Of a stretch of 64,000 bases of DNA, positions 1 through 64,000 are shown one piece after another. Made by a program: the position numbers and the translations under genes. Under the pieces are notes generated by a model. It made no database searches, was not told the origin of the DNA, and saw only the letters and a list, made by a program, of their open reading frames with translations. This DNA comes from Cohaesibacter gelatinilyticus (GTDB lineage: Bacteria > Pseudomonadota > Alphaproteobacteria > Rhizobiales > Cohaesibacteraceae): assembly GCF_900215605.1 (NCBI RefSeq), contig NZ_OBEL01000001.1, forward strand, positions 1,612,001-1,676,000, written 5' to 3'. The first letter of the stretch is position 1. Every line of letters starts with the position of its first letter.

Positions 1-103
1 TCTGTGCTTCTGGAAAGCTTGAGCGCATGAGTGGACTATTAAAGGCCCATACACCAATCACCACAATAGTCAAAGCAACCAAAACTCTCTTGAAAATGAC
101 CAT
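1..103 (-). CDS. N-terminal fragment of an unknown membrane-anchored or exported protein (runs off left edge)
   Basis: An open frame starts at ATG 103-101 on the minus strand and leaves the window without a stop. An AGAAGG Shine-Dalgarno-like stretch lies about 10 bases upstream. The 34 visible residues begin MVIFKRVLVA and hold a strongly hydrophobic segment at about residues 6-20 after a basic start, typical of a signal anchor or signal peptide. It lies downstream of holC on the same strand. The family cannot be named from so short a piece. A longer open frame at 39-257 in another frame lacks these traits and was not preferred. Confidence 0.5.
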   Translation of the reverse strand, partial: MVIFKRVLVALTIVVIGVWAFNSPLMRSSFPEAQ

Positions 104-231
104 CGACCCAACACCTTCTGCCGCCAAAAGAAAAGCGCAGAAAGCTGCACTCTTTAAAAAACCAGCGGAAAATACGTAGTTTCCCGTCAAAAGGCAACAA
201 GTTCACGAAGATCACGATAACAAGAGGTTTC

Positions 232-699
232 TTAACCCAGCTTCTCCCAGCCACCACCGCCGGTTTGCTTCCAATAACTGACAGAAAAATCCTTTTCTTT
301 CAGCTCTTTCCAACAAGATCGAGATGCTTGTTTTGTCACCTCGTCCTGATCATCAAACATCAAGATGGCCCGCTCCAGCCCCTCCAATAGGGAAAGATCG
401 GTATTGGGCAATGCACCATCGACAAAGAAACGGACCTGGGCTCCATTGGCGGCGGGTAAAGGGTGTGAAGACATCAAAATCGGTTGTTTATCCTCGTGAT
501 CCTGCCCGGCGAGACCATGAGCCAAAAAACTGTCATCCCGAAAGGTCCAAAGCTGTGCATCCAGTCCCTTGAGGCGCTCAGGAGTTCCAACCTGTACAAA
601 AGACTTCCAACCACGCTCCAGACATTTTTCCAATAGTCTGGGCAAAGCCATTTCCAATGGCTGACGCTGCAAATGATAAAAGAAGATTTCGGCTGGCAC
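232..699 (-). CDS. holC: DNA polymerase III subunit chi
   Basis: This 155-residue protein matches the HolC family in length and in its opening (MPAEIFFYHL, then a cysteine and basic segment). Chi is the clamp-loader accessory subunit that, with psi, links the replisome to single-strand binding protein; alphaproteobacteria carry chi but usually no recognisable psi. The start is GTG at 699-697, the first in frame. The gene follows pepA on the same strand, but the pepA terminator lies between them, so it probably has its own promoter in the roughly 55 bases before it. The pepA-holC pairing is common in this class. Identification is by family resemblance, not by catalytic residues, since chi has none. 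Confidence 0.85.
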   Translation of the reverse strand: MPAEIFFYHLQRQPLEMALPRLLEKCLERGWKSFVQVGTPERLKGLDAQLWTFRDDSFLAHGLAGQDHEDKQPILMSSHPLPAANGAQVRFFVDGALPNTDLSLLEGLERAILMFDDQDEVTKQASRSCWKELKEKDFSVSYWKQTGGGGWEKLG

Positions 700-756
700 T
701 TTTTTTGCCTCACAATGATTGAGATCCCAGCATAGAAAGCAAGGAACAATAAGGCA

Positions 757-786
757 AAAGAAAAGGCTGGTACTGGCCAGCCTTTT
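757..786 (-). terminator. Rho-independent terminator of pepA
   Basis: A perfect 10-bp stem (AAAAGGCTGG at 761-770 with its complement at 777-786) closes a six-base loop. On the minus strand it is followed by a T-rich run. It lies 27 bases past the pepA stop codon. Confidence 0.8.
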
Positions 787-812
787 CTATAAATCAACAG
801 AGCAAGAATATC

Positions 813-2303
813 TTACCCTTCATAATTATCTGCAACCATACGGTCCAGCAGGCGAACACCATAGCCAGATGCCCAGCTCTGGCTAATCTCTGTCTTTGGA
901 GAACCCATGGCAGTACCAGCAACATCAATATGCACCCAATCAGTTTCCCCAACAAAGCGCTTCAGAAATTGTGCTGCGGTGATGGAACCAGCCCAGCGAC
1001 CACCGGTATTCTTCATATCGGCAAACTGAGAATCGATCATCTTGTCATAGTCTTTGGACAGCGGCAGACGCCATACAGTCTCACCTGTCACCTCACCAGC
1101 GGCAGACAATTGCGCGCACATCTCATCGCTATTGGAGAAGATACCAGCATTGTGATTGCCCAGTGCCACCAGAACTGCGCCGGTCAACGTCGCCAAGTCA
1201 ATCATGAATTTTGGCTCATAGGTCTCTTTGATATAGGTAAGAACATCAGCAAGCACCAAACGACCTTCTGCATCTGTATTGATCACTTCGATGGTTTGAC
1301 CAGATTTGGAGGTCACAATATCACCGGGGCGTTGCGCATTGCCATCTGGCATATTTTCAACCAGACCAATGGCACCGATCACATTGACCTTGGCTTTACG
1401 TGCAACAAGTGCATGCATCAGACCGGTCACAGCTGCGGCACCGCCCATGTCACCTTTCATCTCTTCCATGCCACCAGCTGGCTTGATGGATATACCACCG
1501 GTATCAAAAACGACGCCCTTACCGATGAAAGCAATCGGGACTTCGCCTTCCTTGCCGCCATTCCATTTGATGACAGCTACGCGTGGACCACGAACAGACC
1601 CTTGCGCCACACCCAGCAGCGCCCACATATTTTCTTTTTCAAGTGCGTCCTGCTCAAGGATTTCAACCTCGGCACCGAGTGCTTCCAAGGCCTTGGCTTT
1701 GGCTGCAAACTCTTCCGGGCCAAGAATGTTGGCTGGCTCATTGACCAGATCACGCGCCAGCAAGGTGCCATCAGACACTGCATCATCGCGCTCCCAAAGC
1801 TTGCCAGCTTCCTCATGGTCTGCGACTTGAACAGTCACATTCGGCGTTGGCTTTTCTTCCTTCGGCTCACCTTTGTTGGTTTTGTATCGATCAAAGTCAT
1901 AACTGCGCAACTTCATACCCATTGCAAAAAGCGAGGCACAGGACGCATTCACATCCCCAGACGCCAGTTGCAAGATCATTGATGATTTCTCGATGCCTTT
2001 GACTGCAGCCATTGCAGCACCGCCAAGGCGGAGCCATTCTGTCTCACCAAGAGTATCCTCACCAACACCAAGCAGCAGAATCCTATCAAGCCCCACGCCC
2101 CCCGGAGCAAGAATGGTTTGGGTAGAGAACAACTCACCCTTGAAATCCGCAGCCTTGACAGCGCGTATGATTGCACCCTGGGACGCTTCATCCAGTTCTT
2201 TCCCCAATGTTCCAAGGGCCAGATCTTTGCCAACCAGAACAAGCGCATTGCCCGATTTTGGTGCAGTCACAGGGTGAAATTTGATGACTGGTTGCTGTGC
2301 CAT
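813..2303 (-). CDS. pepA: Leucyl aminopeptidase (M17 family)
   Basis: A cytosolic two-metal exopeptidase that removes N-terminal residues, preferring leucine, in peptide turnover. The 496 residues match the family's usual length. The M17 signature NTDAEGRL lies at about residues 342-349, and the lysine/aspartate metal-site segment (GKGVVFDTGG) at about 264-273. The variable N-terminal domain fills roughly residues 1-170. It is divergently oriented from lptF across a 423-base gap, an arrangement common in Rhizobiales. In other bacteria PepA also binds DNA; nothing here shows whether this one does. The ATG at 2303 opens the typical N-terminus. Confidence 0.97.
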   Translation of the reverse strand: MAQQPVIKFHPVTAPKSGNALVLVGKDLALGTLGKELDEASQGAIIRAVKAADFKGELFSTQTILAPGGVGLDRILLLGVGEDTLGETEWLRLGGAAMAAVKGIEKSSMILQLASGDVNASCASLFAMGMKLRSYDFDRYKTNKGEPKEEKPTPNVTVQVADHEEAGKLWERDDAVSDGTLLARDLVNEPANILGPEEFAAKAKALEALGAEVEILEQDALEKENMWALLGVAQGSVRGPRVAVIKWNGGKEGEVPIAFIGKGVVFDTGGISIKPAGGMEEMKGDMGGAAAVTGLMHALVARKAKVNVIGAIGLVENMPDGNAQRPGDIVTSKSGQTIEVINTDAEGRLVLADVLTYIKETYEPKFMIDLATLTGAVLVALGNHNAGIFSNSDEMCAQLSAAGEVTGETVWRLPLSKDYDKMIDSQFADMKNTGGRWAGSITAAQFLKRFVGETDWVHIDVAGTAMGSPKTEISQSWASGYGVRLLDRMVADNYEG

Positions 2304-2726
2304 ACGTAAATGTCTTTCATCTCGTTGAAATGGCCGCCTCCCAATTCATCCCTTGTGAGAAAGAGACAGCCAGAACATATGGCTATGCGTCGGGTGCGAC
2401 AATGATAAGAAAACAGGCCTTGAATGTGGAACCTTTAGCCCCCAACTTCAAGAGCGCATTAGCGGATTCCGGGAATGAGCCGACCTCTGTTCCCTCTTTT
2501 ACACAATGCTCTTGTTCACACAGGAAAAGCTTGTCAGCCCATACCAACTTCGTGACCGAATGCATCAGGCCTTGAATTCGCCAAAGAACTGCCGTAAGCC
2601 ACGATAAACAGGTGAATAAAACCACTTGGATCATAGTCGGATATGATTTCTTCAGCCAAAATTTTGCCAGAGCTCAAGTTGGCCAGAAAGACCAAATAGA
2701 GCAAGCGGGAAAACGGACCAGGATAG
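2304..2726. other. Divergent intergenic region pepA / lptF
   Basis: This 423-base stretch must hold the promoters of pepA (leftward) and lptF (rightward). I could not assign a clear -35/-10 pair to either. Short open frames inside it lack Shine-Dalgarno signals and recognisable products. A minus-strand frame of 83 codons at 2383-2634 was considered and not called. Confidence 0.5.
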
Positions 2727-4001
2727 ATGAACCTGATTGAACGCTATATTTTCCTACGAGCATTCGCTGCGTTCATGATGACAGTCGTCGTACTGTGCGG
2801 TATCGTCTGGCTCACTCAGGCCCTGCGCGATCTGGATCTGGTAACGTCAAAAGGGCAAACCATCCTGATTTTCCTGTCCATGACATCGCTCGTTCTACCG
2901 ACACTTGTCATGGTCATTGCTCCTTTCGCCATTCTCATCGCTGTCGCACATACACTCAATCGTTTGAACGCAGACAGTGAACTGGTGGTCATCAATGCCA
3001 CCGGCGCCCGCCCATGGACTGTGGCCAAGCCTCTGATTATCCTCGGAATAATTGCGACTGTCCTTGGGGGATCCATTAGCCTCTATCTCAGTCCCAAAGC
3101 TTTGGGATCCTTGCGTTTGTTCATAACACAAGTGCGCGCCGATCTCGTTGCAAATGTCGTCAAGGAAGGCCTTTTCACTGAAATTGAAGAGGGCATGACA
3201 TTCCACATTCAAAAGCGTGAAGCCAATGGCATCATGCGTGGCCTGTTTCTCTCCGATGAGAGAGATCCCAAGAAGCATGTCGTTTACTCTTCTGAATTTG
3301 CACAAATCATAGAAAATGAAAAAGGCACTTTCCTGCGCATGACGCGTGGGATCATTCAGCAACGCCATCCTGCAGATCTTGCAAAATCTGCTGAAAGCAA
3401 CAAATCAACCAATCAACCGCAGGACACTCAAATAGATGCTCTAATTGCCGAAGATTTTGGCTCGGTCAATATCGTTGAATTTGATTCTTATATTGTCGAT
3501 TTGTCCAAATTCACCGGCGTGGATGAGAACAAATCGCAATTTTTCAAACCTAGAGAGCGTCCAACTGCATTTTTCTTCAACCCCGACCCCAACGACCCCT
3601 ACTTTTCGCAGAAATCAGGTCATGTGCGATCAGAGCTACATGATCGTTTCTCCAATCCGCTCTATAATATGGCCTTTGTCACCATCATCATGGCCTTCCT
3701 GATGCAGGTTCGTACAACCCGTGAGAGGCGCAGCGATGCAATTATTATCGCTGTTGCTTGCGCAGCAGGCCTACGCTTGCTCGGTTTCGCCGCCACCTCT
3801 CTGGCAATATCGACGCCTTTTGCAGTGCCTCTCATGTATGCTTTGCCAATTCTGGGAATTGGTGCCGGACTATGGATAAGCCTTACCGGTCGCCGCGTCG
3901 AAGCAGTAGACAATCTTATCCAGCTTATGGAATATATGACTGAAAAAGTGCGTAAGAAGTTGAAGAAATTTCAGACCCAGCCATCAGAGCAAACGGGATA
4001 G
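2727..4001 (+). CDS. lptF: LPS export ABC transporter permease LptF
   Basis: One of the two inner-membrane permeases of the LptB2FG transporter, which extracts lipopolysaccharide from the inner membrane and passes it to the periplasmic Lpt bridge. The 424 residues have the YjgP/YjgQ layout: membrane helices near residues 12-32, 50-75 and 98-120, a periplasmic beta-rich domain (about 130-300), then three C-terminal helices (about 310-400). The family-typical ELVVINATG coupling segment is near residue 85. It is first in an lptF-lptG-lptD-surA-pdxA-rsmA string and ends 9 bases before lptG. The periplasmic domain includes a low-complexity stretch at about residues 220-245. Confidence 0.95.
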   Translation: MNLIERYIFLRAFAAFMMTVVVLCGIVWLTQALRDLDLVTSKGQTILIFLSMTSLVLPTLVMVIAPFAILIAVAHTLNRLNADSELVVINATGARPWTVAKPLIILGIIATVLGGSISLYLSPKALGSLRLFITQVRADLVANVVKEGLFTEIEEGMTFHIQKREANGIMRGLFLSDERDPKKHVVYSSEFAQIIENEKGTFLRMTRGIIQQRHPADLAKSAESNKSTNQPQDTQIDALIAEDFGSVNIVEFDSYIVDLSKFTGVDENKSQFFKPRERPTAFFFNPDPNDPYFSQKSGHVRSELHDRFSNPLYNMAFVTIIMAFLMQVRTTRERRSDAIIIAVACAAGLRLLGFAATSLAISTPFAVPLMYALPILGIGAGLWISLTGRRVEAVDNLIQLMEYMTEKVRKKLKKFQTQPSEQTG

Positions 4002-4010
4002 ATTTCACGA

Positions 4011-5102
4011 ATGCTGACCACAATTATATCCCGTTATATTGCAAAGCGCCTTCTGCTTACGATCTTCACAATTTTCATGGGCGTGTTCATGTTGGTTTTG
4101 CTCGTCGATTTTGTCGAGTTGTTGCGCCGGGCTGGCAGTAAAACCGATTACGATACATTTGAACTATTCCAAGTCTCGATTTTCCGGGTACCGGAGCTAA
4201 TGGAGCGCATCCTTCCATTTGCAACCTTGTTTGGGTCCATGATCGCGTTTCTGAATCTGTCTCGAAAGCTGGAGCTGGTCATAATCAGAGCTTCCGGTAT
4301 GTCTGCTTGGCAGTTTTTGACCCCTGCATTACTCGTAGCTGTTGGTCTGGGCATACTTTCCTTCACCACATATAATCCTGGATCAGCTCTTCTTAAAAAT
4401 CGATCTCAGGAACTTGAAGCCAAGATCTTTGGCGTCAATTTCTCCAATGCTGGCCAAACCAATAGCCAGGACTGGGTGCGCCAGAATGGCAAGGATGGTG
4501 GTTCCATTCTCCGTGCACATACCAGCTTTGATCAAGGCCGCAAGATAGGTGGTGTGACCGTCTTCTCCTATAATGACGATGGAGATTTTCTGGAACGCGT
4601 CGATGCCAAATACGGCGAATTACATTCAGGTTATTGGCTATTAACAGATGCCATGGTCAGTTCATCCGACGCTGCCCCCAGACGATATGATACCTATATC
4701 ATATCCACCCACATGACACCGGAAGAGGCAAATGAAGCCATCGCAAAACCGGAAGCTGTTCAATTCTGGGATCTGCCCGCCATTATTGGACAGGCAGCCT
4801 TATCTGGGCTGCCTGCACATAAATATCGTTTACGATATCAAATGCTAATGGCCCAGCCACTGCTCTTGGCGGCCATGACTTTGATCGCGGCAACGGTGAC
4901 CTTGCGTTTTTTCCGCTTTGGAAGTGTGGGAAAGTTAATTCTTGGTGGCGTTACGGCTGGCTTCGTGCTTTATGTTGTGATTGAAATTGCAAAAGATTTG
5001 GGCAGTACAGGACTGGTTAACCCAATTCTGGCAGCATGGCTTCCAGCAATTGTAGCATCCGCGATGGGATTTACAGTTTTATTGTATCAGGAGGACGGAT
5101 AA
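4011..5102 (+). CDS. lptG: LPS export ABC transporter permease LptG
   Basis: Partner permease of LptF in the LptB2FG complex. The 363 residues have the same YjgP/YjgQ architecture: N-terminal helices (about 12-34, 55-80, 100-120), a periplasmic domain, and C-terminal helices from about residue 280. The segment ELVIIRASG near residue 88 parallels ELVVINATG in LptF and marks the coupling helix that contacts the ATPase LptB. LptB is not in this window. The gene is co-transcribed with lptF (9-base gap) and ends two bases before the lptD ATG. Confidence 0.95.
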   Translation: MLTTIISRYIAKRLLLTIFTIFMGVFMLVLLVDFVELLRRAGSKTDYDTFELFQVSIFRVPELMERILPFATLFGSMIAFLNLSRKLELVIIRASGMSAWQFLTPALLVAVGLGILSFTTYNPGSALLKNRSQELEAKIFGVNFSNAGQTNSQDWVRQNGKDGGSILRAHTSFDQGRKIGGVTVFSYNDDGDFLERVDAKYGELHSGYWLLTDAMVSSSDAAPRRYDTYIISTHMTPEEANEAIAKPEAVQFWDLPAIIGQAALSGLPAHKYRLRYQMLMAQPLLLAAMTLIAATVTLRFFRFGSVGKLILGGVTAGFVLYVVIEIAKDLGSTGLVNPILAAWLPAIVASAMGFTVLLYQEDG

Positions 5103-5104
5103 GT

Positions 5105-7447
5105 ATGTGGCGTACCGTCCACGACGCTGACAACCGAGTGAACCTTGAACGCTCTGGTCAAATGGCCGGATTGCGTGCAATTTTGCTCGCCTCTGCAGCA
5201 ATAGTGCTCCCACTCTCTGTATCCATGGTTCTTTCGACACCACTTCATGCTCAATCATTGACAGATTCGGTGAAGTTCCAAGCAGACCCAGATGCCCGCA
5301 TGCTGGTCGAAGCTGATCAGATGGTCTATGACTATGATCGGGAGCGTGTCTCTGCTGTTGGCAATGTTCAGATCTATTATGGTCAATATGCCTTGCAGGC
5401 TGACAAGGTAACCTATGATCAAGCGTCCGCCCGCCTCATCGCTGAGGGCAGCGTCCAGATCACGGAACCTGACGGCAATGTTGTTACAGCAAATCACGTT
5501 GACATTACCGATGACTTTCGCACGGGTTTTGTTCGCTCTCTTCGGGTAAAAACACCCGAAAATGCCCGTTTTGCAGCTGAACGCGCAGAACGCAAAGACG
5601 ATGACATCACTGTCTTTGATAAAGGTGTTTACACAACCTGTGAGCCATGTCGCGATAATCCAAACAAATCGCCTGTCTGGCAGATCAAGGCGTCGCGCAT
5701 CATCTATAATTCCAAGGACAAGATGGTCTATTATAAGGCCGCAAAACTGGAATTTCTGGGCATTCCCCTTCTCTACACTCCATATTTTGCACACCCTGAT
5801 CCATCCCGGAAACGCAAATCCGGTATTTTGACACCATCAGCAGGTTTCGACAGCAAACTGGGTTATCACGCAACCGTACCTTACTTCTGGGCGCTGAGCG
5901 ACAGCTATGATGTGACATTCTCGCCAACCTACTACACCAAGCAAGGTCTTTTGGCAGAAACGACATGGCGGCAGCATTTGGGAACGGGCATCTATTCGGT
6001 GAAATTTTCTGGCATCAACCAGCAAGATCCGAGTGCGTTTGCCGGTACAAGTGGAGACCAGCGACTACGTGGTGCGGTCCAAACCGAAGGCTCATTTAAC
6101 CTCAATAAGCAGTGGAAATTCGGCTGGGATGTTTCTGTCATTTCAGACAAACGTTTCTTGCGTGATTATGGCCTGATTGATCGCGGCAAGGAAGATACGC
6201 TGTCGACCGTTTATCTAACCGGTCAAGGCGAGCGCAATCACTTTGATGCCCGCGCCAATTACTACAACATCATGACCGATAGTTTGAGCCAGTCTGAACA
6301 AGCTATCGCTCATCCCGTGATTGATTATAGCGCCTACGCAAAGAACCCCATTCTTGGTGGAGAAGGTCGTCTCAAGATCAATTCCACAAGCTTGACCAGG
6401 GATGATGAAACCTCGGCCACCGTCGGAAACATCAAACGCACCTATGGTCTTGCTGGCTCCTACAATAGAACAAGTGCGGAAGTTAGCTGGAAAAAGAAAA
6501 TTGTAGCAGTCGGTGGTCAGGTCATTACACCTTTCACATCACTGCGTGGTGACTTCTATTGGATGCCCAGCAAGTCCGGAGCTCCCGCTGCCTTGGTGGA
6601 TGATTCCGTTGCTGTTCGTGGTATGCCGACAGTCGGAATCGATTACCGTCTGCCTATCCTTGTTCAGACAGCCAATACATCACATATCATTGAGCCGATC
6701 GCACAGGTTATCGTTCGACCCAATGAGGCAAAAATTGGCGAATTGCCTAATGACGACAGTCAAAGCCTGATTTTTGACGATTCAATCCTGTTCGACCCAA
6801 ACAAGTTCTCAGGTTATGATCGTCTTGAAGGTGGAACTCGTGCAAATATTGGCTTCCAATATCGAATGCAGCTGGCAAATGGATGGTCTGTCAATGCTCT
6901 GGCGGGACAGTCTATCCAAATTGCAGGCACCAATTCCTTCTCCAAACAGGACCTGACCAGCACTGGTCTGGCTTCTGGTCTGGACGCCAAGAAATCGGAT
7001 TATGTTGCCAGAGTTGGATTAAATTCCGGCAAAGGTATTCAGGGCATTGCACGAGGACGCTTTGATTCCAAATCGGGCAAGCTGAAATATGCAGCAACAG
7101 AAGCCAGCGGAACATATGGTCGATATTCCGGATCGTTGGGATACAGCTATACTGACAAGCGACCATCTGCAGGGATCAATGAAATCCGTCAGGAAATCAC
7201 TGCTTCCGCAGCTGTCAAGCTCCATAAATTCTGGTCATTGTCTGGTGCTGCACGCTATGACATCGCCAATAAAGGTCTGGTAAGCAGCAACATCGGCCTG
7301 CAATATGATGATGAGTGTTTTGCTGTCAGCTTGAAGTATGAGCATTCTCGCGACATTTACTCTGATATTGATGCAGCTCAGTCCATCAAGTTCCAATTCA
7401 ATCTCAAATCCATTGGCGGAGCGGATTTCAAGAGGGATTTGAATTAA
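5105..7447 (+). CDS. lptD: LPS-assembly outer-membrane protein LptD
   Basis: Outer-membrane beta-barrel that inserts LPS into the outer leaflet together with the lipoprotein LptE. I chose the ATG at 5105 because AGGAGG lies 10 bases upstream, inside the end of lptG; the frame stays open further 5' only within lptG. This gives 780 residues: a charged n-region, a hydrophobic signal segment ending near ...LHAQS (about residue 51), an OstA/LptA-like beta-jellyroll (about 60-180), then the barrel. An internal Met 19 codons in (5162) could give a more ordinary signal peptide but lacks a Shine-Dalgarno. A CEPC cysteine pair near residue 180 and a late cysteine in DECF fit the inter-domain disulfide known for LptD. 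Confidence 0.95.
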   Translation: MWRTVHDADNRVNLERSGQMAGLRAILLASAAIVLPLSVSMVLSTPLHAQSLTDSVKFQADPDARMLVEADQMVYDYDRERVSAVGNVQIYYGQYALQADKVTYDQASARLIAEGSVQITEPDGNVVTANHVDITDDFRTGFVRSLRVKTPENARFAAERAERKDDDITVFDKGVYTTCEPCRDNPNKSPVWQIKASRIIYNSKDKMVYYKAAKLEFLGIPLLYTPYFAHPDPSRKRKSGILTPSAGFDSKLGYHATVPYFWALSDSYDVTFSPTYYTKQGLLAETTWRQHLGTGIYSVKFSGINQQDPSAFAGTSGDQRLRGAVQTEGSFNLNKQWKFGWDVSVISDKRFLRDYGLIDRGKEDTLSTVYLTGQGERNHFDARANYYNIMTDSLSQSEQAIAHPVIDYSAYAKNPILGGEGRLKINSTSLTRDDETSATVGNIKRTYGLAGSYNRTSAEVSWKKKIVAVGGQVITPFTSLRGDFYWMPSKSGAPAALVDDSVAVRGMPTVGIDYRLPILVQTANTSHIIEPIAQVIVRPNEAKIGELPNDDSQSLIFDDSILFDPNKFSGYDRLEGGTRANIGFQYRMQLANGWSVNALAGQSIQIAGTNSFSKQDLTSTGLASGLDAKKSDYVARVGLNSGKGIQGIARGRFDSKSGKLKYAATEASGTYGRYSGSLGYSYTDKRPSAGINEIRQEITASAAVKLHKFWSLSGAARYDIANKGLVSSNIGLQYDDECFAVSLKYEHSRDIYSDIDAAQSIKFQFNLKSIGGADFKRDLN

Positions 7448-7506
7448 TCATTGGCTCGTTGATCCAAGTCTAGCCGCATTCTGCCCTAATAGTCAGAGAC
7501 GAACCT

Positions 7507-7526
7507 GGCGAGGAGTATTCCTCGCC
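7507..7526. other. Perfect hairpin in the lptD-surA gap
   Basis: GGCGAGGA at 7507-7514 pairs with TCCTCGCC at 7519-7526 around a GTAT loop. It sits 19 bases before the surA ATG, with no T-run behind it, so it is not a standard terminator. It could affect translation or processing of the surA message. Function unknown. Confidence 0.5.
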
Positions 7527-7545
7527 CCGCTTCGGGAAAATTAAT

Positions 7546-8493
7546 ATGACCTACTTAGTCTTTAACCGTCTGGCATTTCTGGCAAGTCTGACTATTCTTT
7601 TGTCTCTGTCACAATTCACTATCGTTAACAAGGCCAATGCCAGTCGCATTGTGGCAGTTGTCGACGGTGCGGTTGTTACCGATTACGATATCTCCCAAAG
7701 ACAGAAACTTGACCGCCTGCTTTCCGGTGGGAAAAAACGACTTGGCCGTACGGCAACTTTGAATGCCTTGGTTGACGACAAGCTAAAACTCTTTGAGGCT
7801 CGCCGGGTTGGTGTTCTGGCAAAGGACAACGAAATCGAACGTGCCATGCGCAACATGGCTTCAAATGTGCGCATGAAGAAATCACAGATGATTTCGGTTC
7901 TGCGACGCTCAGGTATCGTAGAAGAGAGCCTTAAATCATGGCTGAAAACCCAGATTTCCTGGAACGCACTGATCCGAGCCCGCTTCAACGCTCAGGTGCG
8001 CATTGAAGAAGCCGATATTGCCCGTGCAATCGTCAAACAGAAGAAAGACAGCAAAGACATCAAATCAGCGGTCAGCTATACCCTGACCCAAATTACTTTT
8101 GTTGTACCCAAGAAAGCATCATCACAGCAGGCCAAACGTCGTCTGAATGATGCCAGTCGTTTCCGTGCATCTTTCAAATCCTGCGACAAGGATCTTAAAG
8201 TCGCTCGTCGACTACAAGATGTTGCCATTTCCCGCTTGGGACGCCGTATTTCAACCGACCTTCCTGAGTCGATTGCAAAAACCCTTGCAAACACGCCTGT
8301 CAATGGTGTGACCAAACCTCAGCGAGGCCAGAATGGTTACGAACTATACGCGGTCTGCGGTAAAAAAGAGATGGGTAAGAATGTCGCCTTGCGCAATGCT
8401 GCAGAAGGTGAGTTGAAAAGCAAAAAAGGCGAAGCACTGTCACGCACCTACCTTCGCGAGCTAAGAGCCAAGGGTGTGGTGGAATACCGATAG
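7546..8493 (+). CDS. surA: SurA-type periplasmic chaperone / peptidyl-prolyl isomerase
   Basis: Periplasmic chaperone that escorts outer-membrane proteins (LptD is a classic client) to the BAM complex. The 315 residues start with a signal peptide (about 1-33), followed directly by the SurA N-terminal signature IVAVVDGAVVTDYDI and a helical chaperone domain (to about 170). The rest is a parvulin-like region with two cysteines. It is clearly shorter than enterobacterial SurA (about 430 residues, two isomerase domains), as is usual in Rhizobiales. Placement between lptD and pdxA is the conserved context for surA. Isomerase activity cannot be judged from sequence; the chaperone role is the safer reading. 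Confidence 0.85.
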   Translation: MTYLVFNRLAFLASLTILLSLSQFTIVNKANASRIVAVVDGAVVTDYDISQRQKLDRLLSGGKKRLGRTATLNALVDDKLKLFEARRVGVLAKDNEIERAMRNMASNVRMKKSQMISVLRRSGIVEESLKSWLKTQISWNALIRARFNAQVRIEEADIARAIVKQKKDSKDIKSAVSYTLTQITFVVPKKASSQQAKRRLNDASRFRASFKSCDKDLKVARRLQDVAISRLGRRISTDLPESIAKTLANTPVNGVTKPQRGQNGYELYAVCGKKEMGKNVALRNAAEGELKSKKGEALSRTYLRELRAKGVVEYR

Positions 8494-8649
8494 CCCGCCA
8501 ATGATATTCAGATCGGCACAAAGATGATCTGCCCTGCAAACCAAACGAACGAGTCAAATCATTGAGATAGCTCAAACTTTCCGTGCTATGCTTATGATTT
8601 CAAGCAAGCTTGGTAAGCTCTCATTTCCATCTTCTGGTCAGGTATTCGC

Positions 8650-9675
8650 ATGCACGCTCCGTCCTCCCTCGCCCCCCTTGCTCTTTCCATGGGAGAGCCT
8701 GCCGGAATTGGTCCTGAACTGGCTCTAAAAGCTTGGCTTGCCCGGGAATCTGCCAGCCTGTTACCTTTTGCTGTTCTCGGTTGCCCCGATCTGCTGAGAT
8801 CCCGTGCTCAGGCTCTTGCTCTATCAATACCAATCGAAGTTTCGAATTTTGAAGAAGCCAGTGATCTTTTTCATCAAGCTCTACCCGTCATTCCACTCAA
8901 GGCATCCATCAGGGACGAACCAGGAAAGCTGGACCCAGCCAATGCAGCAGCAGTTATTGAAGCCATAGACACAGGCACGCGTGCCGTTTGGCAAGGTAAG
9001 GCATCAGCACTGGTGACGTGCCCCATTCAAAAAAGCAATTTATATGCCGCAGGCTTCAAGCATCCTGGCCATACGGAATTTCTTGGCGCTCTGGCACAGG
9101 AATTGAGTGGAAAAAAGGCTGAACCTGTGATGTTGTTAGCTGGACCAGATCTAAGAACAATCCCGCTCACAGTTCATATTCCACTCAATGAGGTCAGCAA
9201 CCAGCTCACAGGCGAACGCCTGAAAACCGTTGCTCGCATTACACATCAGGACTTCCAGACACGGTTTGGAATCGAAAACCCACGCATAGTCGTCGCTGGA
9301 GTAAACCCTCATGCCGGCGAGTCTGGCACCATAGGTAAGGAAGATGATGACATTCTGGCTCCTGCGATCAAGGAACTGCAAGCAGAAGGTTTGAACATCA
9401 AAGGTCCATTGCCAGGCGACACACTTTTTCATGCCCGCGCCCGGCAAAGTTATGACGTTGCCTTGGCCAGCTATCATGATCAAGCTCTGATCCCGGTCAA
9501 AACTCTGGCATTTGATGAAACAGTCAATGTCACACTGGGCCTTCCCTTCATTCGCACGTCCCCAGATCATGGCACTGCACTGGATATCGCAGGACAAGGT
9601 CTGGCTAATCCTCAAAGCCTGATTTGTGCCATTGCCTTGGCAGGCGAATTGAGCCAAAAAGCAAAACAATCATAG
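8650..9675 (+). CDS. pdxA: 4-hydroxythreonine-4-phosphate dehydrogenase
   Basis: NAD-dependent, metal-requiring oxidation of 4-phosphohydroxy-L-threonine in the DXP-dependent pyridoxal 5'-phosphate pathway. The 341 residues match the family. The N-terminal signature [12 protein letters not shown] is at residues 13-24, the metal-site histidine segment HPGHTEF near 138, and the second histidine segment [11 protein letters not shown] near 275. The ATG at 8650 has AGG seven bases upstream. It lies between surA and rsmA, the standard order, with 25 bases to rsmA; the three are probably one transcript. Confidence 0.96.
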
Positions 9676-9700
9676 TTCTTCGGATCAAAAGGCAATTTTA

Positions 9701-10552
9701 ATGGCTCAAATCGATAATCTGCCCCCCTTGCGAGAGGTTATTGAACGTCATGGCTTGAAAGCCCTGAAAAGCCTGGGTCAGAATTTTCTGCTTGATCTGA
9801 ACCTGACTTGCCGCATTGCCCGCACGGCAGGCGATCTCTCCAATCATACCATCATCGAAGTCGGCCCTGGTCCTGGTGGGCTGACGCGTGCATTGCTTCA
9901 TGAAGGCGCAAAAAAGGTCATCGCCATCGAGATGGACCGACGCGCAATTGGAGCATTGCAGACGATTGCTGATCATTATCCCGGTCGCCTGGAGGTAATC
10001 GAGGGCAATGCTCTGGATATTGACATGGCCTCACTCGTACCGGAAGGGCCTGCAAGGATCGTTGCCAACCTTCCCTATAATGTCGGCACGGAACTACTGC
10101 TCGGCTGGTTACGGGGTGATCAGTGGCCACCTTTCTATGACAGCCTGACATTGATGTTCCAAAAGGAAGTGGCTCAGCGCATTACAGCGACCCAGAAAGA
10201 CAAAGCCTATGGTCGTCTAGCCGTAATTGCTGGTTGGCGCACAAATGCCATCAAAGTGTTTGACGTGGCCAAGGAGAATTTCTCTCCACCACCCAAGGTT
10301 ACCTCAGCAATCGTGCATCTGACACCCAAAGACAATCCTCTTCCCTGCAAATTGAAGTATCTGGAGCAAGTGACAGCAGCAGCTTTCGGTCAGCGCCGCA
10401 AGATGCTACGCCAAAGCCTTAAAAGCCTGGGAGTGGATCATCTTGCTTTGATCGAGCAGGCTGGCCTGGAACCAACACAGCGCGCGGAAACGGTCCCTAT
10501 TGAAGGGTTTGTCACCCTTGCAAATGGTTTGAAAGCCATACGACAGGTTTGA
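9701..10552 (+). CDS. rsmA: 16S rRNA dimethyladenosine transferase
   Basis: Dimethylates the two adjacent adenosines in the 3'-terminal hairpin of 16S rRNA (KsgA activity), a late check in 30S assembly. The 283 residues show the KsgA/Erm fold: SLGQNFLLD near residue 25, the S-adenosylmethionine loop [10 protein letters not shown] near 52, and the catalytic NLPY motif near 123. A C-terminal helical domain follows. It is the last gene of the plus-strand string and ends 24 bases before a strong bidirectional terminator. Confidence 0.97.
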
Positions 10553-10575
10553 GCTCACGACCTCACAAAATAAAT

Positions 10576-10605
10576 GGCGCCAGAAACAGATCTGACGCCT
10601 TTTTT
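10576..10605. terminator. Bidirectional terminator between rsmA and gmk
   Basis: GGCGCCAG (10576-10583) pairs with CTGACGCC (10592-10599, one G-U) and is followed by six Ts on the plus strand. The upstream side is A-rich, so the minus strand also has a T-rich tail. It separates the convergent genes rsmA and gmk. Confidence 0.85.
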
Positions 10606-10623
10606 AAAGCCAGAAGAAATATC

Positions 10624-11256
10624 CTACTTCAGCATTTCGTCGACAAAACCACGTGCTCCGACCACACGATCTCGCTTGTGTCGCTCAGCTTCCAGAATGG
10701 ATGCAACGGCCTTGAACGCACGCTCCAGATCATCATTGACGATAACATAATCATACTCATCCCAATGAGCGATCTCGACCTTGGCATTCTCAAGTCTACG
10801 CTGAATGACGTCATCTTTATCTTCCGCACGCCGCACCAGACGGTTTTTCAATTCTTCCATGGACGGTGGCAAAATAAAGATGGAAACTACATCCTTCCTG
10901 GCGGCCTTGCGAATCTGGACCGTTCCCTGCCAATCGATATCAAACAGGACATCCTGTCCTTTTGATAGCGCTTCCTCTACGGGATCTCGTGGCGTTCCGT
11001 AGAAGTTGGAATGAACCTCTGCCCATTCCAGCAGATCGCCACGCTCACGCATAGCATGAAAATTCCTCTCACTGGTGAAATGATAGTGCACACCATCAAT
11101 TTCACTTGGCCGCTTTTCACGTGTTGTGGCAGAAACGGAAAGCTGCAAATTGCGATCACTGTCCAGCAAATGACGACAAATGGTCGACTTCCCCGCTCCT
11201 GAGGGGGACGACAACACCAGCATCAACCCACGCCGATCCATTACAGTTTGCGACAT
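10624..11256 (-). CDS. gmk: Guanylate kinase
   Basis: Phosphorylates GMP to GDP with ATP. The 210 residues match the family: P-loop SSPSGAGKST at about residues 16-25, the GMP-binding segment with ATTREKRPSE near 43 and VHYHFTS near 56, and a lid region rich in arginine (RRAEDKDDVIQRR near 148). It is downstream of yicC with a six-base gap, a pairing found in many bacteria. It is the last gene of the minus-strand cluster that begins with fabD. Confidence 0.97.
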   Translation of the reverse strand: MSQTVMDRRGLMLVLSSPSGAGKSTICRHLLDSDRNLQLSVSATTREKRPSEIDGVHYHFTSERNFHAMRERGDLLEWAEVHSNFYGTPRDPVEEALSKGQDVLFDIDWQGTVQIRKAARKDVVSIFILPPSMEELKNRLVRRAEDKDDVIQRRLENAKVEIAHWDEYDYVIVNDDLERAFKAVASILEAERHKRDRVVGARGFVDEMLK

Positions 11257-11262
11257 ATTCCC

Positions 11263-12150
11263 TTACTCCACATTCTGGATTTGCTCGCGCAATTGTTCAA
11301 TCACTGCCTTAAGATCCAGCCCAATCGCCGTTAAGCTGGTATCGTTGGATTTCGAACAGAGAGTGTTAGCTTCGCGGTTAAACTCTTGTGCCAAAAAATC
11401 CAGTTTTCGACCCACTGGCACTTTACTGACCAAAAGATCCTTTGCTGCCTGACAATGTGCATAGAGACGATCCAACTCTTCACGAATATCGGCCTTTCCA
11501 GCGATCAGAACCGCCTCCTGATAAAGCCGATCCTCATCCAGGCTTCTCTCAGCGTCCAGAATTCGTTCAATCTGGCTTCGCAACTTCTCCGCAATCGCTT
11601 CGGGTCGGCGAGCCGGGCAGTTTTCAGCTTGCTTGGTCAGATCCTCAAGTTCTTCCACTCGTGAAAGCAGGACATGCTGTAAAGCAGCACCTTCCCGTCC
11701 ACGCATGGTGACGAGATCTTTCGCAGCCTCATCAAAACTGGCAAGCAATTGTGCTACCAGTTCCTTCCTCAGTTCCTCACTATCCTGCTCTTCTACCGGC
11801 TCCAAAACACCCCGAATGGACAGCAGTCCATCAATGGTCGCAGGCGCCAAATCAGCTTTCCCCTCTACAACCTTCATGGCAGCAAGCACAGCTTCCAATA
11901 CTGGCTCGTTAACCTTGAGAACCTGTTCCTTACCTTCCATTTGAACGGATAGGTTTACGAAACAAGAGCCACGAGTGATGTATCGTCCCAATGTCTCACG
12001 GACTGGTCGATCCAGCCCATCAAAGCCATTTGGTAATCGTAGACGGATATCGAGCCCCTTCCCGTTGACACTTTTGACCTCCCACGTCCAGCGATAAGCA
12101 TCATAAACGCCGCTGGCACGGGTAAATCCAGTCATACTATTCAAGGTCAT
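11263..12150 (-). CDS. yicC: YicC family protein (putative endoribonuclease)
   Basis: YicC/YloC proteins are conserved stress-linked proteins; E. coli YicC has been linked to decay of the sRNA RyhB. I chose ATG 12150 because an AGGA lies about nine bases upstream and the resulting N-terminus MTLNSMTGFTR is the family's; the open frame reaches back 14 codons further without support. The 295 residues hold the N-terminal YicC domain (about 1-155) and the C-terminal DUF1732 domain (about 210-295) with the conserved NREANTLCSKS segment. It sits immediately before gmk. Confidence 0.9.
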   Translation of the reverse strand: MTLNSMTGFTRASGVYDAYRWTWEVKSVNGKGLDIRLRLPNGFDGLDRPVRETLGRYITRGSCFVNLSVQMEGKEQVLKVNEPVLEAVLAAMKVVEGKADLAPATIDGLLSIRGVLEPVEEQDSEELRKELVAQLLASFDEAAKDLVTMRGREGAALQHVLLSRVEELEDLTKQAENCPARRPEAIAEKLRSQIERILDAERSLDEDRLYQEAVLIAGKADIREELDRLYAHCQAAKDLLVSKVPVGRKLDFLAQEFNREANTLCSKSNDTSLTAIGLDLKAVIEQLREQIQNVE

Positions 12151-12307
12151 GGGCAACATTCCTGTCGGGAGTGTAATAGGCCGAAAGGCCAAAATTCGAT
12201 TGATTCCCGGATATTATCCAGAATCGCCAAGAAGATTAGCATAAGGTCAGCTTATGCAAAAAGCAGTGATGTAGACTTGATTTCTATATCCATGAAGATG
12301 CCCACAT

Positions 12308-12342
12308 ACAAAAAGACCGGGATTTGCCTCAAATCCCGGTCT
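12308..12342 (-). terminator. Rho-independent terminator of mltG
   Basis: AAGACCGGGATTT (from 12313) pairs perfectly with its complement ending at 12342 around a short loop. On the minus strand the stem runs into a T-tract. It begins 18 bases past the mltG stop, so yicC-gmk probably have a separate promoter in 12151-12307. Confidence 0.8.
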
Positions 12343-12359
12343 TATAATCACTCACGAAC

Positions 12360-13700
12360 TTACTCTGTTGGCTGAGCATTCTTTTTCTGTTCATCCGCCT
12401 TCACAGCTTCAGCTTTTTTTCGAGCGTCAATGCGTTGTTTCTCGATCTGACGCCAGCGTTTCACATTCTGATTATGCTCATCCAATGTCTCGGCAAATAC
12501 ATGACCACCGGTACCATCAGCCACAAAGAACAGATCTTTGGTTCGACTTGGATTGGCAACAGCTTCCAATGCAGCCCGTCCCGGATTGGCAATAGGTCCT
12601 GGTGTTAGTGCCGGAATCTGATAGGTGTTGTAGTCGGTCTTTTTCTGCAAATCAGACTTGAAAATCGGACGCCCCTTGGGCTTACCCTGTCCTTTGAAAA
12701 TGCCATAGATCACAGTAGGATCCGATTGCAGTTTCATACCTTTCATCAAACGATTGACAAAAACACCGGCAACACGGGTGCGCTCACTCGCCTGTCCGGT
12801 CTCTTTCTCAACAATAGAAGCCAAAGTCACCATCTCTTCCTTGTTCGCCAAGGGAAGATCAGAAACACGGCGTTTCCAAATCTCATCAACCGCACGATTT
12901 CGCTCTGCTACCATGCGCTTAACAATCTCCGCACGACTCGTACCACGAGAAAATTTATAGGTCTCTGGAAGCAAAGCTCCCTCAGCAGGCATCGCTGGCA
13001 TATCACCAACCAGAATCTTGTGAGCTTCAATCACTTTCATGGTCTGATAAGTGGTATAGCCTTCGGGAATGGTGAGCGAATGTAGAATAGACTTTCCAGA
13101 GGTCAGAATATTCATAACCTCACGCATGGAAAGACCAGGACGGAACAGATATTCCCCGGCTTTCAACGCTCCATCTTTCTTGTAAAGGGTCACCCCATAC
13201 TCAAAGATATATTTGTTGGAAATGACATTCTGTTGCTCAAGAATACCGGCAATTGTACCCAGACCGGTACCACGGCTCACCAGAATGGTACGCTCCTTCA
13301 CCAGCGGTCCTGCTTCATCAAAGCTCTGTTTGCCAAAATACAGCAAGCCGGCAATACCAACCACCATAAGCAATACAACAGACAGCATGAAATTCATGAA
13401 CACCACAACAGGATGGCGTGCTGCTTTGGAGCGACCCGGTGGCGGGGGGGGAGTTTCAGGTTCGATGGCCTGACGCGGACTTTTGGGTGCCTTGAGCATC
13501 GGAGAAGGAGCTGTTGAGATCTCAAGAGCCGTTACTTCACGATCTAAATCTGGCTCTGTCGCGCCGTCATCCGGTTTGCTATCAGCGGCACTCTCTATCT
13601 CGGAGTCATTCAGATCTTGCTCAGAATTGACACTCACATCATCGTTCTTGTCAGCCAGTTCGTCCTTTATTGACTCACCGTCTTTGGTTTCGTCAGCCAT
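12360..13700 (-). CDS. mltG: Endolytic transglycosylase MltG
   Basis: Inner-membrane lytic transglycosylase that cleaves nascent peptidoglycan strands and is thought to set glycan chain length. The start at 13700 (MADETKDG) has GAGG five bases upstream and is preferred over an in-frame ATG 26 codons earlier. The 446 residues consist of a long acidic cytoplasmic N-terminus (about 1-100, ending in a PPPPPGRSKAARHP linker), one membrane helix (about 105-125), a LysM-like segment, and the YceG domain. Conserved YceG motifs are visible: IPEGYT, LPETYKF, and IVEKET, which carries the catalytic glutamate. It lies downstream of fabF, a conserved placement. The unusually long charged cytoplasmic tail is typical of Rhizobiales MltG. 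Confidence 0.93.
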   Translation of the reverse strand: MADETKDGESIKDELADKNDDVSVNSEQDLNDSEIESAADSKPDDGATEPDLDREVTALEISTAPSPMLKAPKSPRQAIEPETPPPPPGRSKAARHPVVVFMNFMLSVVLLMVVGIAGLLYFGKQSFDEAGPLVKERTILVSRGTGLGTIAGILEQQNVISNKYIFEYGVTLYKKDGALKAGEYLFRPGLSMREVMNILTSGKSILHSLTIPEGYTTYQTMKVIEAHKILVGDMPAMPAEGALLPETYKFSRGTSRAEIVKRMVAERNRAVDEIWKRRVSDLPLANKEEMVTLASIVEKETGQASERTRVAGVFVNRLMKGMKLQSDPTVIYGIFKGQGKPKGRPIFKSDLQKKTDYNTYQIPALTPGPIANPGRAALEAVANPSRTKDLFFVADGTGGHVFAETLDEHNQNVKRWRQIEKQRIDARKKAEAVKADEQKKNAQPTE

Positions 13701-13919
13701 TCTTGCCTCGAAAATGATGGATATCAGAGAAGAAGGATTCAGCCCTCCTATCAATCTGATATCACAATCCCATCCCACTCGCTCAGGACAATTCCTGAAA
13801 CGAGATCACTTAATCTGTCGTCGCTCTAAAGGCATAACATGGCAAAAAAGAGACTGGCCAGGTTGATCTCATTCGACATATCCCGGTTTCATCTCTTGTG
13901 CCGATCTTATTCAAATCTA

Positions 13920-15182
13920 TCAATCAACGGCCTTGAAGATAAGAGAAGCGTTGGTTCCGCCAAACCCAAATGAGTTGGAAAGTGCAACATTGACTTCCTT
14001 CTCCTTGGCTTTGTATGGAACCAGATCAATTTTTGTCTCAACCGAAGGATTATCCAGGTTCAACGTTGGTGGAACAATATTGTCACGGATAGCCAGTAAC
14101 GAGAAGATTGCTTCGGCAGAGCCTGCAGCTCCGAGCAAATGACCAATCGCCGATTTGGTAGAAGACATGGTCAAACGATCAGCACCATCTCCAACCAAAC
14201 GCTCTACTGCACGAAGTTCTATCTCATCTCCCAAAGGAGTAGAAGTACCGTGCGCATTCACATAATCAATCTCATCCGGTGTAATTCCCGCCCGTTTCAA
14301 CGCCGCTTTCATGCAACGATAGGCACCGTCACCATCTTCTGAAGGAGCCGTAATATGATGGGCATCTCCTGACAAACCATAGCCAATCACTTCACCATAG
14401 ATCTTGGCACCACGTGCTTTGGCATGTTCATATTCTTCCAGCACCACGATGCCAGACCCTTCCCCCATAACAAAACCATCTCGATCCTTGTCATATGGGC
14501 GAGAAGCTTTCTCCGGTGTGTCATTGAAGTTGGTTGACAAGGCACGACAAGCAGCAAATCCCGCATATGACAGACGGCCAATAGGCGATTCTGTTCCACC
14601 CGCAACCATGACGTCGGCATCACCAAATGCAACAAGTCGGGCAGCATCACCAATAGCATGCGCTCCGGTCGAACAGGCAGTGACAACGGAATGGTTGGGA
14701 CCCTTCAAACCATTACGGATAGAGACATAACCGGAAGCCAGATTGATCAGACGGCCCGGAATAAAGAACGGGCTGATTCTGCGTGGCCCCTTTTCTTTCA
14801 GCTCATAGGCACCTTTTTCAATGCCCAATAAACCACCAATGCCGGAGCCGATCAGCACACCCGATGCAGCCTGATCTTCATAGCTTTCGGGTTTCCAGTT
14901 GGCATCTGCCAACGCCTCTTCTGCAGCTGCAATCGCATAGAGAATGAAATCATCAATCTTGCGCTGCTCTTTTTTCGGCATGATATCGTCGGGATTGAAG
15001 GTACCATTGGACCCATCACCGAATGGCAATTGGCAACCCACGTGACAGGCCAGATCTTCATACTCAAAACCAGTGACAGTTTTTGCGCCGCTCTTGCCTG
15101 CCAGAATGTTCGCCCAAGTGGTGTCCACACCATTCCCCAAGGGTGTTACCATTCCCAAACCGGTAACGACAACTCGTCTCAT
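13920..15182 (-). CDS. fabF: Beta-ketoacyl-ACP synthase II
   Basis: Condenses malonyl-ACP with acyl-ACP in fatty-acid elongation. ATG 15182 (MRRVVVTGLG) has GGAG eight bases upstream and gives the family N-terminus; the frame extends 12 codons further without support. The 420 residues carry the KAS triad: cysteine 170 in TACSTGA, histidine in NAHGTSTP and histidine in GHLLGAAG. The acpP terminator lies in the 297 bases between acpP and fabF, so fabF has at least partial transcriptional independence. Part of the fabD-fabG-acpP-fabF cluster. Confidence 0.97.
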   Translation of the reverse strand: MRRVVVTGLGMVTPLGNGVDTTWANILAGKSGAKTVTGFEYEDLACHVGCQLPFGDGSNGTFNPDDIMPKKEQRKIDDFILYAIAAAEEALADANWKPESYEDQAASGVLIGSGIGGLLGIEKGAYELKEKGPRRISPFFIPGRLINLASGYVSIRNGLKGPNHSVVTACSTGAHAIGDAARLVAFGDADVMVAGGTESPIGRLSYAGFAACRALSTNFNDTPEKASRPYDKDRDGFVMGEGSGIVVLEEYEHAKARGAKIYGEVIGYGLSGDAHHITAPSEDGDGAYRCMKAALKRAGITPDEIDYVNAHGTSTPLGDEIELRAVERLVGDGADRLTMSSTKSAIGHLLGAAGSAEAIFSLLAIRDNIVPPTLNLDNPSVETKIDLVPYKAKEKEVNVALSNSFGFGGTNASLIFKAVD

Positions 15183-15401
15183 TCTTTTGTCTCCGATGGT
15201 CTTACCTGTAATATTCACTCTTTATGGCTGTTGAGCGCACGCTCTTCAAGCCTGCTTTGTCTCAACACAGCCATAAGCTTACTCTGCCAACGAAAATCCG
15301 TGGAAAAAGCATCTCATTTGGTCTCTATATTTTTCAGACTCGTTGAAGTCTTGCAAGACCATATCCGGTGCCATTGATCCTGCAGCAGGGTCAAAACACA
15401 A

Positions 15402-15437
15402 AAATCCGGGCAAGGCACACGCCTTACCCGGATTTTT
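15402..15437 (-). terminator. Rho-independent terminator of acpP
   Basis: AAATCCGGG plus AAGGC pairs with GCCTT plus CCCGGATTT around ACAC with one mismatch, with T-runs on both outer sides. It lies about 43 bases past the acpP stop. Terminators here are expected because acpP is usually expressed far above its neighbours. Confidence 0.85.
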
Positions 15438-15479
15438 GAATGCTTCGAAACTCACATCAAAGGTGAGTTAACCCAACCA

Positions 15480-15716
15480 TTAGCCAGCAGCTTTGGTCAG
15501 GAAGTCAACTGCATTACCAACGGTCTGAATGGTTTCAGCAGCATCATCAGGAATTTCGGTGCCGAACTCTTCTTCAAACGCCATAACCAGCTCAACAGTA
15601 TCCAGGGAGTCAGCACCCAGATCGTCGATGAAAGAAGCTTCGTTGGTTACTTTGTCAGCATCAACGCCAAGATGTTCGATGACGATTTTTTTTACGCGCT
15701 CAGCGATATCGCTCAT
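15480..15716 (-). CDS. acpP: Acyl carrier protein
   Basis: Carries growing acyl chains on a 4'-phosphopantetheine arm. The 78 residues form the usual acidic four-helix protein with the attachment site at serine 37 in [11 protein letters not shown] Shine-Dalgarno (GAGGAAAG) precedes the ATG by a few bases. It sits between fabG and fabF, with a 346-base gap upstream and its own terminator downstream, so it can be transcribed as a single-gene message. Confidence 0.98.
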
Positions 15717-16062
15717 GTTCTTTCCTCAAATTTTACTTCAGCATCAAAGTTTGGAAAAACGGCTTGCTTTGGCCCGGAGCCGCACCAATCACTTTCCCGA
15801 TTTCGCATGTCGCCAGCCAGCAACCGGATACGGCCGACTGGCGTTTGACGCGAGTATTTCCAACAAAGACGTCCACCGCCTCTGCCGAACTCGCGCGGTT
15901 GTTAACACACTTTCTTGCGCTTGAGAAGATCAGGAATTGCACGGAAAAGCAATCTCCAATCCCATCTCGCGCCTTTTCCTCATCTATTCGATGCCTAACC
16001 AGGAGAAATCTACGCAAATTGCACAATTCCGCGCCGGATCAAGACATTCTCCGAACAGATGA
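15717..16062. other. Upstream region of acpP
   Basis: These 346 bases between fabG and acpP presumably hold the strong acpP promoter on the minus strand. I could not pick a convincing -35/-10 pair by eye. Short open frames on both strands (for example 15733-16026 minus) have no recognisable product. No other structure noted. Confidence 0.5.
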
Positions 16063-16803
16063 TCAGATCATTGCCATACCGCCATTCACATGCATGGTCT
16101 GACCTGTCACATATGCAGCTTCATTGGAAGCCAGATAGACCGCAGCCGCTGCAATCTCTTCTGGTGTTCCCATACGACCGGCAGGAATGGAGCCATTTAT
16201 GGCATCTTTCTGTTTGTCGTTCAGCTTGTCTGTCATCGCGGTAGCAATGAAACCCGGCGCAATCGTGTTGGCAGTGATGCCACGATTGGCGACTTCCTGA
16301 GCCAGTGATTTGGTCATGCCGATCATGCCAGCTTTGGCAGCGGCATAATTCCCTTGTCCGGGATTACCAGTCACACCAACGATTGAGGTGATGCCAATGA
16401 TTCGACCATGGCGACGCTTCATCATACCGCGCAAAGCTGCCCGAGACAGGCGCATAGCAGAGCTCAAGTTCACATTGATCACCTGATCCCAATCTTCATC
16501 TTTCATCCGCATGAACAAACCATCACGGGTGATGCCGGCATTGTTGACCAGAATATCCAGCTGCCCCATAGCTTCTTCAGCCTGACCAACAAGACCTGCA
16601 ACAGACTCAGGATCGGACAAGTTGGCAGGCGTTATATGAACACGCTCACCGCCAAGCTTTTCTGCGACAGCTTCCAGCACTTCAACACGGGTACCAGACA
16701 GAGCCACAGTTGCGCCCTGTGCATGCAATGCAGCAGCAATGGCTTCGCCGATACCACCAGATGCACCGGTCACAAGTGCTGTTTTACCACTCAGATCAAA
16801 CAT
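16063..16803 (-). CDS. fabG: 3-oxoacyl-ACP reductase
   Basis: NADPH-dependent reduction of beta-ketoacyl-ACP in fatty-acid elongation. ATG 16803 (MFDLSGKTALVTG) is preceded by AGGAG at a good distance; the open frame extends nine codons upstream without support. The 246 residues are a classic short-chain dehydrogenase: nucleotide-binding TGASGGIG at residues 12-19, NNAG near 87, and the catalytic tyrosine and lysine in NYAAAKAG near 150. Lies between fabD and acpP in the fatty-acid cluster. Confidence 0.96.
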   Translation of the reverse strand: MFDLSGKTALVTGASGGIGEAIAAALHAQGATVALSGTRVEVLEAVAEKLGGERVHITPANLSDPESVAGLVGQAEEAMGQLDILVNNAGITRDGLFMRMKDEDWDQVINVNLSSAMRLSRAALRGMMKRRHGRIIGITSIVGVTGNPGQGNYAAAKAGMIGMTKSLAQEVANRGITANTIAPGFIATAMTDKLNDKQKDAINGSIPAGRMGTPEEIAAAAVYLASNEAAYVTGQTMHVNGGMAMI

Positions 16804-16926
16804 AAAAGATCTCCTCATTTCCCCGTTCACGGGGAGATATCAGCGTTGCTTTCAATGTGACATGAGCCAGATCAATAGCTCATCATCTTCAAAAGCCGCA
16901 CTTTAAATCCGTCTCAATATATGTGC

Positions 16927-17868
16927 TTAAGCCAGCTTTTCCATAGCAGAATCAATATCACCAGGTTCGCCAACATTGACGGTAGCAACACCTTTGGCGA
17001 TACGACGAGCCAAACCTGTCAGGACTTTGCCGGTGCCGACTTCAAACAGGCAATCGACACCATTCCCCACCAGCCACGCAACAGATTCGGACCAGCGAAC
17101 CATACCAGTCACCTGTTCGACCAGATGCGTATGAATGGCTTCCGGATCGTCTACCGGGCTGGCCAATACATTGGCAACCAATGGCACAACTGGTTTATTG
17201 ATGCTTACGCCAGCCAGCGCCTCTGCCATTACATCAGCAGCTGGTGCCATCAAGGCACAATGGAAAGGCGCGGATACAGGGAGAAGCAATGCACGCTTTG
17301 CGCCTTTTTCCTTGGCAATATCGGCAGCACGCTCAATTGCGGCCTTTGCACCCGAAATCACAACCTGACCGGTCGCATTATCATTGGCAACCTGACAAAC
17401 CTGCCCTTCCGCAGCAGCTTCAGCCACTTCGCCAACCTGCTCGATGGTCAGTCCCAGCACCGCAGCCATGGCACCTTCACCTACTGGCACAGCGCTTTGC
17501 ATGGCATCGCCGCGGGTACGCAGCAAGCGAGCAGTATCAGACAGGCTCAAAGCGCCGGAAGCCGCAAGAGCAGAATATTCACCAAGAGAGTGGCCAGCGA
17601 CAAACGAGACCTTGTCCGCAAGAACCAGACCTTTTTCTTCCAGAACACGAAACGCTGCAATGGAAGCAGCCATCAAAGCTGGCTGAGCATTACGGGTCAG
17701 TGTCAGATCTTCGATCGGACCATTCCACATAATGTCGGACAATTTCTCGCCCAGAGCATCATCCACTTCTTCATAGACAGCCCGCGCCACAGCGAATTCA
17801 TCAGCCAACGCTTTACCCATGCCTACGGCCTGGCTTCCCTGCCCAGGGAATGTGAATGCAATACTCAT
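16927..17868 (-). CDS. fabD: Malonyl-CoA:ACP transacylase
   Basis: Transfers malonyl from CoA to acyl carrier protein to supply elongation units. ATG 17868 was chosen because GGA lies about eight bases upstream and MSIAFTFPGQGSQ is the family N-terminus. The 313 residues show the acyltransferase nucleophile serine 94 in GHSLGEY, the PGQGSQ oxyanion segment at residues 8-13, and the catalytic histidine in SAPFHCALM near 200. First gene of the minus-strand fab cluster; 123 bases separate it from fabG. Confidence 0.97.
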   Translation of the reverse strand: MSIAFTFPGQGSQAVGMGKALADEFAVARAVYEEVDDALGEKLSDIMWNGPIEDLTLTRNAQPALMAASIAAFRVLEEKGLVLADKVSFVAGHSLGEYSALAASGALSLSDTARLLRTRGDAMQSAVPVGEGAMAAVLGLTIEQVGEVAEAAAEGQVCQVANDNATGQVVISGAKAAIERAADIAKEKGAKRALLLPVSAPFHCALMAPAADVMAEALAGVSINKPVVPLVANVLASPVDDPEAIHTHLVEQVTGMVRWSESVAWLVGNGVDCLFEVGTGKVLTGLARRIAKGVATVNVGEPGDIDSAMEKLA

Positions 17869-18410
17869 ATGTTCCATCCTTGCCTTAATCAGCTATTGCC
17901 CAGCAAATAGTTTTCAAGTGTATTCATATCAAGGCCCCAGTCCTGCACTGAACGCAGTAGATGTGTTATACACTCGCAGTTTGGTTTGATTGGCCAGATT
18001 GCCACCAAGAGTCAAGACTTTCAGCAAGTCTGCATCAATTTAGCGACCATTTGCGGGGGAAAGTCCCCAAAACCCGGAACAAGACAAGCTATGCAGCAAG
18101 CAAAGCTGGGGCTTATTACATTCCTTGAAGATGAAATTGGCAAAATACGCCGAAAGTCCTTGCACTTCAGAGCAAATCAGCTATAAAGCGCCGGTCAGCT
18201 TGGCTTAGGCCGAGGGCTGAAGGGAAGGCTATCGCCCGTTTTCTGGAATTTTTGGAGAGCAAAGCGATGGTACGATTGCAAAGTGATCCGGCTTCCTGTG
18301 TCCTCGCTCTTGAAAGCAAATGAAGTATAAAAAGCCTTGTCAAAAGGCTTTTTAGAGGCTTTGCGCCAGCCAAGTGGACAGTGTGTAACTCTAATGACAA
18401 GGCAGGAAAA
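17869..18410. other. Divergent intergenic region fabD / rpsF
   Basis: These 542 bases separate fabD (leftward) from the ribosomal-protein operon (rightward) and should contain both promoters plus a long rpsF leader. The only distinct structure is the inverted repeat at 18329-18353. No open frame here has a Shine-Dalgarno and a recognisable product. Confidence 0.5.
18329..18353 (+). promoter_or_regulatory. Hairpin with T-rich arm in the rpsF leader (possible attenuator)
   Basis: AAAAAGCCTT (18329-18338) pairs perfectly with AAGGCTTTTT (18344-18353) around a five-base loop, 57 bases before the rpsF ATG. In the sense of the operon it has terminator form, with the T-run inside the 3' arm. It may be an attenuator, or it may end a transcript from further upstream. 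S6:S18-binding leaders are known for rpsF operons, but I could not match that motif here with confidence. Confidence 0.45.
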
Positions 18411-18821
18411 ATGGCGCTGTATGAGCACGTTTTCCTTGCTCGCCAGGATATTTCTCAACAGCAGGTTGAGTCTCTGGTAGAGCATTATAAATCCCTGATC
18501 TCCGAGTCCGAAGGTTCAATCGGTAAAGTGGAATATTGGGGTCTGAAATCCATTGCATATCGCATCAACAAAAGCCGCAAGGCACATTATGTTCTGATGA
18601 ATATCGATGCAGTTCCTGCAGCTGTTGCTGAAATGGAACGTCAGATGCGCATCAATGAAGACGTAATGCGCTTCATGACCATTCGTGTTGAAGAGCACGA
18701 AGAAGATCAGTCCGTGATGATGCAAAAGCGTGATCGTGATGATCGTCGTGGTGACCGTGGTGATCGCGGTGGCCGTCCTCCTCGTGGCCCACGCCGCGAT
18801 GCCGAAAAACCAGCTGAATAA
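18411..18821 (+). CDS. rpsF: 30S ribosomal protein S6
   Basis: Binds 16S rRNA with S18 in the platform of the small subunit. ATG 18411 ([13 protein letters not shown]) has AAGG eight bases upstream; a longer frame reaching 18381 was rejected. The 136 residues exceed the roughly 100-residue core because of a basic/acidic low-complexity tail from about residue 107 (repeats of Asp-Arg-Gly type, then PPRGPRR), common in alphaproteobacterial S6. First gene of rpsF-rpsR-DUF2232-rplI. Confidence 0.97.
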
Positions 18822-18832
18822 GGAGCAGGTCC

Positions 18833-19066
18833 ATGTCTGGAGCACGTCGTCCTTTCTTCCGTCGTCGCAAAACTTGCCCATTCACCGGCGAGAACGCACC
18901 GAAAATCGATTACAAAGACACCCGTCTTCTGCAGCGCTACATCTCTGAGCGCGGCAAAATCGTTCCTTCCCGCATCACAGCAGTATCTGCCAAAAAACAG
19001 CGTGAACTGGCTCGTGCCATCAAACGCGCTCGTTTCCTCGGCCTGCTGCCATACGTGATCAGCTAA
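18833..19066 (+). CDS. rpsR: 30S ribosomal protein S18
   Basis: S6 partner in the small-subunit platform. The 77 residues match the bacterial S18 consensus, with [13 protein letters not shown] near the N-terminus, [18 protein letters not shown] in the middle and the basic helix [11 protein letters not shown] at the end. An AGGAG Shine-Dalgarno precedes the ATG, 11 bases after the rpsF stop; the two genes are clearly coupled. Confidence 0.98.
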
Positions 19067-19072
19067 GTTCAA

Positions 19073-19119
19073 AAGCGCATTCCCAAAAAGTTGCAGACTT
19101 TTTGGATAAGAATTCGCTT
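19073..19119. repeat. Palindromic element after rpsR
   Basis: A 47-base imperfect palindrome: outer arms AAGCGCATTC / GAATTCGCTT (one mismatch) and inner arms CCAAAAAGT / ACTTTTTGG around TGCAG. The layout resembles the short intergenic palindromic repeats found in many copies in Rhizobiales genomes. I found no second copy in this window, so repeat status is inferred from form. Confidence 0.45.
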
Positions 19120-19147
19120 CCCAGCAAAAGCTGGCGGGAAAAATTTC

Positions 19148-19182
19148 AAATGGCCGGACCTGAATATTCAGTCTGGCCATTT
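19148..19182. other. Long stem-loop between rpsR and the DUF2232 gene
   Basis: AAATGGCCGGA and CTGAA pair with TTCAG and TCTGGCCATTT to give about 16 bp with one bulged C and one G-U pair. No T-run follows. Candidate RNA-processing or stability element within the rpsF operon message. Confidence 0.5.
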
Positions 19183-19280
19183 GGGCTTTGTGAAAAGCCA
19201 AACAAAACAGACTTTTCGTTGGGGCATGACACTTCTGATCTGCCTCTAACCGCCAAAACAACCGCGGGACAGCAGGATAG

Positions 19281-20267
19281 ATGAACCAGTATCTTTTCAT
19301 AGGAATAGCGGCAGGTCTTGCGACCGCGCTTCTAAACCTGTCCGGTTACGCCGGGGGAATGGTAGGCGTTGGTTTCATTTTGGTCCTTCTCTCATCCCTT
19401 CCCATCATGATTGCCACTCTTGGCTGGGGCTCTTTCTCCGGATTGATTGCAGCTTTTACGTCTGGCGTCACACTGGCGTTGATCTTTGATCTGCAAGCCG
19501 GATTTCTTTTCCTATTGCTGAATAGCCTTCCTGCCTTTTGGATTGCACATCTGATTGGTCTGAATCAACAGATGCAGGTAACGGAAGACAATGAAAACGA
19601 TCCAGTTGAACAGACAATCTGGTATCCGTTGGATCGGGTCCTGATCTGGATCTGCTCATTCGTATCTCTTGCCACCATGGCAATGTTCATCCCCTTTGGT
19701 TTCAGTGTCAAAAATTATCGCGATACCATTTCCAGTCTGATGAACCAGATCTATGCCAACGCACCGGTCAAAGGTCCGGATGGCGAGGAATTGGACCTGA
19801 CATGGATGGTTGATCTCATTGCCACAATGGCGCCTTCCATCTCCACCCTCATGCTGGTTATTTCGCTGGTAACAACACTCTATCTGGCAGCGAAAATCAC
19901 ACAGATATCCGGAAGGCTGTCCCGACCATGGCCAAACCTTCATCAGATCACCATGCCACTTATTGGAGTGGGTGTTTTTCTGGTTGCATTGCTGATTAGC
20001 AGTTTCGGTGGAATCATCGGAATTCTTGCCCAGATCACGGCATCCGCTTTTGGCGCGGGCCTGATGCTCAGCGGCCTGTCTGTTCTGCACTATATCACCC
20101 GAAACAATTCATCACGCGGTGCTCTGTTGTGGGGAGCCTATTTCCTGCTGGTCTTTTTCTGGTGGCTGGGAATTGCGTTCGTCATTCTGGGCGCTGCGGA
20201 AAGTCTCATTCAGGTCAGAAGCCGGTTTCCGAATCCGCCTGCTGGCCCTACTCAATCCGGGGTATGA
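19281..20267 (+). CDS. DUF2232 family membrane protein
   Basis: Predicted integral membrane protein of 328 residues with about eight hydrophobic segments (near residues 5-25, 30-50, 52-72, 75-95, 112-135, 180-200, 225-245 and 275-300). The family (DUF2232, YybS-like) has no established function. In alphaproteobacteria it sits between rpsR and rplI, exactly as here, and was probably recruited to the ribosomal operon without a ribosomal role. It follows two hairpin structures in the 214-base gap after rpsR and lies 47 bases before the rplI ATG. Confidence 0.85.
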
Positions 20268-20314
20268 ACCCCACATTCATCCGCGGCCTGACCGCCGCCA
20301 TAAGGAGAAAAACA

Positions 20315-20923
20315 ATGGAACTCATTCTGCTGGAACGCGTTGCAAAGCTCGGTCAAATGGGCGATATCGTCTCTGTACGTGATGGTTATGCTCGTAATTT
20401 CCTGTTGCCTCAGGGCAAAGCTATCCGCGCCAACGCCGCAAACAAAGCCCGTTTCGAAGCAGAACGCGCTCAGCTCGAAGCTCGTAATCTGGAAGCAAAA
20501 TCCGAAGCTGAGGCACTCGCAGAGCGCATCGGCGAGAAAACCGTTATTGTCATCCGCGCTGCGTCCGAGACCGGCCAGATGTACGGTTCCGTTTCCACCC
20601 GTGATCTGGCGGAAGCTGTTAGCGAAGATGGTGTATCTATCTCCCGCAGTCAGGTTTCTCTGGAGCGTCCAATCAAAACCATCGGCCTGCATGCTGTAAC
20701 TGTTATTCTGCATCCAGAAGTCGAAATCACCATCACCGCAAACGTTGCTCGTTCTCAGGACGAAGCTGAGCGTCAGGCAGCAGGTGAAGATCTGTCTTTG
20801 ACCGAACGCGATGAAAGTTTCGAATTCGACGAAGATCTGGAGCTGGATGAAGAGCTGCTGGAAGAAATCGAAGGTGAAGATGAAGCTTCTGAAGAAGAAG
20901 CAAGCGAAGAAGAAGCCGAATAA
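20315..20923 (+). CDS. rplI: 50S ribosomal protein L9
   Basis: Binds 23S rRNA at the base of the L1 stalk and helps keep the reading frame. ATG 20315 has AAGGAG about nine bases upstream and gives the canonical start [17 protein letters not shown]. The 202 residues exceed the usual roughly 150: the N-terminal domain (1-52), connecting helix and C-terminal domain end near residue 150, and then a very acidic tail (about 158-202, mostly Glu and Asp) follows. Such tails occur in alphaproteobacterial L9. The gene ends at a strong terminator. Confidence 0.96.
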
Positions 20924-20945
20924 GCTTTTTCACCGCACCTCATCA

Positions 20946-20987
20946 AAAAAGAAAAGCCCGGCCTCTGGTTCGGGTTTTTCTTTTTTT
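20946..20987 (+). terminator. Rho-independent terminator of the rpsF-rplI operon
   Basis: AAAAAGAAAAGCCCG pairs with CGGGTTTTTCTTTTT (one G-U) around a ten-base loop, and further Ts follow. It starts 22 bases past the rplI stop codon. Confidence 0.9.
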
Positions 20988-21189
20988 GTATGTCGGAACA
21001 CCACAAATACCTGATTCATCAAGTGAACCATTAACCGTGATTCTCACGAACTCGACCTCTTCTTTGTCCAGCAATTTTGATGAGAATTTTTCCTCCCTGT
21101 TGATTGAGGTGGAATGGTAAAATCAGACTTCAAAAAGAAGGCACTCTATGTCTAAGTAGACTTCCACTCCAAACAATGAGGCCTGTTTG

Positions 21190-22674
21190 ATGGATAGCGC
21201 TGCCAAGCTTGACAACGATACCATGGCGACCCGCCAGGCGCCCCACAATCTCGAAGCCGAGCAACAATTGCTTGGTGCGATTCTCGTTAATAACGAGACA
21301 TTCTACCGCGTGTCAGACTTTTTGGAGCCTCATCATTTCTTCGATCCCAATCTCAGGGAAATCTACGAGAAGACGGCAACACTGATCAGAGCAGGCAAAA
21401 TTGCTTCTCCCATCACGCTGAAAACCTTCTTCGCCAATGATCACACCATTGCCGATATGCCGGTGGCACAATATTTACTGCGCCTGACCTCGCAAGCGAC
21501 CTCTATCATCAATGCTGAAGATTATGGCCTTCTGATCATGGATCTCGCAACTCGCCGCGATCTGATCCAGATCGGTACCGATGTGGTCAATATAGCCTAT
21601 GATGCCCCCATCGACATGCCCCCACGCACCCAAATCGAAGATGCCGAACGTCGTCTTTTTGGCCTTGCGGAAAAAGGGCGCTCTGATGGTGGCTTCCTAA
21701 GCTTTGCAACAGCCGCGACCGAAGCCATCGAGATGGCAGAAGCAGCATACAAACGTGATGGTCAGCTTTCCGGTATCTCTACCGGTCTGAAAGATCTCGA
21801 TTTGAAGATGGGTGGTCTGCAACATTCGGATTTGATCATCCTGGCTGCCCGGCCTGCCATGGGTAAAACCTCATTGGTCACCAACATCGCCTATAACGTT
21901 GCCAGTGCTTATATGTCCGAGGAACAACCGGACGGCACCCTGAAAACCATGAATGGTGGTGTGGTTGGTTTCTTCTCCCTCGAGATGTCAGCCGAACAGT
22001 TAGCCACGCGTGTGATCGCAGAACAAGCAATGGTTTCATCGGAAAAAATCCGTCGTGGTAAAGTCGACCAGGAAGAATTTGGGCGCATTGCTTCTAAAGC
22101 GCAGGAAATGCAGATCACGCCGCTGCATATTGATCAAACCGGTGGTATTTCCATTGCCCAGCTCTCAGCTCGCGCCCGCCGCCTGAAACGACAGCGTGGA
22201 CTGGACCTGTTGATTGTTGACTATTTGCAGCTCCTTACAGGCTCTTCATCCAAAGCATCCCAAGGTCGTGTCCAGGAAATCACCGAAATCACCACCGGAT
22301 TGAAAGCATTGGCAAAGGAACTGGCGGTCCCCATAATCGCCCTTTCCCAGTTGTCTCGTCAGGTGGAAAACCGTGATGATAAACGCCCACAACTCGCCGA
22401 CCTTCGTGAATCCGGTTCCATCGAGCAGGACGCCGACGTCGTGGTCTTCATTTACCGAGAAGAATATTACCTCGCTCGCGCCGAACCGAAACCAAACACG
22501 GAAGAATATTTTGCCTGGCAGGCAGAGATGGACCGAGCTATGGGCAAGGCAGAAATCATCATCGCCAAGCAACGTCACGGTCCAACCGGTATTGTACCAG
22601 TTTCGTTCACACCAGAATTCACCCGCTTTGCCGATCTGGCACCGGATGAGTATATTCCTGAATCCTACGAATAG
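21190..22674 (+). CDS. dnaB: Replicative DNA helicase
   Basis: Hexameric 5'-3' helicase that unwinds DNA at the replication fork and recruits primase. ATG 21190 follows GAGG by eight bases; a TTG one codon earlier and a Met 11 codons later are the alternatives. The 494 residues contain the N-terminal DnaB domain (about 18-120, opening with PHNLEAEQQLLGA) and the RecA-fold ATPase: Walker A ARPAMGKTSL near residue 224, LLIVDYLQLL Walker B near 345, and the RESGSIEQDADVV segment near 410. No intein is present. It has its own upstream gap of about 200 bases after the rplI terminator. Confidence 0.97.
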   Translation: MDSAAKLDNDTMATRQAPHNLEAEQQLLGAILVNNETFYRVSDFLEPHHFFDPNLREIYEKTATLIRAGKIASPITLKTFFANDHTIADMPVAQYLLRLTSQATSIINAEDYGLLIMDLATRRDLIQIGTDVVNIAYDAPIDMPPRTQIEDAERRLFGLAEKGRSDGGFLSFATAATEAIEMAEAAYKRDGQLSGISTGLKDLDLKMGGLQHSDLIILAARPAMGKTSLVTNIAYNVASAYMSEEQPDGTLKTMNGGVVGFFSLEMSAEQLATRVIAEQAMVSSEKIRRGKVDQEEFGRIASKAQEMQITPLHIDQTGGISIAQLSARARRLKRQRGLDLLIVDYLQLLTGSSSKASQGRVQEITEITTGLKALAKELAVPIIALSQLSRQVENRDDKRPQLADLRESGSIEQDADVVVFIYREEYYLARAEPKPNTEEYFAWQAEMDRAMGKAEIIIAKQRHGPTGIVPVSFTPEFTRFADLAPDEYIPESYE

Positions 22675-22793
22675 TGGGCAGGCATTGAACTGTGTTTAGG
22701 CCAGACACAAGAAAAACTTGCGCTAACGCAACGCGTAACCGCTAACTGTGCCATACTATAGCGACATCAACCGCCAATTTAGCGAGGTCACAC

Positions 22794-23954
22794 ATGGCTG
22801 CGCCCAATAATTTCGCGCCTTCAAATTCTGTTGCTGCTCCAAATGAAGCTGCCAGCGGATCAGATCTGGCTATCAATCTCTCCGCTCTGCAAGAAAACTA
22901 TGCTTTCCTCGCCAGTCAGAGTTCCAGCGCCCAATGTGCCGCTGTCATCAAGGCTGACGGCTACGGTATTGGTCTGGAACATGCAGCGCAAAATCTGAGC
23001 ACAGCTGGCTGTAGGGTTTTCTTTGTGGCTCTCCCTCAGGAAGGTATTCGTGCACGCACCACATTGCCCGAGGCAACAATCTATGTGCTGAACGGCCTAT
23101 TCGGGTCCGATTGTGCCGCTCTCTATGATCAGCATGATCTACGACCTGTTATCGGATCAATGGCAGAATTGGAAGACTGGCAAAGCTATTGCCGAGATCA
23201 AGGCAAAGTCCTGCCCTGCGCTCTACATTTCGACACTGGTATGAATCGGCTCGGAATGGGTATGGAGCAGGCACAAAAGATTGCCAAAGAAACCGAACTC
23301 TCGGATGCATGTGAAATCGCCCTCATCATGAGCCATCTCGCCTGTGCAGATGAGCCCATGCACGCACTCAACAGCCAGCAGCTGGATCGCTTCCGCGCCA
23401 TCCGAGAATTATTCCCGGAAATCCCGGCCTCCTTTGCCAACTCCGCAGGCATTTTCCTGGGACCCGATTATCATTTTGACCTTCTGCGTCCGGGCATAGC
23501 ACTCTATGGTGGTCAGGCAGTCGGCGATCACCCCAACCCGATGCAACCCGTAGCAACCTTGAAAAGCCGAATTCTGGATGTTCGGTACGTGCCCCAAGGC
23601 CAATCCATTTCCTACGGTGCTGCCCAAGTCACCAAACGGGAAAGCCGCATTGGCATCGTGAGCGTGGGCTATGCTGATGGATATTTACGCGCCGCTGGCA
23701 GCACGGACAATCATTCTGGAGCTCATGTCTGGCTGGATGGATATAGTCTTCCCGTCTTTGGTCGCGTAACGATGGATCTCATCATGGTGGACCTTACCGA
23801 CTTACCGGTTGGTCTGGCCAAACGCGGAATGTGGGTGGAGTTGTTCGGCCCCAACATCCCCATTGACGACGTTGCGGCGAGTGCAGGAACCATCAGCTAT
23901 GAGCTGCTCACAAGCTTGAGCAAACGCGCCTTGCGCCGCTATCTGCCTGCCTGA
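22794..23954 (+). CDS. alr: Alanine racemase
   Basis: PLP enzyme that makes D-alanine for peptidoglycan. The 386 residues show the PLP lysine 53 in AVIKADGYG, the N-terminal TIM-barrel domain, and the second catalytic residue, a tyrosine, in QSISYGAAQV near residue 270. The N-terminus carries about 20 extra Ala/Asn/Pro-rich residues before the conserved core. It follows dnaB by 119 bases and is closed by its own terminator before radA. The dnaB-alr-radA order is conserved in Rhizobiales. Confidence 0.96.
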   Translation: MAAPNNFAPSNSVAAPNEAASGSDLAINLSALQENYAFLASQSSSAQCAAVIKADGYGIGLEHAAQNLSTAGCRVFFVALPQEGIRARTTLPEATIYVLNGLFGSDCAALYDQHDLRPVIGSMAELEDWQSYCRDQGKVLPCALHFDTGMNRLGMGMEQAQKIAKETELSDACEIALIMSHLACADEPMHALNSQQLDRFRAIRELFPEIPASFANSAGIFLGPDYHFDLLRPGIALYGGQAVGDHPNPMQPVATLKSRILDVRYVPQGQSISYGAAQVTKRESRIGIVSVGYADGYLRAAGSTDNHSGAHVWLDGYSLPVFGRVTMDLIMVDLTDLPVGLAKRGMWVELFGPNIPIDDVAASAGTISYELLTSLSKRALRRYLPA

Positions 23955-23991
23955 TAGCCTCATAATCGATTCTCAAATTCAAAAATATCCC

Positions 23992-24018
23992 GCAGGACTG
24001 AAATCAGTCCTGCTTTTC
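23992..24018 (+). terminator. Rho-independent terminator of alr
   Basis: GCAGGACTG (23992-24000) pairs perfectly with CAGTCCTGC (24005-24013) around AAAT, followed by TTTTCC. It lies 38 bases past the alr stop, so radA probably starts from a promoter of its own. Confidence 0.85.
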
Positions 24019-24060
24019 CTTGTGCAGTTTTCCAGCACGATTGGCAGAAGAGCAAGATCC

Positions 24061-25461
24061 ATGGCCAGAAAGAAATCCACCTTTGTCTGCCAAAGCTGCG
24101 GCGCAGTCACCAATCGCTGGGCTGGTAAATGCGAAAGCTGCGGTGAGTGGAATACGATTGTCGAGGAAATGGAAAGCGCTGGCATTGGCGGCTCCCCCAA
24201 AACCGTCAGGGGCAAATCCGGTCGCGTCGTCGAACTGGTCTCTCTCGCAGGACAAGAAAAACCTGCCCCTCGCATCACAACGGGTGTGCAAGAATTGGAT
24301 CGTGTCACCGGAGGTGGATTTGTACGCGGCTCTGTCTTATTGCTCGGTGGTGATCCGGGCATCGGAAAATCCACTTTGCTCATCCAGGCTTCTGCAGCCC
24401 TCACCCATGTAGGTCACAAGGTCGTCTATATCTCAGGTGAGGAAGCCATTGATCAAGTCCGCTTACGTGCTGGTCGTCTTGGGCTTTCTAAAGCCGAGGT
24501 CCAACTGGCAGCAGAGACAAGCGTAGAAGATATCCTGACCACTCTGACCGCAAGCCCTCCACCAGATCTGGTAATCATCGATTCCATTCAAACCCTTTGG
24601 ACAGATAGCGCTGACAGCGCCCCAGGCACCGTCACCCAAGTCCGCGCATCAGCCCAAGCCATGATCCGCTATGCCAAACAAACCGGCGCTGCGGTCATTC
24701 TGGTCGGCCATGTCACCAAAGATGGTCAGATTGCAGGCCCACGTGTCGTGGAACATATGGTCGACGGCGTGCTGCATTTTGAAGGAGATGGCGCTCATCA
24801 ATTCCGCATTCTACGCGCCATCAAAAACCGTTTTGGCCCGACAGATGAAATTGGTGTTTTCGAGATGACCGGTTCCGGTCTTGCCGAAATCGCCAATCCT
24901 TCCGCTATGTTCCTTGGAGAGCGCAACACCTCCACACCCGGTGCTGCCGTTTTTGCGGGCATTGAAGGATCGCGCCCGTTGCTTGTCGAAATACAAGCCC
25001 TTGTCGCCCAAAGTGCGCTTGGCACGCCACGCCGCGCCGTCGTTGGCTGGGACACTGCCCGCCTTTCAATGGTTCTTGCAGTGTTGGAAGCTCATTGTGG
25101 AGTACGCCTGTCCAGCCACGATATATATCTCAATGTAGCTGGTGGCATGAAAATCTCCGAGCCCGCAGCCGATCTGGCCGTAGCCGCTGCCCTTGTTTCG
25201 TCTCTTGCAGGCGTTGCTCTCCCGGCTGAATGCGTCTATTTCGGTGAGGTCAGTCTGTCTGGTGCTGTCAGACCAGTTGCCCATGCTTCCTCTCGAATCA
25301 AGGAATCCTCCAAACTTGGTTTTTCATCGGCCATCATTCCACAGGCCTCGGAAAAGTCCGCAAAATCCAAAGATTTGAGCCTTACCAGCATAGAAACTCT
25401 CACCGAGTTGGTCGCCCGGATTGCAGCAGGGTCAAATTTTGACCATAGTAATGACGAATGA
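24061..25461 (+). CDS. radA: DNA repair protein RadA
   Basis: Helicase-like RecA paralogue that processes branched recombination intermediates. ATG 24061 gives the family start MARKKSTFVC; the frame is open 13 codons further upstream without support. The 466 residues contain an N-terminal zinc finger with cysteines 10, 13, 24 and 27, the Walker A GGDPGIGKST near residue 94, the RadA-specific KNRFG motif near 256, and a C-terminal Lon-protease-like domain without the protease dyad's usual role. It lies upstream of cvpA with a 90-base gap. Confidence 0.96.
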   Translation: MARKKSTFVCQSCGAVTNRWAGKCESCGEWNTIVEEMESAGIGGSPKTVRGKSGRVVELVSLAGQEKPAPRITTGVQELDRVTGGGFVRGSVLLLGGDPGIGKSTLLIQASAALTHVGHKVVYISGEEAIDQVRLRAGRLGLSKAEVQLAAETSVEDILTTLTASPPPDLVIIDSIQTLWTDSADSAPGTVTQVRASAQAMIRYAKQTGAAVILVGHVTKDGQIAGPRVVEHMVDGVLHFEGDGAHQFRILRAIKNRFGPTDEIGVFEMTGSGLAEIANPSAMFLGERNTSTPGAAVFAGIEGSRPLLVEIQALVAQSALGTPRRAVVGWDTARLSMVLAVLEAHCGVRLSSHDIYLNVAGGMKISEPAADLAVAAALVSSLAGVALPAECVYFGEVSLSGAVRPVAHASSRIKESSKLGFSSAIIPQASEKSAKSKDLSLTSIETLTELVARIAAGSNFDHSNDE

Positions 25462-25551
25462 AGCCCCCAGGCGCTTCAAAAAGCCTTGAGAGACAGGCCT
25501 CAAAGCCCTATAGAAAACATAACGGATGCATAACCACAGGATACCAATCTG

Positions 25552-26157
25552 ATGCCGATCACACTCCTTGATGGGGTTTTTCTCATTGTTCTGTTGATCT
25601 CTGCTTTTCTAGCCATGATCCGCGGTTTTGTCCGTGAAGTTCTCTCCATTGGTGCCTGGCTGGCCGCAGCTTTTGCTACCATCTATCTGTTCGATAAAGT
25701 GCTGCCCATGGTACAGGGATATCTGCCGCACCCGCTGATGTCACAGATCGCCACAGCTACCGGCATTTTCCTGATCACGCTGATCATCGTATCCTTCATT
25801 ACCATTCAGATCTCGGACTTCGTACTGGATAGCCGTATTGGCGCTTTGGACCGTACACTCGGTTTTGTCTTTGGTGCCTTGCGCGGCGCCATCTTGATGG
25901 CGGTTGCCATGATTTTCTTCAACTGGTTCGTTCCTGAAAACCGCCAGCCAAATTGGGTTGCACAGGCAAAAGCAAAACCATTGCTCAATCAGGTCGGGGA
26001 AAAATTGATCAATCTGCTGCCGGAAGATCCCGAAGAGCAGCTGATGGAAAAGATCAAGGAACGCAAGAACAAAACTGAGGCCAATAATACAAGCTACAAG
26101 AGCAATCAGGCCAACGAACTCGACCAATTGGTTTCAAAATCCAGTCAGAGCAACTGA
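25552..26157 (+). CDS. cvpA: CvpA family membrane protein
   Basis: The 201 residues hold four hydrophobic helices (near 8-25, 30-48, 65-85 and 105-125) and a charged C-terminal tail rich in Lys, Asn and Ser (about 165-201), the usual CvpA form. CvpA was named for colicin V production in E. coli, and the family is linked to envelope stress tolerance. Placement directly before purF is conserved across proteobacteria. The exact molecular activity is unknown. Confidence 0.9.
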   Translation: MPITLLDGVFLIVLLISAFLAMIRGFVREVLSIGAWLAAAFATIYLFDKVLPMVQGYLPHPLMSQIATATGIFLITLIIVSFITIQISDFVLDSRIGALDRTLGFVFGALRGAILMAVAMIFFNWFVPENRQPNWVAQAKAKPLLNQVGEKLINLLPEDPEEQLMEKIKERKNKTEANNTSYKSNQANELDQLVSKSSQSN

Positions 26158-26305
26158 CTGGACTACGGTTAGGATGTTTTTTTACCCATAACCAAAAAAG
26201 ATAGCTGACCAACCGCACCAATTGCGCTATCAGAGCCATGAATGGGCACCTGTTGAGGACAGCATGGTGTCAAAGCGTTTCCAATACCTGCAAAGGATCG
26301 CAGCC

Positions 26306-27802
26306 ATGATGGATTTGGGACACACCCCGACCACGTCTCAACCTTCTACCTCCGACGAATGGGATTTGGATGGCGACACACTGCATGAAGAGTGCGGTGT
26401 GTTTGGCATTTATAACGCCCCTGACGCCTCTGCCCTGACTGCTCTGGGCTTGCATGCTCTTCAGCACCGTGGACAGGAAGCCGCTGGCATCGCGACATAT
26501 GATGGCAAGCATTTTCATCTCGAGCGCAGGTTTGGTTTGGTTGGCGACAACTTCTCTGATGCCAGCACCATGGAACGCCTTGCAGGTACTGCTGCAATTG
26601 GTCATGCCCGCTATTCAACAGCTGGTGGTGCTGCCCTTCGCAACGTTCAACCGCTTTTTGCAGAGCTGGATGGTGGCGGTATCGCAGTTGCCCACAACGG
26701 TCAGTTCACCAACGCAATGACCCTGCGTCGCTCGCTGATCAAACGCGGCTCGATCTTCCAATCCACTTCCGATTCCGAAGTCGTATTGCAACTCATTGCC
26801 AAAAGTCGTGAAAGCAACATCGTCGATCGCTTCATCGACGCAATCCGTCAGATGGAAGGTGGCTATGCACTCGTTGCCCTGACCCGAAAGAAACTGATCG
26901 GTGCGCGTGATCCTCTTGGCATTCGACCTCTGGTTCTGGGTGATCTGGACGGTTCTCCTGTGCTTGCTTCTGAGACCTGCGCACTGGATATGATCGGCGC
27001 CAAGTTTGTTCGTGAGATCGAAAATGGCGAAGTGGTCGTTTGCTCTGAAGATGGTGTAAAAAGCTATCGTCCATTCCCTAGACAGCCTGCACGTCTGGAT
27101 ATCTTTGAATATATCTATTTCTCTCGCCCGGATTCTGTTCTTGCTGGTCGCTCTGTTTACGAAATACGCAAAGCAATGGGCCGTGAGCTGGCCAAGGAAA
27201 ATCCGATTGATGCTGACGTGATCGTGCCAATTCCGGATTCCGGCGTTCCCGCAGCCTTGGGTTATGCGCATGAAACCGGTATCCCATTTGAACTGGGCAT
27301 CATCCGGAACCATTATGTCGGTCGGACCTTCATTGAGCCGACTCAGCAGATCCGTGCCCTTGGTGTACGCCTGAAGCACTCTGCCAACCGCGCGGTTGTG
27401 CAAGGCAAACGCATTGTGCTGGTTGATGACAGTCTGGTACGTGGCACCACCTCTTCCAAGATCGTCAACATGATGCGCGAAGCTGGTGCTTCAGAGGTGC
27501 ATTTGTTACTGGCAAGCCCACCAATCACTCATTCCGATTATTACGGCATTGATACGCCAGAGCGTGAGAATCTGCTCGCCGCACAGTATGATCTGGAAGG
27601 GATGCGCAACTATATCGGCGCAGATTCCCTTGGTTTCATTTCAATCGATGGCATCTACCGCTCCTGCGGCTATGAAGGCCGCAACAACGATGCCCCACAA
27701 TTTACCGACCATTGCTTCACGGGTGATTACCCGACCGCACTGGTGGATGTAGATGCGGCTGAAAACCACAGAGCAGCGGCCTTGCTGGTTGAGACTGATT
27801 AG
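26306..27802 (+). CDS. purF: Amidophosphoribosyltransferase
   Basis: First committed step of purine synthesis: PRPP and glutamine give phosphoribosylamine. Two starts have good Shine-Dalgarno signals: 26264 (GAGG, five bases) and 26306 (AAGGA, eight bases). I report the latter, giving 498 residues; the frame itself is open from 26222. The glutaminase nucleophile is the cysteine in HEECGVFGI (residue 30 here), exposed after removal of the propeptide. The phosphoribosyltransferase PRPP loop VLVDDSLVRGTTS lies near residue 372. It follows cvpA, as in many proteobacteria. Confidence 0.96.
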   Translation: MMDLGHTPTTSQPSTSDEWDLDGDTLHEECGVFGIYNAPDASALTALGLHALQHRGQEAAGIATYDGKHFHLERRFGLVGDNFSDASTMERLAGTAAIGHARYSTAGGAALRNVQPLFAELDGGGIAVAHNGQFTNAMTLRRSLIKRGSIFQSTSDSEVVLQLIAKSRESNIVDRFIDAIRQMEGGYALVALTRKKLIGARDPLGIRPLVLGDLDGSPVLASETCALDMIGAKFVREIENGEVVVCSEDGVKSYRPFPRQPARLDIFEYIYFSRPDSVLAGRSVYEIRKAMGRELAKENPIDADVIVPIPDSGVPAALGYAHETGIPFELGIIRNHYVGRTFIEPTQQIRALGVRLKHSANRAVVQGKRIVLVDDSLVRGTTSSKIVNMMREAGASEVHLLLASPPITHSDYYGIDTPERENLLAAQYDLEGMRNYIGADSLGFISIDGIYRSCGYEGRNNDAPQFTDHCFTGDYPTALVDVDAAENHRAAALLVETD

Positions 27803-27888
27803 GGTCTAAAGATACAGGGCTTACTTTTGATGATCAGCAAGTTCATAAGATCAAAAATAGAGCTGCACAAACGACAAGAAGAGTGATC

Positions 27889-28641
27889 ATGACCGAGAAA
27901 AGACTGGATGGCCGAATTGCTGTTGTAACGGGTGCTTCTCGTGGCATTGGCTGGCATGCAGCACTGGAGTTGGCCCGCGAAGGCGCTCATGTCATTGCTC
28001 TGGCCAAAACCGTTGGCGCTTTGGAAGAGCTGGACGACAACATCACCTCCATGGGTGGATCTGCCACACTCGTGCCTCTCGATATTACCGACTATGACGG
28101 TCTGGATCGTTTGGGGGCAGCAATTTTCGAACGCTGGGGCAAGTTGGATATTCTGCTCGGTAATGCCGGTCAATTGGGCGCCATCACTCCGCTCGGCCAT
28201 GCTGATCCAAAGAAAGACTGGGATAAGGTCATTGGGGTGAATTTGACCGCCAACTGGCGTCTGATCCGTTCTCTGGACCCGCTCTTGCGCCGTTCAGATT
28301 CCGCTCGCACACTTTTCATGACCTCTGGCGCTCCCCATAAATGCAAGCCTTACTGGGGTATCTACTCAGTTTCCAAAGCTGGCTTGGAAGCACTTGTGCG
28401 CACCTATGCAGGCGAATGCGACAAATTGCCAATCAATGCCAATTGCTTCAATCCTGGCCCAGTCCGTACTGGTATGCGTGCCAAGGCGATGCCGGGTGAA
28501 GATCCAAACACACTGCCACATCCAAGCGAGCTGGCCAGTCACATAGTGGAATGCCTAGTCCCTGAATGCCAGGAAAATGGCCGCATGTATGACTATCCTT
28601 CCAAGAGCTGGAAGGATTACGGCAGCCCGGTTGTCGGCTAA
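27889..28641 (+). CDS. SDR family NAD(P)-dependent oxidoreductase
   Basis: A short-chain dehydrogenase of 250 residues with unknown substrate. The nucleotide-binding motif TGASRGIG is near residue 14, NAG near 91, and the catalytic tyrosine and lysine lie in YSVSKAG near 162. The ATG at 27889 follows AAGAG; a GTG two codons earlier is also in frame. It follows purF by 86 bases, a context seen repeatedly in Rhizobiales without a proven purine link. It shares a bidirectional terminator with the convergent ABC transporter gene. Confidence 0.9.
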   Translation: MTEKRLDGRIAVVTGASRGIGWHAALELAREGAHVIALAKTVGALEELDDNITSMGGSATLVPLDITDYDGLDRLGAAIFERWGKLDILLGNAGQLGAITPLGHADPKKDWDKVIGVNLTANWRLIRSLDPLLRRSDSARTLFMTSGAPHKCKPYWGIYSVSKAGLEALVRTYAGECDKLPINANCFNPGPVRTGMRAKAMPGEDPNTLPHPSELASHIVECLVPECQENGRMYDYPSKSWKDYGSPVVG

Positions 28642-28661
28642 CTGATTGTTCCAATCATTTC

Positions 28662-28703
28662 AAAACAAAACCCGCAAAGCCAGGCTTTTGCGGGTTTTGT
28701 TTT
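28662..28703. terminator. Bidirectional terminator between SDR and ABC transporter genes
   Basis: AAAACAAAACCCGCAAA plus GCC pairs with GGC plus TTTTGCGGGTTTTGTTTT with a one-base bulge. Both arms end in T-rich runs on their own strand. It sits between the convergent stops at 28641 and 28725. Confidence 0.9.
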
Positions 28704-28724
28704 ATCAGATCAGAATATCAAACT

Positions 28725-30686
28725 CTATTCAGCAGATTCACTCTGTTTTGTACCAGGGGACAAATAGCCCTGTTCGTCCTTTTCCAAAGCCTGACGCAAG
28801 CGCTCTTGTGCTTCGGATGCTTCACGCTGGCGATCCCACATGGAAGCATAAAGCCCTTTTTGTTCCAATAGCTCTCCATGAGTGCCTCGTTCCTTGATCA
28901 GGCCCTTTTCAAGCACGATGATCTCGTCCGCATTGATCACAGTCGACAGACGGTGTGCAATAACAAGGGTCGTTCGGTTTTTGGAGACCTGATCTAGCGC
29001 AGACTGGATTTCCTGCTCTGTGTGGCTATCAAGCGCGGAAGTTGCTTCATCCAGAACCAGAATGGGAGGAGCCTTCAAAATGGTCCGGGCGATGGCAACA
29101 CGTTGTTTCTCACCTCCAGACAATTTCAAACCGCGCTCGCCCACTTCCGTATCAAACCCATCCGGCAAGCTCTTGATGAAGTCAGAGACCTGTGCCAATT
29201 GTGCAGCTTCTTCAATTTCACCGTTACCCGCATCAGGGCGCCCATAGGCAATATTGTAGCCTAGGCTATCATTGAACAGCACCGTATCCTGCGGCACCAT
29301 CCCAATCCCTTGACGCAGACTATGTTGAGAAACATCCCGCACATCCTGTCCATCGATCTCGATGGCACCACCTTTGACATCGTAAAAACGATAAAGCAGT
29401 CGTGAGATCGTCGATTTACCCGCACCAGATGGGCCAACCAGCGCCACTGTTTTTCCAGCAGGCACATCAAAACTCACACCACGCAAAATTGGACGCTCTT
29501 CGTCGTAATGGAATTTTACATCGCGGAAGCGAATGTCCCCACCTTTGATTGCAATGGGCCCGGCACCATCTTTATCGACAATTTCAGGCTCCTCACGCAA
29601 CAGCGAGAACATGGCTTCGAGATCCACCAGACCCTGCTTGATTTCACGATGCAGGAAACCAAAGAAATTGAGCGGCACAAAGAGCTGCATCAATAACGCA
29701 TTGATCATTACAAAATCACCAAGCGTCTGCTCACCATTGATCACGGCTTGCGCGGACAGCCCCATACAGAGTGCCATGCCAATCGAAAAGATGGTGATTT
29801 GGCCAAAATTCAGCCATGCAAGCGAGATCCATGTTCGAATGGCCGACTTCTCGTATGAAGCCATGGAAACATCAAACCGCTTGGCCTCCAGTTCCTCATT
29901 GCCGAAATATTTGACAGTCTCAAAATTCAGAAGACTATCAATCGCCTTGGAGTGGGCTTCGTTATCAGACTCATTCATTGCACGGCGAATATCGATGCGC
30001 CAAGAGCTGACTGTTGCCGAGAACCAAACGTAAAAAACCACCAGAGCGACGACAACCACGACATAGATCCAGTCAAACTGATAGGCGATGACGCCCGCCA
30101 TCAGAACAAATTGCAGCAATGTCGGAAAGGCGGAGAGAATGGTATGCCGAACAACGGATTCGATCCCCTTGGTACCGCGTTCGATCACTCTGCTGAGGCC
30201 ACCCGTACGCCTTTGCAAATGAAAGCGTAACGACAAACTATGCATATGGCGGAATGTTTCGTCTGATAGACGTCGCACGGCATATTGGCCAACCCGGGCA
30301 AAAATTCCATCTCGCAGTTGTTCGAAGCCAATATTGACCACACGCCCCAAGCCATAGGCGATCACCAGGATGATAGGGACACTTAGCCAACCAATTGGAC
30401 CGATACCGTCAACGGCATTGGGATCAGCCAGTGCATCTGTTGCCCATTTGAAAAAATATGGTGTGAACACATTGGCCATCTTGCCCAGCAGCAATGCCAC
30501 CATGGCATAGCCTACCCTACGCTTCAGATCTTCCCGATCACTTGGCCAGATATAGGGCCAAAGCGTGCGCAGGGTTTGCCATACAGGAGCCTCGGCTCGA
30601 ACCGTGCCCTCAGCCTCTGATTTATCTGGCTGTTTTTGCTCTGAATCTGAAGCATTAGGGGAAGTCTGTGTAGACGACTGAGCCAT
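28725..30686 (-). CDS. Atm1-type ABC exporter (fused permease and ATPase)
   Basis: Half-transporter that dimerises in the inner membrane. Bacterial Atm1 relatives export glutathione-linked metals or sulfur and confer heavy-metal tolerance. The start at 30686 (MAQSSTQTS) follows AAGGA at ten bases; the frame is open 29 codons further upstream. The 653 residues begin with an acidic, Ser-rich tail (about 1-40), then six membrane helices (about 60-350). The family-diagnostic segment SLLNFETVKYFGNE is near residue 255. The ATPase has Walker A GPSGAGKST, signature LSGGEKQRV, Walker B LVLDEATSALD and the H-loop histidine in AHRLST. Substrate assignment is by family only. Confidence 0.9.
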   Translation of the reverse strand: MAQSSTQTSPNASDSEQKQPDKSEAEGTVRAEAPVWQTLRTLWPYIWPSDREDLKRRVGYAMVALLLGKMANVFTPYFFKWATDALADPNAVDGIGPIGWLSVPIILVIAYGLGRVVNIGFEQLRDGIFARVGQYAVRRLSDETFRHMHSLSLRFHLQRRTGGLSRVIERGTKGIESVVRHTILSAFPTLLQFVLMAGVIAYQFDWIYVVVVVALVVFYVWFSATVSSWRIDIRRAMNESDNEAHSKAIDSLLNFETVKYFGNEELEAKRFDVSMASYEKSAIRTWISLAWLNFGQITIFSIGMALCMGLSAQAVINGEQTLGDFVMINALLMQLFVPLNFFGFLHREIKQGLVDLEAMFSLLREEPEIVDKDGAGPIAIKGGDIRFRDVKFHYDEERPILRGVSFDVPAGKTVALVGPSGAGKSTISRLLYRFYDVKGGAIEIDGQDVRDVSQHSLRQGIGMVPQDTVLFNDSLGYNIAYGRPDAGNGEIEEAAQLAQVSDFIKSLPDGFDTEVGERGLKLSGGEKQRVAIARTILKAPPILVLDEATSALDSHTEQEIQSALDQVSKNRTTLVIAHRLSTVINADEIIVLEKGLIKERGTHGELLEQKGLYASMWDRQREASEAQERLRQALEKDEQGYLSPGTKQSESAE

Positions 30687-30805
30687 GGAGGATTGGTCCT
30701 TAGAAGCAAATCCAAAGGCATAGCCGAAAGTCAGACATGTGGTCTTCATGTCTGGCGGCAAACCACGAAACAAGTCATAGCAAGGCCAATGGAAGCATAA
30801 AACGT

Positions 30806-30838
30806 GAAAAGGGGCTTTCAGAATGTGAAAGCCCCTTT
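30806..30838 (-). terminator. Rho-independent terminator of the LysM gene
   Basis: A perfect 13-bp stem (AAAGGGGCTTTCA from 30808, complement ending 30838) with loop GAATG. On the minus strand it runs into a T-tract. It lies between the LysM gene and the ABC exporter, which are on the same strand. Confidence 0.85.
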
Positions 30839-30874
30839 CTATTTAGGAACCCAATTGGGATTTAACAAGCACCC

Positions 30875-32671
30875 TTACTGAGAATTTACCACATCAGCAC
30901 TCGGAGCTTCTACAGCATCATAATTTCGCTCCCATCCGTCTTCACCCTCAGGAAGGTCGAAAACCTGACCTGGGTAAATCCAGTGTGGATCGCGAATTTG
31001 CTCGGTATTACCATCATAGATGGTCGAGTAACGAATACCTGCTCCATAGACACGGCGAGCAATCTCCCAAAGGTTGTCACCACGACGGATGATCACCTTG
31101 CGGCTGTTCACGACTTGCGGAGTTACATCACCATTGGCCTCACTCGCAACAGCATTGGCAATCTGACCATTGGTCCCTGTATCTTGCGCTGCAGATCCAT
31201 TTGAAGGTGTATCCTTCTTGGCCATAACAGGTGCTTTTTTCTCAAAGCTTACCTGAGCACGGGTCAGAACCTTGCCATCAGGGCCGCTCAGCAAATCAAC
31301 GCGCACGTCGTGAGAACCCACACCCAATGAGATAGGGCCATCAAAGAGGAATGTGCCTGCCTCACTGCTCTCGCTATCACTGATCGCACGATTGTCAACA
31401 TAAAGGCGCAGAACGGAACCGGCAGGCTTGGCATCACCCGCGACATAGAGCACATCACCTTCCAGTTCAATCGCCTTCACGGAAATGCTCGCCTGAACGG
31501 GCTCAACCGGTTTCTGCTGGACCATTTCTGTCTTGGCAGGCTCGGTCTTCATCATTTCAGTAGCATCGGCTTTAGGTTCAGCATCCACTAATGTCTTATC
31601 AGCCATCTCTGTAGGCTTCTCAGTCGCTTCCTTGTCTGCAGCGGACGCATCAGCCATGGCTTTCTTTGCCATGTCATCAGCTTTATCAGCCATTGCCTTG
31701 GCAGCATCCACAGCTTCGCCAGCTTTTTCCATGACCTTCCCGGCCACTTCTGCCGGTTTTTTGGCCATTTCAGTAGCTTTCTCAGCAAACTTGGCAACTT
31801 CCTGTTTTGGCTGAGTTTTTGCGATCTGTGCAAGGATCTTGGAAGCCTGACCCGGCTCACTTTCTACAACGAGCAGCTCACCACTTTCTGGAATAGCCAC
31901 GGCAATATTGGATTTGGAGACAATCGGGTCCGCGCCTTCGTCAGCTTTGGCAGCAAGGCTAAGATCGTGAACCCCCTTGCGCAGTGCTTCTTCCAGAATC
32001 ATCACCCAGGCGCCGCTGTCATCCGCCGTGGCTTTGGCCAGAACCCGGTCACCATTCATCAGTTCAACGATGGCACCAGGAGACGCCTTACCGGCAACGA
32101 GAGTATTGCCATCTGGCTCAACGCGCACAACATCAAAGCTTGGAACAATAGCGCCAGTTGTCAAAGTGTCCTTTGTGCTCTTGACAGCGTCGGTTGCTTT
32201 TGCCTCTGGCTTTGCTTCAGCGTTCTTGGTCATTGCGTCAGCAGCCTTGTTAGCAACCTCTTTTACAGGCTTGTTCGGTGCTTCCGCTTTACCAGTCTCT
32301 GCATCGGTGGTATGCGCCTCGTTTTTTGTGGTCTCTTCAGATGCAGGTTCCTCAGTCTTCTTCATATCTGCGACAGCTGCAGGCGCGGTCTCAGCAGACT
32401 TGTCGTCCTTGGCAGATTCAGAAGGCTTCTCCTCACCTTCTTTTTTTACCTCGGCATTGGCAACAGCAGATTTATCCGCTGCCTCGTTTTTTTTCGTCTC
32501 ACCGGAGGTTGATGGTGATTGAGATGATGTTTGAGATGGCGTCGTGGTTACCACTTCCTGAGGTTCGGCTTTCTCAGCCTGCTGAACCATTTTATCACCA
32601 AAGCCAAACCAAGCCAGTACGGCACCCACGATCAAAACACCTATCGTGACCACAAGATTCTTGTTCTTCAT
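30875..32671 (-). CDS. LysM-domain envelope protein with Ig-like segments and Ala/Lys/Glu-rich linker
   Basis: A 598-residue protein anchored by a single N-terminal hydrophobic segment (about residues 7-24). A long Glu/Lys/Ala/Thr-rich region follows (about 30-160), then an Ig-like segment (about 170-260), a heptad-like Ala-Lys-Met-Asp region likely to form helices (about 290-400), a second Ig-like segment (about 405-480), and a C-terminal LysM domain (about 530-580; RRGDNLWEIARRVYG). LysM modules bind peptidoglycan, so it probably tethers the membrane to the wall. It is found beside the Atm1-type exporter and the LOG gene in many Rhizobiales. Function unknown. Confidence 0.85.
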   Translation of the reverse strand: MKNKNLVVTIGVLIVGAVLAWFGFGDKMVQQAEKAEPQEVVTTTPSQTSSQSPSTSGETKKNEAADKSAVANAEVKKEGEEKPSESAKDDKSAETAPAAVADMKKTEEPASEETTKNEAHTTDAETGKAEAPNKPVKEVANKAADAMTKNAEAKPEAKATDAVKSTKDTLTTGAIVPSFDVVRVEPDGNTLVAGKASPGAIVELMNGDRVLAKATADDSGAWVMILEEALRKGVHDLSLAAKADEGADPIVSKSNIAVAIPESGELLVVESEPGQASKILAQIAKTQPKQEVAKFAEKATEMAKKPAEVAGKVMEKAGEAVDAAKAMADKADDMAKKAMADASAADKEATEKPTEMADKTLVDAEPKADATEMMKTEPAKTEMVQQKPVEPVQASISVKAIELEGDVLYVAGDAKPAGSVLRLYVDNRAISDSESSEAGTFLFDGPISLGVGSHDVRVDLLSGPDGKVLTRAQVSFEKKAPVMAKKDTPSNGSAAQDTGTNGQIANAVASEANGDVTPQVVNSRKVIIRRGDNLWEIARRVYGAGIRYSTIYDGNTEQIRDPHWIYPGQVFDLPEGEDGWERNYDAVEAPSADVVNSQ

Positions 32672-32890
32672 AGCAATGTCACACTTCGCATCTCTCGACG
32701 CCCATCCGGGAGCTGAAATTTTTACCTATGTATCTCACCCCCATTTAACGACGAAAAATGGCCAAGACACAAGGATTTATAAAGACTTTCCAGCAGTTCC
32801 CTAACCTGTTTTCAGCCTGCGAGCAAGGGTAGATCACTTTTTGTATGAATCCAGCTTGACGGCAGCCCATCGGGGTGCGACTTAACTTTC

Positions 32891-33502
32891 ATGGCTAAGT
32901 TGAAAAGAATCTGTGTCTATTGTGGCTCCGGCGCGGGAACTGATCCTGCTTATGCGGCTGCCGCCAAAATTCTGGGTCAGTCTATGGCTGAGCAGGATAT
33001 CGAACTTGTCTATGGCGGCGGCTCTGTCGGCCTGATGGGCATCACAGCCCAAAGCGTCATTGACCATGGTGGTAGAGTAACCGGCGTGATTCCCCACTTC
33101 CTCAAAGAACGGGAAGTGATGCTGGACTCCGTCCAAAAACTTATCATCACGCAAGATATGCACGAACGCAAACGCAAGATGTTTGATTGCGCACAGGCTT
33201 TCGTTGCCCTGCCCGGCGGCATTGGCACCTTGGAAGAGCTGGTAGAAATGTTGACATGGGCTCAGCTAGGACGGCATAAAAAGCCGGTACTCCTAGCCAA
33301 CATCAACGAATTCTGGGACCCACTCATGACGTTGCTTGACCATATGCGCGACGAACAATTCATTCGCAATGGAATGGAAGTCAACCATCTCGCCACGTCA
33401 GATCCCAACCAGATTGTTTCAATGCTCCAGCAGGCAGCAAATGTACTGGATGACGCGGCTCTTGCTGATGAAACTTGCAATGAGCCATTGAACAAGTTCT
33501 AG
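32891..33502 (+). CDS. LOG family protein (cytokinin riboside 5'-monophosphate phosphoribohydrolase-like, TIGR00730)
   Basis: The 203 residues carry the LOG signature PGGIGTLEELVEMLTWAQLG and the nucleotide-site segment VYGGGSVGLMG. Family members release bases from nucleoside 5'-monophosphates; plant LOG makes active cytokinins, while bacterial members probably act as general nucleotide hydrolases. It is divergent from the LysM gene across 219 bases. No clear Shine-Dalgarno precedes the ATG, suggesting a weak or leaderless start. Specific cytokinin activity is not implied. Confidence 0.9.
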   Translation: MAKLKRICVYCGSGAGTDPAYAAAAKILGQSMAEQDIELVYGGGSVGLMGITAQSVIDHGGRVTGVIPHFLKEREVMLDSVQKLIITQDMHERKRKMFDCAQAFVALPGGIGTLEELVEMLTWAQLGRHKKPVLLANINEFWDPLMTLLDHMRDEQFIRNGMEVNHLATSDPNQIVSMLQQAANVLDDAALADETCNEPLNKF

Positions 33503-33520
33503 AAAATTCAACAAATATGA

Positions 33521-33575
33521 CAACGGGCCGAAAAATCGGATTGTTCTCTTTCATGATGCTCCGACTGGCCCGTTG
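33521..33575. other. Two-tier stem-loop between LOG gene and YdcZ-type transporter
   Basis: CAACGGGCC (33521-33529) pairs perfectly with GGCCCGTTG (33567-33575), and inside it TCGGA (33536-33540) pairs with TCCGA (33560-33564). No T-run follows on either side, so it is not a standard terminator. It fills most of the 131-base gap. It may be a palindromic repeat or an RNA-processing site. Confidence 0.5.
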
Positions 33576-33633
33576 AACTCAACCAACTGATGGATCCCCT
33601 CTGAAACTCCATCCATAACAGGATCCTCCTCCA

Positions 33634-34098
33634 ATGAACCATATGGCAGCCATTGGCATCGCCACAGCTCTGACCGTTGGTCTTTCCATCGGATTTCAGG
33701 GCATTTTCGCCGCACGGCTTTCCCTCGGCGACAACGCCATCAATTCCGGAATGCTCATAATTCTGGCAGGTGGCCTGATCGCAGCGGTACTGATGGCTGT
33801 CCTTGTCCCCACCGGTCACATCGAAATCGCCAAGCTGACCGGCCCGCGCATCTTCTATCTCACACTCTGTGCAATTGCTGGTATCATCATCGTTTCCGGC
33901 TCTGCATTTGCTTTCGCCAAAATAAGCCCAGCCGTGGCGGTTGCTCTCATCATTTTAGGGCAGATGACTCTCGCTCTTGCCGCTGACTATTTTGGCTGGA
34001 CAGGACAAACACCGCAACCAATCGATTTGCGTCGTGTTGGCGGACTTGTTCTGCTCGTCGCAGCAATCTGGATGCTGATGCCTCGCTCTGAACCATAA
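33634..34098 (+). CDS. DMT family transporter, YdcZ/DUF606 type (half-size)
   Basis: A small membrane protein of 154 residues with five hydrophobic segments (near 5-25, 38-58, 70-90, 93-113 and 130-148). It matches the DUF606/YdcZ group of the drug/metabolite transporter superfamily, members of which usually work as dimers. Substrate unknown. An AGGA lies ten bases before the first ATG; a second Met is three codons in. It is convergent with rarD, and their terminator overlaps the rarD stop codon. Confidence 0.8.
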   Translation: MNHMAAIGIATALTVGLSIGFQGIFAARLSLGDNAINSGMLIILAGGLIAAVLMAVLVPTGHIEIAKLTGPRIFYLTLCAIAGIIIVSGSAFAFAKISPAVAVALIILGQMTLALAADYFGWTGQTPQPIDLRRVGGLVLLVAAIWMLMPRSEP

Positions 34099-34131
34099 GA
34101 GAACGAATGAATGAAAAGCTGACAAATTTAG

Positions 34132-34156
34132 AAGGCCGCCATCAGGTGGCCTTTTG
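34132..34156 (+). terminator. Terminator after the YdcZ-type gene
   Basis: AAGGCCGCC (34132-34140) pairs with GGTGGCCTT (34145-34153, one G-U) around ATCA and is followed by Ts. The 3' arm lies inside the rarD stop region (34142), so the convergent genes share this structure. Confidence 0.75.
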
Positions 34157-35104
34157 CTTATTTGTCTTTTCCGCTCTTCGTGCCTGTTTGAACGCATCCA
34201 AGCTATAAATGATGACGGATAGCCAGATCAAACAAAAGGTCACGAACTTGTCCATGGTCAGTGCTTCACCTAACACAAAGACTGCCAGCAGGAATTGGAT
34301 GGTCGGGTTCATGTATTGCAGTACACCAAGAGTGGAGAGCTTCATTCGCTTTGCAGCCGCAGAGAACCAAAGAAGTGGAAAATAGGTCGCGAAACCGGTC
34401 AGGATCAGCAAAATATTGGTTTTGCTATCACTGACAAAGAGATGCGCCTCACCAATCGCAAACAAATAGATCAAATAGCCAAATGCGAATGGGATGATCA
34501 GGACCAGTTCCACCAATAGTCCCAGATTGGGTCCGACATCAACGGTTTTGCGGATATAGCCATAACCTCCAAAGGACAAGGCAACAATCAGCGAAACAAT
34601 CGGCAGTTCGCCCAACCAGATCGTCTGCAACACAATTGCCAATGCCGCCAAACCAATGGCCACCCACTGGGGAACAGAAAGACGTTCTGACAGAAAGACA
34701 AAACCCAGAGCCACATTGACCAGCGGCAAGATGAAATAGCCAAGGCTGGCTTCAGTTGCCTGTTGGTTGGTCACCGCCCAGATATAAGTCAACCAGTTGA
34801 TGGAAATCAGTACCGAGGAAAAGAGCAAGGCCCGAAAGGACTTCTTGTTGCGCAGAACCGGCCAAACCTCGCCCCAACGTTTCTTGACCAAAAAGAACAG
34901 TCCAACGACAACCAGAGACCAGACCACCCGGTTGGACACCACTTCCAACGGTGTGACATGGGAAAGAGCCGCATAGTACAGCGTCAGCATTGCCCAGACG
35001 CCATAGGCGGAAACAGCAGCCAGCAATCCTAATTTTTGGTCGGCAAGAGCTTGAGCGGACAAATCCTGCCCGCCCTCTCCTTTTTCAGAAGAGTGATCCA
35101 TCAA
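34142..35104 (-). CDS. rarD: EamA family transporter RarD
   Basis: A ten-helix drug/metabolite transporter; RarD was named for chloramphenicol resistance in Pseudomonas, but its natural substrate is unknown. The 320 residues show the family start GLLAAVSAYGVWAML, the conserved SINWLTYIWAV near residue 105, and LGYFILPLVNVALG near 128, followed by the second EamA repeat. The N-terminus carries about 25 charged residues before helix 1, and the C-terminus is Lys/Arg-rich. It is downstream of cimA by 33 bases on the same strand, so the two may share a transcript. Confidence 0.88.
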   Translation of the reverse strand: MMDHSSEKGEGGQDLSAQALADQKLGLLAAVSAYGVWAMLTLYYAALSHVTPLEVVSNRVVWSLVVVGLFFLVKKRWGEVWPVLRNKKSFRALLFSSVLISINWLTYIWAVTNQQATEASLGYFILPLVNVALGFVFLSERLSVPQWVAIGLAALAIVLQTIWLGELPIVSLIVALSFGGYGYIRKTVDVGPNLGLLVELVLIIPFAFGYLIYLFAIGEAHLFVSDSKTNILLILTGFATYFPLLWFSAAAKRMKLSTLGVLQYMNPTIQFLLAVFVLGEALTMDKFVTFCLIWLSVIIYSLDAFKQARRAEKTNKQKAT

Positions 35105-35137
35105 TAGAGCTTTACAAATGGGTGAAACGCGCGCCTA

Positions 35138-36733
35138 TCAGACTGTTGCTCCATTCTTGAGCAACTTATAGGTCACCGAATCCACCAAGGCTTGGAAAGA
35201 AGCGTCCACGATATTCTCAGAAACGCCCACTGTAAACCAACGATTTCCCTGTCCATCCCGACTTTCTATCAGCACACGGGTGATCGCACTGGTACCACCA
35301 TTCAGGATACGCACCTTATAGTCGACCAGTTCCAGATTTTTTATCTTGTCCTGCAGTTTGCCCAGATCCTTGCGAAGCGCTATATCCAGCGCGTTCACAG
35401 GTCCCTGACCTTCGGCAACGGACATACGAACTTCACCATCTATCTCGATCTTGACGACTGCTTCGGACATGGTCACGATTTCGCCCCGCGCATTGAAGCG
35501 GCGTTCCACACCGACACGGAATGATTCCACTTTGAAATATTCAGGCACTTCTCCCAGATGACGACGCGCCAGCAATTCCAAAGACGCTCCAGCACCTTCA
35601 TAGGCGTAGCCCGTCGCTTCCCGCTCCTTGATCACCCCAAGTAAGCTTGCAACGCGAGGATCTTTTTTATCTGCCTTGATACCCATACGCGCCAATTCAT
35701 CCAACAGATTGGAAAGTCCCGCCTGATCTGACACCAGTACACGACGGCGATTGCCGATGGCTTCCGGAGCAACATGCTCATAAGTCGCCGGATCTTTCAA
35801 AATCGCAGAGGCATGAATACCGGCTTTGGTGGCAAAAGCACTTTGCCCGACATAAGGCAGATGTCGGTTGGGAGCCTGATTGAGCAATTCATCGAAATTG
35901 CGTGACACTGATGTCAAACGCGAGAGCTGTTCATCACTAACACCAATTTCCAAATGATCGGAAAATTCCGGTTTCAGCTTTAAAGTCGGAATAAGAGAGA
36001 TCATATTGGCATTACCGCAACGCTCACCGATACCGTTCAAGGTACCCTGGATCTGGCGAACACCACCGCGTACAGCGGCCAGAGAGTTTGCGACAGCTTG
36101 CTCAGTGTCATTATGCGCATGAATACCAAGATTGTTTCCCGGCACCACGGAAGTCACATCCTTGACGATCTCATAGACTTCATGCGGAAGCGTGCCACCA
36201 TTGGTATCGCAAAGCACCACCCAACGCGCCCCTGCTTCATAGGCGGTTTTGGCACAGGACAGCGCATAATCCCGATTGGCTTTATAGCCGTCAAAGAAAT
36301 GCTCACAATCGACCATGGCTTCTTTTCCAGCAGCAATGGCAGCTTTAACAGAGTCGGCGATGCCTTCGAGATTTTCCTCATTGGTACAGCCAAGAGCCAC
36401 TTTCACATGGTAGTCCCAGCTCTTGGCAACATAGCAGATGGCATCGGCTGAACTGTTGATCAGGCCTTGCACGCCCGGATCATTGGCAACGGAGCGCCCT
36501 GCCCGTTTGGTCATACCAAAAGCAGTGAAGGTGGCTTTTTCCGTACGCTTCTTTTCAAAAAACCGATCATCGGTCGGGTTGGCTCCAGGATAGCCTCCCT
36601 CGACATAATCAACGCCCAGCTCATCCAGAATTTTGGAAATGACAATTTTGTCTTCCACGGAGAAATTGATGCCATTGGTCTGGGCACCATCTCGCAAGGT
36701 GGTATCAAACAGATAGAGACGCTCTTTTGTCAT
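35138..36733 (-). CDS. cimA: (R)-citramalate synthase
   Basis: Condenses acetyl-CoA with pyruvate to give citramalate, feeding isoleucine synthesis without threonine deaminase. The start at 36733 (MTKERLYLFDTTLRDG) has AGGA seven bases upstream. The 531 residues have the alpha-isopropylmalate synthase-like HMGL barrel (LFDTTLRDGAQ at 8-18) and a C-terminal LeuA regulatory dimer domain (about 400-525). The segment GGYPGANPTDD near residue 52 is typical of CimA as opposed to LeuA. It lies immediately after cysS, an arrangement seen in related genomes. Confidence 0.93.
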   Translation of the reverse strand: MTKERLYLFDTTLRDGAQTNGINFSVEDKIVISKILDELGVDYVEGGYPGANPTDDRFFEKKRTEKATFTAFGMTKRAGRSVANDPGVQGLINSSADAICYVAKSWDYHVKVALGCTNEENLEGIADSVKAAIAAGKEAMVDCEHFFDGYKANRDYALSCAKTAYEAGARWVVLCDTNGGTLPHEVYEIVKDVTSVVPGNNLGIHAHNDTEQAVANSLAAVRGGVRQIQGTLNGIGERCGNANMISLIPTLKLKPEFSDHLEIGVSDEQLSRLTSVSRNFDELLNQAPNRHLPYVGQSAFATKAGIHASAILKDPATYEHVAPEAIGNRRRVLVSDQAGLSNLLDELARMGIKADKKDPRVASLLGVIKEREATGYAYEGAGASLELLARRHLGEVPEYFKVESFRVGVERRFNARGEIVTMSEAVVKIEIDGEVRMSVAEGQGPVNALDIALRKDLGKLQDKIKNLELVDYKVRILNGGTSAITRVLIESRDGQGNRWFTVGVSENIVDASFQALVDSVTYKLLKNGATV

Positions 36734-36814
36734 GTCCTGGTCCTGTATCATTCGGGTCTTGTCTTATAAAAAACCCCGGCCCAGTTAGGGTCGAGGCCAG
36801 ATCTATACTATCAA

Positions 36815-38215
36815 TCAGCCTTCAAGGCTCCAACTGGTCTCAAATGCACCAGTTTCTTTGTTCTTGCTGTCTTTCAGTACAACGCCCATCTCGGCCAGTT
36901 TGTCACGCAGCTCATCAGACTTGGCAAAATCCTTGTTATTGCGCGCATCAAGGCGCTCATTAACAATGGCCTGAATGGAAGCTTCGTCTACATCAGCAGA
37001 ACCAGCAGGACGCCATTCCGCCCATGCAGCAGGATCTTGCATCACAAGCCCAAACAGATCCTGCAAGCTGGCTTTCAAACCAGCAGCTGCACCCTTATCT
37101 CCTTGAGCAGCAAGGGCACGAAGCGCATGAAGACGTGCGATGGCCTTCGGCGTATTCAGGTCATCCGCTAATGTAGCAACAATTTCGGCATCAACGATTG
37201 ATGGATCCACATCCGCAGTCACTGCATACCATTGATCCAGTGTCTTCTTGGCATCACGTACGCCGTCCTGCGTCCAGTTGAACGGCTTGGCATAATGAGT
37301 AGTCATCAGAGCAAGGCGGATAGCTTCTCCCGGCCATTGATCTATCAGCTCATGAGCAGTGATGAAATTGCCAAGAGACTTGGACATTTTCTCGCCTTCA
37401 ACCTGAACAAAGCCATTATGCATCCAGACTTTTGCCATGGCGTCATTACCATGAGCACAACGGGATTGTGCGATCTCATTTTCATGATGCGGGAAGGTCA
37501 AATCAATCCCGCCGCCATGAATATCAAAGACTTTGCCAAGATGCTTCTCGCTCATGGCCGAGCATTCGATGTGCCACCCTGGACGACCAGCACCCCAAGG
37601 ACTATCCCAGCTTGGTTCATTCTCTTTGGATGGCTTCCACAACACAAAATCCATCGGATTGCGCTTGTACGGTGCCACTTCCACACGAGCACCGGCAATC
37701 ATGTCATCGATAGAGCGACCGGAAAGCTGGCCATAGTCAGCCATGGAATCAACGGCAAAAAGCACATGCCCTTCAGCAGCATAGGCATGGCCTTTTTCGA
37801 TGAGCGTGCCAATCATGGTCAGCATCTCATCGATATGCTCGGTCGCACGCGGCTCAATGGTTGGGCGCATGACACCCAACGCATCCATATCCGCATGATA
37901 AATGGCCGTCGTCTCATCGGTCAGCTCACGAATGGAAATACCACGCTCTGCGGCCCGCACATTGATCTTGTCATCCACATCGGTGATGTTGCGCACGTAA
38001 GTCACATGATCCTGGCCATAAACATGGCGAAGAAGACGGAAAAGCGTGTCAAACACAACAGCAGGACGGGCATTGCCAATGTGAGCAGTGTCATAAACGG
38101 TCGGTCCACACACATACATCCGCACATTATTGGCATCAATCGGTTGGAAATCTTCCTTGTTACGGCTCAGCGTATTGTAAAGCTTGAGCTGAGCCTTATC
38201 ACTCTTGGCAGTCAT
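36815..38215 (-). CDS. cysS: Cysteinyl-tRNA synthetase
   Basis: Charges tRNA-Cys. The 466 residues show class I signatures: the HIGH motif as HIGNARP near residue 40, the zinc-ligand cysteine in VCGPTVYD just before it, HIECSAM near 213, and KMSKSLGN near 273. It is first in the minus-strand cysS-cimA-rarD string, with an 81-base gap to cimA. Length and motif order are normal. Confidence 0.97.
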
Positions 38216-38677
38216 TGCCTTTTCCCATTCCTTGAAGCGCGGCTGCGCAAACTGTGTTTCTTGTCAATCTGACTGCATAAATGCAGACAAGGATCGCCAT
38301 CCACAGGATCAATCCGTGGCCGGATCTCGTTTCAATTTTTTAGGAAAAACAGGCGAAACGGCTCCAGCCAGCGAAATGCTAGCGGATAATAATCTGTCCA
38401 ATAATGCAGCAGAGTTGAGCAAATACCGTTTTCATGCCCGCACAATGGCCAAATTACTCCTTTGCGTCAACTACTCATTTGAATTGAGAGATACAAATCC
38501 CCATGACGTGAGAGTAAAAATACCACCTTCTCTGAACCAAATGAATTGGGACATGCCGCAGCTGAAATTTCTATCAAAAAATTCCGTTCAGATACATGAA
38601 TTGAAAATGAACGTTCAGATCAGGTTTCATTCAGCCATCGTCTATTAAACATATCATCAACCGGGGCAAACATTGAG

Positions 38678-38773
38678 ATGCTGCCAATAATGCTCTCATT
38701 TTTTGCCCGTGTAGTGAGCAAGATTTTTGAAATTCGACAGGGAACCCATCCCATAGGCATTTTTAATGCCTGA
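38678..38773 (+). CDS. Possible 31-residue small protein (or sRNA) upstream of a terminator
   Basis: An ATG frame of 31 codons starting MLPIMLSFFARVV ends 29 bases before a convincing plus-strand terminator. No larger gene on this strand could use that terminator. The product would be short, hydrophobic at its start and basic in the middle. The Shine-Dalgarno is weak (a G-rich stretch about 12 bases upstream), so the transcript may instead be a non-coding RNA. No family is recognised. Confidence 0.3.
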   Translation: MLPIMLSFFARVVSKIFEIRQGTHPIGIFNA

Positions 38774-38802
38774 ACCAGTCGCACCCACTCTCTGTCGTTT
38801 GG

Positions 38803-38836
38803 AAGCTCCTGGCAGGAAACTGCCGGGAGTTTTTCC
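38803..38836 (+). terminator. Orphan rho-independent terminator
   Basis: AAGCTCCTGGCAG pairs with CTGCCGGGAGTTT (two G-U pairs) around GAAA and is followed by Ts. It has terminator form only on the plus strand. No annotated gene precedes it, so it implies a short transcript in the gap. Confidence 0.75.
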
Positions 38837-39107
38837 ATTTATCCCCAGCTCGACGCTACGTCATTCCATCAAATAACAACTTCCCTTTGCGTTAGGGGAA
38901 ATTTGATTTTCATAATGTTATGGAATGAGAATATTTTATGCGGTAATACTTGAATGTTCTAAAATATTTGACCTTTTGTCCCAATAAACTACCTTTTCCT
39001 CTTTTCCAAAGGCAATCTTTCCGCCAGAATTAGACTTTCGAAGCCCATACAAGAAAAAACTGGGCCATGCCTGATGAAAAGGCCAACAAAAGAGCACCTA
39101 GAGACCG

Positions 39108-39401
39108 ATGAATATTCAAGAGCTTGAAAAAAATTCAGAAAATGCCGCCAACTTTCTGAAGCTACTGGCTTCAGGACCACGACTTTTGATTCTCTGTCAG
39201 TTGGTCGAAGGCGAGCAAAATGTTGGCACATTGGCCGAACGAACTGGTTTGCGTATGACAACAGTATCCCAACATATGGCCCTGATGCGCGCTCAGAGTG
39301 TCGTATCAACCCGTCGTGACGGCACCACCATCTATTACTCACTGGCCAGCCCGATCGTTGAGGAAGTCCTCGCAGTTCTACACAAGGGATTTTGCGAATA
39401 A
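39108..39401 (+). CDS. ArsR family regulator, BigR/SqrR-like (putative persulfide sensor)
   Basis: A 97-residue winged-helix repressor of the ArsR/SmtB class; the recognition helix region is TGLRMTTVSQHMALMR (about 46-61). It lacks the ELCVCDL metal-binding motif of ArsR proper. It has exactly two cysteines, Cys30 (ILCQL) and Cys96 (GFCE), 66 residues apart. That matches the pair that forms a polysulfide bridge in SqrR (Cys41/Cys107) and BigR (Cys42/Cys108). The family represses sulfide-oxidation genes until reactive sulfur appears. No such target lies beside it here: pabB follows on the same strand after a weak terminator. The sulfur-sensing role is inferred from the cysteines and overall similarity. 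Confidence 0.82.
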   Translation: MNIQELEKNSENAANFLKLLASGPRLLILCQLVEGEQNVGTLAERTGLRMTTVSQHMALMRAQSVVSTRRDGTTIYYSLASPIVEEVLAVLHKGFCE

Positions 39402-39445
39402 TCCTAAAGCGTGATACCTCGCTTTTGACCCAGCCAAAACAGAGA

Positions 39446-39470
39446 AACCGCCATCAAGGCGGTTCTGCTG
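39446..39470 (+). terminator. Possible weak terminator after the ArsR gene
   Basis: AACCGCC pairs with GGCGGTT around ATCAA, followed by a mixed CTGCTGTTT tail. The stem is short and the T-run broken, so termination may be partial. Confidence 0.45.
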
Positions 39471-39576
39471 TTTGTAGCGACGGCATCAAAAGCAGGGCCC
39501 TGATTCTGATCATCCGACTGCTCAATCTGCCTGAGGCAATGGTCGGCTAGCGAAATAAGGGGAGCGCACAACTGCA

Positions 39577-41106
39577 ATGTCCAATATTCTGGCAATCCAG
39601 GGAGAAAGTATCGTACTCCCCCTGCAGAATGCAGCATCAACATTCCCTCTTTTCAAACGGATTGCCCATCTACCCTATGCCTGTTTTCTGGATAGCGCTG
39701 TGCCTTCCCCCACACTGGGCCGCTATTCCTATATGTCCGCCGATCCATTTGGTGTCTTCAAGGTTCAAGACAAAAAAACACTTTGGCAAAACAAGGCATT
39801 AAATGGCCCACCATTGGCCAGCCTACAACAATTGCTGGCTGCTTTCTCACATCCGGGACGTCCCAACCTGCCACCGTTTCAGGGTGGCGCAATGGGATAT
39901 ATGAGCTATGAAGCTGGCCGCCTTTTTGAAAAACTCCCGGAAACCAGACAGGAAGACAATCGTCTGCCAGACATCCAGCTTCCTTTCTATGACTGCGTCA
40001 TTGCAATTGATCATTTCGCAGATGGTCCCGGACAACCCCAGCGTGATCAGGCTTGGCTCATCTCCACCGGCATTCTGGCCTCCGGCCATTTTTGTCCAAG
40101 GGTGGCTCGCGAGCGACTTGAATATTTCAAAGCTCTGCTAGAACAACCAGAGCCAGATCTGCCAAATGCTCCAATTCTATCGACATGGCAAGCCAGCAAA
40201 TCCCGCTTGGCATTTGAAGCTTCAATCTTACGCACCAAGGATTACATCCTTGATGGAGATATCTTTCAGGCCAATATCACCCAGCAATTTTCACGGGCCT
40301 GGAATATGGATCTGAATGAGACTCCTCTGGCACTTTACAACAATTTACGCCAGATGAATGCAGCACCTTTTGCAGGTTACTTCCACGCCGGAGATCATGT
40401 GATCGCATCCAGTTCTCCGGAACGTTTTCTGGTTCTGGACGAAGATGGCAAGGTGGAAGCCCGCCCAATCAAAGGAACAGCTCCAAGAGACTTGAAGGAC
40501 AGACGTCAGGACACCTTGAACGCCAAGGCACTGGAAAATAGTGAAAAAGATCGCGCAGAGAATGTGATGATCACCGACCTGCTGCGCAATGACCTCTCCC
40601 GCATTTGTCAGCCCGGTTCAATCAAGGTACCGGATCTTTGCAAACTGGAGAGTTATGCACGCGTCCATCATCTGGTCTCAACTGTCACAGGAAAAATGAA
40701 AAATGGTCTGGGCGCAACGGCTCTTCTTGGCGCGACCTTCCCCGGCGGCTCCATCACCGGAGCCCCGAAAATCCGCGCCATGGAGATCATCACCGAGTTG
40801 GAAGATCTACCAAGAAATATATATTGCGGATCAATGGGCTATATCAGCTTTGGCGGTGCGATGGACACAAATATTGCAATCCGCACTCTGACTATTCGAC
40901 CCGATGAGATCGTCTTCAATGTCGGCGGAGGTATTACAGCTCTTTCAGATCCAGATGCCGAATATGAAGAATGCCTGCACAAGGCCAATGCTATCTTCAA
41001 AGCTTGCGGAACCAATCTTGAGACAGAACGCCCAAATCTGGAACGCGGACCACAATACACTCAGACCCAAATGGCTGAGCACAGCGAGGAAGGTACATCA
41101 TCATGA
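39577..41106 (+). CDS. pabB: Aminodeoxychorismate synthase component I
   Basis: Converts chorismate and ammonia to 4-amino-4-deoxychorismate for folate synthesis, working with the amidotransferase PabA. The 509 residues belong to the chorismate-binding TrpE/PabB family. Lysine 299 in RPIKGTAPR is the PabB-type nucleophile; TrpE has PIAGT there. The FPGGSITGAPK and GNVGGG-like IVFNVGGGIT segments are also present. It overlaps pabA by four bases (ATGA) and is followed by pabC, which supports the folate rather than the tryptophan role. GGGGAG lies about 12 bases before the ATG. Confidence 0.92.
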   Translation: MSNILAIQGESIVLPLQNAASTFPLFKRIAHLPYACFLDSAVPSPTLGRYSYMSADPFGVFKVQDKKTLWQNKALNGPPLASLQQLLAAFSHPGRPNLPPFQGGAMGYMSYEAGRLFEKLPETRQEDNRLPDIQLPFYDCVIAIDHFADGPGQPQRDQAWLISTGILASGHFCPRVARERLEYFKALLEQPEPDLPNAPILSTWQASKSRLAFEASILRTKDYILDGDIFQANITQQFSRAWNMDLNETPLALYNNLRQMNAAPFAGYFHAGDHVIASSSPERFLVLDEDGKVEARPIKGTAPRDLKDRRQDTLNAKALENSEKDRAENVMITDLLRNDLSRICQPGSIKVPDLCKLESYARVHHLVSTVTGKMKNGLGATALLGATFPGGSITGAPKIRAMEIITELEDLPRNIYCGSMGYISFGGAMDTNIAIRTLTIRPDEIVFNVGGGITALSDPDAEYEECLHKANAIFKACGTNLETERPNLERGPQYTQTQMAEHSEEGTSS

Positions 41107-41696
41107 TCCTGATCCTCGATAATTATGACAGCTTCGTCTTCAATCTGGCCCGCTATTTCGAAGAACTGGATCAACAAGTTACCGTCTATCGCAATGATGC
41201 ATTGAGCCTTGATGGTATTGCACGCCTTGATCCAACTGCATTGGTGCTCTCACCTGGTCCTTGTGCTCCTCAGCAAGCTGGCATCTGTCTGGAAGCCATT
41301 CGTCACTTTTCTGGTAAATTGCCCATTCTCGGCATTTGCTTAGGCCATCAGGCAATTGGAGAGGCCTTTGGTGGGGTCGTTAGTCGTGCCATCGAGCCTA
41401 TGCATGGTCGTGCCAGTCATCTGAAGCACCGAAGCACCGGCCTTTTCAATCAGATCCCCTCGCCTTTGGCGGTTGCCCGTTATCACTCCTTGATCGTGGA
41501 AAATGAAACCCTGCCCGATTGTCTGGAGGTCACGGTCAAATCGAACAAAGGAGAAATCATGGTCTTGCGGCACAAGGATCACCCAACCTTCGGTCTACAA
41601 TTTCACCCGGAATCGATCCTGACCCAGCATGGTCACAACTTGCTGAAAAACTTCCTGGAGGAGGCCCATGTCTGGCGCTCTGGCAATCAGTCTTAA
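41103..41696 (+). CDS. pabA: Aminodeoxychorismate synthase glutaminase subunit
   Basis: Class I glutamine amidotransferase of 197 residues that supplies ammonia to PabB. The nucleophile is cysteine 79 in GICLGHQAIGEAFGG; the N-terminal LILDNYDSFVFNLARYFEELDQ start and the late FHPESILTQHG histidine/glutamate segment complete the site. PabA and TrpG are hard to separate by sequence; the operon with pabB and pabC decides it. It overlaps pabB by 4 bases and pabC by 29. Confidence 0.92.
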   Translation: MILILDNYDSFVFNLARYFEELDQQVTVYRNDALSLDGIARLDPTALVLSPGPCAPQQAGICLEAIRHFSGKLPILGICLGHQAIGEAFGGVVSRAIEPMHGRASHLKHRSTGLFNQIPSPLAVARYHSLIVENETLPDCLEVTVKSNKGEIMVLRHKDHPTFGLQFHPESILTQHGHNLLKNFLEEAHVWRSGNQS

Positions 41697-42543
41697 CGGC
41701 GAACTCCTCACCGGAGAAAAAATCAATCAAGCTGGCTTGGCCATAGCGGATCGTGGCGCTTTGCTGGGCGATGGTTTGTTTGAAACACTTCCAATCTGGA
41801 ATGGCCAAATCATCTGGATAAACGAACATCTGGATCGCCTGAGCCAAGGACTATCTCTTCTTGGTATGGACGGGCCAAAAGCAAATCTCCGCAATACGAT
41901 TAAGTCCCTCAAGCCAATCGCTATTGAGCATGGCGGCAATGCAATTGTACGATTGACCATTACTCGTGGCGAAGGTGGGCGAGGTCTATTACCACCTGTG
42001 ACACCTTCTCCCACCATTTTGGCCAGCCTATCGCCCTACCCTCAGACCATGGCCTTCGCTGATGTCACTCTCGCAACGAGCACAATTCGCCGCAACGAGG
42101 GATCACCTCTTTCCCGCCTCAAGAGCCTTGGCTATCTCGACAACATTCTCGCCACCAAAGAAGCAAGCAACAAAGGCGCGGAGGATGCCCTTATTTTCAA
42201 CAATCAAGGTCATGCTTGCTGTTCAACCATCGCCAACCTCTTTGCAGTCTTTGATAAAACCATTGTCACACCTCCTCTTAAAGATGGTGTCCTTGGCGGC
42301 ATCATGCGTGAGAAACTGCTCGATCTTCTGCCCACTCATGGTGTTCAAATCGAAGAAAAAAGCCAGACCGCAGAGCAACTAAAAAAGGCTGATGGTCTTT
42401 TCCTGACCAACAGCCTTCGTATCATTCGTCGTGTTACCCGCCTGGACAACCAAGTCTTTGAAACTTCAAAGAACGATGTCGTCGCTCAATGTCAGGCAAT
42501 CATGCGTGCCCACCTACAAGAGCAATTCGCAATCACGCTTTAA
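41668..42543 (+). CDS. pabC: Aminodeoxychorismate lyase
   Basis: PLP-dependent lyase that releases pyruvate from aminodeoxychorismate to give p-aminobenzoate. The 291 residues are class IV aminotransferase-fold: IADRGALLGDGLFET near residue 25, the PLP lysine 152 in LKSLGYLDN, and a late phosphate-binding segment GVLGGIMRE. Starting 29 bases inside pabA, it is translationally coupled. Its stop overlaps that of the convergent creA. A branched-chain aminotransferase is the fold's other common role, but the context favours PabC. Confidence 0.9.
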   Translation: MSGALAISLNGELLTGEKINQAGLAIADRGALLGDGLFETLPIWNGQIIWINEHLDRLSQGLSLLGMDGPKANLRNTIKSLKPIAIEHGGNAIVRLTITRGEGGRGLLPPVTPSPTILASLSPYPQTMAFADVTLATSTIRRNEGSPLSRLKSLGYLDNILATKEASNKGAEDALIFNNQGHACCSTIANLFAVFDKTIVTPPLKDGVLGGIMREKLLDLLPTHGVQIEEKSQTAEQLKKADGLFLTNSLRIIRRVTRLDNQVFETSKNDVVAQCQAIMRAHLQEQFAITL

Positions 42544-43046
42544 TCCAGCCAATCAGCGCATTTTGGTGCTTCTTGTGTGCCCCATGGCATCACAGGCACT
42601 GTAGACGTAGAATTCTTCGGGCTACCCTCAATCAATTTGTCAGAATAGATCACATAAACCAGAGTGTTTCGCTTGGTATCACAACCACGAACAATTCGGG
42701 TTTTCTTGAAAATCAACGAACGACGGGTACGGAACATTTCGTCCCCTTGCTCGAATTTTTCCTTGAAAGTGATCGGTCCGACCTGACGACAGGCAAGTGA
42801 TACATCCGATACTTCTTCTGCTACTCCGAACATGCCAGACAGACCACCTTTTTCCGGCACGGTAAAGTGGCATGCAACACCTTCGATCAACGGATCATCA
42901 ATCGCGTAGGTCGCCAGCTTGTGGTCAGGTGTCAGAAATTTCCAAACTGTCGATTTCTTGAAAATCAAATCGGGGCTATCCGCTGCCAAAGCCATTGGGA
43001 TTGAAACCATCAAAGCAAAGGCAGCCGCCAAAATTTTACGAAGCAT
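42540..43046 (-). CDS. creA: CreA family periplasmic protein
   Basis: The 168 residues start with a signal peptide (about 1-20, ending ALAADSP) and match E. coli CreA along most of their length: the TPDHK segment, GGLSGMFGVAEEVSD, and the C-terminal YSDKLIEGSPKNS and VPVMPWG. The family's function is unknown. Three start codons lie in tandem (GTG 43052, ATG 43049, ATG 43046); the last is seven bases from AGGA and was chosen. The gene ends tail-to-tail with pabC, sharing four bases. Confidence 0.92.
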   Translation of the reverse strand: MLRKILAAAFALMVSIPMALAADSPDLIFKKSTVWKFLTPDHKLATYAIDDPLIEGVACHFTVPEKGGLSGMFGVAEEVSDVSLACRQVGPITFKEKFEQGDEMFRTRRSLIFKKTRIVRGCDTKRNTLVYVIYSDKLIEGSPKNSTSTVPVMPWGTQEAPKCADWLD

Positions 43047-43351
43047 CATCACATCCTGTTATCACATATCAGGCGAAGAAAAGAATTCAAACTCGAACCT
43101 GAAACTTCAAAAGCCCAAAACCGAATCCCAAACTCGCTAGTCCCCTCGATATATAAGTGCTTTGTTCGAAAATACGACCAATGTCGTCGAACTGTCAGAA
43201 TTTTTTTGCAAGAAATGGCCAAAATCTGCAAATAGCGCGTCGATAAGAGGGGCACCCGCTTGCCAAATCCCTGCAAACCTTCTAGAAACCGACCCAGCTA
43301 CGAGCAAACACTTAAATGCTCACTTTTCCTGACATCCATTAGGACAGTTTC
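43047..43351. other. Divergent intergenic region creA / sulP
   Basis: About 305 bases holding the leftward creA and rightward sulP promoters. I could not assign -35/-10 elements with confidence and saw no hairpin or small gene. Confidence 0.4.
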
Positions 43352-44938
43352 ATGAACGCACAGACCGATCAGTCTGGGCTGGGGGCACGCATTCTTGGCG
43401 CCATCACCCCGGCACAATTCAAAACCGACACCCTGTCCGGCTTGACCGTTGCGCTGGCATTGGTGCCGGAAGCCGTCGCCTTTGCCTTTGTTGCTCAGGT
43501 TCATCCACTGGTAGGCCTCTATGCCGCCTTCATTGTTGGTTTGATAACGGCAGTGTTTGGTGGTCGTCCAGGCATGATTTCCGGCGCAACAGGCGCTCTG
43601 GCAGTTGTCATGGTCAGCCTCGTAGTCAATCACGGCGTAGAATATTTGTTCGCCACCGTTGTGTTGATGGGTGTTTTGCAGATCCTTGCCGGCGTCCTCA
43701 AATGGGGCAAATTCATTCGTATGGTGCCTCATCCCGTGATGCTCGGCTTTGTGAATGGTCTGGCGATTGTGATTGGTCTCGCTCAGCTTACTCAGTTCAA
43801 GGTCAAGGACGCAGCAGGTGAGCTGGTCTGGATGAGTGGCGCACCTCTCATTATCATGTTAGGCCTTGTCGTCGCCACCATGGGCCTGATCTGGCTCGCC
43901 CCAAAGATCACCAAAGCTATCCCTGCTCCATTGTTGGCCATCGTCGCGGTATCTTTGCTGGTGATAGGACTGGATCTGGATATCCCGCGTGTAGGTGACT
44001 TGGCAACAATTGCGGGTGGTCTGCCAGAATTCCATATCCCAATGGTGCCGATTGACTTTGAAACCATCAAAATCATCTTCCCATATGCTGCGATTCTGGC
44101 CGCAATTGGTTTGATCGAAAGCCTTTTGACCCTCAACCTGGTTTCCGAAATGACCGATACCCATGGCGGTGCGTCCAAGGAATGTATTGCGCAAGGCGCA
44201 TCCAATGTCGTCACAGGCTTTTTTGGCGGCATGGGCGGTTGCGCAATGATCGGCCAGTCCATGATCAATGTGAAATCCGGTGGGCGCACGCGCTGGTCTG
44301 GTATTTCCGCAGCCCTCTTCCTGTTGGGCTTCATCCTGTTTGGCTCACAATTGATAGAACAGATCCCGCTGGCAGCACTGGTTGGTGTGATGTTCATGGT
44401 TGTCATCGGCACTTTCGCCTGGAAGAGCCTTCAGATCATGACCAAGATTCCACGCCATGATGCCTTTGTCATTGTGCTGGTAACCGCAGTGACAGTCTAT
44501 TCTGACCTTGCTGTGGCTGTGGTTGTCGGCGTGATCGTCTCGGCTCTCGTCTTTGCTTGGGAAGCGGCAAAACGCATTGATGTACGTGTTGGCACAGAAG
44601 AACATGGCTGGAAAGTTTATGAGCTGCATGGCCCACTCTTCTTCGGATCTGTTGCCAGCTTTGCAGAGCTGTTCAGCCCGCGCTCCGATCCTGAAGATGT
44701 CGTGATTGAGTTTAAAGATGCCCGCGTATGGGATCATTCTGGTCTGCAGGCCATCGATGCTCTTGCTACCAAATATGAAGAACAGGGCAAAAAGCTGCAT
44801 CTGCGCCATCTATCACCAGACTGTGCCTTACTCTTGAAAAAAGCCGGTCGCTTTGTCGAAGTCTCCGTGATCGAAGATCCTCATTATGAAGTAGCTGTCG
44901 ACTATTCGGAAATGTTCGGCGAGAACAAAGCAAAATAA
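43352..44938 (+). CDS. SulP family inorganic anion transporter with STAS domain
   Basis: The 528 residues comprise a membrane domain with 12 or so helices (about 20-420) and a C-terminal cytoplasmic STAS domain (about 430-520, with [21 protein letters not shown]). The family signature [26 protein letters not shown] is in helices 1-2. SulP members move sulfate, bicarbonate or other anions; in marine bacteria several are sodium-dependent bicarbonate carriers (BicA-like). Nothing here fixes the substrate. It is a single-gene unit with its own terminator. Confidence 0.92.
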
Positions 44939-44960
44939 CTGAAATGCAGTTAAATAAAAG

Positions 44961-44996
44961 AAATCCTGGTAGATGATGAATCTACCGGGATTTTTT
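44961..44996 (+). terminator. Rho-independent terminator of sulP
   Basis: AAATCCTGGTAGAT pairs with ATCTACCGGGATTT (one G-U) around GATGA and is followed by a T-run, 22 bases past the stop. Confidence 0.9.
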
Positions 44997-45048
44997 ATGA
45001 TCAACTTATTGCATATTCTGCATAAGTAAAACTTATACTAGAAATCAA

Positions 45049-45639
45049 CTACTTCTTCCGTTGCAATAGAATACTAACAATAATGGAAATAAATCCTAAT
45101 ATACCAAATAGATAGAAACCGAACTTAAAGCTGGTTGCACGCTTGAGGGCCGCAATGTCTGCTTCCCTGATATCCAAGCCAATATCCATGATACGATAGA
45201 GCTGCCAATTCTCCCAAAGGTCGAACAGGCCGGCAAGGATGGGCATGACCACTGCAATAGCCGGAACAAGCTTCGAAAAGCGCCCCGAAAAGCTATTGCT
45301 ACTGCCTAGAAGTCGCAAACCACCCAAACAAAGAGCCGCAGACAGGGATATCGCAAACACAACATCGATCAGCAAATAAGGAAATTGAACGGAGGCTCGT
45401 CCAGTCTCACCAAGGTGATAAAGTATGCCTCTGGCCTCTTCCAGATCAAAACCAAAAGGGCGTCGATCCAGCAACAAGCCTTGAGCCATATACTCCAATG
45501 ACGGCAGCAAAACAAATCTCAGAAAAGCACCACTTCCAAGCGCCACAAGCCAACAAAGAATCACAAGCCACATCGGTGGGATGCGCCATACATGAGATGG
45601 ACCACTCTCCTGTCGGCCATGGCTTCCATGTTTCCTCAT
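45049..45639 (-). CDS. Uncharacterised four-helix membrane protein
   Basis: Not recognised. The start at 45639 (MRKHGSHGRQES) follows a strong AAGGAG by seven bases; the frame is open 22 codons further upstream without support. The 196 residues have a charged N-terminal tail, then hydrophobic segments near 25-45, 88-112, 125-145 and 172-192, and end in a basic RKK. An acidic loop (about 60-80) separates helices 1 and 2. It is convergent with sulP and stands alone between two terminators. Confidence 0.65.
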   Translation of the reverse strand: MRKHGSHGRQESGPSHVWRIPPMWLVILCWLVALGSGAFLRFVLLPSLEYMAQGLLLDRRPFGFDLEEARGILYHLGETGRASVQFPYLLIDVVFAISLSAALCLGGLRLLGSSNSFSGRFSKLVPAIAVVMPILAGLFDLWENWQLYRIMDIGLDIREADIAALKRATSFKFGFYLFGILGFISIIVSILLQRKK

Positions 45640-45712
45640 CCTTTGGCTCCTTGGCTCTTTCCACCGAATCTCTCTCGCTTCTCTTTGGACGATAACAAGA
45701 CCCACTCAAAAG

Positions 45713-45744
45713 AAAAGCCGCCCTGAAGCATCAAGGCGGCTTTT
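45713..45744 (-). terminator. Rho-independent terminator of the MBL-fold gene
   Basis: AAAAGCCGCC (45713-45722) pairs perfectly with GGCGGCTTTT (45735-45744) around a 12-base loop. It lies 25 bases past the stop at 45769, and T-rich ends on both strands would allow bidirectional use. Confidence 0.8.
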
Positions 45745-45768
45745 GTAAATCGCAAATGCGGACTGCGA

Positions 45769-46722
45769 TCAACCCAACTGTAGATCTTCCCACATCTGAA
45801 CATCACGCTCAGCGGTCCAGATCCGTGGAGTATCGATCCCGGATGCCTCGTCATAGGCGCGTGCCACATTGAACGGCAGGCAATGCTCATAGATCACGAA
45901 ATCAGAGAATTTCGAGTCGCACACTTCCCGACACATATCAAAGGCTTCATTAAGTGGTGCCTGACGAGCAGCAGCACGAGCAACCGGCTCATAATGGTTC
46001 ACCAGGAAATCACGGGTTAGCATGATGCCTTCATTGCACATCTCGGCAGTTGTCAAAGCCGCACCACGGCCTGGTACCAATGCTTCCGGCTTCATCGCAG
46101 CGATATTGTCCAAAGTGGTTGGCCAATCAGTAAAATGAGCATCACCACAATAGCAAGCGGACTTATATTCCACGATATCGCCGGCAAACATCACCTTGCT
46201 GTCTGGAACCCAGGCAACAATATCACCTGCAGTATGCGCACGGCCAAGATGCATCAGGTCAACCCGGCGCTTACCAAGATAGACAGTCATGCGATCCTTG
46301 AAGGTCAGCGTCGGCCAAGTCAGACCCGGAATGGAATCTGGTTCTTTGAACAGGCGTGGCATGCGGCCAAACTCGGAAGCCCAATCCTCAACGCCACGCT
46401 CAACAACCATTGAGCGGGCCTTGTCAGACATGATCATGTGCTCGGCACCATAACCAGATGCACCAAGAACACGAACCGCATGATAGTGAGTCAGAACCAC
46501 ATATTTGATCGGCTTGTCAGTGATCTCGCGAACACGGCGCACGACTTCCTGAGCAGCAACAGGAGTTGCCTGCGCATCAATCACCATGCAGCAATCATCA
46601 CCAACGATCACGCCGGAATTCGGGTCACCTTCCGCAGTGAAGGCATACAGATCAGGACCGATTTCATCGAAACTGATCTTTTTTTCGCCAAGATCGGCGG
46701 AAGACGCAAATGCCTTAGCCAT
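45769..46722 (-). CDS. Metallo-beta-lactamase-fold protein with degenerate metal motif
   Basis: A 317-residue MBL-fold protein. The usual HxHxDH motif reads THYHAVRVLGA: both first histidines remain, but the Asp-His pair that holds the second metal is gone. Later ligands AHTAGD and the Asp in FAGDIVEY are present, so a one-metal or altered site is likely. The start at 46722 lies seven bases from GGAG and overlaps the end of the fumarylacetoacetase-family gene by eight bases, so the two are translationally coupled. The C-terminal 80 residues (cysteine-containing, MCREVCDS) lie outside the core fold. Substrate unknown; the operon suggests aromatic acid catabolism. Confidence 0.85.
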   Translation of the reverse strand: MAKAFASSADLGEKKISFDEIGPDLYAFTAEGDPNSGVIVGDDCCMVIDAQATPVAAQEVVRRVREITDKPIKYVVLTHYHAVRVLGASGYGAEHMIMSDKARSMVVERGVEDWASEFGRMPRLFKEPDSIPGLTWPTLTFKDRMTVYLGKRRVDLMHLGRAHTAGDIVAWVPDSKVMFAGDIVEYKSACYCGDAHFTDWPTTLDNIAAMKPEALVPGRGAALTTAEMCNEGIMLTRDFLVNHYEPVARAAARQAPLNEAFDMCREVCDSKFSDFVIYEHCLPFNVARAYDEASGIDTPRIWTAERDVQMWEDLQLG

Positions 46723-47728
46723 CATATTTCTCCACTTTTTGCGAAATGGCACCGAAAATGGACTTGCCAGACGCGTCTTTCATTTCAATCTTGATTGTAT
46801 CACCAAAGCGCATGAATGGGGTCTTTGGCTCGCCATTATTGATGGTCTCAATCATACGAATTTCAGCGATACAGCTATAGCCTACGCCACCTTCAGAAAC
46901 TGGTTTGCCCGGACCATCATTCAATTTGTTGGATACAGTACCAGAGCCGATCACAGCGCCAGCGCCCAATGGACGGGTTTTGGCAGCATGTGCAACAAGG
47001 GTCGGAAAATTGAAGGTCATATCAATGCCAGCTTCCGCCTTGCCGAATGCTTCGCCATTATAAGTAACGTCAAGCGGCAGATTCACCTTTCCATCTTTCC
47101 AGGCATCGCCCAGCTCATCAGGGGTAATGGCGACAGGAGAGAAGGCAGATGATGGCTTGGACTGGAAGAAACCAAAACCTTTTGCCAACTCGGCAGGGAT
47201 CAAACCACGCAGAGACACATCATTGACCAGCATCAGCAAACGGATTTCCTGCCCCGCAGCATCAGCGTCTGCGCCCATGGCTACATCACCAGTGATAACA
47301 GCAATTTCACCTTCAAAGTCGATACCCCAGGCTTCATCACCCATCTTGATGGTATCAGTCGGCGCAAGGAAAGTGTCAGAACCGCCCTGATACATCAGAG
47401 GATCAGTCCAGAAGGTCTCAGGCATGGCAGCGTTACGTGCTTTACGAACCAATTCTACATGATTGACGTAAGCAGATCCATCAGCCCACTGATAGGCACG
47501 TGGCAGAGGTGACAGGCAATTTGCCTCATCAAAGGCCTCACCCGCAATACGGCCATCTTCCAGACCTTGCGCCAATGCTTCCAGCTGTGGCTTTGCACAA
47601 GCCCAATCATCCAGAGCTGCCTGCATGCTTTTACCGACATTGGTCGCCGGAGTATAGCGGCTCAAATCTTTGGAAACGACGACTAGCTGACCATCTCTGG
47701 TGCCATCGCGCAATGTTGCGAGTTTCAT
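46715..47728 (-). CDS. Fumarylacetoacetate hydrolase family protein
   Basis: The 337 residues have the FAH fold, with metal ligands in the segment DFEGEIAVITGDV near residue 137 and the GSGTVSNK segment near 275. True FAH splits fumarylacetoacetate to fumarate and acetoacetate at the end of tyrosine/homogentisate breakdown; relatives act on other diketo acids. The start at 47728 (MKLATLRDG) has GAGG six bases upstream. Full length and the N-terminal beta domain (about 1-90) favour a FAH-like role. No homogentisate dioxygenase or maleylacetoacetate isomerase gene is in the window, so the pathway assignment is tentative. Confidence 0.87.
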   Translation of the reverse strand: MKLATLRDGTRDGQLVVVSKDLSRYTPATNVGKSMQAALDDWACAKPQLEALAQGLEDGRIAGEAFDEANCLSPLPRAYQWADGSAYVNHVELVRKARNAAMPETFWTDPLMYQGGSDTFLAPTDTIKMGDEAWGIDFEGEIAVITGDVAMGADADAAGQEIRLLMLVNDVSLRGLIPAELAKGFGFFQSKPSSAFSPVAITPDELGDAWKDGKVNLPLDVTYNGEAFGKAEAGIDMTFNFPTLVAHAAKTRPLGAGAVIGSGTVSNKLNDGPGKPVSEGGVGYSCIAEIRMIETINNGEPKTPFMRFGDTIKIEMKDASGKSIFGAISQKVEKYDG

Positions 47729-48043
47729 CTGCGTCCTCTTTCGCTTTTCCACCCAAATCGCATTCTGAAAACCAATGTATGGATCAACATGAATCCATCA
47801 GTATCCGCAGCAACTTTTTATAATTACCCGCCGGAACAACGGACATCAGTAGCTGCTCATCCAGAATGATTTGACTGAAAATAAATTAGTTTCAAAAGAA
47901 ACCATTGTCAACAAACAAAGCAAAATGGCCCGCAAATGAGCTTCCTATGCGTCAAAATGTCATAAAAAATGCGCCAACCCAACCTCTCGAGAAAAAGGGG
48001 CAAGCGCATTGTTTAACGAACCAAGCAGATGGACGTCGCAAGC
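47729..48043. other. Gap between FAH-family and flavin reductase genes
   Basis: About 315 bases with the presumed promoter of the FAH-MBL pair. It also holds a possible terminator at 47963-48010 for the flavin reductase gene. Nothing else was noted. Confidence 0.4.
47963..48010 (-). terminator. Possible terminator of the flavin reductase gene
   Basis: AATGCGC (47968-47974) pairs with GCGCATT (48004-48010), and the minus strand continues into a T-run. The inner loop is large and only partly paired, so this is a weak call. Confidence 0.45.
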
Positions 48044-48532
48044 TCAATCCAGTGCAGGTCCCAAAGAATGATAAGCCCCACCATGATAGAGCAATGGCGG
48101 CAGTTCCAAATGGGTAGCAGCAACAACACGACCAATAAAAATCACATGATCCCCGCCCTCTACCATCTGCTCGACCTTACATTCCAAACAGGCGACCACA
48201 TCACGCAACAATGGAGAACCAGTCTCACCCTGATGCCAATCAGTATCGGTAAATCGATCGGCTTCAGGCGTCGCAAAGCGAACGGAGATTTCTTTTTGCT
48301 GTTGGCTCAATACATTGATGGCAAAATGGTCAGACTGACTAAAGGCATTCAGATTTCCCGACTTGTGAGACAATGACCAAAGAACCAACGGTGGATCCAG
48401 TGACACTGAGTTGAACGAATTGATGGTCAAACCATGAGGTGCGCCGTCGCCATCCAATGTGGTGGCAACTGCGATTCCCGTCCCATATTGACCCATCGCT
48501 TTGCGAAGACGCATTCCATCAATTTTTAGCAC
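48044..48532 (-). CDS. Flavin reductase family protein
   Basis: A 162-residue FMN-binding split-barrel protein of the flavin reductase-like group: GQYGTGIAVATT near residue 14, then TINSFNSVSLDPPLVLWSL, and DHVIFIGRV near 127. Such proteins supply reduced flavin to two-component monooxygenases or reduce other substrates. GTG at 48532 is chosen because GAGG lies seven bases upstream; an ATG six codons later is the alternative. The nearby FAH-MBL pair is on the same strand but 315 bases away, so a shared role is only suggestive. Confidence 0.87.
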   Translation of the reverse strand: MLKIDGMRLRKAMGQYGTGIAVATTLDGDGAPHGLTINSFNSVSLDPPLVLWSLSHKSGNLNAFSQSDHFAINVLSQQQKEISVRFATPEADRFTDTDWHQGETGSPLLRDVVACLECKVEQMVEGGDHVIFIGRVVAATHLELPPLLYHGGAYHSLGPALD

Positions 48533-48904
48533 CGTCTAACCTCAATTTCACTTTGTACACCCAAAGACCCGTTCCACATTCAAAGATCCCTGGAAAGTTC
48601 TGATGCGGCCTCTCTTATCCTACTTTTCTGCCTGATGACAGAACCTTTTCCGACAATCTTGTGATGAGATCGACACCAGCTTTCACTGACAGGTACAGAA
48701 GCCAGGATCGAAATTCCCTTTTTTTGTTGGAGTACAGCATGGGCAGCCATTGAAAATTTGACCTATGCTTGGGAAGCAACAATAATTTTGCCTCAATTGG
48801 GTGTGATTCTGAGACAGAGTTGAACAAACATCCAAACGCCTGTTCACGACGGATTTGGCTGATCAATTGCCACATTAGAACCGAAAAGCATATTTGGATT
48901 GACC
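48533..48904. other. Divergent intergenic region flavin reductase / DUF2865
   Basis: About 372 bases. It must contain promoters for both flanking genes. I saw no convincing promoter pair, hairpin or small gene. Confidence 0.4.
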
Positions 48905-50032
48905 ATGGGACGACACAGACATTCAGCCCTTGTTCTTGTACTGTGTAGCCTGCTTGCAGTCCCGGTGCTGGGTACCATATCCGCCCATGCACAAAGCAAA
49001 ACCCAGAAGAAAGCCCGGTATTGCGCGCAATTGGAAGGTCAGTTGGCCCGACTGCAGCGCTCAGGCAATTCCCGTGGAGCACGCAACTTTGCCAAATATG
49101 ACGCGGCCGTCCATAAGCAACAAGCACAGATTGATGTTGCAATGCGTACCGCCAAGCGGGATGGTTGTCTGGGCGGTGGTTTTCTGTTCCGCCGGCAACC
49201 CAAAGCCACCTGCCCATCACTTATGAAGCGCATCGACAAAATGAAGCGCAACATGGCAAAATTGCAAAAAAAACGAAGCCGCTTCAATGCTCCAACGGAT
49301 GTCGGAGCCCAAAAAGCTGCTGTTGCCCGTAAACTGGCCAACGCACGCTGCGGCGATCAATATGCCGCTTTCGAAGATCACCGCCCGACACGCCAGCGTC
49401 GCGGCCTGTTTGGGGCACTCTTCGGTCAACCTACACTACGCGAACCAGATAACCGCAATTTTGATATGCCACAAGTCGGCACGTACCGCACAGTCTGTGT
49501 GCGCACATGCGACGGCTATTTCTTCCCCGTCAGTTTCTCGACAACGCGTGGCAATTTTGCTCGCGATGCTGATATATGCCAAGCCAATTGTCCCGGCACG
49601 AATTCCCGTCTTTATGTCTACAGCAATCCTGGCGAAAGCCCAGAGGATATGCGCACCCCACAGGGCGAACCCTACCGGAGCTTGGATACGGCTTTTAAAT
49701 ATCGCACCGAGTTTGTTAAAGGATGCAGCTGCCAGCGCCCTCAAAGCGAGTTGACCAGTCTCACAAAAAGCGATTTGCCTCAAAGCCAAAGATTACCGAC
49801 TTTGAAATCCAGCCAACCACTTACACCTGCCCGATCAGGTCCGTTGGTACCCATTCCGATGCCAAAGCCTGACCTTTCAATAGACCCGGATACCCAACAA
49901 GCTCAATTGCAGGGAATTCCGTTCAATCCTTACAAACCACCCGAGGTCAGCTCGGACAAGAAACTTGTCCAAGCTGCGGATGGTCGTTCTATCAGGATAG
50001 TCGGTCCAAAGTTCTTTGGTAGCCAAGAATAG
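48905..50032 (+). CDS. DUF2865 family exported protein
   Basis: A 375-residue protein with a signal peptide (about 1-30, ending AHAQS). A basic helical region follows (about 35-130, containing many Lys/Arg and [13 protein letters not shown]), then a cysteine-rich DUF2865 core (about 195-280: [30 protein letters not shown]), and a Pro-rich tail. The paired cysteines suggest disulfides in the periplasm. The family is Rhizobiales-centred and of unknown function. The ATG at 48905 lacks a clear Shine-Dalgarno. Its 3' end overlaps that of gltX by 41 bases. Confidence 0.82.
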
Positions 50033-51332
50033 GCAGGAATGCTGCAAGCTCCGGCCCATGACCACGCCCGGTCAGAGCCACACGAAGTGGCATGAACAGG
50101 CCTTTGCCCTTACGCCCCGTCTCACCCTTGACCGCTGTCGTCCAAACCTTCCAGGTTGTGTTATCCCATGGCTCGGCTGGCAGAAGTGATTTGGCGGTGG
50201 CATAGAAATCAGCATCGTCATCTGATTTGGACACAGCATCAGCAGGCAAACCCTGTTCAACAATGTTCCACCACTCTTTGGCATCCCCAAGTTTTTCGAT
50301 ATTGCCGCGAATGGCCAGCCAGAAGGCTTCGTCTCCGCCAACCTGGTCAGCTTCCAGACGAGTGCTCACTTCATCAAAGCTCTTTTCATGCAGAAGACGT
50401 GCATTCAATGGACCAAGATCGGCCATATCAAACTTGGATGCATTACGAGAAACTTTGTCCAAAGCGAACAAATCAGCCAATGCCTGCATGTCAGCAAGCG
50501 GTTGAACCGGCTCTGATGTACCGATAATCACAGCAAAAATGGCAACTGCCAGAGCCTCATAACCATCCTGACGCATGGACTGCAAAGACAAGGAACCAAG
50601 ACGCTTGGAGAGCCCCTCACCGGTAGCAGAAGTCAGCAAATTATGGTGTGCGAAATTTGGCACTTTACCAGCCAACAACTGGAAGAGTTGGATCTGTACA
50701 GCGGTGTTGGTCACATGATCATCCCCACGGATCACCATGGTCACACCCATATCAATATCATCAATGACAGATGGCAGTGTATAGAGATAGGTACCATCGC
50801 CACGGATCAGAACCGGATCGGAAACACTATCACATTCAATGCTTTGTTCACCGCGAACACCATCAACCCAGCTCACGGTCTCCTGATCCAGCAGGAAGCG
50901 CCAGTGGGGTTTACGACCTTCTGCCTCGAAAGCAGTTTTCTGCTCATCTGTCAGGTTCAAAGCAGCCCGATCATAGACCGGTGGCAAACCACGAGCACGC
51001 TGACGTTTACGCTTGCGATCCAGCTCATCGGCAGTCTCATAGCAAGGGTAAAGCCGGCCCATGTCTTTTAGCTTCTGCGCCACTTCATCATAAGAAGCCA
51101 TGCGAGCAGATTGTTTCTCGACGCGATGTGGCTTGATGCCCAACCAATCAAGATCCACTGCAATACCGTCGGCATATTCCTGACGGGAACGTTCGGCATC
51201 GGTATCATCATAGCGCAAAATGAACTCACCACCGCTCTTCACGGCAACAAGCCAGTTGATCAAGGCGGTCCGTGCATTGCCAATATGAATATTACCAGTC
51301 GGAGACGGTGCAAACCGTACGATTTCAGCCAT
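49992..51332 (-). CDS. gltX: Glutamyl-tRNA synthetase (second-type, GltX2-like)
   Basis: Charges tRNA with glutamate. The 446 residues show HIGNAR near residue 16 and the KMSKS-type loop as GLSKRLGS near 240. Many alphaproteobacteria carry two such enzymes and lack glutaminyl-tRNA synthetase; one may specialise in mis-charging tRNA-Gln for later amidation by GatCAB. The GLSKRLGS loop and short length fit the second paralogue. Which tRNA this one prefers cannot be read from sequence. The gene ends tail-to-tail with, and inside, the DUF2865 gene. Confidence 0.94.
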
Positions 51333-51386
51333 TTTCAGCTCTTCTCTATCGTCTATATATGTTCATTAAAGGCCTGAAACGTAGAT

Positions 51387-53045
51387 TTATCCGCGATCTC
51401 TAAAGCCATTGGTGATGGGATAACGACGATCCCGACCAAAATTCTTTTCGGTCAGCTTTACACCTGGCGCAGATTGTCTACGCTTATATTCTGCGATGTA
51501 AAGCAGATGCTCAATGCGATGAACCAGCTCTTCCGGATGTCCACGGCCGACAATCTCACGCACCGCCATTTCCTTCTCCACCAGACATTCCAGAATGTCG
51601 TCCAGCACCGGATAATCCGGCAAGCTGTCCTGATCCGTTTGGTTTTCGCGAAGCTCCGCCGTTGGCGCCTTGGAGATGATATTGGATGGGATCACCTCTC
51701 CATCCGGCCCCATGGCACCTGCAGGCTTGTTTTCATTGCGCCAGGCAGACAGGTGATAGACCTGCATTTTGTACAGATCCTTGATGGGGTTGAAGCCACC
51801 ATTCATATCGCCATAAAGTGTCGCATAACCCACTGACATCTCGGACTTGTTGCCAGTGGTAACAACCATGTCACCGAACTTGTTGGAAATGGCCATCAAG
51901 ATGGTACCGCGAGAACGGGACTGCAAATTCTCTTCCGTCACACCACTATCAGTACCCTCAAACATATCCGAGAGAACCGACATGAAGCCTTCTACCGGTT
52001 CCTTGATTGGCACAGTGTCATAACGCACCCCAAGAGCCTTGGCGCAATCTTCCGCATCCTTGAAGCTCTCTTCGGAGGTGTAGCGATAAGGCAGCATCAC
52101 ACAATGCACCCGCTCTGGACCAAGCGCATCAACCGCCAATGCAGCACAAATGGCGCTATCGATACCACCGGAAAGGCCCAGAACCACACCCGGGAATCGG
52201 TTCTTGTTCACATAATCGCGCAAGCCCAGCATACAGGCGGACCAGACATTGGAATCCTTATCTGCTTGTGGCTCAACAGTCCCGGAAAGTGTCCATCCCT
52301 CATCGCCACGTTCTGCCACAAGAATAACTTGGTCTTCCACAAAGCCTTTCATTTGCATGGCAAGGGATCGATCCCCGTTCAACGCAAAGGAAGCACCATC
52401 AAAGACCAGCTCATCTTGCCCGCCAACCTGATTGAGATAGACAAGTGGCAAAGCCGTTTCCACTACCCGTTGAATGGCAACCTGTTGGCGAATATCGCTT
52501 TTTTGAAGAATATAGGGCGAACCATTAGGGACGATAAGCATCTCTGCTCCCGTCTCTTCCAGACATTCGCAGACCTCACTATCCCATATATCCTCGCAGA
52601 TCGGTACACCCAGACGAACACCACGAAAACCTATGGGGCCTGGAAATGGTCCCGGCTCAAAAACCCGCTTTTCATCAAAGACGCCATAGTTGGGCAGGTC
52701 CACCTTGTAGCGAACAGCTTTCACCTCGCCATCATCGAGCAAACAAACAGCATTATAGAGCTTGTCTGCTTCTTCCCAAGGCGTACCAATCAATATGGCA
52801 GGTGCATCACCTGCTGTGGCCTTGGCCAACTCCTCAACAGCGCGACGACAAGCACGCTGGAAGGCAGGTTTCAGTACCAGATCCTCTGGCGGGTAACCAC
52901 AGATGAACAATTCGGACAAAACAAGCAGGTCAGCTCCTTGCTCCACTGCTTTGACATGGGCAGCTTTGGCTTTTTCCAAATTGCCTTTCAAATCCCCCAA
53001 TATGGGATTGAGCTGGGCAAGACTGAAAACAAGTTTATCTGTCAC
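51387..53045 (-). CDS. nadE: Glutamine-dependent NAD+ synthetase
   Basis: Final step of NAD synthesis: amidation of nicotinate adenine dinucleotide. I chose GTG 53045 because AAGGA lies ten bases upstream and the product then starts TDKLVFSLAQLNPILGD, as relatives do; the open frame extends 55 codons further, and ATG 53063 is an alternative. The 552 residues join an N-terminal nitrilase-type glutaminase domain (about 1-260; the CGYPPEDL segment near 50) to a C-terminal synthetase domain with the ATP-pyrophosphatase loop GLSGGIDSAI near residue 298. Ammonia channels between them. Confidence 0.93.
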   Translation of the reverse strand: MTDKLVFSLAQLNPILGDLKGNLEKAKAAHVKAVEQGADLLVLSELFICGYPPEDLVLKPAFQRACRRAVEELAKATAGDAPAILIGTPWEEADKLYNAVCLLDDGEVKAVRYKVDLPNYGVFDEKRVFEPGPFPGPIGFRGVRLGVPICEDIWDSEVCECLEETGAEMLIVPNGSPYILQKSDIRQQVAIQRVVETALPLVYLNQVGGQDELVFDGASFALNGDRSLAMQMKGFVEDQVILVAERGDEGWTLSGTVEPQADKDSNVWSACMLGLRDYVNKNRFPGVVLGLSGGIDSAICAALAVDALGPERVHCVMLPYRYTSEESFKDAEDCAKALGVRYDTVPIKEPVEGFMSVLSDMFEGTDSGVTEENLQSRSRGTILMAISNKFGDMVVTTGNKSEMSVGYATLYGDMNGGFNPIKDLYKMQVYHLSAWRNENKPAGAMGPDGEVIPSNIISKAPTAELRENQTDQDSLPDYPVLDDILECLVEKEMAVREIVGRGHPEELVHRIEHLLYIAEYKRRQSAPGVKLTEKNFGRDRRYPITNGFRDRG

Positions 53046-53187
53046 GGCTATCCGGTCCTTCATTATTGGCGACAAACACATTCTCGCACTGCAAAGATAT
53101 AATGGCTGAGTCAAAGATAATCCAACCCAAAGTGTAGATGGAACAACCAGCCGCCAGTTGCGCACACCTTCGCACTTTTCTAACCCC

Positions 53188-53223
53188 AAAAAAGAAAAGC
53201 CCGGCCCCAATGGAACCGGACTT
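53188..53223 (-). terminator. Rho-independent terminator of the DAHP synthase gene
   Basis: AAGCCCGG pairs with CCGGACTT (one G-U) around a loop of 11 bases. On the minus strand the stem is followed by a T-rich run. It lies 29 bases past the stop at 53252. Confidence 0.75.
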
Positions 53224-53251
53224 CAACGCTTCAGAACATTTCAAGCATGCA

Positions 53252-54634
53252 TTAAGATGCCTGACGCTCCTGTGCCTGACGATCAGCACGCTCTTTCTTG
53301 ATATTTTCTGCAATCAGGAAAGCCAACTCAAGTGCCTGGTCAGCATTGAGGCGTGGATCACACTGTGTGTGGTAGCGAGCAGAGAGTTCATCCTCTGAAA
53401 TCGCACGCGCGCCACCGGTACATTCGGTAACATTCTTGCCGGTCATTTCCACATGGATACCACCAGCATAGGTGCCTTCGGAACGATGGACGGCAAAGAA
53501 GCTCTCAACTTCCTTCAGGATGCGATCGAAAGGACGGGTCTTGTAGCCATTGGCCGCCTTGATCACATTGCCATGCATTGGATCACAGGACCAGATCACC
53601 TTGCGCCCTTCCCGTTTGACCGCTTTGACCAAAGCAGGCAGATGATCAAACACCTTGTCCGCACCAAAACGAGTGATCAGGGTCACACGACCGGCTTCAT
53701 TGTTTGGATCCAAGACATCCAACAGATTCAGTAGATCGTCGGGTTGCAAACTTGGACCACATTTCAGACCGATAGGATTCTGAATCCCACGGAAAAACTC
53801 CACATGTGCATGATCGATCTGACGGGTACGATCACCGATCCAAAGCATATGGCCGGAGGTCGCATAAAAATCGCCAGACGTGGAATCAACGCGGGTAAAG
53901 GCTTCTTCATAGCCAAGCAGCAATGCTTCATGGCTGGTGTAGAAATCTGTCGAACGCAGGCTTTCGGTCTGAGAAGGGTCCACTCCACAAGCACGCATGA
54001 AATCCAGTGCTTCTGTAATACGATCAGCCAGCTCCTGATAACGGCTGCCTTGCGGGCTGTCTTTCAGGAAATCCATAGTCCAACGATGAACATGATCGAG
54101 ATTGGCAAAACCACCTTGTGCAAAGGCACGCAGCAAGTTCAGTGTTGCGGCTGACTGGCGATAAGCCATAACCATTTTCTGTGGATCAGGAATACGATCT
54201 TCAGACGTGAAACCCATATTATTGATGATGTCGCCGCGATAGCTTGGCAATTCCACACCGTCAACAGTCTCTGTCGGCGAGGAACGCGGCTTGGCAAACT
54301 GCCCTGCAATGCGGCCAACCTTGACCACAGGAGATGCGGCAGCATAAGTCAAAACCGCCGCCATTTGCAGGAACACTCGGAAGAAATCGCGAATATTGTC
54401 CGGGTGATGCTCCGCAAAGGCTTCAGCACAATCGCCACCTTGCAACAGGAAACCATCCCCTTCTGCAACCCGCGCCAATTGCTTGCGCAATTTACGGGCC
54501 TCGCCAGCAAAGACCAAAGGCGGATAAGTGGCAAGGCGACCTTCAACAGATTTTACTGCCTCTGCGTCGGGATATTCCGGCACCTGTACAATCGGTTTTG
54601 ATCGCCAGCTCTCCGGGCTCCAAGTCTTGCTCAT
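53252..54634 (-). CDS. Class II 3-deoxy-D-arabino-heptulosonate 7-phosphate synthase
   Basis: First step of the shikimate pathway: phosphoenolpyruvate and erythrose 4-phosphate give DAHP. The 460 residues are of the plant/Mycobacterium-like class II type, not the E. coli AroFGH type: [14 protein letters not shown] near the start, [12 protein letters not shown] near 62 and WSCDPMHGN near 350 are class II hallmarks. The symbol varies (aroF or aroG), so none is given. It stands alone with its own terminator. Feedback control by aromatic amino acids is common in this class but not readable here. Confidence 0.95.
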
Positions 54635-54948
54635 AATAGCCTCTTCTTACTTTACTGAATTACCAAATTTTATTTGGCACAAATCAACAAACATGCACAA
54701 TTCTTGCATTCAAACCGCCGAAAAGACGAAAACGCGCAAAGCCATGCATGATCAAGAATGTTGTTATACACATAGGCACAAGCAGTTTCTACCGATCTTT
54801 CTGCAAAAAAATAACAAATTGCGTCATCACTTGGTCACAAAACACGAGTTTGACCGCATGATATGGAAGATTTGATCCACAGGAACCAACTCAGACCCAA
54901 ATTGACAAAGCCGACCCCTTCATGGAGAGGTCCGGCTTCATCCGTCAA
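54635..54948. other. Gap between DAHP synthase and der
   Basis: About 314 AT-rich bases upstream of the DAHP synthase gene, presumably its promoter region. At its right end, 54900-54951, an interrupted stem (outer AATTGAC / GTCAATT, inner AAGCCG / CGGCTT) overlaps the der stop and may serve as a der terminator, although it lacks a T-run. Confidence 0.4.
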
Positions 54949-56409
54949 TTAGTGGATTTTGCGCTTTGCTGCCTTGGCAGCATAAGGATTGTCTCCTTTA
55001 CGCATCAGCATTCGAACCGGTACTGCAGGCACCTTGAAGTGATCGCGAAAGTCATTGAGCAAATAGCGCGTATAGCTGTCAGGCAAAGCATCCGGTCGCG
55101 AACAGAAAACTGCAACGGTCGGTGGACGAGCCTTGATCTGGGTCGCATAGCGGATCTTGATCCGACGACCACCAGCACCTGGAGGTGGATGATGACCAAC
55201 CACATTATTCAGCCAACGATTCAGACGGGACGTAGAAATGCGAATATTCCAGACATCATAAATATCCAGAATATTCTGCATCAATCGTGGCAAATTCTTA
55301 CCCGTCAGACCAGAGATCGGAATAAGCGGCACACCGCGCATCTGCGGCAGCAATCGATTGGCTTTTTCCCGCATTTCTGCAAGCTTTTCCTGATGGTTCT
55401 CAATCAGATCCCACTTGTTCAGCGCAATCACAATGGCGCGCCCTTCACGAGCAACCAGATCAGCAATCTGCAGATCCTGTTTCTCGAACGGCTTGGTCAC
55501 ATCCAGCGTCACGACAACCACTTCTGCAAACTGAATGGAGCGTAGAGCATCCGAGACGGAGAGCTTTTCCAATTTTTCCTGAACACGAGCCTTCTTGCGC
55601 ATTCCAGCAGTATCAAACAGCTTGAATTTGCGGTCATTGAATTCCCAATTCACTGAAATGGAATCGCGCGTAATGCCAGCTTCAGGGCCAGTCAGCAGAC
55701 GGTCTTCACCAATCAATTGGTTGATCAAAGTTGACTTGCCAGCATTCGGACGACCGACGATTGCAACACGAAGAGGTTTGGACGGATCATAAGGAAGAAT
55801 ATTTTCTGCCTCATCCTCAATCTCCCCCTCGATTGCGACATCAACAGCGGGTCCTTCATCTGCACTCAGAAGAGCTTCTTCATGGGGGTCGACACCACCA
55901 TTGGCAGCAATCAGCTCTTCTTCATGCTTGACCAGAACTTCATACAGATCAGCCATTCCAATGCCATGCTCGGCGGAGACAGCAATAGGTTCACCAAGGC
56001 CAAGCGAAAAGGCCTCATAAAAACCACCATCTGCTGCCTTGCCCTCTGCTTTGTTTGCCAGAAGAATTGTGGTTTTGCCTGATTTGCGCACCATATTGGC
56101 GAAATATTCGTCCATCGGCGTCAGGCCCGTGCGCGCATCGATCATGAAGAAGATGACATCCGCCATCGAAATCGCTTCTTCAGTCTGCAGACGCATCCGC
56201 GTTTCCAAAGCATCTTCTTCCGCCACTTCCAGACCAGCCGTATCAATGATATTGATCAGCAGATCACCAAGCTTGGCTTCATTCTCACGGCGATCACGCG
56301 TAACACCCGGTCGGTCATCGACCAAAGCCAGCTTCTTGCCCACCAAGCGATTGAACAAGGTCGATTTACCCACATTTGGGCGCCCGACAATGGCTACATT
56401 CAGTTTCAT
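54949..56409 (-). CDS. der: Ribosome-biogenesis GTPase Der (EngA)
   Basis: Essential GTPase that acts in 50S subunit assembly. The start at 56409 ([17 protein letters not shown]) fits the family; the frame is open 26 codons further upstream. The 486 residues hold two G domains in tandem: the first P-loop at residues 8-16, the second (GRPNAGKST) near 210. A short acidic linker (about 165-200) separates them, and a C-terminal KH-like domain (about 375-486) carries [13 protein letters not shown] and FCSRPD. It follows bamB across 131 bases that include a GC-rich hairpin at 56434-56469 without a T-run. Confidence 0.97.
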
Positions 56410-56540
56410 ATCTGTCGAACCTAACAATGCATCAAGCCCCGCAAAGCACGTAAGGTACTTTCGGGGCCTACACAGGTCTTGTTTCAAATCGAATTCAAGT
56501 CAAGGTTGCCAGATTATCACATCCGGCGAACCGACCAATT

Positions 56541-57908
56541 CTAACGGAAAGCGATCAGGCGACCACTGCCGGATAATCCGATCAATTTACCACCTACCGC
56601 AATAGGGGCAATGAAGATTGGATCTTTGATATCCCGCGTAACAGTCATCTGGCCATTGGATGGGCTCATACCAGCCAATTGTCCTTCGCTGGAGGAGAAC
56701 CAAAGGGAGCCACCAGCCAGCACAGGCCCAGCCCAAGCCGAACGCTTTTTCTTCTTTCTAATTGAGGGAAGCTGATTTGACCAGCGGATTTTCCCGGTCT
56801 TGCGATTGAGTGCAATGACCCGATCATCCAGATCCAGCACAAAGACGGTATTGCCCGAAACAACAGGCGTGTGGGCAGAACCGATGGAACGATCCCAGAT
56901 ACGCTCGCCACTCTTGGCCCGCAACGCGACCATATGACCGGCAACACTGACCACATAGACAACACCATCAGCCACGACAGGACTGGCAGAAATATCTGAA
57001 ATTCCAGAAATTGCAAAACGACGATTGCCCTGAACAATGGTATCCGACCAGAGCATTTCGCCGGTCTTCGCGCTTAGTGCAACAATCTCACCAGAAGATC
57101 CTGCAAAATAAATCCGATCCCCAACGATGGCCGGAGACGCAGCAGCCAAAAGCCCTGCCCCTTCCGGAATACCATTGAAGGCCCAAACCTCGGTTCCATT
57201 TGACGCATCAACGGCATAAACAGAGTTTGTAGCAGTCACTGTCACAACAAGATTACCACGAACAGCCGGTGCCCCACGTGCTGGCGAATCCAGATCGAAG
57301 GACCAGGCCTGACGTCCATTGGATGCACTCAATGCAATCAGTTTTGCAAAACCTGTTGCTGCATATACACCGGTGCCGTTCATGGCAATGCCACCGCCAA
57401 GAGCTATATCATCTTCGCCTTGCGGACGCACATTGGTAGACCAGAGGCGTCCACCATTTGCACTGGAATAGACTGAAACCTGACCATCAGGGCTATAAAC
57501 CCCGACGCGACCACCAAAGGAAACAGGGCGAGATCCGCTACGCTCATCCGTTTTACCACCCTTGATCGCAGCTGACACCGACCAGACACTCTGTCCCTGA
57601 CCGGAAAAAGCCGCGTGAGGAGGATTATTACCAACACTGCCACCAGCCTGCGACCAGGATGCATAGGAAACAGGTCCTGCAATGGAAACAGGGCTGGTAT
57701 CCTCTTTCACCGCGCCAGCACTAGCGGAAAATAAAGCAGTACGCTGACCTGGCAGCGGAGGGTCTTCCTTGGCAAATGGGTTGGCACCATCCATAAGATC
57801 AGAGACGGACGAACAACCGGCCACGAAGCTCACCAAGAGTAGTGCAGAAGCAAACCGCAAGCGATTTGCCTTTGTTCTGTCCTTCACTTCATTGTCACCA
57901 AATGACAT
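56541..57908 (-). CDS. bamB: BamB-like outer-membrane lipoprotein (beta-propeller)
   Basis: Scaffold lipoprotein of the BAM complex that folds outer-membrane proteins. The 455 residues start with a lipoprotein signal whose lipobox cysteine is residue 32 (SFVAGCSS). An eight-bladed PQQ-type propeller follows (about 120-455), with repeated motifs such as VYAVDASNGTEVWAF and IVALSAKTGEMLW. The linker (about 40-115) is long and Ser/Gly-rich. The gene sits between yfgM and der, the same neighbours as in E. coli. It starts by a TAATG overlap with the upstream gene. Confidence 0.9.
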   Translation of the reverse strand: MSFGDNEVKDRTKANRLRFASALLLVSFVAGCSSVSDLMDGANPFAKEDPPLPGQRTALFSASAGAVKEDTSPVSIAGPVSYASWSQAGGSVGNNPPHAAFSGQGQSVWSVSAAIKGGKTDERSGSRPVSFGGRVGVYSPDGQVSVYSSANGGRLWSTNVRPQGEDDIALGGGIAMNGTGVYAATGFAKLIALSASNGRQAWSFDLDSPARGAPAVRGNLVVTVTATNSVYAVDASNGTEVWAFNGIPEGAGLLAAASPAIVGDRIYFAGSSGEIVALSAKTGEMLWSDTIVQGNRRFAISGISDISASPVVADGVVYVVSVAGHMVALRAKSGERIWDRSIGSAHTPVVSGNTVFVLDLDDRVIALNRKTGKIRWSNQLPSIRKKKKRSAWAGPVLAGGSLWFSSSEGQLAGMSPSNGQMTVTRDIKDPIFIAPIAVGGKLIGLSGSGRLIAFR

Positions 57909-58594
57909 TAGCTTGCCTCCTTGGCTTCTGTCTTGGTACCACCAATCTGTGAGCGGATATACGCGACATAAACTTCAGCACGCTGACGCAAAGGAGCCGG
58001 ACTTTCAGCATCTTGCACAACGCGCTCCGCAATCGGCATCGCTTTGTCGAATTCACCTTTTTCAAGATACCCAAGCAAAACAAGTTCACGCGCGGAATGG
58101 CGGAATGCACTGCCGTCCATCATGGATGTCAATTGCAGAATAACCTCATCGGCCTTGCCTTGATCAAGTTGCAATCCGGCAGCACGCAAACGGGCCAGAT
58201 CCTGCACATTCTTATCGAGGCTACTATCGCTTGCCAGCGCCACAAACTGCGCGATGGCTTCGTCAACCTGGCCTGCCTTGGCAATTTCGGCGGCGATACG
58301 CATTTTTGCCAAGACCGGATAACCACCGGTGCCGTCTTTTTCAAGGCCTTGCAAAGCCATCATGGCCTCAGTGCTTTTACCTTCTTCAGACAAGACCAGA
58401 GCAGACAGGAACGCATCACCAGATTGCGCCGCCTGAGAGGATTTCCAATAGTCCCAACCTTTGTTGGCAGCTGTTGCCAAAACAATCAAAAGCGCAAAAC
58501 CAATGACAATCGGACCAAATTTGTCCCAAGCCTTTTTCAGCTGTTCATCACGGAGTTCTTCATCAACCTCGCGGATAAAATCAGATTCTGACAT
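57908..58594 (-). CDS. YfgM-like TPR protein (Sec translocon ancillary subunit)
   Basis: Membrane-anchored tetratricopeptide protein of 228 residues: a short acidic cytoplasmic N-terminus, one membrane helix (about 27-44) and TPR helices in the periplasm (about 55-215). In E. coli YfgM and PpiD associate with SecYEG and pass proteins to periplasmic chaperones. Position directly before bamB and der supports the family call. The stop overlaps the bamB ATG by one base (TAATG). Confidence 0.85.
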   Translation of the reverse strand: MSESDFIREVDEELRDEQLKKAWDKFGPIVIGFALLIVLATAANKGWDYWKSSQAAQSGDAFLSALVLSEEGKSTEAMMALQGLEKDGTGGYPVLAKMRIAAEIAKAGQVDEAIAQFVALASDSSLDKNVQDLARLRAAGLQLDQGKADEVILQLTSMMDGSAFRHSARELVLLGYLEKGEFDKAMPIAERVVQDAESPAPLRQRAEVYVAYIRSQIGGTKTEAKEAS

Positions 58595-58858
58595 CGTTCC
58601 TCGCTTGCATATCGGCCAAAGCAGACGGCCAGCCTATTCGGCACTTAATATTCACAATTGGCCGGACATTAGCCCGAAGTGGATCATGAGGCAATTGTCA
58701 GCACAGATCAAATGCATAGATTATCACGGCCAGCACTGCCTTGTTACCAACTTTAACAAGCTGGAGAAGGTTCGCACTAGCTCTGCACAGCCATTGCGGC
58801 GAGAATGGGACAAAGATGTGGCATTTCCCACCTCCTGTAACTGGCTATAACAAAATCT

Positions 58859-59677
58859 CTATTTTTTGCTTTGATAGACGTGGTTTGGGCCTGGAAATGA
58901 ACGATCTCGCACTTCTCTTGCATAGTGCCCAACAGCCTCATCAATCATTTGGCCAACCTCAGCATAACGTTTGACAAATTTTGGCACGCGTTGCGCAAAA
59001 CCAAGCATATCTTCACTGACCAAAATCTGTCCATCACAAGCAGAAGAAGCACCGATTCCAATCGTTGGAATGGTCAGAGCATTCGACACTCGTGCAGCGA
59101 GCGGTTCAACAATCCCCTCCAGCACCACGCAGAAAGCACCGGCATCCTGAACAGCCAGACCATCGGCTTCCAACTCAGTCCATCGTTCTTCATCACGCCC
59201 CTTCACCTTGAAGCCACCATCCACTTGCACGGCTTGCGGTGTCAGACCGATATGCCCCATCACAGGAACACCACGCGATGTAAGAAAGGCGATAGTTGGT
59301 GCCATATGTCGACCACCTTCCAGCTTGATCGCCGTACAACCCGTCCTTTGCATGATATCAACCGCATTGCGATAGGCTTGTTGTGGTGATTCCTCATAGG
59401 ACCCAAACGGCATATCAATAGCAACCAAAGCCTTCTGAGAGCCGCGCATCACCGCCTGCCCATGCATGACCATCATATCGACACTCACAGGAAGCGTGGT
59501 CTCCATGCCATGCAACACCATACCAACAGAGTCACCCACCAATAACAGATCCGCATGCGCATCCAGCAAACGGGCCATCGGCGCAGTATAAGCTGTGAGG
59601 GCAACAATCGGATCACCGCCCTTCTGCGCCAGGATATCGGTAGTCGAAATACGTCTTTGCTGGTTTTGTGCTGACAT
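58859..59677 (-). CDS. panB: 3-methyl-2-oxobutanoate hydroxymethyltransferase
   Basis: First step of pantothenate synthesis: transfers a hydroxymethyl group from methylenetetrahydrofolate to ketoisovalerate. The 272 residues match the family: metal ligand Asp in VGDSVGMV near residue 47, [10 protein letters not shown] near 88, KLEGG near 118, and the catalytic Glu in VLEGI near 186. The window's pabBAC genes feed the same folate pool. panC is not adjacent. The 264 bases downstream, before yfgM, are otherwise empty. Confidence 0.96.
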
Positions 59678-59909
59678 ATGATGCTTCGGATTAAGCGCTC
59701 TGCCTATCCGCCCCTCTTCTGATCATCCCGCCTAGTCGATAGGCTCAAACTGAGCACAAGCGGGGTTGGTTTGGCTTATAAGCACATTTCAGCAACGATT
59801 TGAACCGCGATTGCGCACAATTAAGACAAAAAGCCCAAACAAAAGGCGCTGAAATCCGAAGCAATTCTTCAATATTCGTGAGACAGGCAAACTGCGGACT
59901 GCCATTCCC

Positions 59910-60482
59910 TTACATGATTGGGCTCACATCAAACGCCCATTCATGCGCCCAGAGCACCATGACAACATAAAACGCCAAACCAAGCACAATGGCATAGACA
60001 TCATTGATCCAGCGTCCCTTCGGTACACTCACAAGTCCGGCTGCGATACGTTTCTTCAGAGAGATACGATAGGAAACAGCAAAGGCGAGGAAAAATCCAA
60101 AGACAACAATATCACCCAAGGTGCCATTGCCGATCAAATGTGCCAAAGCCCAAAGCTTCAGGCCAACGGATAGCGGCGAGGTAAGCTTTTCCTTGATCTT
60201 CCCAGCAAAAGGAGCCGCAAACACCAGAATGGATGCAATGATCATCAGGGTTGCCGCCAGATGACGGGTCCAGAAGGGCGGGTACCAGATAATCACCGGA
60301 TCATTACGGCTTTCGAAATAGCCATAGACAATCAGGGCAACAGAACCAAGCGCGATCACTCCGTGCAAGGCGCGATATCCCGTCATGCCGATTTTATCTA
60401 CAAAGCGATCTTTCAGATCAGGGAACTGCGGCACCAAATGAATGGCAAGAAACAGAATGATACCGAGAATTAGAAAGGTCAT
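59910..60482 (-). CDS. NnrU family membrane protein
   Basis: A 190-residue protein with about five membrane helices (near 3-20, 35-55, 70-90, 110-140 and 160-180). It matches the NnrU family, named for a gene beside nitric-oxide reductase regulation in denitrifiers and related to isoprenoid-cyclising DUF1295/MAPEG-like proteins. No denitrification genes are nearby, so the name implies only family membership. Conserved segments include GMTGYRALHGVIAL and WTRHLAATLM. Confidence 0.87.
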   Translation of the reverse strand: MTFLILGIILFLAIHLVPQFPDLKDRFVDKIGMTGYRALHGVIALGSVALIVYGYFESRNDPVIIWYPPFWTRHLAATLMIIASILVFAAPFAGKIKEKLTSPLSVGLKLWALAHLIGNGTLGDIVVFGFFLAFAVSYRISLKKRIAAGLVSVPKGRWINDVYAIVLGLAFYVVMVLWAHEWAFDVSPIM

Positions 60483-60667
60483 AGTCCTACCTCAACCGTA
60501 AAGACCAGATATGTTGGCAACGACTGCTCGACCCGGTCATAATTGACCCACAACGATTATCTGACCTAGCTATAGCAATCCAGAGCCGTTTGAACTTGTC
60601 CCAAGTCAATATCAGCCTGTTTTATGAGAAATATTCTCATGAATCCCCTTTCTCACAAAAGCGTGTT

Positions 60668-60696
60668 TTGTCACATCCGGGATAATACGGTATTAT
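60668..60696 (+). promoter_or_regulatory. Near-consensus housekeeping promoter for the predicted sRNA
   Basis: TTGTCA at 60668-60673 and TATTAT at 60691-60696 are separated by exactly 17 bases; each differs from the sigma-70 consensus at one position. Initiation is expected near 60703-60704. Confidence 0.65.
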
Positions 60697-60702
60697 ACCT
60701 AC

Positions 60703-60790
60703 CATATAATTCGCTCTTGGCGAATTGTTCCAGACCTTGAAAACTGATGAAGATCAATCTTGTATTGCCCCTACAAGGTTGATCTTTTTT
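60703..60790 (+). ncRNA. Predicted small RNA of about 87 nt
   Basis: A transcript starting near 60703 would contain a 5' stem-loop (AATTCGC at 60708-60714 with GCGAATT at 60720-60726, loop TCTTG) and a roughly 23-base unpaired linker (60727-60749). The 15-bp terminator hairpin with loop TTGCCCC then follows. No open frame of useful length with a Shine-Dalgarno lies within it. The order promoter, hairpin, single-stranded linker, terminator is the classic layout of a trans-acting sRNA. I do not recognise it as 4.5S, 6S, tmRNA or RNase P RNA, and cannot assign a family. Confidence 0.65.
60750..60790 (+). terminator. Strong terminator of the predicted sRNA
   Basis: AAGATCAATCTTGTA (60750-60764) pairs with TACAAGGTTGATCTT (60772-60786, one G-U) around seven bases, followed by TTTT. 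No plus-strand protein gene ends upstream. Confidence 0.9.
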
Positions 60791-61043
60791 AGTCTTTCCT
60801 CCCCCCTCAGACCCGGCATCTACAAATTACCACTATGTAGGTCCTCTATTCCTGATTGTCTTTTTTGAAACAGATTGACGTCGCCTTCAAGACAGGCGAT
60901 GCTTACCTTTGGGAAACCTAATTTTCCACCTTACATTTCTCCAGACGGCAACAACATATGTCGTGAATGAAATGACCAAATAATCGCGCACAAGACTTTG
61001 CGAAAGGATCGCCCAACCTCTCACTGTCCGAAGGGAGCCAACC

Positions 61044-61394
61044 ATGCCTGTTCCACTCAAGATTGCACTGGATCTACTCGCGGATCATCGTATTGAGATA
61101 AAAAAGGATGCACATCTGACATCTTTGTCGCCATGCAGTGTCAAAAGGCTTGATTCCGACAATTCCAGAAGGTTGGTCCGCATGAACAATTTGCAAGGAC
61201 GTGCCAAGGCAAAAGCGATCAGATTTCTCAATGAACAAGACCTATTGAGGATTGAAAGAGCATTTGATCGCATGGAAAACGGCAATTTCGGCTATTGCAT
61301 CAAATGTGATGCCAAAATCCCTCTGACCCAACTGGAGCAGGATCCTGCCAAATCCCTTTGCCCGAACTGTGACGGCTCCCAAAACGAAGATTGA
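61044..61394 (+). CDS. TraR/DksA family zinc-finger protein
   Basis: A 116-residue member of the DksA/TraR group, which enters the RNA polymerase secondary channel to tune initiation, often with ppGpp. A C4 zinc finger is complete near the C-terminus (YCIKCDAKI and LCPNCDG, about residues 90-112). The helical part before it (about 55-88) is short, as in TraR-like and rhizobial small members rather than full DksA (about 150 residues). AAGGGAG precedes the ATG at a good distance. It follows the predicted sRNA and precedes an L,D-transpeptidase gene. Whether it binds polymerase is inferred. Confidence 0.87.
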   Translation: MPVPLKIALDLLADHRIEIKKDAHLTSLSPCSVKRLDSDNSRRLVRMNNLQGRAKAKAIRFLNEQDLLRIERAFDRMENGNFGYCIKCDAKIPLTQLEQDPAKSLCPNCDGSQNED

Positions 61395-61522
61395 GCAAAG
61401 CCCCTTACATTTGTAGATTAACCCAAGTACACACTTTTTCGTGACTTTGTGCAACCACTGACCCAAAACTGCTATACTGATCTTATATTACAAAACTGCA
61501 TATTGTTGGGAGGTTTACATCT

Positions 61523-62008
61523 ATGCGGACCCTTATCAATTCTCTTGCACTTCATCTCCGCAAAGCAAAAAACACCATTACACCTATCGCCCTTTCCACC
61601 CTGCTTTCATGTGCATTGCTTCCCGCCGGCAGCACATACGCTACAGCGGGGAATGTACGCGTGAAAATTGACCTTTCCGAACAAAAAATGAAAGTGCTGA
61701 TCAATGGCCGCACCCGTCATAGCTGGCCGGTTTCGACCGCAAGACGGGGATATAGAACACCGGTTGGCAATTATCGCCCCACCCGTATGCATCGCCGATA
61801 TTTCTCAAAGAAATATAATGGCTCTCCCATGCCACATTCAATCTTCTTCTATGGCGGATATGCAATTCACGGAACCAATCAGATCAAACGCTTGGGACGT
61901 CCTGCCTCTCATGGCTGCATTCGCCTACATCCGAACAATGCACGCAAACTCTTTAAGCTCGTAAGAAATAACGGCCCGCGTAATACACGAATTACTATCC
62001 AACGCTAA
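61523..62008 (+). CDS. L,D-transpeptidase (YkuD domain)
   Basis: Periplasmic enzyme that makes 3-3 peptidoglycan cross-links or attaches proteins to the wall. The 161 residues start with a signal peptide (about 1-42). The YkuD domain (about 44-158) carries histidine in AIHGTNQ and the catalytic cysteine 132 in SHGCIRL. The protein consists of little more than the catalytic domain and is strongly basic. It ends in a good terminator, so it is a single-gene unit. Many Rhizobiales encode more than ten such enzymes, so the specific role is unknown. Confidence 0.92.
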   Translation: MRTLINSLALHLRKAKNTITPIALSTLLSCALLPAGSTYATAGNVRVKIDLSEQKMKVLINGRTRHSWPVSTARRGYRTPVGNYRPTRMHRRYFSKKYNGSPMPHSIFFYGGYAIHGTNQIKRLGRPASHGCIRLHPNNARKLFKLVRNNGPRNTRITIQR

Positions 62009-62058
62009 CAAGCAAAAAACCAACCTCGCTAATTGTTTTTTAACCATACCAGATAAAG

Positions 62059-62092
62059 AAGCGCCCTTTCATATGAAAGTGGCGCTTTATTT
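62059..62092 (+). terminator. Rho-independent terminator of the L,D-transpeptidase gene
   Basis: AAGCGCC plus CTTTCAT pairs with ATGAAAG plus GGCGCTT with one bulged T, followed by a T-rich stretch. Confidence 0.85.
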
Positions 62093-62175
62093 ATGCGTAT
62101 TCATATTTTGTTTACAGCAATGAGAAACAATTAGATAAAATTTGAAATAAGTTTTAAGCAAAAGGAGAATAGGGC

Positions 62176-62283
62176 ATGCTGGATTTTATCGTGAAAGCTG
62201 CTTTTCTTCTTGTGCTTTTACATGGCTTAAGCTTGATGATGCGAAAAAAGTTCGTTCATCAAAAATCTGATACAGCCAGATAG
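62176..62283 (+). CDS. 35-residue small membrane protein
   Basis: A short frame from ATG 62176 to TAG 62283, preceded by AAGGAG at eight bases, one of the best Shine-Dalgarno signals in the window. The product starts MLDFIVKAAFLLVLL, has one predicted membrane helix (about residues 4-21), and ends in a basic tail (MMRKKF, then SDTAR). No family is recognised. It lies directly before two tandem stem-loops that look like cuckoo-type RNA. In Rhodobacter such RNAs are co-transcribed behind a small-protein gene (a DUF1127 protein); this product does not look like DUF1127. Confidence 0.6.
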   Translation: MLDFIVKAAFLLVLLHGLSLMMRKKFVHQKSDTAR

Positions 62284-62388
62284 ATTTCAAATCAAAATAG
62301 AGCCTTTTGCCGATTTCCTCCCAAGGCATTCCAAGGCTCTTTTCAAGCGCGCAATCGCCGTTCCTCCCCGGCACTGCGCGCTTTTTTT
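62284..62388 (+). ncRNA. Tandem CCTCC-loop stem-loops (cuckoo-like sRNA candidate)
   Basis: Two adjacent hairpins follow the small gene. The first has arms AGAGCCTT (62299-62306) and AAGGCTCT (62333-62340); the second has arms AAGCGCGC (62345-62352) and GCGCGCTT (62376-62383) and ends in a T-run. Each has a smaller inner stem (TGCC/GGCA; GCCG/CGGC) and presents TTCCTCCC in its loop. The stems differ in sequence but the loops agree. This is the pattern described for cuckoo RNAs of Alphaproteobacteria (two to four hairpins, each with CCUCCUCCC in the loop). The loop here matches that nine-base motif at seven positions. The motif is complementary to Shine-Dalgarno sequences. Confidence 0.65.
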
Positions 62389-62411
62389 GTAATATCAATC
62401 ATCTCGACGCC

Positions 62412-63092
62412 TTAAACCAATTGATCATCCGTCAAGTTGCCAAGCCAATTATAAAGTGGCTGTAAATCATTCATTTTTTTTCCTAATCTGGAAACCAGGC
62501 CGGGCAAACTGGCATCATTCACATCCATATCGATCCAACCAGACAGGCCTTTATGCAGCAAAAGAGAGGCCCGTTGATGCTCAGCATCAAAACCTCGAGG
62601 AATACGTTTCAAGTCTGGTTCATGTATGCAACCACCGACTGCTTTCAATTCTTCGATTATGGATTGCAACTGTTCTCCTCGTCCGTCCAAAACCGCATTC
62701 CGATAAGCGGTCAGCACATCCTTGGCAAAAGCAAACTGACCACACCCCATAACCAGATGGTTCACCTCAAGACCAAAGAACCAAACGGGCCCTTCCTGGC
62801 AACGTTCCAGTGGCGAAAAAGAGATATGCAAATGCGTATTGTAAGGTGTCTTGTCCTTGGAGAAACGAAGATCACGATAGATACGGAAAATGCGAGATTG
62901 ATGCACCAAACCGCTTCGCTCCCGAAGTAGCTCTTCGACATGACTGACAAATTCCTTAGCGGGTGCCTGAATGATATCCTGATAGCGCTTCTTGTTCTCG
63001 GCGAACCATACTTTGTCATTATTGGCCTTCAAGTCTGCCAAAAACCTCGCACTATCTTCCGGAAAAGCAAAGCTGGATTGATCCGATATCAT
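62412..63092 (-). CDS. DUF2461 family protein (TIGR02453)
   Basis: A 226-residue soluble protein of the DUF2461 family, function unknown. Family segments visible: FAFPEDSARFLADLKANNDKVWF-type start within the first 30 residues, RIYRDLRFSKDKTPYNTH near 68, and the FGLEV core strand near 103. ATG 63092 is preceded by AGGGAAG; the frame is open 15 codons further, but that would overlap the upstream TfoX-like gene. With this start the two are 19 bases apart and probably co-transcribed. Confidence 0.87.
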   Translation of the reverse strand: MISDQSSFAFPEDSARFLADLKANNDKVWFAENKKRYQDIIQAPAKEFVSHVEELLRERSGLVHQSRIFRIYRDLRFSKDKTPYNTHLHISFSPLERCQEGPVWFFGLEVNHLVMGCGQFAFAKDVLTAYRNAVLDGRGEQLQSIIEELKAVGGCIHEPDLKRIPRGFDAEHQRASLLLHKGLSGWIDMDVNDASLPGLVSRLGKKMNDLQPLYNWLGNLTDDQLV

Positions 63093-63111
63093 AGTCTTCC
63101 CTCGCTCCTCA

Positions 63112-63453
63112 TTATTTCGGCGGCAAATTGCCAACAAAACTCAAGCATAACGTTACCCAGCCGGCCAGCGCCTCATCATCGCACATCTCATCAGGTACAA
63201 TGATGAAACCACCCATGCGACGTCCGCCATTATTCATGACAGAAGCATGAGGGCGGCTCAAAGCTTCACTTTCATTATCCTTGCCCACACGAAACAGAAA
63301 ACTGGGCACCCCTTCCCGCGTTCGAAAGGCTCCGCCGATCATATTTCCATTGAGCAAAAAGCAAAGCGCGCCCATCATCCTTTTCTCGGAAACGTCGGGC
63401 AGCCCAAGCATGGCATTTCGAAATCGATCCGCAACCTCTTCATCATATGCCAT
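63112..63453 (-). CDS. TfoX N-terminal domain protein
   Basis: A 113-residue protein made only of the TfoX/Sxy N-terminal domain (EKRMMGALCFLLNGNMIGG near residue 23 and GRRMGGFIIV near 76). In Haemophilus and Vibrio full TfoX controls competence; stand-alone N-terminal-domain proteins like this are widespread in alphaproteobacteria with no known role. It is upstream of DUF2461, a pairing that may be functional or just co-transcription. Confidence 0.87.
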   Translation of the reverse strand: MAYDEEVADRFRNAMLGLPDVSEKRMMGALCFLLNGNMIGGAFRTREGVPSFLFRVGKDNESEALSRPHASVMNNGGRRMGGFIIVPDEMCDDEALAGWVTLCLSFVGNLPPK

Positions 63454-63479
63454 GGCATTCCTCCGACTTGCAGCCTAAC

Positions 63480-63515
63480 AAAAAGAAAGGCGCATTGCCT
63501 AGACAACGCACCTTT
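63480..63515 (-). terminator. Rho-independent terminator of guaA
   Basis: On the minus strand AAAGGTGCGTTG pairs with CAATGCGCCTTT (two G-U pairs) and is followed by a T-run. The plus strand would have mismatches at the same places, which fixes the direction. It lies 29 bases past the guaA stop. Confidence 0.85.
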
Positions 63516-63544
63516 CAAAAATCTCTGATCAGGTAGCTAAAAGC

Positions 63545-64000
63545 TTATTCCCACTCAATGGTTCCGGGTGGTTTGGAAGTCACATCATAGACCACGCGAT
63601 TGATGCCTTTGACCTCATTGATGATGCGGGTTGCTGCCTTGGACAGGAAGTCCATATCAAAATGATAGAAATCGGCAGTCATTCCATCGACAGACGTCAC
63701 AGCACGCAAAGCACAGACAAATTCGTAGGTCCGGCCATCCCCCATAACACCAACGGTCTGAACCGGCAGCAGAACTGCAAATGCCTGCCAGATGGCATCA
63801 TAAAGACCAGCTTTGCGGATCTCATCCAGATAGATCGCATCAGCTTGACGCAGGATATCCAGTTTCTCGCGAGAGATACCGCCGGGACAACGAATGGCAA
63901 GACCAGGTCCAGGGAATGGATGACGACCGACAAAGCTGTCTGGCAACCCAAGCTCGCGACCAAGTGCGCGAACCTCATCCTTGAACAGCTCGCGAAGTGG
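63545..64000 (-). CDS. guaA: GMP synthase (glutamine-hydrolysing), C-terminal part (runs off right edge)
   Basis: The visible 151 codons are the end of GuaA, which aminates XMP to GMP. The frame enters from the right edge with [14 protein letters not shown] and continues through [17 protein letters not shown], then the dimerisation domain ([15 protein letters not shown]) and the invariant end KPPGTIEWE. The glutaminase and ATP-pyrophosphatase domains lie outside the window. A terminator follows the stop. Confidence 0.97.

Follow-up and report, generated by a model that had tools for sequence, protein, structure and literature searches.

Near the end of the stretch of DNA analysed here (64,000 nucleotides, hereafter the window), two adjacent hairpins present the same pyrimidine-rich octamer, TTCCTCCC, in their loops. 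This raises the question of whether the locus specifies a small RNA directed at ribosome-binding sites, as proposed by a first-pass annotation that read 62284-62388 as a cuckoo-like anti-Shine-Dalgarno RNA, or whether the loops serve the adjoining gene, the ends of transcripts, or a protein. We examined the locus by folding, by comparison with related genomes, with covariance models, and by a genome-wide search for start sites complementary to the loops. The features concerned are listed in Table 1.

Table 1. Features of the double-hairpin locus and its surroundings (window coordinates)
Feature	Position	Strand	Description	Basis
YkuD L,D-transpeptidase gene (LDT)	61523-62008	+	Syntenic anchor	Pfam PF03734, E 5.9e-21
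Terminator-like hairpin	62058-62088		GAAGCGCC...GGCGCTT, between LDT and small ORF	T-rich stretches on both strands
Promoter-like site	62111-62141	+	TTTACA-N19-TAAAAT, upstream of small ORF; putative function	
Small ORF	62176-62283	+	35 codons (MLDFIVKAAFLLVLLHGLSLMMRKKFVHQKSDTAR)	G009 and G017 have a 34-codon counterpart in this place
Linker, small ORF to hairpin 1	62284-62298	+	A/T-rich, unpaired	Sequence, fold
Hairpin 1	62299-62340	+	12 bp; 13-nt loop with TTCCTCCC at 62315-62322	Fold
Hairpin 2, also intrinsic terminator	62345-62383	+	13 bp; 8-nt loop, exactly TTCCTCCC (62361-62368)	Fold, terminator-like scan
Terminator T-run	62382-62388	+	Seven T	Sequence
DUF2461 gene, downstream	62412-63092	-		

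Structure and setting of the double hairpin

The plus strand of 62284-62388 folds with a minimum free energy (MFE) of -36.9 kcal/mol (z -6.32), a stability equalled by none of 200 dinucleotide shuffles, and fold and sequence together confirm what the annotation had described: two tandem hairpins with TTCCTCCC in either loop, the second running into a T-run, on stems that bear no obvious resemblance to each other. Its count of seven matching bases out of nine against the published nonamer, CCTCCTCCC, is likewise correct for both loops; the exact nonamer has no occurrence in the 64-kb window. The octamer alone is not rare, since it occurs four times in the window against 2.34 expected. A same-strand pair of octamers with starts 25-80 nt apart is found once in the window and in none of 300 shuffles, and a pair of the six-base TCCTCC at the same spacing is present in 93 of the 300. 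Hairpin 2 is the sole one with a CCTCC apical loop among the 91 T-followed hairpins of the window, as collected under a loose definition that does not place plus-strand hairpin 1 in the set.

Across the whole genome, TCCTCC-N20..50-TCCTCC occurs at 15 places, against three for the reversed pattern. By eye, tandem hairpins with the motif in their loops are formed at this locus and at the genome's canonical ar14 RNA, the latter accounting for two overlapping matches. Another of the 15 places, L093, was rejected as a tandem RNA because (i) its hairpin 1 reaches only -2.8 kcal/mol and (ii) its first motif coincides with the start site of a gene on the minus strand, the observation that prompted our search for targets.

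On its 5' side, the locus lacks a CIN1-type DUF1127 gene directly upstream of the RNA; the gene before the small ORF encodes the YkuD protein. In the window's lineage, the hairpin between LDT and small ORF probably terminates LDT transcripts. The promoter-like site that follows is the single match in the window to TTTAC[AG]-N19-TAAAAT, and sites of the same form and 19-base spacing occur in loci L002 and L022; the usual promoter spacer is 17 bases, so that this one is longer. The 35-codon ORF probably hosts the RNA. Between LDT and RNA, the window's genome, G009, and G017 all have a small ORF, 34-35 codons long; the 35-codon form shares 29-41% identity with the two 34-codon forms, and codon position 2 shows the fewest changes in all three pairwise comparisons, which fits translation. 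It has no match in Pfam or NCBIfam and is therefore not a DUF1127 ORF. The linker that separates it from hairpin 1 is a possible zone of RNase E cleavage. On the 3' side, hairpin 2 serves as plus-strand terminator, while hairpin 1, which the window hairpin scan found terminator-like on the minus strand with a T-rich stretch after it, may also end the transcript of the DUF2461 gene. A TfoX_N protein gene (Pfam) and, further downstream, what is presumably guaA also lie on the minus strand.

Conservation across the genus and recognition by covariance models

LDT was used as the anchor for synteny and is present in 17 of the 18 genomes of the genus, the exception being a genome that is 64% complete. 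DUF2461 was a poor anchor, as only three of the 18 carry it at E 1e-20. A double hairpin with CCTCC loops lies 3' of LDT in 14 of the 17 LDT-bearing genomes (14 of 18 in the genus), always on that side of the gene in the copies read, and a first hairpin with a CCTCC apical loop was seen at the place in the 13 genomes other than the window's. In G008, G012, and G014, no CCTCC pair 25-65 nt apart was found within 900 nt of LDT; G014 has, by eye, a plain terminator-like hairpin there instead. DNA similarity alone retrieved one convincing further copy from 41 genomes (G009, E 2.5e-10), and the next-best rows were taken as chance. The gene content around the RNA varies: in ten genomes (L038, L041, L043-L047, L049-L051) the RNA lies at most about 80 nt 3' of a second, tandem LDT copy; in G006 it lies 3' of a single LDT, with no second one; and G009 keeps both hairpins without an adjoining DUF2461. 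The RNA thus stays while its neighbours come and go.

Linkage to LDT was seen in this genus only. The LDT search gave matches in 151 of 199 genomes, and among the 31 loci examined outside the genus, which represent the most similar part of these matches (26 of the best 30, four of the genus being excluded, plus five others), none had a CCTCC pair within 500 nt downstream; one of the 31, in G018, is from the same family. Five named LDT relatives belong to Stappia, Rhizobiaceae, or Hyphomicrobiales.

As one outcome that would speak against a cuckoo RNA, the annotation had named relatives that keep the hairpins as terminators and lose the loops. We found the reverse, in that the stems change among 14 of the 17 but their loops retain CCTCC. 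Across seven copies selected to cover the range of divergence, both hairpins have an invariant CCTCC core, partly by construction since the copies were anchored on the motif, whereas the 11-base flanks (leaving out three bases beside the core) are 30-33% identical in an ungapped comparison, which scores a kept but shifted stem, such as the outer GCGC of hairpin 2, as different. The occurrence of the motif in two successive hairpins at the site in each of the 14 genomes is not a product of that anchoring. Hairpin 2 retains its outer GCGC stem, and its inner stem varies. In the MFE folds, CCTCC is fully unpaired in both hairpins of 11 of the 14 copies, and the hairpin-2 motif is partly paired in three (G001, G007, and G013). 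In nine copies, a bulge of hairpin 1 holds CCTCC for a third time, also unpaired, and the exact nonamer CCTCCTCCC is present in nine of the 14 orthologs. The locus alignment that had been proposed as a check returned the expected loop conservation and modest stem covariation: in the consensus fold of ten copies, four of 21 pairs show two-sided changes. Covariation was counted on these ten because the MAFFT alignment was wrong in the stems of the copies that diverge most.

A covariance-model search, also proposed, agreed in part with a model of our own and fell short with Rfam. At cut-off, no Rfam model matched anywhere in the window. Rfam ar14 (RF02344) aligned over its full model length with 62302-62386 at 15.5 bits (E 1.8), far below its cut-off of 58.8, as one of seven weak Rfam matches in 61900-62600 (E up to 5), and the window's own copy is absent from the ar14 list of 41 genomes. 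Section 3.4 of PMC3927594 calls a covariance model inadequate for a family of this kind, whose stems diverge. Other LDT-linked copies also remain below the ar14 cut-off (G016, 32 bits; G009, 26.8; G004, 25.5; G007, 23.1; G001, 19.2). Above it are canonical ar14 RNAs in 21 of the 41 genomes, among them every one of the 18 from the genus, and one of 14 control genomes gave a match, below cut-off. The canonical ar14 of the window's own genome (C1:1226802-1226911, 73.3 bits) lies beside a DUF1127-like ORF and has three motifs, the last of them in a loop with TTCCTCCC. Several copies per genome in Alphaproteobacteria, as is characteristic of cuckoo RNAs, were thus found here. A further ar14 match, at G000:C2:79816-79916 (L130 616-716; 26.3 bits), was set aside since, by eye, it is one strong terminator-like hairpin with a AACCTCCTT loop and a T-run, not a tandem.

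We then built a covariance model, R1, from ten LDT-linked copies, holding out the four most divergent, among them the window's. Run on the loci, R1 found all four held-out copies, at 39, 31.5, 22.2, and 16.7 bits, the window's being the one at 31.5. On whole genomes, the window locus was the best match in its own genome (E 1.8e-4); of the other held-out copies, G015 reached 2.0e-6 and G017 only 0.99, and G009 was not among the matches listed. R1 also matched the ar14 place in all 13 canonical loci tried (17-30 bits). Under a stricter filter, 18 of 150 genomes of the order had a match at E 0.01, and the window's own genome had none at that threshold. Among 13 R1 loci outside the genus, four have a DUF1127-like ORF with repeated CCTCC, four have repeated CCTCC without the ORF, and five have no CCTCC nearby.

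R1 misses a DUF1127 array in G019, which belongs to another genus of the same family. There, four DUF1127-like ORFs share one stretch (L131, G019:C79, 440-2640), and behind three of the four stand rows of hairpin-like units, nearly identical to one another, that carry TTCCTCCC or TTCCTCCTT. From its sequence, L131 appears to be an expanded cuckoo array, and its units indicate that the TT form of the motif occurs in DUF1127-linked loci.

In comparison with ar14/NfeR (RF02344, cuckoo family), the locus shares (i) tandem hairpins with an anti-Shine-Dalgarno motif in each loop, (ii) variable stems, (iii) a terminator at the end, and (iv) candidate targets among the mRNAs of solute-binding proteins. 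It differs in having two hairpins where ar14 has three, in carrying TTCCTCCC instead of CCTCCTCCC (seven of the nine bases of the exact family motif, CCUCCUCCC), in its score below the Rfam cut-off, in its place 3' of LDT or a small ORF, and in the third motif in the hairpin 1 bulge of nine of the 14 LDT-linked copies. Because only their loops are kept, cuckoo RNAs easily escape covariance models. The 14 copies at one syntenic place, where loops stay, stems turn over, bulge motifs arise, and the host gene changes, make the idea that only the loop matters directly testable.

Complementary start sites and competing explanations

The annotation had called the loop a perfect bait for ribosome-binding sites, and its complement is indeed common before start codons: the window's own genome has 62 places (L187-L248) where GGGAGGAA, the exact complement, precedes ATG by 3-9 bases, against three for the reversed pattern. 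The three other first bases together (HGGAGGAA) gave 86 places, against 12 reversed. G is the commonest first base among these variants, although AGGAGG would be expected to pair better with the 16S tail. An ORF of at least 100 aa starts at 57 of the 62 places and at 44 of 80 comparison regions, which derive from the 86 HGGAGGAA places (five left out, two overlapping places sharing one region). Among the Pfam matches listed, DctP was assigned to 16 of the 57 ORFs and to 4 of the 44 (Fisher p 0.023), and solute-binding families together to up to 33 of 57 and up to 14 of 44 (p 0.015), the latter counts being sums over non-overlapping families and not protein-by-protein counts. A signal-peptide-like start, by a crude rule, was found in 30 of 57 and 14 of 44. 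Solute-binding proteins are frequent in the comparison set as well. With the 49 ORFs of the window as background, neither DctP nor another solute-binding family was among the matches listed (25 of 86 families). Many of the GGGAGGAA places precede TRAP and ABC solute-binding-protein genes. GGGAGGAA before ATG would accordingly amount to a shared start-site code, and its enrichment suggests a loop suited to a regulon of uptake genes, as predicted by complementarity. The sites are unassignable to this RNA alone, because the canonical ar14 of the genome fits them too.

These 62 perfectly matching start sites elsewhere also weigh against the strongest of the competing explanations, in which the element would act in cis as part of the 3' untranslated region, its loops pairing with the LDT Shine-Dalgarno site or within their own mRNA and tuning LDT only. 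The LDT start region does contain GGGAGG, the complement of CCTCCC, as the sole one among 49 start regions of the window, and the element is 3' of LDT in every copy read. The same region ranks third of the 49 by duplex energy with the loops, although that test used a rough rule of start choice that favours Shine-Dalgarno-like sites. However, GGGAGG is not kept: the first LDT of most RNA-bearing relatives has AAGGGG-type sites, and GGGGAG is found at LDT in G008 and G012, two genomes without the RNA. Feedback on LDT thus draws no support from conservation of its start site, and in three genomes a promoter-like site and the small ORF intervene between LDT and RNA. We regard an action in cis as improbable.

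Rather less probable still is that the hairpins are terminators only, hairpin 2 for the plus-strand mRNA and hairpin 1 perhaps for the convergent DUF2461 gene, with loops shared by accident. Both could serve in that way, hairpin 2 being well suited as a terminator and hairpin 1 resembling one on the minus strand, and a T-rich tail is clear, by eye, in 13 of the 14 copies (the exception is G017). Yet termination needs neither a fixed loop nor a third motif in a bulge; the loops stay across copies whose stems diverge; G009 has both hairpins with no DUF2461 to terminate; and no other such loop exists among the 91 terminator-like hairpins of the window. The weakest alternative, a decoy platform for an RNA-binding protein that would read the C/U-rich single-stranded loops without any pairing, strikes us as very improbable. 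A protein would also be served by one and the same pyrimidine-rich loop carried on differing stems, and passages of PMC10253847 describe the DUF1127 protein CcaF1 as an RNA binder with a role in the maturation of CcsR. Against this, the start sites that the loop complements exactly are enriched before genes of solute-binding proteins, and for NfeR1, passages of PMC10746234 report that such motifs pair.

A probable cuckoo-type RNA with an unusual host gene

The cuckoo-type interpretation is supported by syntenic copies that keep their loops, nine of the 14 with the exact nonamer, by covariance models that recognise each other's loci, and by the TTCCTCCC loop in the genome's own ar14. We therefore consider it probable that 62299-62388 encodes a cuckoo-type (ar14/CcsR-like) anti-Shine-Dalgarno sRNA, derived from the 3' end of an mRNA, that silences uptake genes. 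The observations are those of sequence, structure, synteny, loop conservation with stem turnover, model cross-recognition, and a set of complementary start sites; from them we infer how the RNA would be transcribed and processed, how it would pair, and what it would repress. A short mRNA starting from the promoter-like site at 62111 would carry the 35-codon ORF, with the RNA as its 3' end; in relatives, the RNA would be the 3' end of the L,D-transpeptidase mRNA. It would end at the hairpin 2 terminator, and an RNase E cut in the A/T-rich linker probably frees it. Either UUCCUCCC loop would then serve as a seed, exchangeable for the other, for pairing with Shine-Dalgarno sites of the GGGAGGAA type, so that ribosomes would be kept from entering, chiefly on the mRNAs of periplasmic solute-binding proteins of uptake systems.

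Cleavage from a 3' end and blocking of start sites in trans are proposed by analogy with NfeR1 and CcsR1-4. A 2011 paper describes the loop motifs of the family as similar (PMC3927594, section 2.7). For NfeR1, passages of PMC10746234 describe redundant loops that silence mRNAs, such as ntrB, by pairing with their start regions, and two other tested targets encode periplasmic substrate-binding proteins (passages of PMC8844928 and PMC10746234). In Rhodobacter sphaeroides, CcsR1-4 (ccaF1-ccsR operon, CIN1) arise by cleavage of the ccaF1 3' UTR (PMC8625941), need RNase E (parts of PMC8625941 and PMC10253847), and are classed as 3' UTR-derived in part of PMC8307010. The locus has in common with them an anti-Shine-Dalgarno double hairpin (RS0680a; section 2.7 of PMC3927594) and its place after a small ORF, with the operon closed by a terminator (passages of PMC10253847); unlike theirs, its small ORF is not DUF1127, and it has one RNA where Rhodobacter has four. 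AbcR1 and AbcR2 (ar15) share the CU-rich unpaired anti-Shine-Dalgarno motifs and silence transport mRNAs, as described in passages of PMC7143759 and PMC8844928. They differ from the locus in that no ar15/AbcR match was found at cut-off in the window, or at E up to 5 in 61900-62600.

What is unusual is the host, which is LDT or a 35-codon ORF and not DUF1127; a peptidoglycan enzyme falls outside the DUF1127 pattern. Within the collection of papers searched, none joins a transpeptidase with a cuckoo RNA or Cohaesibacter with an sRNA, and the tables of the main cuckoo paper may already list non-DUF1127 places. More tentatively, and less likely than not, a cuckoo RNA may have moved to a new host and become the 3' end of the LDT mRNA in this genus, which would tie expression of a cell-wall enzyme to the silencing of some sixty genes, many of them for uptake, that share the eight-base start-site code GGGAGGAA. 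The window's lineage would have lost the second LDT and kept, apart from the RNA, no more than the promoter of that gene and a 35-codon remnant ORF resembling a signal peptide, so that the RNA would be the unit under selection; the proposed link of the small ORF to the signal peptide of the second LDT rests here on position and hydrophobicity. The start-site code before solute-binding-protein genes offers a concrete predicted regulon.

Elsewhere in the window, at 60749-60803, a terminator-like hairpin lies in the gap between an NnrU gene and a weakly DksA/TraR-like gene and is followed by TTCCTCCCCCC; it possibly belongs to another small transcript.
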